Source: Daphnia pulex
Lineage: Eukaryota; Arthropoda; Branchiopoda; Diplostraca; Daphniidae
DNA length: 64,000 nucleotides
Direction: 5' to 3'
NCBI RefSeq assembly: GCF_021134715.1
Contig: NC_060026.1
Span: 12,639,001-12,703,000 of the forward strand
The position numbers and the translations under genes were made by a program. Positions 1-64,000 of the stretch are shown in pieces; positions within the stretch are counted from its first letter, which is position 1; every line of letters begins with the position of its first letter. The notes under the pieces were generated by a model, which was not told where the DNA came from, made no database searches, and saw only the letters and a list, made by a program, of their open reading frames with translations.

Positions 1-2802
1 AACGCACCGAAATGGAATCACAAAAATCCCCGGCCTTCTCTCCCTACTATATACGACCCCCCATTCACTTTAGAACCCAGTCCGAAATGCGTTTCTTCTT
101 CTTCTCCTTATTGAATTATTCTAAAAAGGTTTCTTCGCTCTCTTTTTTTTTTCTTTTTCTTACAATCCAATCGGCTGGGCAAAGTGGCGAAGAAAAAAAG
201 GAGAAAAAGGGCCCGTCTATTATACGAACATTGAAGGAAAGGATGGGGGACTGCTATATATAACCGCACACCTATAAGATATCGTTTATCGTGTTACACG
301 TCGTATAAAAAAAGAGAAGGCCATCAAAAGATGGGTGGGTGGGTGGAAAATCAATGAAATGGATATTTATATATAACACGTCATATTCTTTTTTTCTTAT
401 TAGGCAATATTTTTTGTTTTTTCTTTTACCGCAAGATGAAGATATCGCATCCGACCAACATTTTTCTTTTATTTTTTTATTTCTTTTGTTTTCCGTCGTT
501 GAACAAAAACCACGATTGTGGGGGGGGGGATGAGGAGGAGGTTGTTGTTGTTGTTGTCTTGTGACATGGTTGCCCCGCGTCGTTGCCGTCGTCGGGATTG
601 ATCAATAGCTCTCTCTCTCTCTCTCTCCTATCCTCACCACCGCGCCAACCCCGGTCGTATCTATAGACTAGACTATGTGTGTAGTACTTGGATAGATAGA
701 TCTACTGTATGCCTGTGTGTGTACAGGCCGCCGCACACACAACAGAAGGAGAGAAAAACTGTCTCGATCGATTCGTTCGTGTGCCGGAAGAAGAAGAAGA
801 AGAAGAAGAAGACATAAATATAAACAAGTGAACACAAGGAGGGAAGACACGGAGTAAGCCGACGCCACCCGTTTTTCTCTCTACAACCCCTCCCACCTCC
901 CCCCTGTGTGTGTGTATATATATACTTAACGAGAAACCTGATATATAACCCATACCGACAAGTAGATGTAGCAGCAGCAGCAGCAGCAGTAGCCTACCCT
1001 GAAAGATGTGTAATTTATATGTGGAGCCAGGGGGAGTAGTAGTAGGAGTAGTACCGTAGTAGTAGTCTATCTATATACACTCTGGTGTAGTAGCCGGGGC
1101 GAATAATATCTCCTCCTCCTCCTCTCCCATCTAGTAGTATGTCTAGGTAGTACAGTCTCACAGTCTGTGTAGTAGTTGCCTATAAAAGCTGTGCAACCAA
1201 TAGGAAAGGGATCTTAGTCTGAGGGGGTTGTCATGACAAATTGGAAACGACGTTTTCGTTATTGCTTGTGACACACAAGTTGCAACGCTGACTCAAATTC
1301 AGACTCTCTCTCTTCTCCCTTTTTTAAGCCAGTTTTTCTAAATAACTCTGTGAAAAGTTTTTATTTTTAAGGGGGGCGCGCTATTTTATTCCGGCTCAGT
1401 GACAACTTTTTCTCTTTTTTTCGCCCTCTACAATGGCGGCCGGTTCTTTTTTTTCTTTTATTTTTTCTTGTCGTCCAGTTTCCAAGTTGGCCCGTCCTCG
1501 ATGAAATCGCTTCAATCGCAATACAATTTGAAATGTTGCCGCTCCGTTTTCTCGGCTTATTCAATCGGAACAAGACGAGGAAAGAGAGACGGACACAACC
1601 GAATCATAAAAGCAAAGGACGCTCCAATGGCCGTCTCACACAGCAACGGCCCCCAGGACTTCACGATCCACTTGGTCCTCGTTTCCTTTTTTTTTTCTTC
1701 TTCTTTGAATTCCCACCCTCGTTCTGACCACCGCCCCTTTTTTTCTCTTTTTCAAATTTACCGCCAACCCGAATGACTTTTTGGCAAGACGAGTGTAGAA
1801 TCGATTTTCTAAACGTCGCTTTGAGATCGATTGATCAAGGTGTCGATCGGTGTCGATTGGATCATTGGCACAAGAGTTACGCAGTTTACACACAAGTGTC
1901 GTCTGCTTTGTAAGTCTTATCACATTTCGTATTGACAGTTGAGAGATAATCGCAGATTGGCGTTGAGGGAAGAGAAAAAACACCTGTTTCAACCTGAGAT
2001 GGTTTTAGAGTTTAGACGCAGTTTGAAATGTTTGTCGAGTCCATCGGTTACGGGATTCTGCCTGTGCGGTGGCTGGATTGTATTGCCATGCAGAGATTGG
2101 ATCGTGTCACAAGTGTATACGATCGAGTGTGACATTGACTTCCCCCCCAAAAAAGAACTCGTCGATTTGCATGGATCCATTCTGGTGACGACACAATGTC
2201 TTGTTGCGACGTCATTCCCAAGAAGAAGAAGAAGAAGAAATAAATACCATTTCTCGACAAAAATATCCACAAACACCGAAAAAGAGACCTGCCGCCACAC
2301 CGGCACCTCCTGGTTGTAAACTTGATTCTTTTCTATCGATTCGATGTGATCATTGAATTTTCAATTTTCCTCCTTTTCTTTTTTATTTTCTTTTTAGATT
2401 TTTATTTTCTTCTATCGGGACCGGGATTTTTTTTTCTTATTCCTCTTGTTCCCATTCGCCGTCGTTTCCGTCCCAATCGTTTACAATCATCGATCCAGTT
2501 GCTGGCAAGACTTTTGCCATCTGCCATTTCGATCGTCATCTTTTTTCTTTCTCCTCCTAACTCAGTCCACGCCCACATCCCCACCCTTTCACGCGTCTAT
2601 ACCAAGCGCCCCTGATGATGATCGATACATGGCAAGTCCGCTCGAAGCCAATAGACCTGGGCTGTAGGAGAGTTAGAGGGGCGAAAGAAGAATTGAATTT
2701 TTCCTTTCCATTTTTCTTTTGCATACTAATCATCTCATTTTCTTTTTTTCTTTTTTTTTTCTTTTTTTGACTTGGCGTCGTCCCGTTCCGCCTCGTGAAC
2801 AG
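1..2802. other. microsatellite-rich non-coding region upstream of the sif exons
   Basis: No convincing coding exon is visible. The stretch is full of simple repeats: CT runs near 607-627, GAA/AAG runs near 787-811 and 2221-2239, CAG runs near 971-988, TAG-rich DNA near 1036-1070, and many T-rich tracts. Open frames here are short and low in complexity. It is probably an upstream intron or the promoter region of still life, because the first recognisable sif exon at 2803 begins inside a codon. A TATAAAA at about 1182 could serve an alternative promoter, but nothing else supports that. Confidence 0.6.
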
Positions 2803-5800
2803 GTTTCTGAGCGTGAAGAAATGGCTGCTGCGCAAGAAACACCAAGTGGAGCTGGCCAGAAAGCGCGGCTGGCGCGGCTATTGGGTCTGTCTAAAAGGGA
2901 CGACGCTCCTGTTCTACCCGTGCGACTCCCGCGAGGGCCGCCACGTCGAAGCCGCACCCAAGCATCTCATCATCGTCGACGGGGCCATCATGCAGCCCAT
3001 ACCCGAGCATCCGCAGCGTGACTTCATCTTTTGTCTCAGCACAGCATTCGGAGATGCCTATCTCTTCCAGGTAAATAGACTCAACCCCCCCATCCATCCA
3101 TCCATCTATTCCCCCCCCCCTCTTCCACCTTATTTCCTATCCCAGTCCGTCCTGTAAGCCATCCATCAGCTCTCCCTTTCTAGATATTAACAACGATTCC
3201 TTCCTTACTAAGAGATACACGCTCCGGCGCACACAATAGATATTATATAGCTCCTCTCCGTCTTCTTAACCAAAACCAACCGCTCCTTCCCCTTGTGTCT
3301 TATTGCATCGACTCCCGCACACACACACACACAAAAAGAGGATATCCCCCCGACAATGATAAACCCACACCCGGCAACCTACTAACACACACACACCCAG
3401 CAAAACTCTTCTCCTTTTATATTCTTCTTCTTCGTGTTCCATCATCCGCTTATTGTCTACGTTTTTTTTCTTCTTGTACTTTTATTTTTCCCGCGATTTC
3501 CTTCCACATCGACGAAGTTGTGTGTGTGTGCTGTATTTAGGAAGGCCGCCGCCGCCGTCGTCGCCCGGCTTTTTATTGATCGATATGAGAACGTCTCGAA
3601 TGCAAATGTGGAATATACCGGGGCGTCGGCGGGCGCCGGGACGAATAGAACTACTCCTCCAACACAGTTCATGTGTGTGTAATAACGTTCATTATATAGT
3701 TCAGCCGGCGCACTAGTAGTTGGGTTAGTTAGTTGATATTGTTATACTCACGAATGGAAAGGGGGAAGGGGGGAGAGAAAAAGATATAAGGAGCTGCTAC
3801 CCCCCTTTACTATACTGCTACTCCCTAATATACCCGAACACACTGAGAACTTGACAACTTCTCAAGATCGTCGGGTCTACAACAGCGCCGTACGTGTACA
3901 CACACACACACACACACAGTGGGTTTGTTTTTGCACTCGAGTGAGAGAACAAACAAGTTTGAATCGACAAATTTTGATCAAATTTTTATGACTATAGAAA
4001 AGAGTTTTTTCTTTTTCTTTTCTTTTTCTTTATTTGAAAATTTCATGTTTGAATAAGCCGGGCATGCGACTATAATGGAGGAAGAAGAAAAAAGAAAACA
4101 AATTCGTGGTGAGGTTGGAGGGATTTCTGTCCTTTTATATGAGTCGGGGAGTCCACACAAAAGATCCTCAAGGAAAAATCTTTTTGATTCTCTTTTTGTC
4201 GTGTGCACATGTTTGCGACTGAATCGAATCTTTTCATCCATGTCAAAGCCATTAGCCAATTGCGCACACAAATAACACACACACAACAGAAAAGAAGAAA
4301 ATAACGGTGAACTTGTGATATTTTCGCTTCTAGTCGTGACCCTCAATTTAATTTGGAACCATTTCCTTCAAATGATTTCCCAGTTATTTTTAACTTGATT
4401 GAAGTCGGCGGTGCGGTGAACAGATTCTCCGGGGCCATCGTCTATAAGAGCAGCCCCCATTGCCCGTGATTTAAATGGGCTCACGACCGCGTCTACACGA
4501 TCCCAGTAATAAGAAGAGGCTCGTTTTCATCTGATAGGTTTATATTCGTATTTTTTCTTTTCTTGTCTTGAACCGAACCATCGCGAGGGAGGATAAGAAA
4601 CAAAAGGAAGAACATAGGGCATATAACAGAATGGGATAACGTCGTGCCATAGTTACTCTTCAGGCGAAAATCCTTGTGTGTGTGTTGCCGCGCTCCAATA
4701 AATCGAGCGGTCGTTAATGCCCGTGCAGAAGAAGAAGAAGAGATCCTTAATGCTACACGGCTCCTATTCTCCCATCTTCATCCATCCATCCTTCCCCATC
4801 CCTCCCTCCCTCCATTCGAATACAATAATAATAAAAATGAAAGATGATGGAAAAGCCACGTCAGGATCTAATGAACCGTGCACACTGTTTCACTCTCTCT
4901 CTTTCTCTTTTTCCGTGTCTAATAACTATACACACACATATAGTAACGCAGATATTTATTCCGAATACACCGTGTATAGTAGTTCCACTGTGCTGCATAA
5001 ATAATATGTTGCCTCATCGGCGAGTGAAGGGGGTTTCTCCTTTCCCTATTCATTTGGGAATTTCTTTTTTCTTTCTTTCTTTCTTCTTCTTGATTCTCCG
5101 GAATTGTATTATTATTATACATCACGGCCGTCGTTTGATGGATGATGTTTCGTTTCGATTATGATTCTTGATTACGGCCAGCAGACATTGGCTGCTGCTG
5201 CCGTTCATTTATACCGCTGCTGCTGTACCACATTATTGTCTTGAGATATTCTGTAATTTTTTTTTATTTATTTATTTAAACTATGCAGGCTCCTTGCCAG
5301 GCCGAACTGGACACTTGGGTTAACAGCATTCATTCGGCCTGCGCCGCGGCTTTCGCCCGCCATCGAGGCAAAACGGGCACACTCCACTTGCTGCAGGAAG
5401 AGATTCTCCGTCTGGAACGTTCCATCGAATCGGTATGCCTTATTCGTCGGCCGGGGGAAATGTTCACTTTTCCATCATCCGTGTCGTTTCCATACGGGGA
5501 AGGATGGAATGTTTTCCATTAACATTTCGGGGCCCATTTCAATTTTTGTATTTTTATTTTTATTTTTTTTTCCCTTGCGATTCTTTGATGCAGGATCACA
5601 AATTGAAGCACATGGCTGAACTGCAGTTGTCGGTCGTGTCCGAGTCGGAGAGCCGACGCCAAATTGGAGCTCAGATCGCAGCTTGGGAGGAGAATTTGGA
5701 ACGACTTCACTGCGAGCAGTTCCGCCTCCGGTGCTACATGGCCAGCTTGCAGCACGGAGAGTTGCCTAATCCAAAGGTACGTCAACTTACCAAGTTCCAA

Positions 5801-8800
5801 GTCCTTATATTCCCAACTTTCAAGAAGAGAACAACAGCAACAACCCTAATAAGAAACTTAACAAGTCAAGAATGGCTTCCGTTTTTTCTTCTCGCTGGAC
5901 TATCCCCCTCCCCCTGGGCCTCTCTGTGTGTCTATTTTTTTTCTGTTCCCCTGCCGATTCAAAGGTCATGTGTACACAGAGGAAAATGAATCAATAATGA
6001 GGCCACTGCGGGATAAGGGGGGAAAAAGAAAAAAAAAACTTTTTTTGTTCTGCCGGCCCAGGCAGAGATGGGAACGTGGGCGGAGGTATGTTATACAGGA
6101 AAAGGGGCTTAGCAGGGAATCCCGCAGGAGAATTGAGATCCTCCTCCCCCCGCCACAGTATCACAACGAGTCGTATAACACAGAGAGAGGCGAGCGCCAA
6201 AACAAACCCCAAAATGTCGACTTTGGCTTCAGTTTCCTTTCCGCGTTCCGACTTTTCTGAGGGCTGCGAAACTCGTCCTGCCGCCAACTTATTACCGTGT
6301 AATACTAACGCTGTACAGACGAACCTCACTCGCTCATTATAAAGTTGGTAATAGTTGCCAGAGCTGCTGCTGCTGCAACCTGCAACTGTGTAGGGCTGCT
6401 CTCCGATTCCTTCTTTTATTTCCATTCGGGAATTCATTTTCCTCCGCAGACCGGAACGATGTAGTGTACAGCCCGTAAGAATCGGGTAGGGAGAAAAAAA
6501 AAAGTTTTCGGTCGCTGGTTACATAATACACACACAGAGTAGAGAGTAGTAGTAGTAACAATCTAGCTGCTAGCAGCTGTAGCGTCTCCAATAGACGGGA
6601 AGTATGTGGGACCGGCGCCAGGTGCTCGGCAATTCCGGCGGCGGAGGCGCAGCTCCAGCAACCATCGCTTTACTTATATATACCAAGTGAAGCATTGAAT
6701 AAGTTGAAGGAGGGGGTGGGTGGGGTGGGTGTACTGGACGAGCCAAAGAAACGGGCAAGTCCAAGTCTGGCAAGCGCGTGACACGATAAGACTTTGATTA
6801 GCTTTAGTCAGCGTGCGCGTATCACGCTTGTCTTGTGCCAAAGTTGTTAAGAGAGGCAAAAAGGAACGTTGGGTGGGGGGAGGTCGTATATGTACATAAT
6901 ATTACACACACAGCGACAGACATCAGAGCTGGCCTGTCTTTGACTCGTGTGAGCGTGAATCACGCGGGAGAAAACCTGCAAAAGGAGACAAAAGCCCAGG
7001 CCAAAAAAAGGGAAGATGGAAGGCGTCTCTTTTGCCAGAGATGGATGTTGTCTATTACATCTCCTCTCGTCTCTCTCGACTTTTGTCTTCTTCTTCTTCT
7101 CTTTCGACGGAATTACCAAAAAGTCACTTGACTACGTCACACGCACAGACAGTCGAGATGTAATCCAAGTGCGCGGGCGGTGCGATGAGCACCGCCACTC
7201 CCTTTTTCTGTTCAAATAAGAAGGGGTTATATTGTATGGAAATAAAAAGGGGAAAAAACTCTTCGCTCATCTCATCCAGCTGGAAATTGAAATAGAAACA
7301 AAACAACACAAAAAAAGGAGATTTTTCTGTATAGTTTGGAGAAGAGTGAAGAGAGAGAGAATGTTATATCAAAAAGAGATGATGGAAAAGATCTAGACCC
7401 TTTTTAAACCACTCGTGCCTCCCGGCAACACGCATAGTACGAAACAGCACAGTCCAACCCACCCACGTCAATTCACCAGAGAAAACTTTTTTTGATTTTG
7501 ATGAATCAAAAAAGTTTTTTGATCTTTTTTGAGTGGGGGGAGGGTTTTGGACGAGTGTTAATTGTTTTTTTGTTTTTTCGGCACGCAGAGTTTATTGACG
7601 CACGTCTCGCGGAGCACCAAACACACGCTCAACCGGCTGGGCATCTTCACCGTGTCGTCGTTTCACGCCTACATTTGCGCTCGGAGTCCGTCGCTGCTCA
7701 ACAATCTCCTGGCCGGACGGGGAGCCACTAGGAGACGGGCCGTGGCGCCCACTTTGTCACGATCCAACTCGCTCAGCTCACGCAAGTCGCAATCGGTGGC
7801 CGCCGCCTCCTCGTCACAGCACGGCGGACACCATCACGAAGGGGAAAGGCAGTTCAGAGTCAATCTTCCCGACGGACAGGTAGATTCAATTTAAACCAGG
7901 AGATGGATTGGAATTGTCTTTATTCATTTATTCATTTATTGTTTGAAATGACGACAGACGGCCACCGTTCACCTGAAGGATAACATGACGGTCGAAGAGT
8001 TTCTGGCCAGCGCTTGCGGCAAGCGCGGCCTTAACGCGGCCGAGCATTTTGTACGGGTCAAAAAGCGTCGCGACATGGACAATTCCAACCATTTTGTGCC
8101 GCATCGCACCGATCTCATCGATTCTTATGTAAATTTCCCGTTTTAAAATTATGAGACTGGAATTTGCATTTAAATTTTCATATTTTCTAAAAGGTGCCAA
8201 GCCACGAGTTGGTTGAAATTTGCGGCAAAGCTCTTTACCAGGTGGAGCTGTCGCGTAACAATCTGGAACAGATGTGGGGCTTCAGCGTCGAGGCCGAATT
8301 AGTGGAGAACACGGAACGGCAGGACGAATTGTGCGTCTTCGTCAGCCGGGTCGAAGATCGCAGCGTGGCCATGAACCACGGTACTGGTCCATTTGTTTGT
8401 TTTATTTTGTTTTTTGGGGCTTTTTTGATTAACGACGACACGGTCTCGTTTGCTATTTGGCAGGAATCATCAAGGGAGATGAGATCATGGTCATCAACGG
8501 GGCCTTGGTCGGCGACCTGGACATGATGTACATCGAGTCGGTGCTGCAAGAGGAGCTCTCGCTGTCGCTGATGATCCGCAGCTGTCGGGCCGATCCGCCC
8601 GACGTGACTTGCTTGCTGAGGACGACCGACGATCTCATCGACAGTCTCGTCTGCCCCCCGCCACCTTCTGATCAGCTCATTACTGACGACGCCCTGTCTA
8701 ATCTCATCGTGCCGGCTCCATCTTGGCGTAAGCATCGCCTCTTTCTAGTTTGGCTGGCCCTTCATTCGATTATTATGATACGCATTTCGTATTATTGGCT

Positions 8801-11570
8801 CGGCTCTGCCATGTTGCGGTCATTTGGGCTCGAGCGATTTGATTAACTCGAATTATCCTTTTCCGTAATATTACAGACGGACAGTCTTCACAGGCGGTCG
8901 ATAGTCCTGGCGCATTCCCAACTGAACTACCTCCCATCCAGCAGACCAAGTCTAGTCCGGCTGAAGTTCCTGGCCCTATGCTTCGGGTAAGGACAATTAT
9001 TTTTTATTTTTTTCTCCTTTCCTGAATTCAATTGTGAAATGAATCGAATGGGGATTGAGGAATAAAGAGATCGTATCTTACTTTTTCTTATTTTTTAATG
9101 GTCAATCGATATATAGCCTCGCATGTCTGAAAGAAGCTCCACATCTACCATGTCGGATTTCCGGCGATCCTCGCCAACCGGAAGCATCGCCTCCTCCCAG
9201 TCGATCGCCCTGACGCCCAATCGGCAACTTTCCGACGGCGAGAAGCTCAAAAAGTGCATCCTAGAGCTGGTGGAGACGGAACGGACTTATGTCAAGGTAA
9301 ACTACACCCTGTCAATAATAGGAGTTCAATGGCAACGCATTACCAGTTAAAAAAAACTCTCTTTTGACACTTTCGTGCTTTGTATTATTATTATTAGCAT
9401 TTGAACAATTTACTGGAGAATTACCTGGAGCCTCTCAAGCAAGAAACGTTCCTTTCCTCGGCCGAGATCAACGCCCTCTTTGGAAATATCCAGGAGATTG
9501 TCGCTTTCCAGCGAGTGTTCCAGCAGAGTCTGGAAGAAGCTTTGGCCGTTGAGCCCCATTTCGACGCCATCGACCAGCCCTACCAGTTCAAAGTAAATCA
9601 AATCAAATTTCCCAAGGAAAAAATCACAATCAAATCCCCGTTGTTTGCAATAATAATTTGTTTGTTCAACTCTTTCTCTATATATCGACAGAATGTTCTG
9701 TTTGCCATCGGCAGCGCTTTCCTGCATCACGCCAATCACTTCAAACTGTACAGTTCCTTCTGCGCCAGCCACTCCAAGGCTCAAAAAGTTTTACTGCCAA
9801 GTAAATAGTCAATTGTCTCTTGTTTGCGTTTGGTTACTCTGCTCGTATTAAACTTGTGCCAATTCGACAGACGAAGGATCTCAAGCGTTGCAAGAGTTCC
9901 TGCAGTCGCGCAACCCACGCCAGCAACATTCGTCAACGCTCGAATCCTATCTGATCAAACCGATCCAGCGCATTTTAAAGTATCCGCTCCTGTTGCAGCA
10001 GCTGCGCAACTTGACCGATTCCAATAGCAGCGAACATCAACACCTCGTCGGTACGTCATATTGGATACGAATTTACGATAATAAGATGAGGAATTTGATT
10101 TGAATTTTCGGATTGTTATGACTCGACAGACGCCCTGAAAGGCATGGAAAAGGTGGCCGAACATATCAACGAAATGCAGCGCATTCACGAAGAATACGGC
10201 GCCATCTTCGATCACCTGTTTCGCCAGCATCAAAAGTCCTGCAAGCAGCCGGTTGACTTGAGTCCGTCGGAGCTGCTCTACTACGGAGGCGTCGAATGGC
10301 TCAACATTTCCGACTTTTTGGGCAAAGTCAAAAAGGGACTGGAACTACACGCCATGTGTTTCGTGTTCAAGACGGCCGTCGTCTTCCTGTGCAAGGAACG
10401 ACTCCGCCAGCGCAAGAAGCTCATGGTAAGAACACATTTCTTGTACCGTACATATGTTTAGAATTTGTGGATAATTAATAAGTGAATGATTTCAATTGAA
10501 ACAGAGCGTGACGACGAAAACTAGCGCTCCAGAAGTCGAAATCATTCGCTACCAGGTGCTGATACCGGTGACTGAAGTTCAAGTCCGCACTGCTCAAGCC
10601 AAAGACATGGAGGCCCACTACCTGTGGGAACTGATTCACTTGAAGAATCCTTTGCATCGTCGCTCCGAGAAAGTCTATCACCTTTCAAACAGGTCCGTTT
10701 GAATGTCAAATTATCTCCAATTTCCCGATTACTATAACGAAAATTATGATTGACTGCAGTACGGCCGAGTTCCGCAACGCCTTCCTAAAGACGATCCGGC
10801 AAATCATCCGGGAAAGTGTCCGCAATATGAGCATTCCACCGGCCAAGCCGCCGGTTCCATCGGCTTCGACTCCGCCGACGCCGAAAGCGGAGGCTAAAGG
10901 GACCAGCAAAGGCAAACGAAACGTTCAACGCCATTCGGCCGGAACCATAGACTACGACAATGTCGAATCCTGTGGCGGAGGCGACACCGACGACAATCAG
11001 CCCGTCACTTTCAGAGGACGCAGCAACACGATTGGTATGTTAAATTCAAAAGATAAAAATTACAAATTCCGTTGGAAAATGTGCGGTATAACAAGCGCCG
11101 TTTTTCTTATAGGTGAGAAGAAATCGATCCGCCGAGTGGATTCGTCGGAAGCCAGGGACGGAGATCCAGGTGTGAAATCGGAGAACGAAGACGACCATCA
11201 ACCTCGATCTAAGCCGTCACTCGGCCGGACTCCCAATCACCTGAGTTTGTCAACAACGTCAACACTTTCCACCGGCAGCGGTTGCAGTCAAGCTAAACTG
11301 ATCCAGGTAACTTATGGACTTACAAACTATTTCCATGGAAATTGGTTATCTGACGTTCTTCCTTTATTTCGACAGGCGTCAAGGACTCCACAGTCTTACA
11401 CGCCGGCAGCAGCCAAACCGCTGGGATCTCCGATCTGGAAGCCTCGTGACGGAATGGGTGAATCCTTCACTCTACCGCGACCGAGCAAAAGTACAGACAT
11501 GCCCAACGTGGGCTCCAATTCCGGGAATAAGAATTCGTACGGGACTCTGGGTAACCCGTCGAAGAAGTAG
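2803..11570 (+). CDS. sif: still life (SIF/Tiam-family Rac guanine nucleotide exchange factor), 5'-partial
   Basis: Seventeen exons encode the last 1,142 residues: 2803-3070, 5289-5432, 5594-5776, 7589-7879, 7958-8128, 8194-8380, 8464-8727, 8877-8986, 9117-9296, 9398-9592, 9692-9800, 9871-10050, 10130-10425, 10505-10692, 10760-11034, 11113-11306, 11376-11570. All junctions are GT-AG and keep phase. Domains in order (window residues): N-terminal PH with coiled-coil extension (about 8-190; motifs [16 protein letters not shown] and [14 protein letters not shown]), Ras-binding region (about 296-350), PDZ (about 383-455; [12 protein letters not shown]), DH exchange domain (about 580-770; [26 protein letters not shown]), second PH (about 800-920; [13 protein letters not shown]), and a Ser/Pro-rich tail. 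Known role of the family: activates Rac and organises actin at synapses. The first exon starts with the third base of a codon, so the amino-terminal part lies upstream of the window. Introns 1 and 3 (2.2 and 1.8 kb) are much longer than the rest. Confidence 0.96.
3071..5288 (+). other. sif intron, no gene seen
   Basis: Canonical GT at 3071 and AG at 5287-5288. It holds AC/GT microsatellites (about 3319-3334, 3897-3919, 4268-4286), T-rich tracts and a ladder of TTTC repeats near 5062-5090. No exon of another gene was recognised. Confidence 0.7.
5777..7588 (+). other. sif intron, no gene seen
   Basis: GT at 5777 and AG at 7587-7588. It contains scattered AC/TG and CTG runs and no recognisable coding exon on either strand. 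The open frames within it are low in complexity. Confidence 0.7.
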
Positions 11571-12978
11571 ATGAAACTGATTATGAAAACGAAAGACGAG
11601 GCAATCGATTTTCGTTTTTGGTTTGTTTGTTTTTGACCCCATTTGTTTCTTTGGTATCACGCCGAGTGCTCAAAAGTGTGTGACTGATAATCTTCCCTAC
11701 TCGACACACCTCTCTCTCTCTCTCTCTCTCTCTCTACATATTTGCCCTGCATGACTCTGCCCAGCTGTGCAAAAATTCCTCTCAAAAAAACGTCGTCCCC
11801 GCTAAAATTTGAATCGAGCAAGTGAAAACTCGTTTCGCGGGTCAATTTTATTCGGGAGCGAGTCTGTTTTTATTTTTAACAAAATTCTCTTCTTCTTCTT
11901 CTCTCCTTTCTCTCTCTCTCTCTTTCGAAACTCTGCCATAATCACATCTTCCGCTTCACTGTCTTCCTCTACTGCTGCTGCCGCTGCACTGGCTGGATAG
12001 GCAATTTCCATTTTCATTATCACGTATAGTATCAAATTAGTCATTTTAAAAAAGAAGAATGAATTGGAGTTCAGTGGCGTACGAAGGATGAAATTTAGAA
12101 GGATTTACGAATATTATGGAGAGAATTTTAGGGGGGTAAAAAAAAAATTGACTACGATTGGTGCTGGAATACCTTGACTCTTTTGATAGGACTAGGCAGC
12201 GCCAGCCGGCAAATTTAAAACGGGTTGGCATCAAATAACAACAACATTTTTTTTTCTCTTTATTTTTGGACTATTATACGTTTCCCCCATCTCTTTCTCT
12301 CGCCCCCCCCATGACACATTGTTTTGAAACTTCTCGTCTCTCTTCATCCCGTCTGTTGGATAAATAGAACCGACCCCTTATACCTCCCCAATCAATTTTT
12401 CGATATTTGTGAGATTCCCGTTGCACCTATATTATATTTTTTCGGTTGTCGTTTGTCGTTTTTTGGGGTGGGACCTTTTGAAAAAAGGTCGAAAAAGTTT
12501 AAAAAAGAAAAAAATCGAAAAAACTTAAAACCATTTGTGTGTTAGAGATAAAAAATAATAGATAATCAAGTTTGTTGTAGTTGAATCCTACATTTTTCGG
12601 AACGGATCTCAAATGAAAAAAAAAAGATCAGCAGACGGGACTTGGGAACAGAATGACGCGGAACCATCTTCAAAAATTATGGAGGGATAAATTATAATAC
12701 AATTTGTTTTTTTTTTTTTAATCGAAAAATCTGATGGGGTTTTTACGTGTTGTATGAGGAGAGGAGATGATAACTATACTTTTGTTTTTCTATGGTGCCA
12801 AATGCTTTGACCTGCCCTCCCACCCTTCCATTTTGTGCACACGAACACACACACCTTTCGGACGCGAGCTCTTTTATTCATCGTGACGTAAGGCCGTCAC
12901 CATCGAAAATCGCCACACCTTGTATGGAAACTGCCCACCCACATTTTGTCCCTGAAAAATTACGTCAATCCCTTGCTC
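11571..12978. other. sif 3' UTR and downstream intergenic DNA
   Basis: The sif stop codon (TAG) is at 11568-11570. After it come a (TC)n tract at about 11709-11735, another CT tract near 11908-11924 and AT-rich DNA. No unambiguous polyadenylation site stands out and no gene was seen. Confidence 0.6.
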
Positions 12979-13470
12979 TAGTGTTGTTCCGTTGTGCTTT
13001 TTTGGATTCGTTATCGTTATCGTTAATCGTTATTTTTTCAATTTTTCATTCGTTTCGTTCTTCGTTTCGTTAATTTAAACGTGTCGCATTTTTCTGTTTT
13101 TGCGACCGTTATCGTTTACCTTACAATTTTTTTTTTCTAATGAAGTAATGAGTAGGCCTGTTAGGCCAAATGATATAGAAAATAATGACCTAATTCCTCG
13201 CTAGGGGATCGCTAAGTCGCTAGTAGGTGGTCATCCCAAAATTGAAAATTCCAAATTTTGAGGGAAAAAAAAGTCCCCCCTGATGGTCAAAAAATTTGAA
13301 ATCTCTACGGTTTTGATACGAAAGATTTAGCAAGAAATTAACGAAAACAACGAAAAAAACAGCCATTTCGTTATCGTTAACGAAAAAAACGAGCATTTTT
13401 CAAAAAAGTCGATAACGAGGCTCGTTAATACGTTATTTTCGTTGTCGTTATTTAAACGAGAACATCACTA
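12979..13470. mobile_element. hAT-type MITE (492 bp) with 8-bp target duplication
   Basis: The element begins TAGTGTTGTTC and ends with the reverse complement of TAGTGATGTTC, so its 11-bp terminal inverted repeats differ at one position. It is flanked on both sides by the same 8 bp, CCTTGCTC (12971-12978 and 13471-13478). An 8-bp target duplication with a TAGTG-type terminus is the signature of the hAT superfamily. The interior is rich in CGTTATCG/CGATAACG motifs in both orientations near the two ends and has no transposase frame, so it is non-autonomous. The intact flanking repeat suggests a fairly recent insertion. Confidence 0.85.
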
Positions 13471-14554
13471 CCTTGCTCTCTCTCTCTCTTAAATACACAC
13501 ACATTAAAACACACACACCACACACTCTCTCCATCTCTTTTTCTCTCTCTCTCTCTCTCTATTACTCTATCTCTATGAAATATTTGTCACTTTCCCGTGC
13601 ATCACTTTTTTCTCTCCACAAACTACTGTAATGCCCTTATAAATCCCACCTCCCCCCCCCACCCACCCTGGATCGCTCCTCCTTACCCGCCTTTTTTCCT
13701 CATCATGAACATTTTCTTTTTCGAAACTCGAAATTGTTTCATTTCTTCTTTCTAGTTATTAATTATCATCACGATTGGCTGTTTCTTGGTTTATTTGAAT
13801 TTGTTTGTTTTTTTTTTCTCTCCAACTCTAATCTCCGTTTTCCGTGGCGCGACAAGAAGATGAAAAAAAGATGAAGAAGAAGTAAAAATCAACCTTGGCA
13901 CTCAAAAAGTCTTCTCAACACTAGTCCAGTCGTTTTTATTCTGAGTTAAAGAACTTTATACGGCCAACGGTGTATGTACGGAAAGTAAATATACAAACCA
14001 TTACACATTCAGCATTGAAAGAAATTGTATAACGTCATTGATTGGTTATGATTACGATCTTAGTTATACTATTATAGCTTATAGGTTTATCATGGTATGC
14101 AAATTAAATTGTTTATTCTTACCATAGATTAAGAAAACCGTGGTTCTATTTTTTCTGTGTTTATTTTTATCAGTTCCGTCATTAGCCTAACTCATTTTGA
14201 AAAAAAAAAAAAAAAAAAAATTGGCGGTTGAGTTGCATAAATTGGCAACGCTGCTTTAGTTTTCACTAAAGTACGTCTGCAATTTGTTGCCCAGTGCCCA
14301 TTCAGCATAGCCAACCAAAACGAAACTTCAGGATTCTCGCTAGTCATTCAACTAACTGTAAAAGTTAGAAAAGTCAGTTAGGATTTCTTTTCAGCAGGTG
14401 CCAACAACTTTTAGCAATTGATCGTCAAAATGTCCACATTAAGTTCTCATTAAGTTTTTCCTTTTGTTTCTCGATTGCTCAATCGCCACAGCTGGGTTGT
14501 ACGTTGATCACTTCACACGTGGTTTGGTTTCAACAAAGCAGTATAATCAAGTAA
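13471..14554. other. intergenic DNA with CT/AC repeats and an A-tract
   Basis: CT/AC microsatellites (about 13479-13560) are followed by AT-rich sequence and an A22-type tract at about 14199-14220. The stretch 14240-14550 may be the 5' region of the small candidate gene that follows. No other coding sequence was recognised. Confidence 0.5.
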
Positions 14555-15591
14555 ATGTTAGAAGCAGTCCAAGATTCAAATGTTTCTTCCTTCAGACAGG
14601 TAAGAGCATTACCTGAAGAATAAACATAGTATAACCAGTAGGCTTGCTAAAAAGGAAAACAGTAGCGATCTGGTCTTTCAAATCGGGAGGCTATTTTCTA
14701 TTTAAGTGTGATAAAGTCATGTTTTTGTTTTCTAAGATGACTGATCAAGTGAGGCAGGGCACTTCTAGCTTGGAATAAAGCCCCACAATTTAATTCATAC
14801 TTTGCTTTTTTTTAAATTAATTTTAGGTGTTGCTGCAGCTGCATGACGAAGCCGATATACTTTGCTAACTTGACTTTAAAATCATGTACTATTGTTTGTT
14901 TTATAATTTTAAGTTTTAGTCTTGATGGTTGAGGTAACTCTGAAGAAATTAAGTCTGAATGAGGAGCTTGCTCAGTGAATTCTAAACTTGAAAAAAAACT
15001 TCTAATCAAATTGAACATTGTTACCAAAGCAATCAAAGGATCATCGTAAAGCATTTTTTATTGAATATGTAATTTACCTTTTTCTAATTACTTTTTATTA
15101 GGGCTCTAAACTCCAGAGTTCAGAAAGAATTGCGGGAATCATATCACATGACAGAAGTGGCTATTCGAAACAGTCAGCACTCACATCACAGTGGACCACC
15201 AGTACGGAGAGTTTCGGTATGTCATAATCACAGGCTAAGAAACAACAAAACTTTTCTGCTGCGGCGTGAGCTTTATTCAGTTCCTAAAACATTTTTTTTT
15301 TTTTTTTAAATATATAAATTAGTTGTCAAGCTTAACATAGAACATTATTCACAGTTCACACTTCACAGTCAGACTTTATCCGCTTGCCAGAAGATTTCTT
15401 CATTCACCGAAGAAACGAGTCAAATGACCTAAATGTAAATTTGTATAAAGTGAATTTTAAGCCATTTTAACCATTTGGTATTTATTTTGATATTGGTTGC
15501 TGTAGACTCATCCCCAGCAACGTCAACCTGCAGAAGGAAAGGTCAGTTTGCACGGCCTTCCCGCTCGAAGGTCACTGAGATCATTACGTAA
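14555..15591 (+). CDS. possible small three-exon gene of unknown function
   Basis: Three exons are suggested by good splice sites: 14555-14599 (donor GTAAGA), 15102-15216 (acceptor TTTTTATTAG, donor GTATGT) and 15506-15591 (acceptor GCTGTAG), giving 81 residues from ATG to TAA. The predicted protein is Ser/Thr-rich, with no signal peptide or known domain. A second frame, starting at an ATG inside exon 1 (about 14579), is also open through all three exons to a stop near 15616, so the reading frame is uncertain. The last exon and its downstream flank are copied in inverted orientation at about 22.6-22.7 kb, where the acceptor AG has changed to GG. I do not recognise the product. The structure could be a real gene, a non-coding transcript or a relic. 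Confidence 0.35.
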
Positions 15592-15702
15592 AACGTGTCA
15601 TGCAGTGGTGTAGAGGTTGGGTGAGAACGGGACGTGTTGCATCTTATCAAGCAGGTTCAATAGCCGCAAGCCTTAAGAGATGAAGGGATGAAAAAAAAAT
15701 CG

Positions 15703-15738
15703 TATATAAGGAGAGAGAAAAGGCGATAGAAATCAGTC
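15703..15738 (+). promoter_or_regulatory. TATA box and TCAGT initiator
   Basis: TATATAAG at 15703-15710 is followed about 30 bp later by TCAGTC (15733-15738), the classical arthropod TATA-to-initiator spacing. The ATG of the repeat-protein gene is at 15823. The same arrangement is preserved in the inverted copy at 22449-22483. Confidence 0.75.
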
Positions 15739-15822
15739 GAGTGAGCATCTCCGACACGGCACCAACTGCGGCGCACTATTTGTCACCAACTGCCTTCTTC
15801 ATCGCATTACCAATTCGCAATC

Positions 15823-16797
15823 ATGGGTATATGTTCTGTTTTTTACATGGAGTTTTGTATTAATGCAACTTTACTATTTGTTTATATGCCAGTTATTATT
15901 GCATACTAATGTTTAAATTAATTGTTTAGCTAACTAAAGCTTCGTCCTGCTGTTGGCTGTTGTATCGTTGATGGCTGGGTTGACCCTGGTGTAACGATGT
16001 CTCCTTGGTATAGCGGATACCAAACGGTTGGCGGTTGGTATGGCGGATACCAAACCAAAAAGCCGCTGCCTTACACAACAACAATTTACGCAACGACCAG
16101 TTGCTACATCGAGGCCCTCAAGTACTACTCCACTAAGGTATTGGATTATTTATACCACAACTTGCTGTGCTCCGAGCTACTACACCGACGCCCCGAGCTA
16201 CACCACCAAGGCATCGGAGTATTACACGACTACGTATGGTGCCCCATCCTACTACACCGAGGCCCCGGGCTCCTGTCCCCAGCTACTTACTACACCGATG
16301 CTCCTAAGTACTACTCTGTTCTCAGAAACTTCACCGAGACTCCAGCTTATTACTCCACCAAAACGGTTGAATACTACACCGAAGCGCCCAAGAACTACTC
16401 TGCCCCGATCTACACAACCACAACTGAGGCGGAAAAGTATTACGCATCCCGACTTACTACACAGAAGTTGTTCCTTCGTATTACGTTGAACATAAATACT
16501 ACACTGATGTTCTAGTTTACTACACCTTAACCTACGCTGCACCTAGCTACAACACCGAAGCCCCCAAGTACTACACTGAAGAAGCCGCATATTACACAAC
16601 CACCTACGCTGCCCAAGTTTACTTCACCGAGGAACCCAAGTATATTACTCTGCTCCAAACTACTAAGGCTCATAAGTACTACACCAGCAAGGTTTCTGAG
16701 TATTACACCACTACTTACGCTGCTCCGACCCAAACACCGAAATTCCACAGTATTCCTCTGCCCCGAGCTACTACACTACTAAGGCACCAATATAACA
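15823..16797 (+). pseudogene. decayed Tyr/Thr-rich secreted repeat-protein gene (copy 1)
   Basis: Exon 1 is a short 5' UTR with ATGG before a GTATAT donor at about 15827. The second exon (from about 15940) encodes a hydrophobic leader, SFVLLLAVVSLMAG, in one frame. The body, with repeats such as YYTEAPK, YYTDAPKYYS and EYYTTTYGAP, is spread over other frames from 15997 onward. The signal-peptide frame hits a stop at about 15991, and the repeat frame shifts at least twice more (around 16140-16270 and after 16440). The intact ancestor would have been a secreted YY-T-EAP repeat protein of the kind found in arthropod cuticle or other extracellular matrix; that role is inference. The promoter still looks sound, so a transcript may exist. 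An assembly error is the alternative to a pseudogene. Confidence 0.6.
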
Positions 16798-19700
16798 CCT
16801 TAACTTTTCTTCAGTATTTTTTTTTTTAAATCCAGGATTTCCATTGATGCTGAAGATGACTTTTTTGATGATTTCACTTTATTTTTGTTATAGGTTATGT
16901 TCCCGTAGTTGCTGGTGAAATACTTTATGCATAAAGTTAAACTCTTGGCTGATCCTTGGAGCTGATGTCGTGTTACAGAAGTTGCATCCTGTATTTTATT
17001 CAATTGTCATTTTGTCTACATCGTTTGTATGATAAGAAGAAACAAAAACACAGAAATGGGGAATTTCTATGACAAACAAACAAACAAAACTACGCGAGTG
17101 GGAAAGGAAGGAAGGAGGAGGAATTTGGGGAGGAGAGGGAAAATTTATTTTCATATTTCAGAAGACGAGGTTAATTACTAATTAAATTTCACTAGTTATG
17201 TAAGGATAAAAGAATTATCAACACACTGTATAACTAACATTATCGTACGCACATATTAAAATTAACAAAAATTAATCGTTATAAAATTGGAAATGTGTAA
17301 TATTGTCAAATAAAAACATGTAAATTTTATATTATATTTAGTTAAACACTTAATTTTATTAACAAAACCTCCGTTCAAACATATTTTTAGTGGCGAATTT
17401 TGAAACAAACACACCAACCGATAAGACAGAAAGCGAAGGTTAATTTTTACGGATTTTCACTGCTTGAATTTAGTTTTGCACCTTATCTACTGATGCAACC
17501 CTACCGCAAACCAAAACCCCTATACCTTGTCTACTGGTGCAAATCGCGATTCTATGTTTGATAGCTTAGAAAATAACTGTTTAAAAAAAAATAATTGTGA
17601 GTTTAAGATAGCCATAACTCATACATGCAATCAATCAAGACAGGGGGAGACAATGCCTTGATTGACTTTGCCCAGGGAAATTACCAGGACAAGGAAGAAG
17701 AGAGAAGTATGAGGCCAGTTTTACTGGGAAGATATAGTCATAGTTGGATTCCTGGTTAGACTCATGATCCTCCAAAAGTTTTCATCAGATCATGCACCTT
17801 CCAAGTCCCCGTTTGACCAGAGCCCTCCCCTCCTCATGGTTTTCACAACAGGTGATTGTTTGGTGGTTAGTTAGGGAAACAGGGCCACAGAAAAGAAGGA
17901 AGCCCAGATATGCACTTGTAATTTATCTACATCTACACAAATTATATCAGTCTTCAATTCCAGCAATCTCTTGTCAGTTTCCAAACAACTATAATAGCGG
18001 AGAGGGATTAACCTGAAAGGAAAGTACATTTAGGTATAATTTTCAAACCATTTGTAGTGACAGAAAGCAATACCTCAAATCTTACATTGTCCTAAATTAG
18101 AACTAAGTGATGATTACCACAAAATCTTGAGTAGAAACATTGACTTGCTGTTGTCTGCAACATAGATAGCAGCAAGGAATTGGTTCTGGGGAAGGCATCA
18201 ATATCTTGAAGATTTACAAAATCTCGACAGGGAAAAGTTAACGTGAACATTTTAAACCTTAAAGAACACAGTTGATTAAACTTTGTAAAATGATATGATG
18301 AAATACCTTGAAGCAGAAATTATTTAGCTTCCGAAGACATAGCATGCGAGCATTGCGAATTTGCACTTTTTTATTAGACCATTTTATTTCTACTGTCACG
18401 AGCACCTACGTACCGTTGGCCAGGTACACGAAAACTTCAGCTGAAATTATCTTTTATCTAAAAACATTTCGTCAAGAATGAGTAAGAATCACAAGGAAGA
18501 TTGTGTGATCAATTACTTAAAAACAGTTAACTCATTATCCGATCTCCGTTTTTTTTACTTTTAAATTGGTTTTGAAGTAACTTATGAAAGTTACGACGTC
18601 ATGTGTCATGCATATGCGACAATGCGACTGTGATTGTGCAACTAACATAAGATTCCAAACTCATTACTAGATGTCGTCACTATCGTTCTTGTTGTTCCTA
18701 CGTTCCTTATGTCATGAACGGGACGAAATGGCCGAAACAAATTGTTGTTAATTAAGTTATTATACTTCTAATCCTGTGATTTCAAATATCAAATTGAACT
18801 TCGTATCTTATGTAAGTTTATCTTTACCTAGTTTCCTTACTTTTCTATTATACCAACTTATTTCTTCAAATTTTAGATGCATAGCTACTGTCAGTCATCC
18901 CAACAAGTTGACTAGGCGCTCAGTCATTTTCCATGGTCCATTAGATCCTCATTCTGTCAAAAGCCTAAAACTCATGTTTGAAGCACACACAAATGTGCGG
19001 AATACAAATGTGCGGAGATAAGGTATTTTCCCATTACTGCTACCACACCAACCACACCACGTCAGATGCCTTAGCCTTACTAAATCATCACCCATATGAT
19101 GAAGGTAAGCGTCAATATCACCTATCACCATGCTACTGCAATACTTCATGACAATTTCTTTAGCGTCAGGAAATTTATCTCAATTTGAGGAGTAATGCTG
19201 TTGGTTGCTGTAATTCCATTATTACGGTTTTTCATCATGGCATTTCAGTGTGCTTCTTAGAAAAGGTAAAATTGATATGCTTTTTTAAATTTTTATATTT
19301 TCATTAATGTAACACATTTTTTTAACAGACGACGCAAGATCCCCACGGACATCCTTGAGCCAATGCTGGATTTTGTCCATGACAGAAGAGGGACTTCCAC
19401 CAACGTTCTGCTCCATCCTTATCTTCAAGACGTACGCTCATCCAGCTTCACTGCTTCAGTGCTTCATATGCTGCTAGCCTGCTACACAACTTTTCTTGCT
19501 TCACTGGCGAGTTGGATCACTTCAGTTGCTGTGACACACCTGCAGTCACTCACCAAGGGATTATGGCCAGGTACCGGACAATTGACTTATTTTCGTAGAT
19601 TATCTTCAAGTTATCTATTTGCGGTAAACTCTCTGTCTGTGTAATCATTTCAAAATCAGGCCCTTCTTGCGCACTTAAGTGTTACTCAGATGTGTTATTT

Positions 19701-19828
19701 GTTTCTAACGCTAGATGGCTTTTCGATAATTTGAGCTGTCAAAACAGTCAGTTTCAGTTACTTTGCAAAAGCATCGGGAGCTATTTTGTGGAAATTTTTT
19801 AGTGAAAACTGACGATTACTATTCCACC
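16798..19828. other. intergenic DNA, no gene supported
   Basis: AT-rich sequence with only short open frames (for example 17792-18016, 18776-19021 and 19363-19644). None has a recognisable domain or a convincing splice structure. A small direct duplication of AATACAAATGTGCGG type occurs near 18993-19017. I see no RNA gene here. Confidence 0.5.
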
Positions 19829-20217
19829 AACAAAGCTCACTTGTTAAATTTTCGATATTTGCTTTTTTTTTCTACTTCCGGTTTGCTCATTTCAGTCAGT
19901 AGTTCAGTAAATATTCATCTGACGTACAAAAAAACCACATATTCGTGATCCTTGTCAAATTTGTGGTAAAGTTCATGTTTTGGTTTGTACGTTTTCGTAC
20001 TTCCGGTTTTGAGAATTTTCCTGAACTATAGTTCAGGAAAATTCTCGATTTTGGCCAAATTTTGGATTTCGTTTAAATCACAGCTAATCGACCCCAAATT
20101 TCATGGAGATCACGAATATTTGGTTTAATTTGACGACAGCTCAATGGTTAAGGCGCTATCGCTTACTTCCGGTCTGGTTCCGGAAAATTTTCATAGAACT
20201 AGCAAGTGAGCTTTGTT
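19829..20217. mobile_element. foldback MITE (about 390 bp) with central perfect palindrome
   Basis: Both ends carry the same inverted sequence: AACAAAGCTCACTTG at 19829-19843, and its reverse complement at about 20203-20217. The arms match imperfectly over their length. For example, ATATTCGTGATC occurs in the left arm at about 19938 and its complement in the right arm at about 20106-20117. The centre (20011-20046) is a perfect 36-bp palindrome. ACTTCCGG motifs occur in both arms. No clear target duplication and no coding capacity were seen. The family is unassigned. Confidence 0.65.
20011..20046. repeat. 36-bp perfect palindrome
   Basis: GAGAATTTTCCTGAAC, then TATA, then the exact reverse complement of the first half. 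It sits at the centre of the foldback element and would form a hairpin or cruciform. Confidence 0.9.
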
Positions 20218-20492
20218 CTGTGTACATTTCTGACTATTGAAAACTTAATTTTTAGTAATTCAAAGTGCGCCTTTATAGTTTTGAGCCAAAAAACACAGGC
20301 CAGTGTACCACTGTACCTATTGTATTATGTAACTTTTATTAGCATGTCACTTAATAAGAATTGTTTTGTCTTTATTCGGGTAATGCAGAGGAGACGTCGA
20401 GAAGATGGACACCAAAACCACGCCGGTATCTGAAAAATGTCAGCGCGGATCTTCATTTGTTGTTGGTAATATTTTTTGTCTGTGTTAGTTAA

Positions 20493-20818
20493 CCCGTTGG
20501 CTGCCACGCCTTTGTTCTCCCCTAGCTCCTTAGCACGGGCCGCGCTGTTCGGTCTCGTGGTTTACATGCCGTGGGATCGGAGAGTCGCACCAGCCCAAGA
20601 TTCGCCGCAAGGCGCCTGTTAGGCAGTGCACCATAGGGAATTCCCCCTTGTCGATACGGTGATGGATTCTAGAGGCGTGCATTCCATCTTCTCCTGTCAC
20701 CGTGTCAGCCCGGACTTGTCAGCAATGGCAAGTCCCACTTTGGTCATGGATCCTTCAGACATGGCGCGTAGAGTAGTAGAGAACAACCTACGGGTTGTAT
20801 GGCGTGGCAGCCAACGGG
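20493..20818. mobile_element. piggyBac-type MITE (326 bp) at TTAA
   Basis: Perfect 18-bp terminal inverted repeats: CCCGTTGGCTGCCACGCC at 20493-20510 and its reverse complement at 20801-20818. The element is flanked on both sides by TTAA (20489-20492 and 20819-20822), the target-site duplication of the piggyBac superfamily, whose ends typically start with CCC. There is no transposase frame, so it is non-autonomous. The GC content is clearly above the surrounding DNA. Identical ends suggest recent activity. Daphnia carries a piggyBac-family element (Pokey), but I cannot say whether this one is related to it. Confidence 0.9.
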
Positions 20819-20822
20819 TTAA

Positions 20823-21146
20823 CTTAAGTGTATGTATGTATGTATGTATTGTGTGATTGTAAAATGTGGTGGAATTGTGGGTGGAGGTGGGACAAAATAA
20901 CAATTCCTTTTTCAAGTTTTTTGTTTGCTGTGATTTGTAATTTATAACAAAATAATGCTTAGAAGTTGTATCAATATAATTTTTACAAGAACCAATAAAA
21001 GTTAGAACACGTCGCAATGTCTTAACTCAGTTTAAAAAATTTATTTTCTCATTAAAGAACAACAACTCCGGGTGACTAGTAACTATTAAGACATGACAGA
21101 CAAATCCGAACACTCATGAATAAAATAGAAATTTCAGCTCTAGTAT
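20823..21146. other. short intergenic stretch
   Basis: AT-rich, with a GTAT repeat run at about 20830-20848. No gene was seen. It lies downstream of the minus-strand repeat-protein relic. Confidence 0.5.
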
Positions 21147-22367
21147 TTAGGAGGCTCCCTGTAATAACTGGAGAAGCGTATGTAGTGGTGTTACATTCAG
21201 GTGCCTTAGTGGTGTAGTAACTCGGGGCAGGGGAATACTTCGAAGCTTCGGTGTAGTGGATGTGTGCAAGTTGTACTGTAATACTAGGGTGCCTTCGTTG
21301 TGTAGTACTTGAGAGCCACGGTATAGGACCTCTTCAGTTGTGGTTGTGTTGCTCAGGGCTGAGTAATGCTTGGGCGCTACGATGTAGTATTCGACTGTTT
21401 TGGTGCAATAATAAGCTGTAGTCTCGATGTTAAAGCTAGGAGCAGTCGGGGAGCGGTAATAAGCTGAAGCCGCGGTGGTGTAGTACTCCGGTCCCTCGGT
21501 GGTGTAGTACTCCGGTCCCTCGGTGGTGTAGTACTTCGGTCCCTCGGTGGTGTAGTACTTCGGTCCCTCGGTGGTGTAGTACTTCGGTCCCTCGGTGGTG
21601 TAGTACTTCGGTCCCTCGGTGGTGTAGTACTCCGGTCCCTCGGTGGTGTAGTACTCCGGTCCCTCGGTGGTGTAGTACTTCGGTCCCTCGGTGGTGTAGT
21701 ACTTCGGTCCCTCGGTGGTGTAGTACTTCGGTCCCTCGGTGGTGTAGTACTCCGGTCCCTCGGTGGTGTAGTACTCCGGTCCCTCGGTGGTGTAGTACTC
21801 CGGTCCCTCGGTGGTGTAGTACTCCGGTCCCTCGGTGGTGTAGTAGCTGTGAGCAGAATAGCACTTGAGCATCATTACAGTAAGCTGGAGTAGTGCAGGT
21901 GTAATACTTAGGTGCTTTGTTGGTGTAGTACTCAGGCGCTTTGGTGATGTCATGTGATGCGATGGTGATGTAAGTTGGGGCAGAGTAATACTTCGGGGCT
22001 TTGGAGTAGTAGCTGGGAGCAGTGTTTTCGTGTAATACTCTACATCCTTGTTCGTGTAGTATTTGAGGGCAGGGGCCGGGTGTACTAAGCAGGTGTTACG
22101 TAGGTTGACGTTGTTTTGTAGTTAGCCGACGACGTGGAGTAGTACTCTTGCGCTGCTATCGCTTAGTATCCACCAGACCCAGGAAACATCGGTACACCAG
22201 TGGTCGACCTGCTATCAACGATACAACACCCAACAGCAGCACGACGCCATAGTTGAATAGACAATTAATAAATTTGAACATTAGTATTCTATATTGACTG
22301 GCATATTAACAAGTCGTCAATAGTATCATTAAAACAAAACTCAATTAAAAACAGAATATCTACTCAT
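21147..22367 (-). pseudogene. decayed Tyr/Thr-rich secreted repeat-protein gene (copy 2, inverted)
   Basis: This is the inverted paralogue of copy 1. Exon 1 carries ATGA (22367-22364) before a GTAGAT donor. The leader VVLLLGVVSLIAG is readable near 22232-22190 but runs into a stop, and no AG acceptor precedes it. A 268-residue frame (21147-21953) covers a homogeneous array of YYTTEGP(E/K) units plus degenerate YYT repeats. The upstream repeats (APEYYTNKAPKYY) lie in a different frame, so there is at least one frame break. The alternative is a functional gene with assembly errors. The intact ancestor was probably an extracellular-matrix or cuticle-like protein; that is inference. Confidence 0.6.
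21478..21842 (-). repeat. 24-bp coding minisatellite, 15 units
   Basis: Fifteen tandem 24-bp units each encode YYTTEGP plus E or K. On the minus strand the last residue runs E4-K3-E2-K4-E2, a blockwise pattern implying that several-unit segments were duplicated together. The unit sequences are otherwise almost identical, so the array has been homogenised recently. The opposite reading frame across the array is also open. Confidence 0.9.
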
Positions 22368-22448
22368 GATTGCGAACTGGTAATCCGATGAAGGCAGTTA
22401 GTGACAAATAATGCGTCGCAGTTGTTGCCGTGTCAGAGATGCTCACTC

Positions 22449-22483
22449 AACTGAATTCTATACGCCTTTTCTCTCCTTTTATA
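22449..22483 (-). promoter_or_regulatory. TATA box and initiator of the inverted copy
   Basis: On the minus strand TATAAAAG (22483-22476) precedes TCAGTT (22454-22449) by about 30 bp. This mirrors the promoter at 15703-15738 on the plus strand. Confidence 0.7.
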
Positions 22484-22690
22484 CGATTTTTCTTCATCCC
22501 TCCACCCCTTCAGCTTTGCAGCTTTTATACCTGCTTTATAATGATGCAAACATCCCGTTCGCACCCAACCTCTACACCACTGTATCACACATTTTACGTA
22601 AATGATCTCATTGACCTTCGAAAATCAACCCATGCGAACCCTTCCCTTCTGCAGGTTGACGTTGCTGGGGATGGGTCCACAACAACCAAA

Positions 22691-25600
22691 GGTTTATACC
22701 TTAAAACTCTACCAACTTTTACAATTTTCGTGATCAACATGGAGTTTGGCAGACATAAATTTCTAACGAAACACTCGATTTGACCCCATACATTCGAAAT
22801 CACGGGAAAATCTTTTAAATATGGCATTCAACTATTCGTGCGTCAAGGAAATGTTTTGTTACGGTAACTATGACAGAACATCAGATTTAAGAAAGTAGAA
22901 TGTTTTACAGAACAGAATCGAACTAATTTATCTAGTCTAGCACAATCGAGTTCGCATATGGATTATAACAAGCAGTAAAATACCGTTCTTTACACCTTTT
23001 ATGAGGTAAAACCTGATACCATCTGAAAGCAAAGAATACGAACTTCATATCGCAACAAACTAATAGAAGGGGAACAACCCATTGAAAACGAGATCAGTAA
23101 ATGACATAATGTCTTATGCATCAAGTGATCAGATGCCACGCACGAATTAACATCATTTTAACCAGGAACGGGAACACCTACGAAAACTAAATCAATTTAC
23201 TTACTTCCCACATGGAAGCTTGAGCCGGCTTGAGCAGTATCCTTTGCCATCGTCTGTAATATCGACCTGCTAAAGAAATTGTTTTTCGTTAATGAATTTC
23301 TCCGCGATAATTATACAGCTAATTAACAATAAATCATCAGATAACGATTGGTGGTTTCTTCTGTCGTCATTCAAACAGTCAAGAGTAGCAAATAAAGTGT
23401 TCATCATCATTGATTATAGTTCAAGCATTTTAAAATATTTACCATAATTAAAACGGATCACCCGAACGTAGTTCTTGCTCACCCGAAAATTCTTCTTGCT
23501 CAAGTATGGGATCAAGACCCACAAGTATAAAGCCACATACCTAAATAAAATTGAAAAATTAAGAAATATGGAGACAATATGTGATAACAATCTTTCAACC
23601 CATTTCAGATATGCAAATTTATCTTCCTCAACATCAGATGACCTATGCTTGTGAATCATCATAAAACCAATGTTTATACTAATTCTAGAACCAACACTAC
23701 CTAAATGACAAGCATACTGCAATGAGGACTGCAACCAGGGTACAATCACAGGATATCTGCATGACGAAAAATTGCATTAATATATTTCCATTCTGAACAA
23801 AAAAAAAACGAAGTGCCTAATTTCATTTAGAGCTAATACATGATTCATCCACGATATTTCAGGATATATTTTAAATCATTAAGGCCAGACACATAAAAAG
23901 GAATGTTTTACCAAACTCACTTCCAATCAAAACCACAAGTTTTTTACACTGGTGGATACACAGGGCAAAGCAGTAGGCTACACAATCACGACCTAAAACC
24001 AAAGGTTAATATAGATTAGAACAATGAAATGAACCAATATCAACCTAACACAAAACTATGACATCAGATAGGAGCGAAAGACTATAATGCAAGATGTCTT
24101 CACAAACATTAAGAATAAAAGTTGTCATCATGAATATTCAGTTATTGAGCATACTTCTAAATACCTACACTTTAAGGAGAAAAAGCCTATCCTCAGCCTA
24201 CACCTGTGGACACGTCACCTTGAAGACTGCTCATTGGATACATTTGAAATTTGCAACAACCACGTCAACACATTATTTCCTCGATGAATCTGCAGAATCA
24301 AAAGGTTAATAAGTTACCATACATTTCGTCCTAAAGAATAGTATGTAGATAATGAAATGATTAACAAATGTAATAGAACTAAGAATATCATGAAACAAAG
24401 CAAAGCACCCTAGATAAATTTTTAAAAATATCTAAATTTTGACCAATGATGTATTTAGTATATTTACCAAGGGAGTAATTGCACAGTCTGAAATACTAGT
24501 GTCTAGTAAGAACTGAGAAATGAGAAAGAAAGAAATCGCGACTTTTGGAACAGAAGAAAATTCTATGTCTACCCAGTTGCCAGTTCCATGGAATCCCAAT
24601 TCCCATCCCGATCCAAAATCATATCCAGCGGTGGCAAATTTTCAAAATTTTGCTTAAATTGTATTTTAAAAATTTTTTAAAAATATAATCATATAATTTA
24701 CCGGTACTGCTAATCGGTTAATCGCCTTAGGAAAAATTGGCGTGGAAAAATTAACCTGGACCTCTATCACTCATAGTCTCTATCACATTCATAGTTTATG
24801 CGTGTGCAAGAATTGCACTCTAAATGACTAACGAGCGATAATATGTATTTCTGCAAGGCAGTATTATGAATGGGTGTGACTGAATGGAATCTATATGTAT
24901 ATTGGAATTACAAGCAATCAAATCCATAACACTTTCGCCGGACTTTCTTTTTATTAACAGTGTATTATTATTATTAGGATATTACGTTTAACTGCGTGTA
25001 ACAAAAGTTTGAGAATTGGGATAGGATGGAGTCGCATAGCAAGCATGCCGGATAACCAAAATATTAAATTACTTGAAATTCACCACACTTGATTTATTGT
25101 CATTTCCTTTACTAGGCCTAATCATTTCTAGTTTTAATTAATCAATGCATGATTTGCATGATTTGGTGCACCAAATAAATAATTTATTCATTTCCAAGAC
25201 GTGGGGAATTTCCTCGAGGTATCATTGGCGATTGGTACGAAATTTATCCATCGGCTGAAATAGGCCGTGAGTACGTGACTAGCACAACTTCCGGTATCAC
25301 TCTCGGCGGAAAATAAGAAGAGTTACCTTGAGGGACATTGCCACTGCAGAATAAAAGGAAAAAAATGTATAAAACGTAATTGTCGAACCAGGGCAGGCTA
25401 CTGTAAACTGTGAAGTCCTTAGTCCTACAGTTAAATCAATACTTGACTGGACAGCAGGATAGTCTTGGCAAAAGCGCATTAATATACACATGCAGCCCAC
25501 TAACTGGGCTAAGAAATCGGCACAGAATTCCTTTTGAGAGTAAATGAATTTGCTGGTTATTATTTTTACACTAATAATAATTTCAATGAGTTACCTAAAT

Positions 25601-25952
25601 CAGAAGGCCACAAACTTGTAAAATAAACAGCTTATTTTCTTTGCTGATTTACTATACTGAAATAATAGCGAAAATTTGATTAGCAATATTTCCAATCAGT
25701 AAAAATGTAACATTAAATAAATTAAATTCTGCTGCTCGCTGCTGTCATGACTCATGAGGCCTTGTTCCCGTACTTCATCATATAAGGATCACTGCCAACT
25801 ACGAGAACGATTACGGGGTGATTCAATTTAGCTAGCTTGTGCGGCCGATTTCCCCGACTGAAACCGCAAGCTGAAAATTCGGAAAACAAATTTTATGGTG
25901 AAATAAAGTCAACAAAATACTAATTCTATGAAATTTGATTAGGAAAAAGACG
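22691..25952. other. gene-poor AT-rich region
   Basis: No domain-bearing frame was found. The only coding-like signal is on the minus strand at about 23252-23207. There an AG acceptor is followed by ATG, 15 codons (MAKDTAQAGSSFHVG) and a GTAAGT donor. No matching upstream or downstream exons were identified. The rest is AT-rich with short frames, such as 23414-23749 on the minus strand, which I could not support as a gene. Confidence 0.45.
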
Positions 25953-25958
25953 AAAAAA
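25953..25958 (-). terminator. polymerase III terminator of the 7SL gene
   Basis: A run of six A on the plus strand (T6 on the transcribed sense strand) directly follows the 3' end of the SRP RNA. Confidence 0.8.
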
Positions 25959-26252
25959 GATGTAGGTGTGACTTTATTGGCTGGGCTGCTGAAAGGCGCC
26001 TACTCACGGGCGCGATCCCACTACTGCCCGACACGGGAACTTTTGGCTGCTCGGTTTCCCTCCTGGCCCGATTCGCTCCTCCTTAGATAACCTGGATCTG
26101 CCGGATTCCTCCAACCGATCCATGTTGATGCCAAGCTTAGTGCGGACACCTGTTCAACGCAAGCGACGATCCAGCAGGACTCCCAGCCTCAAGCCATCCA
26201 CTACACCAAGCCTCCCAGAAGCAGGATTACAGGTACGCGCCACATACCCGGC
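25953..26252 (-). ncRNA. 7SL: 7SL RNA (signal recognition particle RNA)
   Basis: Read on the minus strand, the sequence starts GCCGGGTATGTGGCGCGTAC, matching the 5' Alu-domain end of animal SRP RNA. The next part includes CCTGTAATCCTGCTTCTGGG. Further in are the helix 6 region (GTGTCCGCACTAAG, GGCATCAACATGG) and the helix 8/SRP54-binding region (GGAAACCGAGCAGCC, AGTTCCCGTG, CAGTAGTGGGATCGCGCC). The 3' end runs into a T6 tract (25958-25953), a RNA polymerase III terminator. The length of about 300 nt is the usual size. The RNA is the scaffold of the particle that targets secretory proteins to the endoplasmic reticulum. It lies head-to-head with Fic. All diagnostic segments are present, so this is more likely a functional gene than a pseudogene. 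Confidence 0.93.
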
Positions 26253-26709
26253 TGAAAACCTAACATTTTTACAACTAGTAACCCTCGTGAAGAAATCTTG
26301 TTGTATTTCAAGTTAATTGCAATACAATTGCAGTAAGTTTAAACATGTTCAAGTGGTTTTCAAACTCGTTGTTTTAATATAAGTTGATCTGAAACTGTCA
26401 CTGAAAATAATATCATCTACTGGCAATCCAAAGTTGCCAATTCGTTTGTTATTAAACGAAAAGGTATTTCTTCATTTGCATGCGAATTAAAAACAACACT
26501 ATCAAGCGACTAATCAAGCTGATAAATCTGTTGCAATTATTCATTAAGAAGTACTTTCACTATTTACTTTTCAGACCCGAAAACCTCTTTATTTATATTA
26601 CATCACATACTGACATACATATGCATGCAGTACGTATACGTACCAGCTGACAGTTTGACGTCAGCCTTGGTTGTGTTTTTGAAACGATGTAGTAATCATT
26701 TTATCTAGC
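26253..26709. other. divergent spacer between 7SL RNA and Fic
   Basis: 457 bp of AT-rich sequence separate the 5' end of 7SL (-) from the Fic start codon (+). It must hold the polymerase III upstream promoter of 7SL and the polymerase II promoter of Fic. No clear TATA box was picked out. Confidence 0.5.
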
Positions 26710-28304
26710 ATGGCTGTAAGTGTATTTAAAGCAGCCTTGTTACCCCGTTTTAATTTTCCTTCCACCGAATATTGGTTCAGAGGGAACATGAATAGTTTAA
26801 CATTACTAGCCGTCTTTGCTCTGGGTGTGATGTTTACGTGTTTTGTGTCGATGTTGACGTTGTACATCCAAAAAGAAATCGGACTTCAAGAAACTGAAAG
26901 GATTACAGAAGATTTAATAGCTAATCGACGAAAAATTTTAGAAAAATCTCAGAAGTTTGTGTTGGTCCCTGATGAATCTCACTTGTCTGTGGGCAGCGAT
27001 ACAGAGCTGTCAGTTGATCCAGCCGTTTATGTGTCTACTGCTGAGACCTCAGAAAAGAAGAACAGCAAAGATGGTATTTGATTTACTTATTATTTATTTA
27101 TATCCCGCTAACTATCTTGTTGTTTATTTCAGCAAATGTTCTGGAAGCTTTGGGAGCTCTGCACGCAGCTATTGAAATGCATAAAAGTGGAAAACACTCA
27201 AAAGCGATGAAGCTTTTCAGCCATGCCCTGGCTCTAAACCCGGAGCATCCTGACATCTTGAATCACTATGGGGAGTTTTTAGAAGAAACCGAAAGAAATC
27301 TCCTGGATGCAGACTATCACTACTCAAGAGCTCTCACCTTCTCTCCAAATCACATGAGAGCACTCGAAAATCATCAGAGAACCTCCCCCATAGTCGATGA
27401 ATTAGACAACAATTTACTTAAAAGGATAGACCAAAAGAGAGATGACCTTCTGAACACTCCAGACTCGAGCTCTGGTTTGAGAAGAATAAAAAAAGAAGCC
27501 TATTTTCAATACATCTACCACACATTGGGCATCGAAGGCAACACGATGTCTCTAGCTCAGACGAGAACAATTGTCGAAACTCGCATGGCAGTTGGCGGAA
27601 AGAGCATAATGGAGCACAATGAAGTCTTGGGCCTCGACGCAGCTTTAAAGTACATCAACAGCACTCTAGTCCACCGAATAGGAGCAATTACCTTTGAAGA
27701 TATTCTCGAAATCCACCGACGAGTTTTGGGCTTCGTCGACTTGTTTGAAGGAGGTCGACTGAGATCGACGCAAGTGTTTGTGGGGAATCATATTCCACCA
27801 GGTCCGTCAGAGGTCCAACTTTTGATGAAAGACTTTGTTAGGTGGTTGAATTCTGCTGAATCTCTATCCCAACACCCCATCCGTTTCGCTGCACTGGCCC
27901 ACTACAAACTCGTGTACATTCACCCCTTTAGCGATGGCAACGGACGCACATCCCGCCTGTTGATGAATCTAATCCTCATGCAAAGTGGCTACCCTCCGGT
28001 CATCATTCGCAAACAGGACAGAGCCAAATATTACGATTACCTTCAGCAAGCGAACGAAGGAGATGTCCGGCCGTTCATCAGGTTAGAGGCCTTTAATTTT
28101 AACTGGGCTGTAATTCCAATTGATTATATTTTCCTTTTCTCTTCTTGTAGATTTATTGCCCACTGTGCAGAGCAGACCCTGGATGTGTACCTGTGGGCCA
28201 CAACAGAACACAGGACGAGTATAGCCGAGTTAGCACAAGAAGGCCAAGAGGACGACGGCAAAACAATCATCGTCGATCAGCAAAACTGTTGCGTGGGCGG
28301 CTGA
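26710..28304 (+). CDS. Fic: protein adenylyltransferase Fic (FICD/HYPE family)
   Basis: Three exons (26710-27073, 27133-28081, 28151-28304) give 488 residues, close to the usual 450-490. An N-terminal membrane anchor (about residues 27-50, a type II signal anchor) is followed by two TPR-like repeats (about 122-195) and the Fic domain. The inhibitory-helix motif TLGIEGN has its Glu at about residue 256, and the catalytic loop HPFSDGNGR has its His at about 385; both are complete. The known family enzyme sits in the endoplasmic reticulum lumen and attaches AMP to, and removes it from, the Hsp70 chaperone BiP, tuning its activity to the unfolded-protein load. The autoinhibitory Glu indicates that the AMP-removing mode is kept. 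Intron 1 is only 59 bp. Intron 2 is 69 bp with no in-frame stop, so retention would add 23 residues. The start chosen is the first ATG of the frame, just before the anchor. Confidence 0.97.
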
Positions 28305-29687
28305 GTAAAAAAAAAAATTCTGGTCGTTCCTATTTAACCAAAATTTAAAAACCTAATTCAAATTCCTCTATGTGTAAATACGGAAAACACATCGCCATTT
28401 TAAAAAACTGGGTTATATAGATTGTGATTCAAGCGATTTTCAAATTAAACGACTATGGATGTGCAATTAAAAATCAACGTTTTTCGTTCACTCCGATTAA
28501 CCTGAGAATGATTCCAATCGAAATTGTTTAAAAAGCGGACACTGAGTTATATTACACGACACCCAATTCGACACACCACACAATCTTTAGGTCAATTCGG
28601 GAAAGGGGGGGGGGTGGATTCAGTCACTCGCACATCATCATATACTCTTATGTTTAACATCTTACAAATTAAAAAGAGGACACACAAGCGCTCCAGAAAA
28701 TTGAAACAAGATGAAAAAACAACGGGGAGGAAAAACAAAATGGGACACACAATCGAGTTCAAACTTCTGACACATTCATTCACGCGCTCGTTACAAAAGC
28801 TGCACACAAGAATTACGATTTTTGTTATCTTCATTCGAGGAGAGAAAATACTTTTCGAAGGACATTTTCTTTTACCAAAAAAAGTAAATCGATAGACTCC
28901 TTTAAATAATTGTTTTACTTCTTTTCTTTTGCTGATTTCTTTAAAAACTTCTCAAATCATCGACTTTGACGATCGATGACATTAGAATTATTATATACCG
29001 GTCATCTTTGTTCAAGTTTTTTTTTTCTAAAAAGGGGTGGGGCCGGAGAACATACAGTGTGGGAGGAGTCACGAATGAAAACAAAAACGAAGACACACGC
29101 GAAAAGACTTCCGAGCCTGAATGAGCATAGAACATGATTGTAAAAATCTTTTCGAAATTATTATTATTTTTTTTTTTTTGCTTTTCTCAATTCCTTTTCA
29201 AACGAAGAAAAGGATGGATGGAGGACTTTCAAAATGATCAAGAAAAGAATGAAGGATGAAGAAATAATAACGCAATTGGTTCATATAAACTAAAATCAAC
29301 ATGAAAACAAAAAAAAAGGTGAAAAATAAATGAGAGAATATGATTGGAGCGCATCATTTCAAAAATAAAAATGCCACTTCGGTTGTGCTGGGAAAAAAAG
29401 CCCTTGCTTGAAAGTTAACCAAATAGTTGCCTTCCAAAAAAAAACAAATCAGGATCGATCATTCAAATTAAAAACAAAAACAGCTGCAGTGAAAAAAATT
29501 AAAGAGTTACGAGAAATACGAAGATAATCGACAGATGAATTAAATGAATTCAACCGACTGGCCTGGACTTATTTCTTTTCCACTCGATTACCGTCTAAAT
29601 GGGGCAGTAACAGGAAGAAAGAAACGAAAAATTGAATTCAGTTTGTTGTTGTTGTTGGCGAGTTACTACTACGAATTATCTTTTTCT
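28305..29687. other. convergent 3' regions of Fic and frazzled
   Basis: No gene was seen. The region is A-rich with a G9-type run near 28607 and AATAAA-like motifs on both strands. It is expected to contain the 3' UTRs of Fic (+) and frazzled (-), which converge here. Confidence 0.5.
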
Positions 29688-32600
29688 TTAGCAGCCGAAT
29701 TCGTTGGCAGTGATGGCGTTCAAGTCCTTCATCAGACCTTCCAAATTGGCCATCTCCTGGTTGAGCTCCTCGGTGCTGTACGAACTTTGAATGATCTTCT
29801 CCGGCGATTTGATCAGGTCGTTGGCGCCAGATCGGACGCCTCCGCTGCTGTTGGTTTTATGGAGAGGCGGAGGTGACGTGACTGGGCCGCTCGCCAGGGC
29901 CTTCTTGTAGGGACTCGACTGCGCCGTCATGGGGTTGACCGATTGGCGGTTGTTGCCGCTGTTTGGCGAGACGATCTTGACGGGCGGAGCCGATTGCGGA
30001 GGCGGAGCCGGAACCGTGAAGCTCTTGAGCGGATGACCGAGTTGAGTGTTGCGTTTGGCATCGGCGACGGCCATGAGAGCCGACGACGGAGGTGCCATAG
30101 ACGGCGGTTGGCCCACCATCATGGCCATATTACCTGGCGGCGGATGGACGAGACTGGAACGGCTGTCATAGCTGCCCTGACTTCCATAAGTCGGCTCTAA
30201 TGGCGGAGCGCTGACGTCCACCGTCACGTGAGCCCGGCCGCCAGCAGAAGGTCCGGCCGACGGGTAAATTCCAGGGCGGGGCGCCGCCGGATAGACGGGC
30301 CGGGAGTCGCTGTGTTGATTCAGACTGCCGTTGGGGATCGGTGTCACCGTTGCCACAGCTGTTGGCCCGCGTGAGATAAAAAAAGAGAAGACAAACAAAA
30401 TAAAAGTTTAGCAATCAACCGGTTCAGTTGCACATAAAAAGTAAATGGGACGACAACGACAACAACAACAACCGGATGAGAAAAATTTTTATGGGAAAAT
30501 TATGAAAGCAGACGACAGGAAATAAGCAAAAGAAGACAATAAACGTACAGAAATAAAATTAAAGTTGGGAGGGGGAAAAAAATAAATAAAAACGTAAGAA
30601 CTAAATTTGTAAAAATAAAATGAGCTCCAGAAGATTAATGAAACGACCAACAAAAGATAAAACAAAAAAAAAATTTTTAAAAGGAGGGGTAGAAACTGAA
30701 AAATCGGATAACGGTGTATACTCACGTTCGCGGACAGGTTGGGTGGTGGTAGCGACACTAATCAAAAGGCTCTTGGGTTTAATGGGACGCCTGAGTGAGT
30801 TGCTACTTCCTGCGTAGGGTTTTTTGTTTATTTTGTGTGTTTGTTTGTGTGTGGGATGGGCGGGCGGGGTAGTAGGAAAGCGAGTGCGGGTCATCAAGGG
30901 GATTTCAGTTGATTTTTTTTAATGCAGAGGTTAAAAAGAAAAAAAAATGCAAAATGATAAATAAATAAAAAAAAAATTAAAAACCAAACAGAAAAATCAA
31001 ATAATTGCAGAGTTTCAACAGAACCGAGCAAAGCCATGCACAAATTAGATCAAAAATTAAAAATAATTCAAATAAACGAAACCAAAAAAAAAAGTAATAA
31101 GGCCAAAATCAAATGGAAAGCAGATTTCATCTAATGTGAACAAAGTTGACGGAAATGCAGAAAGAAAAAGACCAAAACGTCATCGACTGATGGCCATGTC
31201 TCCCCGACATACCTGCATAAGCTGTCACGTAAGCAGCCCGGCGATCGAGCGAGTCGTTGGCTGCCGTGCTGGGGCCACGACCGGCAGTTGATCCGGAGGC
31301 CATGCCGTCCAGGGAGTCCAGGTCTTGAGATCGGCGCATGTTGAGAGGTGAGACCGTGTTGACGGAGCCGGAACGGTGCAGGGATTTGTCTAATCCTTTC
31401 ATCTCCATCTGGTCGTGATGGATCCAAAGGTCGGGTGGGTTGTCAGCCTTGCCCAGTTTGCCTGGACCTGGAAAAAATTTAAATTGTTAGTAATGATAAC
31501 GATAATTTGACACAATCAAAGTCAAAAGAATTCTGGCCAGTTTTATTACCGCCTTTGACGTTGCCTTTGACGTAGCCTTTCTTGGAACGATCCGGAGAGT
31601 TGGTCACTCCGGAATCTCTGCGGCGGAAGACAACCACCAGCACGACAATGAGGAGGATGACTATGATACCAGTAGCGATACCCAGGATGATGTACAAGGT
31701 CATACTGGATATGCCTCGACTATCTGTTGAGTTGAAAAGGGACGGAGAAAAGAAAATGAAAAATTAAGAAAATTCCGGATGGATTAAAAGATTTCTATAA
31801 ACTAAAAAAAAAAAAATGACTTTCAAATCAAATAATAATGAATGCAGGAATCATGCTGCTAAAGGAATTTACCTCTGCTAACCGGAGTAGCGTCGTGATA
31901 AGTCATACCGTTGCCTAAATTTTAAGACCACAGGGAAGGACGGTAAAATAAACAAAACGAGAAAAAAAAGGTTGAATAAAACAAATACTCGGATCATGCC
32001 AAACGATAATGAATCAATTGATAAAGACTACTAAGGGGAAAAATAACAATGAAATGCATCAACAAGCAAAATCAAATAATAAAACAATCAAAACGATTTA
32101 AAAAAAGAAATGAGCAATGACGTACTTGGATTGGTGCGGAATTGAATAATGCTGGAGAAAGGGCCGTATCCTTTGTTATTTCTGGCCTGGATTTTGATGA
32201 AGTATGCGGTATCTGGTGTCAGGCCTTTGATGGTCGTGGTCATCTTATCCCCGACGACACCTTCAACCACCCAGTCTCGATCACGCTGCGAGCTGTCTGT
32301 CGTGTAGAAGATGACGTAACCTGGAGAACAAGATTCATTCATTCGTATCATTTAATAACAAAAAAGAATTAGCCTCCTCCGATTCTTACCGGTAATTTGA
32401 CCGTTGGGTTGCTTGGGCGGCTGCCAGTTCAAGTTAATGGCCGACGGATTCTCCTCGACCGGAACGACCGTCAGATCGCGTGGCGGCGACGAAGGAGCCG
32501 CTTCGAATGTTGTGTTTGGAACCACCAAACTCCAGGGACTTTCTCTACGATTCTATTTGAGATTTTAAAAAAATAAATTAAATAAACACTTTTCTCAAAA

Positions 32601-35600
32601 TAATTTAAACAAATGTTTTTTACCTTGATGACTTTAACGGCGAATTCGAATTGAGTGTTGGGTTTCAAATCGTCCAGCATGCAATTGAGCACTGTCGAGT
32701 TCATGTAACGGTAGCGCGGATTGCTCGACGTGTGGCTCGAAGTGTACCTCACGACGTAGTACCGCGAGTCGGCGACAGTCTGAAAAAAACAGCAAAGAGA
32801 AATTTTCGGTTACAATTTTTTGGGGGAAAAAAGTAAAACCGCAATTTTTCCTTTCCCTTTCGACATTACACCAGAAATGAAAATGAAAGTTTCGTCCTTA
32901 AAACATTCAAAGTTGTTTGGCAATGGCCATTGCAATTTTAAAGTAGTATACCTGACTGCGAGGCAAGGTGGTATCCGTCCAGTAGAGGACGACGGTGGTC
33001 GACGACAACACAATGGCTTTCAATCCGACGGGCGGAATGAGGGGACTGGGCGGCTCGGGGGTTGATTCCTCGCGCGTCCGCACCGTCTCGTAGATGGGCC
33101 GCCCGTCTCCCATTTGATTGTAAGCCCTCAAACTGATGACGTACTCTGAATTGGCTTCCAGTTTCTCAATGACGAACGCCCGCTGCTTGCCGTCCACCAG
33201 TTTCGAATAAACGTCCGGAATGCCCTTGCCCCAGCCGATCGTGTAACCGCGGACCATGACGTTCTGGTTGCTGGGCGGATTCCACGAAACGCTAATCGAA
33301 TTCGTCATCGGTCGAGCTGGATGGAGGTCAACCGAAAATTGTCACGTTTTAATCATCCGAAATCTGTTTGATGAATTTATCGGCCCGACCCGAGTTATTT
33401 ATTCTTACCTCTCAATGAGCTGGGCGGCTCCGGCACTTGGCTCTCGTCCAGGTCGTTTTCGAAAGTTTCGGCCGTCATCCATTCAGTCATGGGACCGGAA
33501 CCGTTGACAGTTAGGGCAGAGACACGAACTTGATACTCGGTCCCGCGCACGAGTCCAGTCAGCGTGTAAAGCCGTCGGCTGCCGTCCGTCGTGGCCGTCG
33601 ACCCGGCGTTGGACGAGCCGGGATTCAAAGGCAAACGTCCACGCCCAGTTTTGGGCTTGTAACGGATCTTGTAGCCGGTGATGATGCCGTTCTGATTCTC
33701 CAACGACGGCGGCTCCCAGCGGACAATGACGCTCTGATTTTGAATGAATTAAAAACACAATTCAATTACAAATTTGAGCCGGAATTTAAAAAAATTAAAA
33801 AATAATTTCATACCGAAGAGCTGGCCGGTTCGACGACGACGTTCTGTGGCGTGTCGGATGGCAGATCGGACCAGGTCCTGGCGGTGGCCTCTTCGGTGCT
33901 GGTCCCGGGTCCATTGTCGTTGAAGGCGACGACCCAAACGGAATATTCCGTGTAGGGTTTCAGTCCGTGAATCAAGTGGCTCGTGTGACTCGTCACCACT
34001 TCGTGCTCCTCGGCCGACCCCACTTCCATGTAGAATAACTTGTAATTGCGGATGGGCAAGTGTTGTCCGCCGTGAGGAGCTCCTCCACCGGCGGCCGCCA
34101 GATCCGGCGACTCCCAGCTGGCCATCAAACTGACGGACGACACCGCCTGGACGCTCAAATTGGCCGGCGCTTGGAGGACGTGCGGCTCAACCAGAGTTTC
34201 CACTTCCAGTGAATTGGTGCTGGCTCCGGCTCCGGCTTCATTGAAAGCTGCCACCCGCAGTGAATACTTTTTGCCCGGCTGCAGTCCAGGGACGTTGACT
34301 TCTTCCAATCTCGATCGGCTCGTATTCACCACCCGTTCCCTGGGAGATTCAAAGTGAAAATGAAAATTGATTATCTAATCGAGCGGATACACAAAAAAAG
34401 GGGGGCCATTAGACGGGCCAAGTGGTTTGGTTGGTCCCTACCGCTCCGATCCTTCCTGTCGGTAGAAAATGGAGTAGCCAATAATTTGTCCGTTGGTCCT
34501 GACGGGCTCCTTCCATCTGAGCGTGACGAAGCGAGACGACACAATCAGGGCTTCCACATCCCTGGGCGCCGACGGCAGTGACGACGTTGACCCGTCGTTA
34601 TTACCGTCGGGCGTGATCGAACCGTCCGTTTGGCTGGACTCGGACGTCTGGTCGGGTGGTGGCGGCACAGCAGCGGCAGCCTCGCGTGTCCCTGAGTCGG
34701 CAGTAGGAGATGTAGCCGTCGTCAAATCCATGCCAGGGTTAGCCGACGTGCCGTTGTCGTAATCTTATCATCATGCCCACGGCAATCATCGCCACAATTG
34801 CATGCCACATGGAGAGAGAGAGAACCAGGTGGGAAGGGAAAGGTGGACGGACACAAGGGGGAAATCAATTCAAAAAGAAAAAAGAAAAAAACAAATGTCA
34901 AAACATTGATCATGCAACACAAATAAAAAGGGCCGGCTCTCACGTTAATGGCCGGTTTTGGACAGAACACATAAAACAAAATGTGATAAATCATGCGGAA
35001 TCTTTTAGTTGGGACGACGGACAGTTGAATGGGACGACGGAAGGGAAAATCAATTCATTTTCGTACCTGATGAATAGATGGTCAAACTGGCGGCGGCCTG
35101 GACATTGCCGGCCGGGTTGGAGCCGATACATTGGTAGATACCAAAGTCGGAGGCCACCAGACCTAAAATCTTCAAATTATTTCCGTTGATAATCTGCAAT
35201 TGAAATGGAAAGAAAATTGGTTGAAGAATTCGAGGAAAGAATTAGATGATTCATTATTCAGATTTGTTATTTTACCTGGAAATATTCGCTTTCGATGATG
35301 AGTTCTCCATTTTTGGTCCACTGGACGGTGGGTTCTGGCCGTCCGTAGAGTTGGCACTCGAGTTCGGCGTCATCCTTCTCGTGGGAGGTTGTGCTGCGCG
35401 GGCGGGTGATGTAGCGCGGAGGCACTTGGACTTCCAGCTGGGCCGTCACGTCGACCGAGTCTTCCGTGTTCTCCGCCCGGCACTGGTAAACGCCCACATC
35501 CTCCTCCGTCACGGCATCAATCTGCAAACTGCCAGAGCCCACGCTCTTGAATCGGCTGCCCAAATGACTGGACCAAACCAAAAAAGTAAACAAAAATGTT

Positions 35601-38600
35601 GCTGGAATTATTCGAATTAAACCAAATAAAAGTTTGACCCACTCTAAATCGATGGTGGTTCCGTCTTTGAGCCAGGTGATATCCGGGCGAGGATGACCGT
35701 TGGCTGCGCATTCCAGCGTGACCCGAGTGCCTTCGATGGCCACCGTGGTCCTGGGAACGGCCAGGAAGTTGGGCGCTTCCGGCTTGCCGCCCTCTTCCAG
35801 CTCAGAGTGGACATTGAGTTTGGCTTCGGCGCTGATGCGGTGCTTGTCCACGTTGGACACATTGCACCGGTAATAGCCCTAGAGCGTTCATCATCGCGTG
35901 AGTCATTAGCAATTGATTTATTCCCATAAATAAATCAAATAACCAACACACAAAAACCGAAAATCCTCCGCCACCAAAGTTGGTTAATTTATTACCTGAT
36001 CAGAAAGTTGGACTTGTTCCAGTTCCAAGGCTCCTGAAGGCAGCACAATCATCCTAGCCGGATCTAAATTTAGGGGTAGATCGTCTTTCAACCAACGGAC
36101 GTGAGCAGCTGGCGTCGCCTGTACACGATGGGGAAATAAATAAATAAAACAAAACGAAAAAATGATAAAATAAACCATCCATCAGTCTCATTTGTGCGTG
36201 TGTATGTTCGCTACGCCAAACGCGAGAGAGAGAAAGAACGTTCATTCCAACAAACAAAAAGCCGGGCAAGATGCCCGGATATGCCGCCTGACATTTTTCT
36301 TTTTTTTTCTCCCAGCTGATCTGGAAATGATTTTCTTTTTCTCTTAACGCCGCGTGAAGCAAAAAGTCAAATGCTACACTCTGTGGCATTCAGTCGCCCT
36401 CATCATCGTCACCTTTTTTTCTAGTCTTCCATCCTCTTTTATTCTAATAGTCTAACCCGTCCATCCGCTCTCTCTCTATCTCATAAGAAAAAACAAAAAC
36501 AAAAATGGAATGGCTGAGCTAATTGGTCCAGCCCTTTTTTCTCTTCTTCCCAATTTTTATTTTATTTATTTTCTTTCGGGAATGGAACGTTTAAACGCGG
36601 GCCAGAAGATAAGATTCTCTCTCTCTCGTTTGTTTGCTTCTTTTTCTTTTTTTATATAAATAAACAAATGATAAAGAATGCTATAAGAAAGGGGCGTGGA
36701 TTGATGACTTTTAGAAACTGGGAAATAATTTTTTAGATGGACTATACCATGACCAAACAGTTGAAACGGGCCGTGTCGCCGACACGGACGGCCACGTCTT
36801 TGGGCTCCAGTTCAAATCTGGGCAACGAAGCGATTTGCAATTTGGCTGCCCGACTGATGATGGTGCCCACCGACGGTCTGGTGGCCGAGCATTGATAGAG
36901 TCCCTCGTCCGGTCGCTCATTACGACTGTGCTGGACGCTGGTGAAAGACAAGGAGCCGTTGGCCAGCACCGATCTGTGGAAAGAAAAGAAAAAAGAAAGT
37001 AAATGAACACGTCCAATTTATTTTTTGGTCACAGGGGAGGAAAAGAAAAAAATAAATTCCGTCAAGTCGACGGGCCGTGTTTAATTGCGGACGAGGCCGA
37101 AAATAAATTTCAGAAATTGGTTAAATTGTCAAATAAGAAAAAGGAAAAGAAAAATACCTCCTGTTTTCTCCGTTGAGACTGAGAAGGACCCCGTCTCGTT
37201 TCCATTCGATGAACGGGGCCGGGCCGGCCTCCTCCATGTCGCGAAGCCAGCCAGCTGGAACACCGCAGTCGATGACAACCGAGGAATTTTTACTCACGAC
37301 CGCGTCCTGCGGTTCGGCCGTAAACACCAGATCCTCATCGCCAGCTGCTGATGAGGACAGATAAGAGAACGAAAAGGTTAAAGGCGCCAAAATTTTCAAA
37401 TTCAAACTAACAAACTCGCGGGGGAAAATTAAATTCCTCCCGGACCAAGGACAAGGGTTGTTGCTGTTCTTGGTACACAAAAGAGGACAAGTTTCTGTTG
37501 CGATTCAATCAACACCCACTCCTGCAAGGCCCACTGCTCAGAGCAGATCCCATTCCAATCGCTGACAGAGTTTTAGGAAACAGCTGGCCACACGCAAAAC
37601 AAACAAATGAGCTCCCAGCTGTTTTACTCCGGACCTCTACAAAATCCCCCTCCCAAAAGTTCTCTGGTATCGAACGGACCAACTACTTTACGGAGAATTC
37701 CCATTTAGTCCGCCAATCAAATCCCCTGGCCAACGAGAAATCAAATCAAAAACAAAAATAGAAAAACAAAGTTACGTCTTCTCGGGTGACTCGCCAACTT
37801 CGCATCGACATCACAAGTTTGGGTCCAACTTGGCCGGTCGTTGCGGTCCCAGTCGTAAAAAAAAGGACCCAACTTTGAGAGCCCAGTAGGTTGATGTGTG
37901 TGTGTGTGTGGGTTTGATGGATTAGTTGCTAGTCCCTTCTCATATAGTCATTGGTTATGTCTGTGTGTCTTATTTGTGCTCGGCTGGACGAAATACGACA
38001 CTGGAACTGTACAACTCGAACCCCCAATTGGCTTCCTTGTTAAGGGACAGTTGAGTAAGTCGAGAGGGGAGAACCGGACGCAAACAAGGACGACACTTTT
38101 GGGTCCCAGACCCGAAATGTTTGCATTTCCCATTTGCTCTGCGCAGTTGACACAAGTGAAACAAACTTTTTGGCAGGGTCCAATCCCTTCAGGGGAGAAA
38201 CTCTCAAATGGACTATAGTCTCTTCTTCAAAGGGAAAAACTCAACAACCCAAAGTTTTTTTTTTTATTATTTTTCCTCGTCTACCAAATCGATGAGTTAA
38301 CCACCCACCCGCTGGATTCGACCAAATAAAAAAACAATATCTTTTGGCCTTTGTTAGCACTAATGAGCTGCTTCTGCTTATACGATTCCACCAGGTGGGA
38401 GTTTTCTTCTTCTTCTCTTTTATCCATTTTGGGTTCTTTCACGCTCGGCGTGACTGGTAACGAATGCGGAACACGAGGAGTCTCCCGTGAATCGATTGGG
38501 GACGGAAGAAGAAAAGCAGCAACAACAACAACAACAACAACAACAAACAACAAATAAAAATCTAACGAGTTGAGAAAAAAGAAAAGAAAAAAGATTCCCA

Positions 38601-41600
38601 AACTGACAATGCACCGAAAAGGGGTTGGTTCTAATCAAGAAAAGAAAACTGGCCGTGTTCCAGGACGAACAACAACTACAACCACACATTGTACACCGCC
38701 CTGGCCTCGTTCCAGCCACCCTCTCACCTTGCCTCAATTCGGTTTCGTTCGTTCATTGAGAGCAACGAGCAACGATCGTGACATTTCATTTCCTCCGATT
38801 GTTTCGTTAGTTGGTGGGGGGGGGGGACTAGAGTTTCTTAACGAAGAAAGAAAAAAGGCAAAGACGGACGCATCCGCAATGCGTGGGCGGCGGACGAGAA
38901 TATATAAATACAGATCCATTAAGTCCGAAGTCTCTTTCCTTCCAGCGGAGTGGTGGACGGCACTCTCGTGATATCCCGGAAGGAACGCCCTTCCACGTGC
39001 ACGTCTACAAGACTAAACACGACTAATGGGTATACACACAGACAGACAACAACAACTTCTTCTTCTCTTTCTTTCTTTCTTTTGGGTTTTGTTGTGTTAT
39101 TCATAAGAATGCGCCCTTTTACTCCACATCCGGACGGAAGGAAACGGGAAAAAAGGAGGAGTCGAAAACACACAACTCAACCAAAGAAAAACTACACAAT
39201 GGCCATCATCAGACGAGGCAAACTTTTGTTGGTCGTGAGGGGGGTGTGAAACGACGTGTTCCAGCACAGTCGACATTTTCGTCCCTTATCTTTTTTCTTT
39301 CTTTTTTCAAAAATAAATATGAACTCAACATTTTTTTTTGAACGTCCATGTTTGCCAGCTCGTTTTCAAACTTCCCCTCCACAAAACGAAAAGTTTATCG
39401 GTGAGGTTTTCGACTTGGAGAAGAACTCGGTACTACGTTAAGTGCTACTAAATCTACTACCCGACGGTCTGAGCAGCTGTCATGAAACGAGGGGGGAGTT
39501 TGTACACACTATATAGACCATCTGCTTCTATTGGATAAGGTTCTTTTTTTTCTCTCTCTCTCTCGGTGTGTGTGTGTTCGAAAGTGACACGCTCGCAATC
39601 ATTTTCTCGGCTTGAAGTTGTCACGCCCGAGCGAAATCAAATCAAAAATTTTTGTTCCAACCCAAAAACGGTGAAACAAAAGGGGCCACAGCCATTCATT
39701 GGCTGCTCGCATCTGTCCATCTCTCCGTTTCACCAACAAGGCGAGAGTTCTTTCCACACACACACACAGACAGACCGACTCCGCACAGTTTGTTAAGTTT
39801 ATAAACAGCCATGCGTGACAAGCAGCCCGAAATACACGCGCATTCACACAAGATACAGAGGAGAGAGAGAGACCAGTCGAAAAGAAGAGGGAGATAATAA
39901 GTTGCACTTCAAAAAGGGACGACCCCCTCTTCTTTCTTTTTCCAGCAGTTTCCCTTTGGAACAATCGGAGAAGAGAGAGAAACTGGAACTTTGGCATCTG
40001 GTCGATTCGGAACATTTTCAAGAGAGGGGGGGGGGAGATGGGGAGAGTTAGGATGGACATGGTTGTTTGGTCCGTTCTGTCAAACAGTGATGGACGGTCG
40101 GCGATGGGAAATCGATAAAAATCCCTCGGAAAAAAAGAAAAAAAAACTTTTGCCCAAAATAAGAAGAAGAAGAGGAGAGATTAAGTCGGGAGTCTGCCGA
40201 AACAGACTCGAGACATTTGTTGATCCAACTGTTGTTGACGTCCGCATTTATCTTCGGGCCTGGCGCAACAACACAACAACAACAACTACGGGGCGAGAGC
40301 CTTGTGTTCTTGTCCGTCCCTATTGGACGTTTCCTTATTTTCATTCCGATGGCGGATTTGGTGTCTTGATACGACGAAATCGATTCATCTTTTGTAAGAG
40401 AAATAGACAAAAAACTCTTCTTCTTCTCTCTTTCTATCTATCCATTCGCCTTGTTTCAGGTAGAAAAAAGGGAGAAAAGAAACGAAAAGGTAGACAATGG
40501 GAGAAGGGGTTGATGAACGTAGCCTCGGGGGGAATTCAACAAAGAAGAAGGAAGGTTCTTTTTTCTTTTCTCTCCTAAAAATTTTCTTCGTTTTCTTCTT
40601 TCTCCCCTAACGTTTGGGTTTTCTTGTGTCTACAATGCGAGAGAGAAGCGCACGCCCAGAAGAATCCAGGGGAATAATAATAATAAAAGTTCTTTTCTAC
40701 CTCCCAGCAAAAGAAAGAAAACACACATGACCAAATAAACACACACACACACGCATTCTCTCTGTGCATTTGCATTTCTCTCTCTGTGTTCAACTAGGCA
40801 GCAGCAGAGAGTCTCCCTTTCACGACACCCAAATGATGTTGGTTGGCTGGAAAGACAAGAAATGTGTCTGTGATTTCTCCAACATGTTGGGTGTGTCATT
40901 TCGAAACAAATTCACGGTCGTCCGCGTTGCACGCGAGTCGACCGTAGAAAAAAACCTTAAACAAAAAATTGGACTCGACGCCAATCAATTTTAAATGAGC
41001 TAAGAAACTCGTTTTTTTAAATATTTTTTAACACGCACGCAGGGAGAAAAAGAAGAAGAAAGTTTTAATCTTTTTTAATTCTGTATCTTTTTTATAGCTG
41101 GTTCTTCTACCTTTTCAGGGGGAGGAGGAGGGAAATGGCGGTGAATCCTTAGAGACTCTTTTTTCCTTTTTTGTTTTAAAATAATGTTTCCGATGGGTTC
41201 GAGGGGTTGCAGCCTCTTTTGGGAGGAAGAAACAATGAATCCTAATGAATCTGTCCACCTTCCCCCTATGGAAATAAGAAGACTTTAAACTTACTTTTAA
41301 CCCCCCATGTACTAGTATACACTATCTACCTACCAGAGGTTTCTTTCGTTTTTAATTACCTGCGAGATGAACACGGGTCTTTTGGGTTGGAAACAAAAAA
41401 GATGAGCTCAACCTTTTTTCTTTCCTTCCAAGGGGGTTTATATACACAGTAAATATATAGGTATATATTTCCCTGGTGCCATTAAAAGAAGATTTGGTTT
41501 CTTCTTCCCTCTCTTTTTTGTGTTGTTTTGTTCTCAAGTTGTTAACTTTGTGTGTGTGTAAAACAATGGAGAGAATAGAATACCAATCTGTTTTAGTTGG

Positions 41601-43449
41601 TGGGGAAACAGCTCTCTACGTGGATATAAAAAAGTTCCAAGTTGTCGTGTCTGGCTGGAAACGACACACGTCATAATAACAACAACAGTAGGTCATTTCG
41701 GATTATCGCCTTATCTCATTATCCAGCAGGAGGGACCAATTGCGTTACAAGTTGGGAGCTAGCGGGGGCTCTGTATCATCGGACACGTTCTATTTCTCCC
41801 TCACCCGATTGACGGAGTAGTAGTCCATGATAGCACACGCAAAGTTACCGAGGCCAACAAAATAAATAGGGCGAGAGTGGGGTGTGTCGAAGTAATAAAC
41901 TACAACTTACATACCCATCCGGTTCTCTCTCTCGCTAGTCTTCCCCCTCCTTACCAGGGTATAAAATTTGCCTGTAAGAACGACAACTTTCCCTCCGTTT
42001 TTCATGAATATATATAACGTTTTTATTTTTTTCTTCAAAGCGGCGTGCGTTAGTTCAAGTTTCTTTGGAGGGAGCTCAAAAGAAGAAAAAAAATGGTTGG
42101 AACCTGTTTCTTTTTTTACTTTTTAAGTTTTCCGAGTTGGACAGAATTTTGGGTTTCTCTGGAAACCTTTCAAAACTTGTACACAACAAAAAAGGAATAT
42201 TGATGGCCGATGGATAAAAAAGGCATCCGTCGAATCGGGTTTTCCATGTCAGATAACCCCAGAAATAATAAATTTGAACAAAAGCGATCGACGTTCACTC
42301 AAAAGTCGATAGTTGTGAGTGAATGAATGAACGGAACGAATCAAGAAGATGGAAGAGGCTCCGGATGCGGGAGCCCTGGTTAAAATCAAAATTCTGTCCA
42401 AAACGAAATCCTCTTTTTCTCTCTCTATACAGTCCTAATCCGCCCGGATTATTAAATGAGAAGACCAAAGAAAAGACTTGTCAATCATTTCCCATGGAAA
42501 AATAAAATGGTTGGCTCTTCCCCCCTTCCAAGTTTCCAGTGAACCCGCTATTGTCCTGTTTAAGACACCCCACTGTGCGAGGGTATAGTCGAAAAAAGGG
42601 CAGACACACACACACAAAGTCTCTTTGTTTTAACAGTCGGAAAAGAAGCTCTGGTACTTTCTGACAGCCAACTGCTAAAAAAAGAAAACTCTCATTCCAA
42701 TCAAGAGCCATAAAAATACTTTGGACCACCCCACCGCCGATTCGGAGGACACGAAATCTATTCCAATGGAGACAAGTTTGTCATCGACATGTTTGCGCCC
42801 TCATCTTCATTATCATTCTAGTGTGTGTGTTTTTATTTTGTTATTCCAAAGTCCCACCGATTTGACTGTGTTGTTTTTCTAGCCAACATGCGACACAAGA
42901 GAGGCTACTGCTACGCTTTTCTGTTGATTTTTACGACTTTTTCGACTGGTAACGATCTCTAACAAAACAGGGGGGACATGAGAAAAACCGAATACGTCGT
43001 CTGTTTCTTCTCTCGATGGACAAATAAGGAAACTCGACAATCTCTTTCGACTCTAGGCCGATGGAAATCGAATCGATCGATGCATCTTCTTCTTTTTCAC
43101 AGCCCCTGGTTCTCTAGGGTTGGAATGTTGAGGAACTAACCCCGTAAGCGATTTATTCTGTCAAGAGGAACGGAGAACAAACCCAACCAGATTTCCAACT
43201 AGACTATTTGGTGGATATTCAACAGGCCTCTCTTTATTTTTTGAACGATTTCCAATGAATATCTTTCTTTGGTTTTAAGTAGTAGGCAAGGAAACAGAAA
43301 TATCACACACCTGCTTGGCTGGAGCAATATCCAATGTCTTGGCAACAGACAAGGACGACGACGATGGCAATCCAATAAACACGAGGCCGCAGGGAAGAAT
43401 AACTTGGACGGCTCAACCATCGTAAACTTGGTAAACGCCAGCCCATCAT
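29688..43449 (-). CDS. fra: frazzled: DCC/neogenin-family netrin receptor
   Basis: Nineteen phase-consistent exons encode 1,532 residues: 43449-43311, 37344-37158, 36973-36748, 36118-35996, 35878-35643, 35567-35276, 35193-35067, 34763-34442, 34339-33814, 33733-33409, 33316-32952, 32779-32624, 32552-32399, 32320-32126, 31914-31873, 31723-31550, 31467-31213, 30809-30726, 30358-29688. Order: signal peptide (WIAIVVVLVCC), four Ig domains (about 50-443), six fibronectin III domains (about 490-1125), one membrane span (about 1146-1170) and a cytoplasmic tail. The tail keeps P1 (PPDLWIHHDQMEMK), P2-like (RPIKPKSLLISV) and terminal P3 (MANLEGLMKDLNA) motifs. The family is known to guide axons and cells in response to netrin. 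The start is the first of two adjacent ATGs. The 6-kb first intron is the largest. A NAGNAG acceptor opens exon 2, and a 42-nt exon lies just outside the membrane span. Confidence 0.96.
31873..31914 (-). other. 42-nt juxtamembrane microexon of frazzled
   Basis: A 14-codon exon flanked by AG (31916-31915) and GT (31872-31871), phase 1 at both ends. It can therefore be included or skipped without changing the frame. It encodes part of the linker between the last fibronectin III domain and the membrane span. Alternative exons in this linker are known in vertebrate DCC and neogenin. Confidence 0.7.
37345..43310 (-). other. large first intron of frazzled
   Basis: 6 kb between the signal-peptide exon and the first Ig exon. 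It is crowded with microsatellites (GT/AC, CT, CAA runs, for example (CAA)n at about 38518-38551) and low-complexity frames. I found no exon of another gene. A hydrophobic frame with a GT donor on the plus strand at 42888-42950 was considered and rejected. Confidence 0.65.
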
Positions 43450-43931
43450 GTCGTTTTTTTTCTTTTGGTCAACTTCTCTCTTCTTTTTATTTGGCGAAAC
43501 GACACACACACATACATACACGCACGCACACACACAACACGTAAAAGACTCTGACGTTTATGAGAAGAGAGTCATGGTTCGACTGTTGGGTTAAACAGAA
43601 ACTACTCTCCTCAACTACAAGTTTGAGCTACTGCGACAACACTTGGCGAGGATGAAAAGGTATCACATGTACACGGAAATTAGTTTGACTGCACTTGGAC
43701 CTGGTATGTAGATGCACATTCGTCACCAACTCGCGTCTGAATGATCCGAATCAACAAAGGTCCTGCGATCGACTGGCCATCGCCATTGATAGCGTCCATG
43801 ATGCCGTTCCCCCTTTTAGGGTGGTTGACAGTTGCGAGGACATCTAGCGGTAGAATATTGAAGCTCGGCAGTCAACAAACAGACGAACTTGGGGGCAACG
43901 TATTGCTTTTGTGTTTTTGTCCCAGCACACA
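43450..43931. promoter_or_regulatory. bidirectional spacer between frazzled and TBC1D7
   Basis: Only 482 bp separate the frazzled start codon (-) from the TBC1D7 start codon (+). Both promoters and 5' UTRs must lie here unless further untranslated exons exist. It has an AC repeat at about 43503-43536 and no obvious TATA box for either gene. Confidence 0.55.
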
Positions 43932-45206
43932 ATGGCAACAGATGAGCGTAATTTTCGCTCCTATTATTACGAAAAAGTGGGATTTCGTGGCGTCGAGGAA
44001 AAGAAATCGCTAGAGATCCTGCTCAAAGATAAGCCGCTCGATGTGATCAAATTAAAGCAGTTCTGTTTACGCTTCCCGGTACCTGCACTACACCGCAACA
44101 AAGTCTGGAAAATCCTCCTAGGTATTTTTTTAGAAACTCTTACATGGGAGTTGATCGTTTGATTGGGAAAGATTGAAATTAATTTTCTTCCTATCCTTGG
44201 AGGCGTGTTGTCTGCATACACAGACAGCCATCAGTGGATCTGGGAGCAGAGGCAAATACAATTCAGCGACCTGACTCATGCCCTTGATGTGATGGGCCAC
44301 ACCACAGCAGCCTCACAGCCCTCAGAGAAGTTACTTCTTGTCTGGCTGCTAGAAAACCGGTGCCTGCATTATGATTACATCATGCAGGTATCTCGAGCTA
44401 AATCCTGGGGGTTCTGGCGATATTTCACAAGAGGTTCATTAATGACCATTTTCACTTTGTTTCAGCTTCAAAGACCAGATCATCTGAAGAAACTTGCCAT
44501 TCTTGAAACCTGTTTGAAGCTCTTTGATAGAGAAGTGGATGCCTATTGGTTGGCAAAAGGATTCTTTCACTTCTCCACCAAATTCATCCAGGGGCATGTC
44601 AAATTCAAAGAGTTGCTGAAGATGAAATTGGAAATAGAAGATTCAGATTTATATAAGTATAACTACTGCTGTGTTATTTATATTAATTTTAAATATCTAA
44701 CTTCAATTGCTGTGTGAAAATCACAGACATGTTATTGGTCTTGGAGCTATGGAAAGCCTTCCACTGGAATATTGGTTTGGCCAATGTTTTGCTGGTTACA
44801 TAGCTGAAACTTCTCTAGTCAGGTATAATCAACATACTACTCTTTGTTAACACAATTAGGGCTTTCAATGTGCTCATCGCCGTTTTATTGTTTAGAATCT
44901 GGGATAAATTACTTGGTGGCTCAACCCAAATCATAGTCTTTCTTGCTGTGGCTTTAATCTTACATTTCCGGCATTCCATTTTGGCTTGCAAAAACAATGA
45001 GGAAATAAATCAGTGCGTCAGTAAGGTATAATCTCTTTTATTTCATCTATTTGACGTTTGAATAAACTATGAAATAACATGCGATTCCTTTTTCCTAGGT
45101 TACAAAGGAAACGTCCGAAATTGTTGTTAACGAAGCAATTGAATTGTGGCAAGAACATGGCGGTCCGATCGGCTTAACAATTACTGATCTACCCAAACAA
45201 AAATGA
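43932..45206 (+). CDS. TBC1D7: TBC1 domain family member 7 homologue (TSC complex subunit)
   Basis: Six exons (43932-44121, 44203-44387, 44466-44656, 44727-44822, 44896-45025, 45099-45206) encode 299 residues, close to the 293 of human TBC1D7. The N-terminus [20 protein letters not shown] matches the family almost exactly. The C-terminal half has the typical pieces [20 protein letters not shown] and [11 protein letters not shown]. The TBC fold resembles Rab GTPase-activating proteins. In animals TBC1D7 is known as the third subunit of the TSC1-TSC2 complex, which restrains Rheb and mTORC1. Arg- and Gln-finger motifs of active Rab GAPs are not evident, as expected for this member. The start codon directly precedes the conserved N-terminus. 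An AATAAA at about 45240 suits a polyadenylation signal 35 bp after the stop. Confidence 0.95.
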
Positions 45207-45740
45207 AATATATTTATCACTTGGTGACTTTGTCGACTAAATAAAGCCAAATTTATTATGAATTATTTTTTTCGGAATGTATACTTTTTATCTATTTTCA
45301 AACAATGGTGTAGGTGTTTTGACAAGACAATTCCAGTACTGAATAGTGCTCACAAATGCATATTGTATTAGAATACAATAAAGAAACGTGAAATAAACGA
45401 GGAATCGCTGGCCACTCGAGTGCGGTTTCCTACATGTCCATTTAACAAAGAGGCATGCTCAGATTATCTCAAATTTCGCTGTGTTACGATATTCCAGTTC
45501 CACTATTGGATTCCAACTATTAGATTTAACAACTTTCTTGATTTAAGATTGATTTGGACCAATGAGAATGAAGACGCAGGTCGCAGGTGGAAGTGATAAA
45601 TTGAAAAGCCCTATGAATTATTAATGAAATGTAACTTTTATTTTCTATAATGATTGGTTTCGTGCAGATTTATTAAGACTCCAGGCCCATCGACTGACCA
45701 TTTAGTTTGCCCGTGTTCAAATAGGCAAATAATGCGTCGA
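45207..45740. other. convergent spacer between TBC1D7 and the gustatory receptor
   Basis: AT-rich 3' sequence of two convergent genes. AATAAA-type motifs occur at about 45240 (+) and nearby. No gene was seen. Confidence 0.6.
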
Positions 45741-47276
45741 TTAATTTTGAAGCAGGATAACCATATAAGTCACTACAGAACCTGTCAACTGGTTGATAAT
45801 TACCAAAAAAGCAACAGCGTTACTTAATTCAAATAAAAATTAACGGGAAAAAACTCACTGCTGGAATGAGATGGACCCCAACATTGAACAGTCCAGCAGC
45901 CGACAAGCGAACGCGGCCTTTATCAATTTGCATCAAAATACTCATCACCTGAAAGGTTTCAATGTTAGTGCAAATCCATAGATTACGTTTGTGTTAAAAA
46001 CTATAGTGAAACGGACCGCAATTTTTTCGGCCGACGTTCTGGCAAATCTGGAAATCGACATTCTAATCAATCGCTCACGTACTAGACGGACCTAAAATAG
46101 AAGAAGAATATCCGGCTAAAAATGTGTTATACATTAAAACTATTCGAGAAATAGAAATCGGATTTCATAATGACCTGAGTGACGGGCATATCTGCGGCGA
46201 AGAGTAGGACCAATATTCGTATCCATTCCGTTAAGAAATGAAAAGGAAATACTAAACTGTAGTTCTGCAACACGTTATTGCCATGAACGAAATAATACAC
46301 GAAGATAAAGGCTGCGTTGATGACCGAGACAAATTTAGTTGTCAGTAAAATCAAGACAGGAAAAGAGAAAATGTGATTCAATTCCGACGAAGCACGACAG
46401 AGGTAATGAAAAATCTTTGCGTTGTGTCTCAAGATTTTTAAATTTTCCGTCCTATAATTTGGATAATCACTGCTGAATTTGAGGGTGTTTATTTGATTTA
46501 AAATTATGTATATAGTAAGGTCTGGTTACCAGTTCAAATGTCCATCATAACGATCCGCTTCAGTATCCAACAAAACCATTTGCATGTAATGTGAGATTAT
46601 GTAATTGCAGATGTGTATGAATAAGAAAATGCATTCAAATATCGTCGCGGTCATCATCAGAATCAGGAGTATTGCAGCCGTTCCTAATAAAGCCGTCGGA
46701 TTCTCTAGAACCCAGGATGGTACTAGTGGCATCACTGCGAGCGCCCCGCTTACAATCTGCGTTAACAAATGACAAATGAAAGAGTTAGAACTTAAAAGAT
46801 TCAGACTCTTTGCCTATACTAACTGTCATGAGGATAAGTATAAAGCCGATAATAATTCGGGTCTTGAGCGAGCTCTTGTGCTGCGCCATGAATTCCTTTC
46901 CGAAAAGCCTCTCGACTTCTTGGACGGCTTCGATTGCCCTCTGCAGCCGACGGTAGCGCAACACGATCCAGCGGGAAAATAATAATTGTACCAGTGAGGA
47001 AATTGAATTGACCGCGGACAGAATTTTAATGGTGATGGGTAAACTTTGATCGGTTGATATGTCGTCCTGTTTACTGACTGAGAAGTACCTCGCGAAGCAA
47101 ACAATGGCGATTTGTAAAGCCAAAATAAATAGGAACCACCTGGCGACACGATGCTTGAAAGAGAAAGTGAATTTGTTAAATTTGTTGGTCATTAAATTGT
47201 TTTCTATCGCGTAAGGAATCATCCCGCACGCTTGACAGAGATTAACGAACGGTCGGATTTGTTCGAATACCGACAT
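45741..47276 (-). CDS. gustatory receptor (7tm_7/Gr family)
   Basis: Six exons (47276-46824, 46756-46530, 46451-46175, 46091-46017, 45948-45859, 45788-45741) join in phase into 389 residues, the usual length for arthropod gustatory receptors. Several hydrophobic spans are clear: RWFLFILALQIAIVCFARYF and an LLILMMTATIFECIFLFI stretch in exon 2, with two more in exon 3. The short final exon supplies the family hallmark at the C-terminus, TYMVILLQN, corresponding to the TYhhhhhQF motif. The final two exons follow the classic pattern of late short exons with phase-0 introns. Such proteins are ligand-gated cation channels of chemosensory neurons. The ligand cannot be deduced. I cannot assign it to a numbered receptor. 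Confidence 0.9.
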
Positions 47277-47912
47277 GATGGGGAAACCGAATTTCCTATC
47301 CCACTAAAGAAAATGCATCTAATAGGTTTAATAACTGGAGGAACATTGATGTGAAGAATTGTGTTGAGTGTTGAAGCTTGACAATTGTGTGTATTATTAT
47401 AGATGTAACCATGGGGATATGTATGGTAACATAGTAAATATAATTACTATAAAAGGTCCCACATGTTACTATGTAGCCTATATACATACGCATGAATACT
47501 TTCAGTGTTAAGAAATAATTATTTTCTCGTAATGGCTTATTGTTAATTTCCCGTTACTTACTTAATTTCAACTCTCAAACTTTTTGTTTCAAATTCCTAA
47601 TCGCTTATATTCATTTGCATGAATTTGTTTCTTCTCTTTTTTCTGGTGGCTTCTTTTTTTTTACTTCACGTGATTACAATCGACCTAAATAGTCCATCGA
47701 TCAATTTATCAAGCGCTTTGGTGAGTTTGTTTTTCTTATCGATTCGAAATCAAACCACCGACACCCACCTCAGTTTTGAAAGCATCGTCAAAGATAAGTT
47801 CTGTAAACACACGGCCTTTCTAAAGTTAATTTCGTTTAAGATATTCGGTATAAAAAGGACGGTCTCTAAGAGAACAAAATTCAGAACTTATTTACCTTTT
47901 CTCTTGAGCAAA
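47277..47912. promoter_or_regulatory. divergent spacer between the gustatory receptor and lectin gene A
   Basis: The only firm signal is TATAAAAA at about 47849, 64 bp before the ATG of gene A. An open frame continues upstream of that ATG to 47619, but it would place the signal peptide internally, so it is taken as untranslated. Confidence 0.6.
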
Positions 47913-49186
47913 ATGACGACCTGGTGTTTGACTCTCAGCTTTCTCATTCTTTCTCTGTTGAGCTCAACTTATGGCAGCGCCATTGAGCCTCGAGGTACCA
48001 TCGAATTTGTTTTCCCGTCAAACAATTACGTCAGTAAATTTGGCGAGCTAAAAGATTGACAAACACCTTTTATTTTAGCGTGTGGAGGTTTTTTGTACGT
48101 TGGAGACGAAGCCGTGATCGAAGCCCCGTTCCAAGAAAATTGCGAGTGGCAAATTCAAACGGACGAAAAACATGTCCTCGCATTTTCCCTGGTCCACGGT
48201 GGAGATTTCGCGGCAGCGCAAGAATTCTTTTCCGTCAGTATTTGAATATGCCGCCAAAAACATTTTTTCAAATTATTCTAATAATTGCTTCCCTCCTTAT
48301 TCTATGCGCACAGATTCATGACGGACTTGACGTAATCCAATTGGAAAATCAAATACATCACAAAGTTGGTCATACAAGCGGCGAATTAATCACCACGGTT
48401 TACACCAGCAGTTCGGAGGTCGAATTACGTTTCAAGAAGACACCTGCTTCACCTCTAAAGCTCAAAATTCAAAAGGTATAATTGTTTTTCAAATATGTGA
48501 CCGTATACTTTAATTTAATCTAGATTTTCACAGGCTGTCGATTGCCCCTTTAACTTGGGATCAGAGAGCCAATGCGGTCGAATCACCGATGATAAAACTT
48601 CCTGTTACTGTGCAACATTCACCAAAGTATTTGCCAATTAAATTTGTCAATAATTTCTTCGTAACTCAGCCCAATTTTTTAAACGTGTGCGACAGAGAGG
48701 CCAGGGCAACCACACGACATACTGCTCAGATAACAAAATGAAGTTGGTGTCCATCGAAGATTACAATGAGGAAAATACAATTTATCTCGCTTGGGGTACA
48801 TGTAAGTATACAGCATATACAAGACAAATTTTAACTTTTAAAAAGTATATAGACAGAAATTGTAAAAATAATTTTTTTTTTTCTTGACTTTATATAATTT
48901 ATATATAGTGGTCAACTTTTGGACTTCTGGCACCTATAACAAAACTACGGGAATTTGGACTTGGTCGAGCACGATGGCCAACGTGTACCCTGGCTACACC
49001 GACTGGGCCCCCTTCGAACCCAATAACACTCTGGTTGATGGAAACTGCCTGACGATCAAAAACGGCTGGTACGATGACCCTTGCGCTAATCTGTACGACG
49101 CCATTTGTGAATCACATCCAGAGGACTTCATTGACACGACTACGGAACCATATTATAGTTCTACTGAAGAGTCCACAGTTGCGTAA
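47913..49186 (+). CDS. secreted CUB and C-type lectin protein, paralogue A
   Basis: Six exons (47913-47994, 48079-48233, 48314-48475, 48534-48626, 48696-48801, 48909-49186) give 291 residues. Exon 1 is a signal peptide (WCLTLSFLILSLLSSTYG). Exons 2-3 form a CUB domain (CGGFLYVGDEAVIEAP, ENCEWQIQTD, IHDGL). Exon 4 is a Cys-rich linker (CPFNLGSESQCGR, CYCATFTK). Exons 5-6 form a C-type lectin domain with WTSGTYN, the sugar-motif region EPN, and WYD in place of the common WND. The tail after the lectin fold is Thr/Ser-rich (DTTTEPYYSSTEESTVA), like a short mucin segment. Intron phases are 1-0-0-0-1, shared by all five paralogues. EPN usually predicts mannose-type binding, but the change in the WND motif may weaken calcium binding. 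The biological role is unknown; recognition or immunity is inference. Confidence 0.93.
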
Positions 49187-49913
49187 CATCAATTAAAAAC
49201 AATGACTACGCGATACATTGCCTAGGGATGTACCATCACCACAGTCTGAATGCCATCATATAGAAAAGCTGAATCCAATAAATTCCGTTAATTGCATGAA
49301 ATAGGGTCCTTGTCATTTTTTGCATTACTTCCCACTTTTCACATCAAAATCATGATAATAATTCCAAATGAATAATCAGGGAGTGGGTAAGACATCAGGA
49401 AAATGCTCGAGCCCTTACTTACTTATTTTCACTGAGCTGTTTGAAGTTTGGTATGCACACGTTATTTTAAAACATACATCGCTCCTCGCCAGCTGTACAG
49501 TTTCTTTTATATCACTGCCTGGTAACAATGATTTGATATATAATAACCACATAGCAGTAACCTTACACACAGTAAATTCTCCGTTTGGGAATTTTGAACC
49601 CATGATTAGAATTCTGTTTACCCAAACAATGTATTTGTATACCACATTTCCGTTCTTTTCCTGCTGCTTTTTTGAAATGGGTAAACAAATCACTCTCGGT
49701 CTGATTGGCTGATAACCGGAAAACAATTTGTATTCGTATGGGACGCACGTTAACCTGCGCTGCCCGTGTATATACCGACAGGAGGTGCACTAGATAAATC
49801 GCTTGATTTTCATTGGCCCAACGTCAATTGATTATGGCAGAGTATTGGGTTCTAACATTGTTAGCAAACATTACAGGCTGCTGTCGATAATCGATAATTT
49901 AACAAAATTTGTA
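49187..49913. other. intergenic, no gene seen
   Basis: 3' flank of gene A. The open frames are short and without domains. Confidence 0.5.
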
Positions 49914-49981
49914 TATGCCCAGGATCGAACTTAGAACTTATTATATTTGCTTCAACCGTGATAACCACTACACTACAGATT
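49914..49981 (-). pseudogene. tRNA-Val-like pseudogene
   Basis: On the minus strand the D-arm half (TGTAGTGTAGTGGTTATCACGG) and the T-arm half (AGTTCGATCCTGGGCA) match the tRNA-Val gene at 50682-50753. The anticodon arm is scrambled and cannot pair, and the acceptor stem is degenerate. It appears to be a decayed copy of that tRNA. Confidence 0.7.
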
Positions 49982-50681
49982 AAGGTTTGTTTGTGTAAAT
50001 TATTTTATAACAATACACTTATTTTTCCAACCACTAAAAATTAACTACTATATTTATAAATTTATAAATTATAAATTTCCTCAGCCAGCTTAGGCTATTT
50101 TTACCAAGACGACTTCATTGTTTGCATGCACAACTACTGTTGCTTCTTGCTGCTGTCAAATTTCCGATGTTCTTAAGATGAGCAACCGATAAGCACGAGT
50201 GATTGACAGCAATCAGATAAAGTCCTGGCCGTTTTAGTACACTTCACTTTAGAACCATTATATGAAGGCACAGCGCGTCGTGGTTTAAAAAATAAAGAGC
50301 ATAAACCATAAATAAAAATGACAATCCTTATGCGTAATCATGGATGCGTGCTATTAATACATGGGGTCGTTACGAAGTGCATCAACAATAATAATATCTT
50401 GAATAAAAGCCTTTTCTTCATGGGAAGTGAGTGCTTTAGCTTGACATATTCCTAGAGTTGCTTGAGTCTTTTCCGCGTTTACTATATTTGGGATCAGCGA
50501 CTGACAAGTTTGCGCTTGCTCCTGCAGTGTTCCACTGACGGACGGATCAACAAAATCATTTTCAATGGTTTAAAAAACAAGTTTCTTCCTCATAACTTCT
50601 GATTTTATTATCCCTTTCTTCTCATTAAGTTTGTGTCGCCAAATTTTTTCTTCCGGATTCAATACTGGATTGAAAAGATAT
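49982..50681. other. intergenic, no gene seen
   Basis: AT-rich spacer between two tRNA-related sequences. Nothing coding was recognised. Confidence 0.5.
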
Positions 50682-50753
50682 GCACCTGCCCAGGATCGAA
50701 CTGAGGACCTGTTGTGTGTGAGACAACCGTGATAACCACTACACTACAGGTGC
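50682..50753 (-). tRNA. tRNA-Val (anticodon CAC)
   Basis: A 72-nt cloverleaf on the minus strand. Acceptor stem GCACCTG pairs with CAGGTGC. The D arm has TAGTGTAGTGGTTATCA. Anticodon stem GTTGT/ACAAC encloses the loop CTCACAC, giving anticodon CAC. The T arm includes GTTCGATCC. No intron and no encoded CCA, as usual for eukaryotes. The internal polymerase III boxes are intact. The acceptor stem differs from the standard metazoan tRNA-Val, so covariance scoring would help show that it is active. Confidence 0.85.
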
Positions 50754-51344
50754 GACGAAATTTACCACGTTATTTTTAAATACTACCTCAATAATATAAA
50801 TGTTCGTAAAAATTTTTGTGTACGTCTAATACATATTGGGTTTCGATTAAAGGTACCGAGTTAAGATAGAGAAGTGTTTGGGAAAAAGAATGCCTAATCA
50901 CTTATACTGCTTGTATTATATTAAGGTGACGAAGAAAACTCCCATCTTGCGCCCAAAAAAGGCGCATTATGAATTTAAATCTAACAATTGTTCGGCAATA
51001 TGGCCTCTTTGATGCGATAATAAAACCTAAGATAAACGTATTTCTTCTTGGTAAATATTTACACACGGAAAATTGGGTTTTCCCATTTGAAACCATTGCA
51101 TGCAATGTGATCTATTGACAGATATAATGCACGTAGATACAAGAGGACACAGATGTTTTTGTTTCCTTTGTCAATTATTCGTAACAAAGAAAATTGGTTC
51201 AAGGTTTTCGATTGCTTATTTTCGTTAGGGATTGATTTGGAAAGAATTTTTTTTCCAATTCCCACTTATGATAATCTAATTAGAATTTTTTATTTTTATG
51301 ACAATTGTAAGTCGATCACGATTTTTAAAATTTCGGATCAACAC
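50754..51344. other. intergenic, no gene seen
   Basis: AT-rich 3' flank of the C1q gene. No domain-bearing frame. Confidence 0.5.
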
Positions 51345-52482
51345 TCAAAGGGAGGCGGCAATTTCCTCCTGCAACATGAAACCGGTGAAATGGGTGTAGT
51401 GGTATTCGCTGTCGAAGAGAGTCGACAGGGTCATGAAAACGATCTGCACCCAAACTTGATCGCCTGTTTTTAAGTTCAGCGTCGACTGCAGGGTCAACGG
51501 ACTCCACATCTCTCCGGGAGTGCTCGCCTCAGTCACGTAAGCAGTTCCGGTCTGATGCCCGTTCACGTAAAGAAAAACTCCCAACGAAACGTAAGTTTCT
51601 GAAGCTGAAAGACGCGCATGTCCCGCGAATGAGAAGAAATAAATTCCGTTTCGTGGTGCAGTGAATATTCCGGATGCTAAATCCATGGCGTTGCCCTCGT
51701 TTATCAATGCCAAATCGAACGGAATCTTTGCAAATGCGGATAGAGAACTGTTTCTCTGGACGTAGAAATAAACGGGCGCTGATTTGACGTCGGCGTATCC
51801 GATCCATTTTTGAAAACCTTTTCGTTCATTTAAATAACAGTTAATAATTGAATATAATCCGCGTAAAAATAAAATGTGGTGTTACCCTCATCGCCGGGAA
51901 GTTTAGTAAAATCGCAATAAACGGATTCCATCCTCGCTGATCCCATGACGAAATGAAATCCATTCAGGGTGTGGCCAATCGTTTTGAGATCCTCGCATGA
52001 AGATGGTAATCCGTTAATGGCCACTGCTGTTGCTTGAGAAGAGTCAAAACCGTTTGCCGTTGCGCGTTCGGTTTTCTCTCGTAACAAGGAAGTTAGGAGC
52101 GAATCTTGTTGTTGTACTTTGGCTTCCAGTTCAGTCACTTTTTCCTTCATTTTAACCTCGTTTGACTCAAGTTGAATCACTTTCGACTCTAATTGAGTCG
52201 ATTTTGACTCCAGACTCTTCACCACTTCTTTCATTTGAATCTGTTGACAAAAATGGCATTACATTGATATGACATGAATAAAAATAGCAAACTGAATGGG
52301 ACTGACGAACAATACAGCTCAAAAACGTGAAAATGAAATTTAGATATTCTTACATAATTTTCCTTCAGCTGTCGAAATTCTTCTTCTAAAGAAAAATCCG
52401 TGCCAGTTGAACCAGTCGTCCAACAGATTAAAACCAACAACAAACCTATTTGGATGGGCGAAGCTACAGAAAAATTTGCCAT
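51345..52482 (-). CDS. secreted C1q-domain protein with coiled coil
   Basis: Three exons (52482-52354, 52240-51886, 51817-51345) encode 318 residues. An N-terminal signal peptide (IGLLLVLICWTTGSTG) is followed by a heptad-rich coiled coil (about residues 45-90, repeats like SKVIQLES and KVTELEAKV). A central segment follows, with a Cys pair in SSCEDL and VYCDF. The C-terminal globular C1q domain (about residues 190-318) has the family features FSFAGHARLS, GIYFFSF, NLKTGDQVWVQI and a final FTGFML. Invertebrate C1q-domain proteins are secreted pattern-recognition lectins or adhesion proteins; the coiled coil would drive trimerisation in place of collagen repeats. It stands on the opposite strand inside a cluster of C-type lectin genes. 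The first ATG of the frame directly starts the signal peptide. Confidence 0.93.
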
Positions 52483-53835
52483 TTTAATTTTAGCCTACTT
52501 TCACACAGCTAAAACAGCTGTCTTTCAATAAGATTCGACTGTGTTTTCAAACTGGATATGCGTTGTAAATTATCCAGAGCCGTTTGTTGGGTTTGTCTTA
52601 AAGTTCAATAATAAATTGAGATAAACGAGTCTTTGTGTTTGTATAATTCCTGCCGAAAGAAGATAAGTCCTCGAATGGAAATTTCAATGTCATTTTTCTG
52701 TTTTTTCCGAATTTTCAGGGTTTTCCAATTTGTTTTTATTTTTCAATTTTTCTCTCAAATTTTCTGGATATTTCCGGTCAATTGAGCCACCAGAAAGTGT
52801 CGGGTATTTGATGGTCTTTCTACAAATTATTGAAACGAGGATTTCTCTGTAGTGACGAAATTCTGATTGTGAGACTATATAGCTTTTCGGTGATAAATTC
52901 ATTGCACAGTAGGCTACCACTACCAGAGCTCGCTTACGACACGATTTGTTATCGACTTTATTTTTATCCTTACCTTAGTTCATTATTTTTTAGACTACTC
53001 AGGCGGTTCGGCCGTGCGGTGATGGTGCCACCTCTTGCGCCGTCCAATCCATATCAGGATCCATCCGTATTATAGGCTGGAAATTTAAAAAAAAGTCTTA
53101 ATTGCTCGCAACGCACTGATATTTGACCATTTGACCATCTCTGCTGTCGGGCTTCGTCAAAACTGAATAAAATTTTCTGTGCTCCTTCTTTCTTAAATTT
53201 TTCTTATTATATAATCAAATTTTTCCTGCTGGTCATCAACCCAAATCGTTATCTCCATTTATTATTTGATTCATAGTTAATGACGTATGGAGAAGAATAT
53301 TTTACTATTTCCCTTCCTTTTCTTCACGAATAAAGTGGCCGGGCAAAAAAATGTTGACGCTGTAATTTTTATTGGATTTTGCTATCTGTTTTATATCGAT
53401 GTTAATTTTTCATACATCAGTAGAGAATTAAAAGAACTAACCGTAATAAGTGTATCAATCCTTGGGATTGAACCTCGAGATTGCGATATGTATCGCTGTT
53501 GTCTACTACTATGTCTGTTGTGATTTTATCAATTTGAAATCTAATTGCTGCTTCATCGTTTCTTTGCTACAGGCTATAAAAAGAGCTTGACAAGTAAGTT
53601 AAAGGAAACTTCTATAAATAAGACTTTGATTTCTATCAGGTTCCCACGCACAAGGGTATTTTTTTATATCTGCTTTATGGCGACATGAAACAGGGGGTCC
53701 GGTGTTCAAAAGGTAAAAACACGCATAATTTAATTAAATCACGTTGAGAATTCAGACCTTACAGCACGAACTTGCTTCGTAAACTTCAACAATAAAATCG
53801 CTTCGCTCTTCCTTTACTTTGAAAAATGCGGAAAA
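52483..53835. other. intergenic region upstream of the C1q gene and the orphan exon
   Basis: AT-rich with low-complexity TTTTC stretches near 52693-52780. A TATAAAAAG at about 53575 and an ATAAATA near 53616 could be core promoter remains of the orphan exon that follows. No gene was recognised. Confidence 0.45.
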
Positions 53836-53914
53836 ATGACAATTTTCCCAGCAATTTGTCTGTTTGTACTCTCGCTTTTCAGCTCCAGTAGTCACGGAAG
53901 TGTTCTGCCACAAG
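53836..53914 (+). pseudogene. orphan first exon of the CUB/C-type lectin family
   Basis: The 79-nt exon encodes MTIFPAICLFVLSLFSSSSHG and then six more codons, ending in a phase-1 GT donor (GTAGGG). This equals exon 1 of the five intact paralogues in length, signal-peptide style and phase. No CUB exon follows before gene B at 54797. It is therefore either a remnant of a sixth gene or an alternative first exon that could splice to gene B exon 2 (same phase). Confidence 0.55.
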
Positions 53915-54796
53915 GTAGGGTGTAATATTTTATTTTCTTAGTTTCAACGAGTTACTTACACTGTCTTTTTTATTGTGACTATCCATTTGTCAAAAGTCAA
54001 AATCCATAAAAAAACAATTTCGAAATCAAACATTCAAAATTTTTTGTTCCGGTCACTGTCAACAGGTGGCATTTATCTTTAGGATCTTTGTTTACATTAT
54101 GGTGATGGCGTGAATTAGATTAGTGCTGGTTTGCTGGATAGATCTAGAAATGAAAGTAAAATTGAAATTATTTTGTGAATCCATTTTAAAAGCACAGTCA
54201 GCATATACCGTCGTTCAATTGAGGTTTGAAATCAAATTGCAAATGTTCAAATTGTTTGGGATCGATGCGCATTTGATTTTTCACTCGATCGCAAATTTCC
54301 CGGGTCGGGCAGGATCAAGGTAAATCTGAGTGCTGGCTGATATTTGTCACTATAGGCACGTCTGGAATCAAGTTCCCATCTTTGGTGTGTTCATTGTGCC
54401 ATCATAGCCAATATATTGATGATATTTTGTATTTTTTCTTTGAGTAAAAAATAATTTTTTTTATGACGAGTTCAAATAACCAATACATCGTAACAAAAAA
54501 ATACAGTAAACGATACGATACAAAATAAGTGGCATGAAAAATTCCCCTTCCATAATCTTTGGGGAAACTTTTCATATCACTCTATGTATAGATTACAACA
54601 TCAAATATTTTGAATTTTGCCATTTTTACCTTTGAGATGTAATTGATTATTTCAATAACAGGAGAAAACAACAGTAGTCCGTCCGTGTTAATAAGTCGAT
54701 ATTCTGATATAAAAAGGAAATGAGATTCTTCTACAAGTTCACATTGCAGACTTCCCAAATAGCTTGTACAATTTTGTCTGAACAACAGTGTTCGAG
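53915..54796. other. spacer before lectin gene B
   Basis: AT-rich. TATAAAAA at 54708 lies 89 bp before the ATG of gene B. No CUB or lectin exon was recognisable here. Confidence 0.5.
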
Positions 54797-56125
54797 ATGA
54801 CACTAATTTCTATCTTAGGCATTTTCGTCTTCGCCCTTTCAAGCTCAGCTTTTGGCAATGTCCTGGCGCCCCGAGGTACATTTATAATTCCTATTTTCTA
54901 ACCATAATTAAGTTCAATGTACAGGTATCATATTATTGCGATAGATCTGGAAGGTTGCGGAGGATCAATCTTTGTTGAAGATGCAGTGGTGATCGATGCT
55001 CCGCTTAGCGCAAACTGCATGTGGCAAATCAAAACTGACGAAAATCGCGTCCTTGTTTTCACTGTCATTTCTGCTGGCGGGAATTTCAAACAAATTGAAG
55101 AATTTCTGTCGGTAAGAATATTGAATATTTATTGTTATGTCTTGTATAGGTTTACGTGTTATATGTTCAGCAGTGAAATTTCCAATTTTTGCTGTTTAGA
55201 TTCACGACGGACTTGGACTTGATTCCTCTGTCCTCTTATTTGAGAACCAAAAGGTTCACGAGGTGTCGAAAAAGGAATTACCCGAGGCCATTTATACCAC
55301 AGGTTCAGTCGCTGAAGTTCGATTCAAGAAAACACCGACTTCAGTTTTTAAGCTCAAGATTCAAAAGGTAATATTTCTACATAAATTAAATAATTTCCAC
55401 GTTATACTTTATGGAATTAATCATCCGATCCCCAGGCTGTGGATTGTCCGTTTAACTTGGGAGCAGAGAGCCAATGTGGACGGGTTGTGGATGAGACTTC
55501 CTGTTACTGTGCGACATTCTCCAAGGTAATTATTACCGAATTATTATTAGGCTACGCAATTACGTATAAGAATATTTTATTTAAAATTTGTTTCTTATCG
55601 TGGTTATATTTTCATGGGTATAGAGAGATCAATCGTCACAGACCTCGTATTGTAATTCACACGCCATGAAACTGTGGGTCATCGAAAGTTACGAAGAAGA
55701 GCTGGCCATTCAGACTGTCTGGGGTACATCAAGTAAGTACTGTTAGATTGGATTCCAGTCCAATAAAAAGGTTTTTTTTAGAGGGAGGGGGGAGGGGGGG
55801 GGGTGTCGTGTAAAGCTGCCGATGTAAAATATTTTTCCTAATATTAAGAGCTGCTTGTTATTCTCATTGAAATTGAAATACGATTTCTTTCAAAGGTTAT
55901 TTCTGGACCTCGGGCACCGATGAATTAAGTGAAGGTATGTGGATTTGGGAGACCACGGGAACAAATCTGTATCCGGGATACGCTAATTGGGCTGACGCAG
56001 AACCGAATGACTCAGGAGGCTATGAAGATTGCTTATATATTAACTTTTCGAAAAATGGAAGGATAGGCTGGAATGATGGGTCATGCGGCGGTTTGTGGGA
56101 CGCTATATGTGAAGCTCATTCTTAG
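54797..56125 (+). CDS. secreted CUB and C-type lectin protein, paralogue B
   Basis: Six exons (54797-54875, 54945-55111, 55200-55367, 55436-55525, 55624-55732, 55896-56125) encode 280 residues. Signal peptide (ILGIFVFALSSSAFG), CUB domain (CGGSIFVEDAVVIDAP, IHDGLGLD), linker (CPFNLGAESQCGR, CYCATFSK) and C-type lectin domain (MWIWETTGTNLYPGYANW). In the sugar-binding loop it has EPN, and further on WND, the usual calcium-ligand pair of mannose-type lectins. The protein ends soon after the lectin fold (CEAHS), without the Thr-rich tail of A and D. Coding and intron sequence are very similar to gene C on the other strand, showing a recent inverted duplication. Intron 5 contains a G-rich run absent from C. 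Likely a secreted recognition protein; the ligand is inferred only. Confidence 0.93.
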
Positions 56126-57128
56126 CTAGACGAACTTCATTTCTTGACATTTTTGGACTATTCTAAAACACTTACTGTTTTCTTGTTCAAAAATATGTTG
56201 ACAATAATACAAAAACATGCCGACTAGTTTTACACCGATCGGGCTGTACCTACATGTACAATTAAGCGCGCCCCAAGCCCCATAAAACAAAAACTCCTCT
56301 TTATCTCATAAAGCTGTTTTTAGCTGAAATTTATTAAAAGACTTTTTAATTATTGTTCAATTTTAGTAAATTAGTTGGCTTATGGTAAGATTTGTATACT
56401 GCTATGTAACTGACGTGAACTAGACATAGGTCGCTTATTAGCTCTTGCGCCGTCCGTCTTACCCCAGCAGCAATTTGTGTTATCGACATTTGACTCGATG
56501 AATAATGAATGATTGAACTCCGGCTACCGATCCTTGTCTCCTTGTGAAGGAGACAATAACCTAACCAATTCAAACTGATCTTGGAGGCATCACAAGATTG
56601 TTTCGGTGATCTTTCTATTTTTATCCAACTTTTTATTACTGGAAGGCGGTGCTGCAATGCCGACCTTCAGGGCTTGCCTATATACTATTACGAGGAAGCA
56701 AAAGGTTCCATATACAGGGTTCTTTATTGACTTCATATTCCACGATAATTCGAGATCCGACGATTGACATTCATTTTTAACGTTCTAGAATTATTCATGG
56801 AAATAAATTTAAAAATCCTTCAGGCATCCCGGTCAATAGATTTTTAGCCATCGCCACAACCTTATAAACAGTAGCCTATAGGGCCTACAATAACCACAAT
56901 GGAATGAGAGTTCTAAATATTAGGCCTGTATACTGAAAGACGAGAACAGTGTTTGAAGTAATACTCAGTAAAAGGAAAATCGCACACATCAGTTTTATAA
57001 CTTGTTTACGAAAAAAAAAGTGATCAATTTGTTTGTAAAGTTTATGATTTCCCTGTATTTGTCAAAATAATTTTTTTTAATAATGGCAAAAAACAAGAAC
57101 GTTAGTATTTCAAAAAGAAAATCAATGT
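56126..57128. other. spacer between the inverted pair B and C
   Basis: About 1 kb of non-coding DNA at the axis of the inverted duplication. No gene, no element with clear ends. Confidence 0.55.
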
Positions 57129-58436
57129 CTATGAATGTGCTTCACAGATAGCGTCCAACAAATTGCTGCAGGGTAAATCATTCCAGCCCACCCTTCCATT
57201 TCTGGAGCTGTTTATGTGTAAGCAATTTTCGGTACTTCCTGCTGCGTTGTCAGGTTGATTATCGGCCCAGTTAGCATATCCCGGATACAGATTTGATCCC
57301 GTGGTCTCCCATATCCACTTACCCTCCATTAGTTCATCAGAACCCGAGGTCCACATCGTATCTTTGAAATAAATCGTATTAAAGTTAATCGTCAATTTCA
57401 ATGTAACCGAGCACCGACGAGCAGCTCTTATTATTACGAAAAATATTTTACACTGGCAGCTTTACACGACAACCACCCTTCAAAAAAAAAATCTTTTTAT
57501 TGGACTGGAATCCAATCTAACAGTACTTACTTGATGTACCCCAGACAGTCTGAATGGCCAATTCCTCTTCGTAACTTTCGATGGCCCACAGTTTCATGGC
57601 GTTTGAATCACAATACGAGGTCTGTGACGTTTGATCTCTCTAATCGTGGAGAAAAAGCCTTCAGAGAAAAATTTTAAGTTGTTTTTAATTGCGTAATAAT
57701 TACCTTGGTGAATGTTGCACAGTAACAGGAAGTCTCATCCACAACTCGTCCACATTGGCTCTCTGCTCCCAAGTTAAACGGACAATTCACAGCCTGCGAA
57801 TCGGATGATTAATTCCATAAAGTATCGTGGAAATTATTTAATTCAGCATGTAGAAATATTACCTTTTGAATTTTGAGCTTAAAATCTGAAGTCGGGGTTT
57901 TCTTGAATCGAACTTCGGCGACTGAACCTGTGGTATAAATGGCCTCGGGTAATTCCTTTTTTGAGACCTCGTGAATCTTTTGGTTCTCAAATAAGAGGAC
58001 AGAGGATTCAAGTCCAAGTCCGTCGTGAATCTAAACAGCAAAAATTTGAAATTTCACTGCTGAACATATTACATACTGTAAACCTATACATAATACATAA
58101 CAATAAATATTCAATATTCTTACCGACAGAAATTCTTCAACTTGTTTGAAATTCCCGCCAGCAGAAATGACAGTGAAAACAAGGACGCGATTTTCGTCAG
58201 TTTTGATTTGCCACATGCAGTTTGCGCTAAGCGGAGCATCGATCACCACTGCATCTTCAACAAAGATTGATCCTCCGCATCCTTCCAGATCTATCGCAAT
58301 AATATGATACCTCTACAATAAACTTAATTATGGTTAGAAAATAGGTATTATATATACTTCGGGGCGCAAGGACATTGCCAAAAGCTGAGCTTGAAAGAGC
58401 GAGGACGAATATGGCTAAAATAGAAAATTGTGTCAT
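57129..58436 (-). CDS. secreted CUB and C-type lectin protein, paralogue C
   Basis: Six exons (58436-58358, 58290-58124, 58030-57863, 57793-57704, 57639-57531, 57361-57129) encode 281 residues. The exons repeat those of gene B in the same lengths, apart from three extra bases in the last one. Signal peptide (ILAIFVLALSSSAFG), CUB, Cys linker and C-type lectin domain are complete. The sugar-binding loop reads QPD where B has EPN; WND is kept. In known C-type lectins EPN goes with mannose-type and QPD with galactose-type ligands. The exon 1 donor follows A rather than G, a change that keeps the frame (Asn in place of Asp at the junction). TATAAATA lies about 110 bp upstream of the ATG (58553-58546). 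Divergence from B is concentrated in the last exon. Confidence 0.93.
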
Positions 58437-59384
58437 TTTGAACACTGTTAGTCAAGTTGTACAGTAATAAGCTTTATAAGTTTAGGAAGTTTGCAATGTG
58501 AGTTTGAAGTGAAACTCTTGACAATTTGAGTGGGATCGCATTAGCTATTTATACAGAATATCGATTTGATAACGCGAACGTTACTGCGCAGTTCTCATCA
58601 CTGGGCATCACTGTTCAAATATTGGATTTGTTTTTCAATTTGACAGATTTCAAATCTTTTTTTTTCCCCCACAAGGGTATGAAAAATTCCCCACATTCAT
58701 CATATTAACTTTTAGAGTTTTACGACGTTTTGCGAATGGTCACTGGCTAAATATAACTGTTTTAACTGAATATACCGAAGAATCGATCAAGATTGACGTC
58801 AAAAGTTTCAACCCATCAAAAATAACCGCGATATTTTGGTGGCGTTTCCTAAATTGTTTGATGGTTGATAAGGCAAAAGCTGAGATTGTTAAACATCAAA
58901 AGGTAAATATAGAAACACGAGAGAAAAACACCAACACTCGTTTATACAGATCCCTCACAACAACGTCAGAGACAATCCAACTAATTTTGAGATCAATTTT
59001 TTGTTGCTAATGGCTGATTGTTGCGACAAAAAATTTGATACTGTATATTACCTGTATATAAGTTGCTCAATAATAATGTGTATAAATAAAAGGCAAACAA
59101 ATCAAAGATCGCCACCATTCCGTCAAGATATATACAGTTTTTCCCTTAAAAATGAAAAGACGTGAACTTTGGCGATGATCAAAGTGGAGTTGCTCAATAT
59201 TTGTAGTGCCGATAAAAACAAATGTTTTCATTTTTATCACGCACTCTCTTTTCGTATAAAAAGAGTAATTCACTTTCAGATTTCGGAGCTTTTTCCCTCG
59301 AACCCATTCTGTCCTTTCAAATCAATTTATTTTATAATATCATAAGTTCTTGTACTGTAACTTATCTTTTATTACCACATAAAA
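58437..59384. promoter_or_regulatory. divergent promoter region between lectin genes C and D
   Basis: 948 bp between two divergent start codons. TATAAATA for C on the minus strand at 58553-58546 and TATAAAAA for D at 59255. No coding exon was seen between them. Confidence 0.6.
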
Positions 59385-60709
59385 ATGACACTGTTTCCAG
59401 CTGGTTGTATTTTGATTGCTCTGTCTCTGTTAAGCTCCACTCATGGCAATACTATTGTATCTCGAGGTAAACATGTTTTTCTATTATAATTTATTTTTTT
59501 AATTTTAATGTTATTACCTTATTTTATCACGTATATTTACGTTTAGAATTATGTGGAGGATCACTGCATGTTGAAAACTCGGTCGTGATTGACATTCCGT
59601 TGCTAGAAAATTGCGATTGGGAAATCCAAACCGATAACGATCACATACTCGTCTTTGATCTGGTTCATCAAGATTTGAATTTCGAACAATCCAAAGAATT
59701 TCTCGCCGTATGAATTTACTTAATGACAATCTTTGTCCTAGTTAAATAATCTTACAATCTTTTTGTTGGTAGATTCACGACGGACTAGGAAAAGATTCTC
59801 CAATGATTAAACAAGGGAATCAGAAGCATCACGAGGTGGGCCTAACAGCAATCAACAAGTTAAATCGTTATCTCTACAGCACTAGTTCGGTGGCCCAAGT
59901 GCGATTTAAGAATGCGCCGACTTCTTCTTTGAAACTCAGAATTCAAAAGGTAAAATTTCTAAAATATAAGATATATATTATCAACGCCGAATGAAATTGT
60001 TTTCTTACTCAGGCTGTCGATTGCCCTTTTAGTATCGGAGTCGAGAGCCAATGCGGTCGAGTTGTCGATGAAACTTCCTGTTACTGTGCGACATTCACTA
60101 AGGTATAATACGAGATAAATGACCTTAATACTTTCTCCTATCCTTTATTTTATATATTTTTTTAAATATTCGATACACCAAATAGAGGACTCAGCCGTCA
60201 CAAACTACGTTTTGCAATAGCAGCCAAATGAAGTTACTGGCTATTGAAACTTATGCGGAGGAGCAAGCCATTTACGCTGCTTGGGGTGCAAGTAAGAAAT
60301 AAAAATTTAAAAAAAGTTAAGAATAACCATGCAAATAATGTTTAAATTTGGTACATAGTATGTCGAGATAATTTTTCAATAACATAAATTCGCTGTAGCT
60401 ACTACAATGCTTAATAACATTTTTATATTTTCAGCGATTAATTTTTGGACTTCTGGCTCGGATGTTTATAACGAAGGAACTTGGATCTGGGAGTCGACGG
60501 GTGCAAGAATTTACCCCGGTTACGCCAACTGGGCCACTTTTGAGCCCAATAATAATGAAAACAGTGAAGACTGCATATTCATCGTTAACGGTTGGTACGA
60601 TTATTCGTGCGCATCTACCTTTGACGCTATTTGTGAAGCGCATCCACCCGATAGCCCAATTGTTTCAACTACGTTACCATCACCTACTTTACCACCGACT
60701 ACGGCGTAA
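59385..60709 (+). CDS. secreted CUB and C-type lectin protein, paralogue D
   Basis: Six exons (59385-59466, 59547-59707, 59773-59949, 60013-60102, 60186-60291, 60435-60709) encode 296 residues. Signal peptide (CILIALSLLSSTHG), CUB domain (CGGSLHVENSVVIDIP, IHDGLGKD), linker (CPFSIGVESQCGR, CYCATFTK) and C-type lectin domain (NFWTSGSDVYNEGTWIWES). The loop motif is EPN, with WYD instead of WND, as in A. The C-terminus is a Thr/Pro/Ser tail (STTLPSPTLPPTTA) likely to carry O-glycans. A and D thus form one subtype (EPN, WYD, mucin-like tail) and B and C another (WND, no tail). TATAAAAA is at 59255. Ligand and function are not known. Confidence 0.93.
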
Positions 60710-61806
60710 TCAGCATCCTACATGGATTGATGATATCAATGCATTCTTGTAGAAAATTCCCCGACTCTGTTTTTACTTCCTAATATATCCCTGTCGTGCC
60801 TATAATTCACTTTGATTTTTCTTTGGCGTGATTTCGATTGGTTTTTTCTTGGTTATTTGTACTAGATGTATAAATATACGTGAGTTTGTAATCGATGAGA
60901 ATTTTACTCATTGAAATATTACATAAATCGAAATGAAATTAGCGGCCGTAATACATAAAAATGGCCTTGGGTTTTTATTTTTATTGTATATACGTATGTA
61001 TAAATAAATATTGTATAGACGTTCAATAACTTGTCGTATCCTCACATGGTCGCGAGACTTAACATGTAGTGTATAATTAATTACATTATTGGGACTGTGT
61101 GGGAGTTTAGATGAGGCCTGTGCCGCAGTGTAACTCACAAATTACAATCAACTCAATTTAATAAAATTTTTAACGGCCAATGAAATATAAATATTACGTC
61201 AAAAATAATTGAAACCCTGGCATGCGTCATTTGAACCATTCGGAGCTAGTATTAAAATAAATTTGCTTCAAATTAAAAGTATGAGTAAGCTGAATGTAAA
61301 TACAGAGTTCGTCAGCATGAGGATTTCGTTAGTCGAAGTATGACACATTAAACGCTGTTATCGTACACTAAAACCAAAATAAAATTACCAATGTAGACAC
61401 ATTGACATTATCGTCGCAACCCGGTCGCGCGCCTAATTTTACTTCGATCCCCAACGGCTGTCACTCATCAAGGGGAAAATCTATTACCCAAATATCTATC
61501 TCAAATAAAAGGCAAACAATAAAGGTCGAATCGAGAAGGTATAAAAAATTTCCCTCGACATATTTTTATTTTGTTTGCGATGGAAAAGATATTGTTGCCT
61601 AACTTTTAGTCGATAAAAATAATCAAAAATATCATGTGCTCATCATTATCGCAACTATTTTTATGTATAAAATGACAAGTATTTGCTCTCAAGAATTTCA
61701 GAACATTGCTAAGCACTATTGAAACCAGCATACTTCGGTTGTGAACAACATTTAATTATCTTTTTGATGTAATAAAATTAATTCCCTATATTCTTTGAGT
61801 GTAAAA
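60710..61806. other. spacer between lectin genes D and E
   Basis: AT-rich and gene-free as far as I can see. TATAAAAT at 61666 lies 141 bp before the ATG of gene E. Confidence 0.55.
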
Positions 61807-63083
61807 ATGACGCTGTTTTTATCCTTTTGCGTTCTTACTTTGTCGTCTCTGCTAAGCTCCATTCACTGCAATGTCCTTGTTCCTCGAGGTAATTATTTGT
61901 TCAGTTTGAAATGAAATTATTTTTACACAGATTGAAATTGTATTTAGGATTGGAGGCGTGTGGAGGGTCACTGTACGTTGAAGACGCGGTCGTGATTGAC
62001 GTTCCCACCCAAGAAAATTGTATTTGGAAAGTCCAGACGGACAAAGACCATATTCTTGTCTTTTCTCTGGCTGATGGTGGAAATTTCGAACGAATTTACG
62101 ATTTTACTACGGTAAGAATTACGAAAATCAAATGTTTTGTGTATATCCAATAGACAACACCAGAATATCTTTTTAATAGATTCACGATGGACTTGATGGT
62201 GACGCTCCCGCTCTCCTGCTGGAAAATCAAATACATCACGAAGTCGGTCTTACAAGAGCCGGAATACTCAATTCTGTGTACACAACGAGTTCAGAAGCAG
62301 CAGTGCGATTCAAGAATGCGCCAACTTCTACTTTCAAACTTAGAATACAGAAGGTACATAAAATATCTATCTTTTTAAAAATATATAGATTTCATTCATT
62401 CCTTAATTTTTTCTTAATTCGCATTATATAGGCTGTTAATTGTCCCTTTAATGTGGGATCAGAAAGTCAGTGCGGCCGAATTGTGGATGACACTTCTTGT
62501 TACTGCGCAACTTTCACCAAGGCGAGGCTTTAGTTTGTTGCTATCGTGATAACATGCATGAGTGGCAGTAATGGGTGTATAATTTGATTAACTAATGATT
62601 TTTTCGAAGCAATGTAATTATATCTAAACCAATTGTTTTGGTTTTTTTTGCGAGTATAGAGATCTCAGGCGTCGCAATCGTCGTTTTGTATTGCCAACCA
62701 AATGAAGTTGCTGGCAATTGAAAGTTTGGTTGAAGAGCTGGCTGTTCACAGCACTTGGCCAAGTAAGCATTTTTTTTTAAATCTAGCGCTCACTTGGATA
62801 AAATTAAATTCGGCGTACATACTAAAATAGCATGCTTATACCCTTTTATGAACGTTCTTGACGAACAGCGACCTATTTCTGGACATCTGGGACGGATATT
62901 GCCACCGAAGGAATTTGGGTTTGGGAGTCCACCGGCGTCAATCTGTATCCTGGCTATGCTAATTGGGGCAACTCTGAACCCGACACTTTAGATGGTGAAG
63001 ATTGCATTTTGATCCATTCTACTGTAGGTTGGCAGGATTATGGCTGTGGATCTGGTCAAGACGGCGTATGTGAGGCAAGATAG
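61807..63083 (+). CDS. secreted CUB and C-type lectin protein, paralogue E
   Basis: Six exons (61807-61888, 61948-62111, 62180-62353, 62432-62521, 62660-62762, 62869-63083) encode 275 residues. Signal peptide (VLTLSSLLSSIHC), CUB domain (CGGSLYVEDAVVIDVP, IHDGLDGD), linker (CPFNVGSESQCGR, CYCATFTK) and C-type lectin domain (GIWVWESTGVNLYPGYANW). The loop motif is EPD, a form between EPN and QPD, and the WND position reads WQD. No Thr-rich tail; the protein ends CEAR. The intron after exon 4 begins with GC rather than GT (AAG/GCGAGG), so it is either a GC-AG intron or a weakened splice site. Read-through there would meet a stop within four codons, cutting off the lectin domain. Confidence 0.88.
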
Positions 63084-64000
63084 AAGGCTATATCTGCAGC
63101 AATTGTAATAATGGGCTAATCAGAATTTCGAATTATCTGCATAATAATATAAACGAGACGCATTCTGTTTTTTCTTTGTTTCTTGTAACGAGATTGTAGT
63201 ATTGTAGTAACAAAATACAATCAGCAACCTAGTTCTTTCCGGCAAAGAGAGTTTTTCAAAACTGTGGCATGATTATAATGATAAGTCCGGATACGTCTAT
63301 TTTGTTCCCAATAAATACCGTTAATAAATACCTGCAACTCTTGTTGAATTCATACATCATCTTAATTCCAATATACAATCAATGCCCATAAGGTTTGGTT
63401 ATAACAAAAAGGAATCAGCTGCATTGTTGCTGCCCAATCTAATAAGCCACTTTAATTGTGATGATGGTGTGTGGTTAACTGTTTATTCTTATGGGCCTTT
63501 TTTACTCTTCCTTCCGCATTCCGTTGTGTACTGTCTAAATTGTGGTATCAAACACTGAATCTGTGGAAACTATTAGTAGATCATTGGTAGTTTGGTACTT
63601 TGGTAGCGATAAATATTCAGTTTATCTCATATGTCATCAAGACGGTAATCAAAAAGTACTTCCGAAAAGTCCAACAGATCGAAGTGTAACCATCGCCAAA
63701 GTTCGGTTTGTGGTATCGATAGCTGCTATATACGAAGGATCTTATTTTTTATGTGCCCAAAATAACACCCAGGTTCAGGTTTATCTCTTGCAGAAATGGC
63801 TTCAGGTTGGATGAACCGATCATAATTTTTTGTGTGTGTCTACACTGGTAATCATTAGTGGTAAAGTTAGTTGTTTCCTCCTCGATTTAGTGAACATTTT
63901 TGTGACACCAGTTTCACTTGAAATGCTAGATTGGGTTAGATTTCATAATTTTTCTTGTTATTCACTAATTAAATACCCATTTCTTGTTTGTAAACGAAAC
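63084..64000. other. 3' flank of gene E, no gene supported
   Basis: AT-rich. A 90-codon frame at 63542-63814 (+) is open but has no signal peptide, domain or splice signals that I recognise. A downstream gene may begin beyond the window. Confidence 0.4.

Follow-up and report, generated by a model that had tools for sequence, protein, structure and literature searches.

Old inverted lectin duplicates in Daphnia pulex, probably homogenised in part by gene conversion, retain an older divergence in the exon carrying the EPN/QPD loop

Two C-type lectin genes of Daphnia pulex, termed B and C, are inverted paralogues that are probably old duplicates, partly homogenised by gene conversion, whose last exon, exon 6, keeps an older divergence. 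The process is an ordinary one and the case is instructive, in that partial gene conversion gives old duplicates the look of new ones. Both genes are located in the window, i.e., the whole stretch of DNA that was analysed (64,000 nucleotides; contig C10, positions 12639001-12703000), and the genome that was searched consists of 13 contigs with 133.19 Mb. An earlier inspection of the letters alone, referred to as the sequence-only reading in the following, had pointed to an EPN motif in the sugar-binding loop of B and a QPD motif in that of C. This contrast was found at the positions reported, and both proteins retain the WND motif. The accompanying view that B and C are very recent duplicates does not hold, because old divergence is present in the 5' flank, in intron 4 and in exon 6. 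Since the last exon retained an older difference, recent selection cannot be deduced from the EPN/QPD contrast alone.

Structure and Genomic Surroundings of Genes B and C

Gene B (54797-56125, plus strand) and gene C (57129-58436, minus strand) each consist of six exons with GT/AG splice sites and open frames, encoding 280 and 281 amino acids, respectively. The individual features are listed here and stem from the gene models unless another source is given.

54680-54726, plus strand: 5' flank of B with homology to that of C (local alignment score of 42, highest value among 300 dinucleotide shuffles 27)
54797-54875, plus strand: B exon 1, signal-peptide-like N-terminus (by eye)
54945-55111, plus strand: B exon 2, first part of the CUB-like domain
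55200-55367, plus strand: B exon 3, second part of the CUB-like domain
55436-55525, plus strand: B exon 4, reaching from before the lectin domain into it
55624-55732, plus strand: B exon 5, first part of the lectin domain (gene model and Pfam)
55896-56125, plus strand: B exon 6, encodes the EPN loop and the WND motif and carries old divergence from C (gene model; NG86, YN00 and ML)
55991-56032, plus strand: B loop (ADAEPNDSGGYEDC; alignment)
57129-57361, minus strand: C exon 6, encodes the QPD loop and the WND motif
57237-57263 (C10:12696237-12696263), minus strand: 27-base core of the C loop (genome pattern search, at most three mismatches, finding itself only)
57531-57639, minus strand: C exon 5
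57704-57793, minus strand: C exon 4
57863-58030, minus strand: C exon 3
58124-58290, minus strand: C exon 2
58358-58436, minus strand: C exon 1

The 5' flank of B at 54680-54726, the divergence of which from the C flank is old, includes a TATAAA-like stretch. The loops read ADAEPND-SGGYEDC in B and ADNQPDNAAGSTENC in C, the latter being one residue longer. The Pfam C-type lectin domain (PF00059) was recognized in B with 48.9 bits and in C with 42.4 bits at a gathering cut-off of 22.6, and alignments revealed the residues of calcium site 2 in both proteins (E/Q-P-N/D, then E and W-N-D). For the CUB domain (PF00431), neither B nor C gave a Pfam match at E values up to 0.1, and a profile search of the PDB with the N-terminal domain (region of exons 2-3) gave no match at E values up to 1. 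Three of the nine paralogues scanned (out of 12) had a CUB match at E values up to 1, the best one reaching 5e-4, and B does not belong to the matching ones. The members of the B/C family are probably secreted lectins in which a CUB-like domain is followed by a C-type lectin domain.

Several further elements were observed in the surroundings. About 1 kb upstream of B, an orphan stretch resembling a first exon (MTIFPAICLFVLSLFSSSSHGSVLPQ, then GT) is located at 53836-53914 on the plus strand. Of five local alignments, the one with gene D around exon 1 scored best (36, obtained without shuffle control). The stretch represents a relic or else an additional, alternative first exon for B. Gene-like frames are present on the minus strand between lectin genes A and B (51345-52494), one of them with a C1q domain (E 1.2e-17), and a chemosensory receptor-like frame is located at 46785-47303 (minus strand; 7tm_7 with 28.8 bits vs. 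a cut-off of 26.6). Outside the window, a frame at L040:404-934 (minus strand) is by eye similar to the C1q frame of the window, and a second one nearby at L040:1827-2087 (minus strand) contains the zinc-metalloprotease-like motif HNIGHSLGLEH, likewise noted by eye; these two frames are possibly one gene.

Mosaic Divergence Along the Two Genes

According to the sequence-only reading, B and C match closely through exons 1-5 and even in the introns. This is accurate for exons 2-5, which are 94-99% identical, and for introns 1-3 with K values of 0.05-0.08, but not for exon 1, where eight of 26 codons are changed (dS 0.22), nor for intron 4 (K 0.62). In the aligned 5' flank, 39 of 96 columns differ. 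Exon 6 deviates in 24 of 76 aligned residues and by a one-residue insertion, compared with 15 of 204 residues in exons 1-5. By the NG86 method, exons 2-5 yielded a dS of 0.10 and a dN of 0.027 and exon 6 values of 0.90 and 0.21, respectively. The corresponding dS estimates were 0.077 (YN00) and 0.075 (ML) for exons 2-5 vs. 0.63 (YN00) and 0.65 (ML) for exon 6. Synonymous changes amount to approximately 24 at 45 sites in exon 6 vs. 11 at 118 sites in exons 2-5 (Fisher p = 8e-9).

Segmentation was based on 813 non-coding and third-position sites ranging from 54701 to the stop codon in B coordinates. The 5' flank segment before 54784, in which 37 of 83 sites differ between B and C, is followed by these segments, given without strand:

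54784-55536: low-divergence tract 1, 27 of 413 sites differ
55537-55620: intron 4 island, old divergence, 22 of 50 sites differ
55621-55770: low-divergence tract 2, two of 77 sites differ
55771-56125: later intron 5 and exon 6, old divergence, 44 of 190 sites differ

A single changepoint had a log-likelihood ratio of 21.3 as compared to a maximum of 8.6 over 500 permutations, and the longest identical silent run extends over 81 sites (p = 0.0002, or p = 0.001 on a slightly different site set). The B/C pair displays both an abrupt change in silent divergence and a conflict of topology between segments, as is characteristic of a gene-conversion mosaic, and the occurrence of two young tracts inside an old duplicate is the pattern left by gene conversion. 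The sequence-only reading had raised gene conversion as a source of the altered loop and had proposed a search for its tracts. The two low-divergence segments are probably such tracts. The process was rightly named, but it would have acted mainly elsewhere, homogenising exons 1-5 and leaving exon 6 old.

Not all boundaries are equally clear. In intron 5, divergence after 55733 climbs stepwise, from 0.105 to 0.162, and the boundary is not knife-sharp. Homology of intron 4 between B and C is weak, with one of 300 shuffles reaching the score, and its divergence could be due to an unrelated indel. The 3' flanks of B and C exhibit no homology above shuffles, 42 of 300 of which reach the score.

We propose that recently, on one or several occasions, non-allelic gene conversion between the two genes overwrote two regions, one of them extending from exon 1 to exon 4 and the other from exon 5 into the first part of intron 5. 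The 5' flank, the middle of intron 4 and exon 6 would have escaped overwriting and kept their older divergence.

Comparison With Other Pairs of the Family

Gene models were built for twelve members of the family, that of H7 lacking exon 4 and that of gene E having its exon 4 placed by hand. Among the 66 possible pairs, those with at least 72% identity in some exon were listed, and six pairs chosen for looking close were scanned for mosaics. A stretch with less than 10% silent difference is present in B/C, F7a/F7b and F7d/F7e, and absent from G7/H7 (identical-run p = 0.006, one segment), F7b/F7d (identical-run p = 0.07, one segment at 0.215) and D/E (p = 0.44).

Genes F7a and F7b are neighbours on the same strand of contig C7 (L042/L043, C7:8930.6-8934.9 kb) and are unlinked to B and C. 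Their dS values for exons 2 to 6 are 0.14, 0.47, 0.10, 1.03 and 0.99. In exon 6, F7a and F7b differ at 31 of 76 third positions, and F7a differs from F7c, F7d and F7e at 28-33 of 74-77. For B and C, the count is 26 of 75 as opposed to 37-42 of 69 for either of them against A, D or E. Exon 6 of B and C is therefore still closer than the family background, unlike the F7a/F7b pair, which is at background in exons 5 and 6. Taken together, there are two unlinked pairs in which exon 6 is far more diverged than the homogenised upstream exons.

This recurrence would agree with the view that exon 6 was spared because selection removes conversions that erase the EPN/QPD difference, an idea that parallels the argument made for exon 5 of the red/green opsin genes, that is compatible with partial conversion of old duplicates and that we regard as a real possibility, albeit one we lean slightly against. 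It also agrees with a peak of divergence at the loop, where B and C differ at third positions by 0.82, a value derived from 14 sites only. On the other hand, conversion may just halt at the indel-rich middle of intron 5, and no homologous sequence that could reveal a two-sided peak was detected past exon 6. Furthermore, F7d/F7e constitutes a counter-example with a low stretch in exon 2 but a lower value for exons 5-6 (0.296) than for the middle of the gene (0.503).

Two additional observations concern exon boundaries in the family. The low stretches of F7a/F7b coincide with most of exon 2 and exon 4, reaching nearly as far as the splice sites; in the surrounding introns, 37-56% of the aligned sites differ, i.e., homogenisation is exon-limited. 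Exon 4 of gene E (approximately 62432-62521) and that of H7 on contig C7 end with AAG followed by GC instead of GT, so that GC-AG introns or altered splicing are possible.

A Broken Third Copy and the Age of Exon 6

A broken copy comprising the 3' half of exon 5, intron 5 and exon 6 is located at C10:12708925-12709335 on the minus strand, approximately 6 kb outside the window. It contains one TGA in the two matched pieces and one TAA with C as the query, and its frame is shifted relative to B and C. By eye, a second degraded fragment at L040 (approximately 5160-5640, plus strand) resembles exons 2-3 of the lectin family.

The kinship between B, C and the broken copy shifts along the sequence. 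Informative sites in exon 5 and intron 5 unite B with C in 26 cases, C with the copy in seven and B with the copy in five; in exon 6 outside the loop, the respective numbers are nine, 22 and nine, and within the loop they are three, three and 12. The share of sites uniting B and C differs between exon 5/intron 5 and exon 6 including the loop (Fisher p = 5e-6). Bootstrap values are 0.999 for B plus C in exon 5/intron 5 and 0.984 for C plus the copy in exon 6 outside the loop. At third positions of exon 6 outside the loop, B and C are 0.37 apart, B and the copy 0.35, and C and the copy 0.25. The similarity of the first two values, together with a divergence of 0.37-0.47 between B and the copy in intron 5, indicates that exon 6 of B and exon 6 of C parted at about the time when the broken copy split off. 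Between C and the copy, divergence in intron 5 is 0.31-0.39. As C is closer to the copy in exon 6 than in intron 5, B would be weakly favoured as the donor of conversion.

The same data bear on a scenario in which the whole gene was recently duplicated in inverted orientation and exon 6 of C was then replaced, through conversion or fusion, with that of an older paralogue belonging to the broken-copy lineage, which resembles the second idea of the sequence-only reading (conversion from another paralogue). Outside the loop, exon 6 of C is indeed nearest to the broken copy (0.160, as against 0.256 for B), and C and the copy both reside on the minus strand. Nevertheless, this scenario appears unlikely, as it leaves unexplained the old divergence of the homologous 5' flank, of exon 1 and of intron 4, and since the third-position distance between C and the copy implies that the replacement itself would be old.

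Silent vs. Replacement Divergence in Exon 6

Much less probable still is the idea that the genes duplicated very recently and that exon 6 alone came under positive selection for a new ligand. In its favour, replacements are dense in the loop, affecting eight of 14 aligned residues, and C-specific changes are concentrated there. However, silent sites are equally diverged, with a dS ratio of approximately 8-9 between exon 6 and the preceding exons, and positive selection on replacements does not lift dS so far. The ratio dN/dS is 0.23 in exon 6 vs. 0.27 in exons 2-5 by NG86, 0.36 vs. 0.35 by YN00 and 0.33 vs. 0.35 by ML. The per-exon comparison of dN/dS had been suggested by the sequence-only reading itself, and with no higher value in exon 6 than in exons 2-5 its outcome is the one that this reading had named as refuting selection for a new ligand at the loop. 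Replacement and silent changes amount to 33:24 in exon 6 and 15:15 in exons 1-5 (Fisher p = 0.50), nor does their ratio differ between the loop and the rest of exon 6 (p = 1.0). Equal dN/dS together with raised dS shows that exon 6 is older and not faster at replacement sites. On the basis of equal dN/dS, an equal replacement to silent ratio and high dS, positive selection confined to exon 6 was rejected. It had also been stated that change is concentrated at the loop. Differences between B and C are in fact spread over exon 6, eight of the 24 residue differences falling within the loop, and the statement is valid for changes on the C branch, which are dense there.

An assembly or haplotype artefact, i.e., alleles of one gene or a chimeric join producing the mosaic, is very unlikely: although the B/C mosaic is known from one assembly, the genes have opposite orientations and lie at a distance of 1 kb within a contig of 16.3 Mb, their 3' flanks are unlike, their frames are complete and the independent pair F7a/F7b has a similar mosaic.

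Origin of the Loop in Gene C

Comparison with related sequences suggests that QPD is most likely derived in C. The loop of the broken copy resembles that of B and reads E-P-S before the frame break, one base from EPN; among the paralogues of the same cluster, A and D carry EPN and E carries EPD. With glutamate present in B, A, D and E and E-P-S in the broken copy, the exchange of E for Q is most simply placed on the C branch, whereas the polarity of the N/D difference is less certain. The exchange may have arisen in one cluster of approximately 40 bases. C-specific changes occupy 12 of 42 loop sites vs. nine of 180 sites in the rest of exon 6 (p = 4e-5), five of 14 vs. four of 61 third positions (p = 0.009) and seven of 28 vs. 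five of 119 first and second positions (p = 0.002), all of these being small numbers for a loop that was picked because the sequence-only reading pointed there. Since third positions are included, replacement of a small block or clustered mutation explains the pattern as well as point-by-point selection does.

Searches of the genome for a donor of the C loop, in which simple repeats and very common words were skipped, returned only C itself, the broken copy and B for a 144-base DNA query and only C itself for a 27-base pattern with at most three mismatches. QPD is also encoded in G7, H7 and J6, the DNA of which is absent from the result of the 144-base search, and F7a-e carry RPS or RPN at the position of EPN. 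The triad thus varies widely among relatives. A tree of exon 6 proteins, in which one of 11 inner branches was starred, gave too little support to position C.

A more far-reaching and rather speculative reading is that the shared stem (exons 2-4 and neighbours) is recopied among paralogues, that the sugar-binding exon is kept apart by selection and that the loop of C represents a cassette of approximately 40 bases, the donor of which was not found in the genome. If this were true, new sugar specificities would arise on a constantly refreshed scaffold.

Predicted Sugar Binding and Comparison With Known Systems

Mannose-type sugars are usually associated with EPN and galactose-type sugars with QPD. 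Strong galactose binders additionally possess an aromatic residue, i.e., tryptophan, and a glycine-rich loop after QPD, as realized in engineered mannose-binding protein. Gene C encodes QPD at the position of EPN; unlike those strong binders, it lacks the tryptophan and the glycine-rich stretch after QPD, where it reads QPDNAAGSTENC. With the calcium-site residues kept in B and C, the prediction is that of two lectins with a near-identical stem and likely different sugar preferences, mannose-type for B and away from mannose-type for C.

Such predictions have to be treated with care. The EPN/QPD C-type lectins described in PMC6811590 and PMC12842671 share with B and C the motif, the WND companion and the calcium-site domain, and EPN/QPD variation is common among invertebrate lectins. 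Both papers include EPN lectins for which the predicted mannose binding is not observed: a mosquito EPN lectin did not recognize mannose glycans, with the exception of mannose-6-phosphate in the case of the complex (PMC6811590), and bivalve lectins break the EPN/QPD rule (PMC12842671). In D. pulex, a 12-gene C-type lectin family, as defined in that paper, is over-represented among genes down-regulated by predator cues, the table giving six and five genes in its two columns (PMC4514973).

Duplicates that are alike by conversion except around a function-determining exon, as proposed for B and C, are known from exon 5 of the human red/green opsin genes, where the flanking introns stay low, the peak is two-sided and the function is known (PMC3924837, which also cites Teshima and Innan 2008). 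In B and C, by contrast, the copies have opposite orientations, sparing concerns the final exon, past which no homology is detectable, and the functional difference is predicted. A precedent is provided by GOT1p1/GOT1p2 of the copepod Tigriopus californicus, which are putative aspartate transaminases studied across populations and do not involve a lectin binding motif (PMC3728101). Daphnia Dscam resembles B and C as a recognition protein with duplicated exons tested for conversion; unlike for B and C, no evidence for gene conversion was reported there (PMC3236188). Literature searches returned nothing on topic for gene conversion among the carbohydrate recognition domains of lectin paralogs and none for interlocus gene conversion in Daphnia tandem duplicates, and no published work on the B/C locus was noticed among the matches listed.

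Partial gene conversion can mimic a fresh duplication followed by selection, and young-looking duplicates may be old where it matters. If selection holds exon 6 apart, B and C would constitute a natural test case for a change of sugar specificity in an arthropod recognition family and would also test the opsin-type model of conversion vs. selection.
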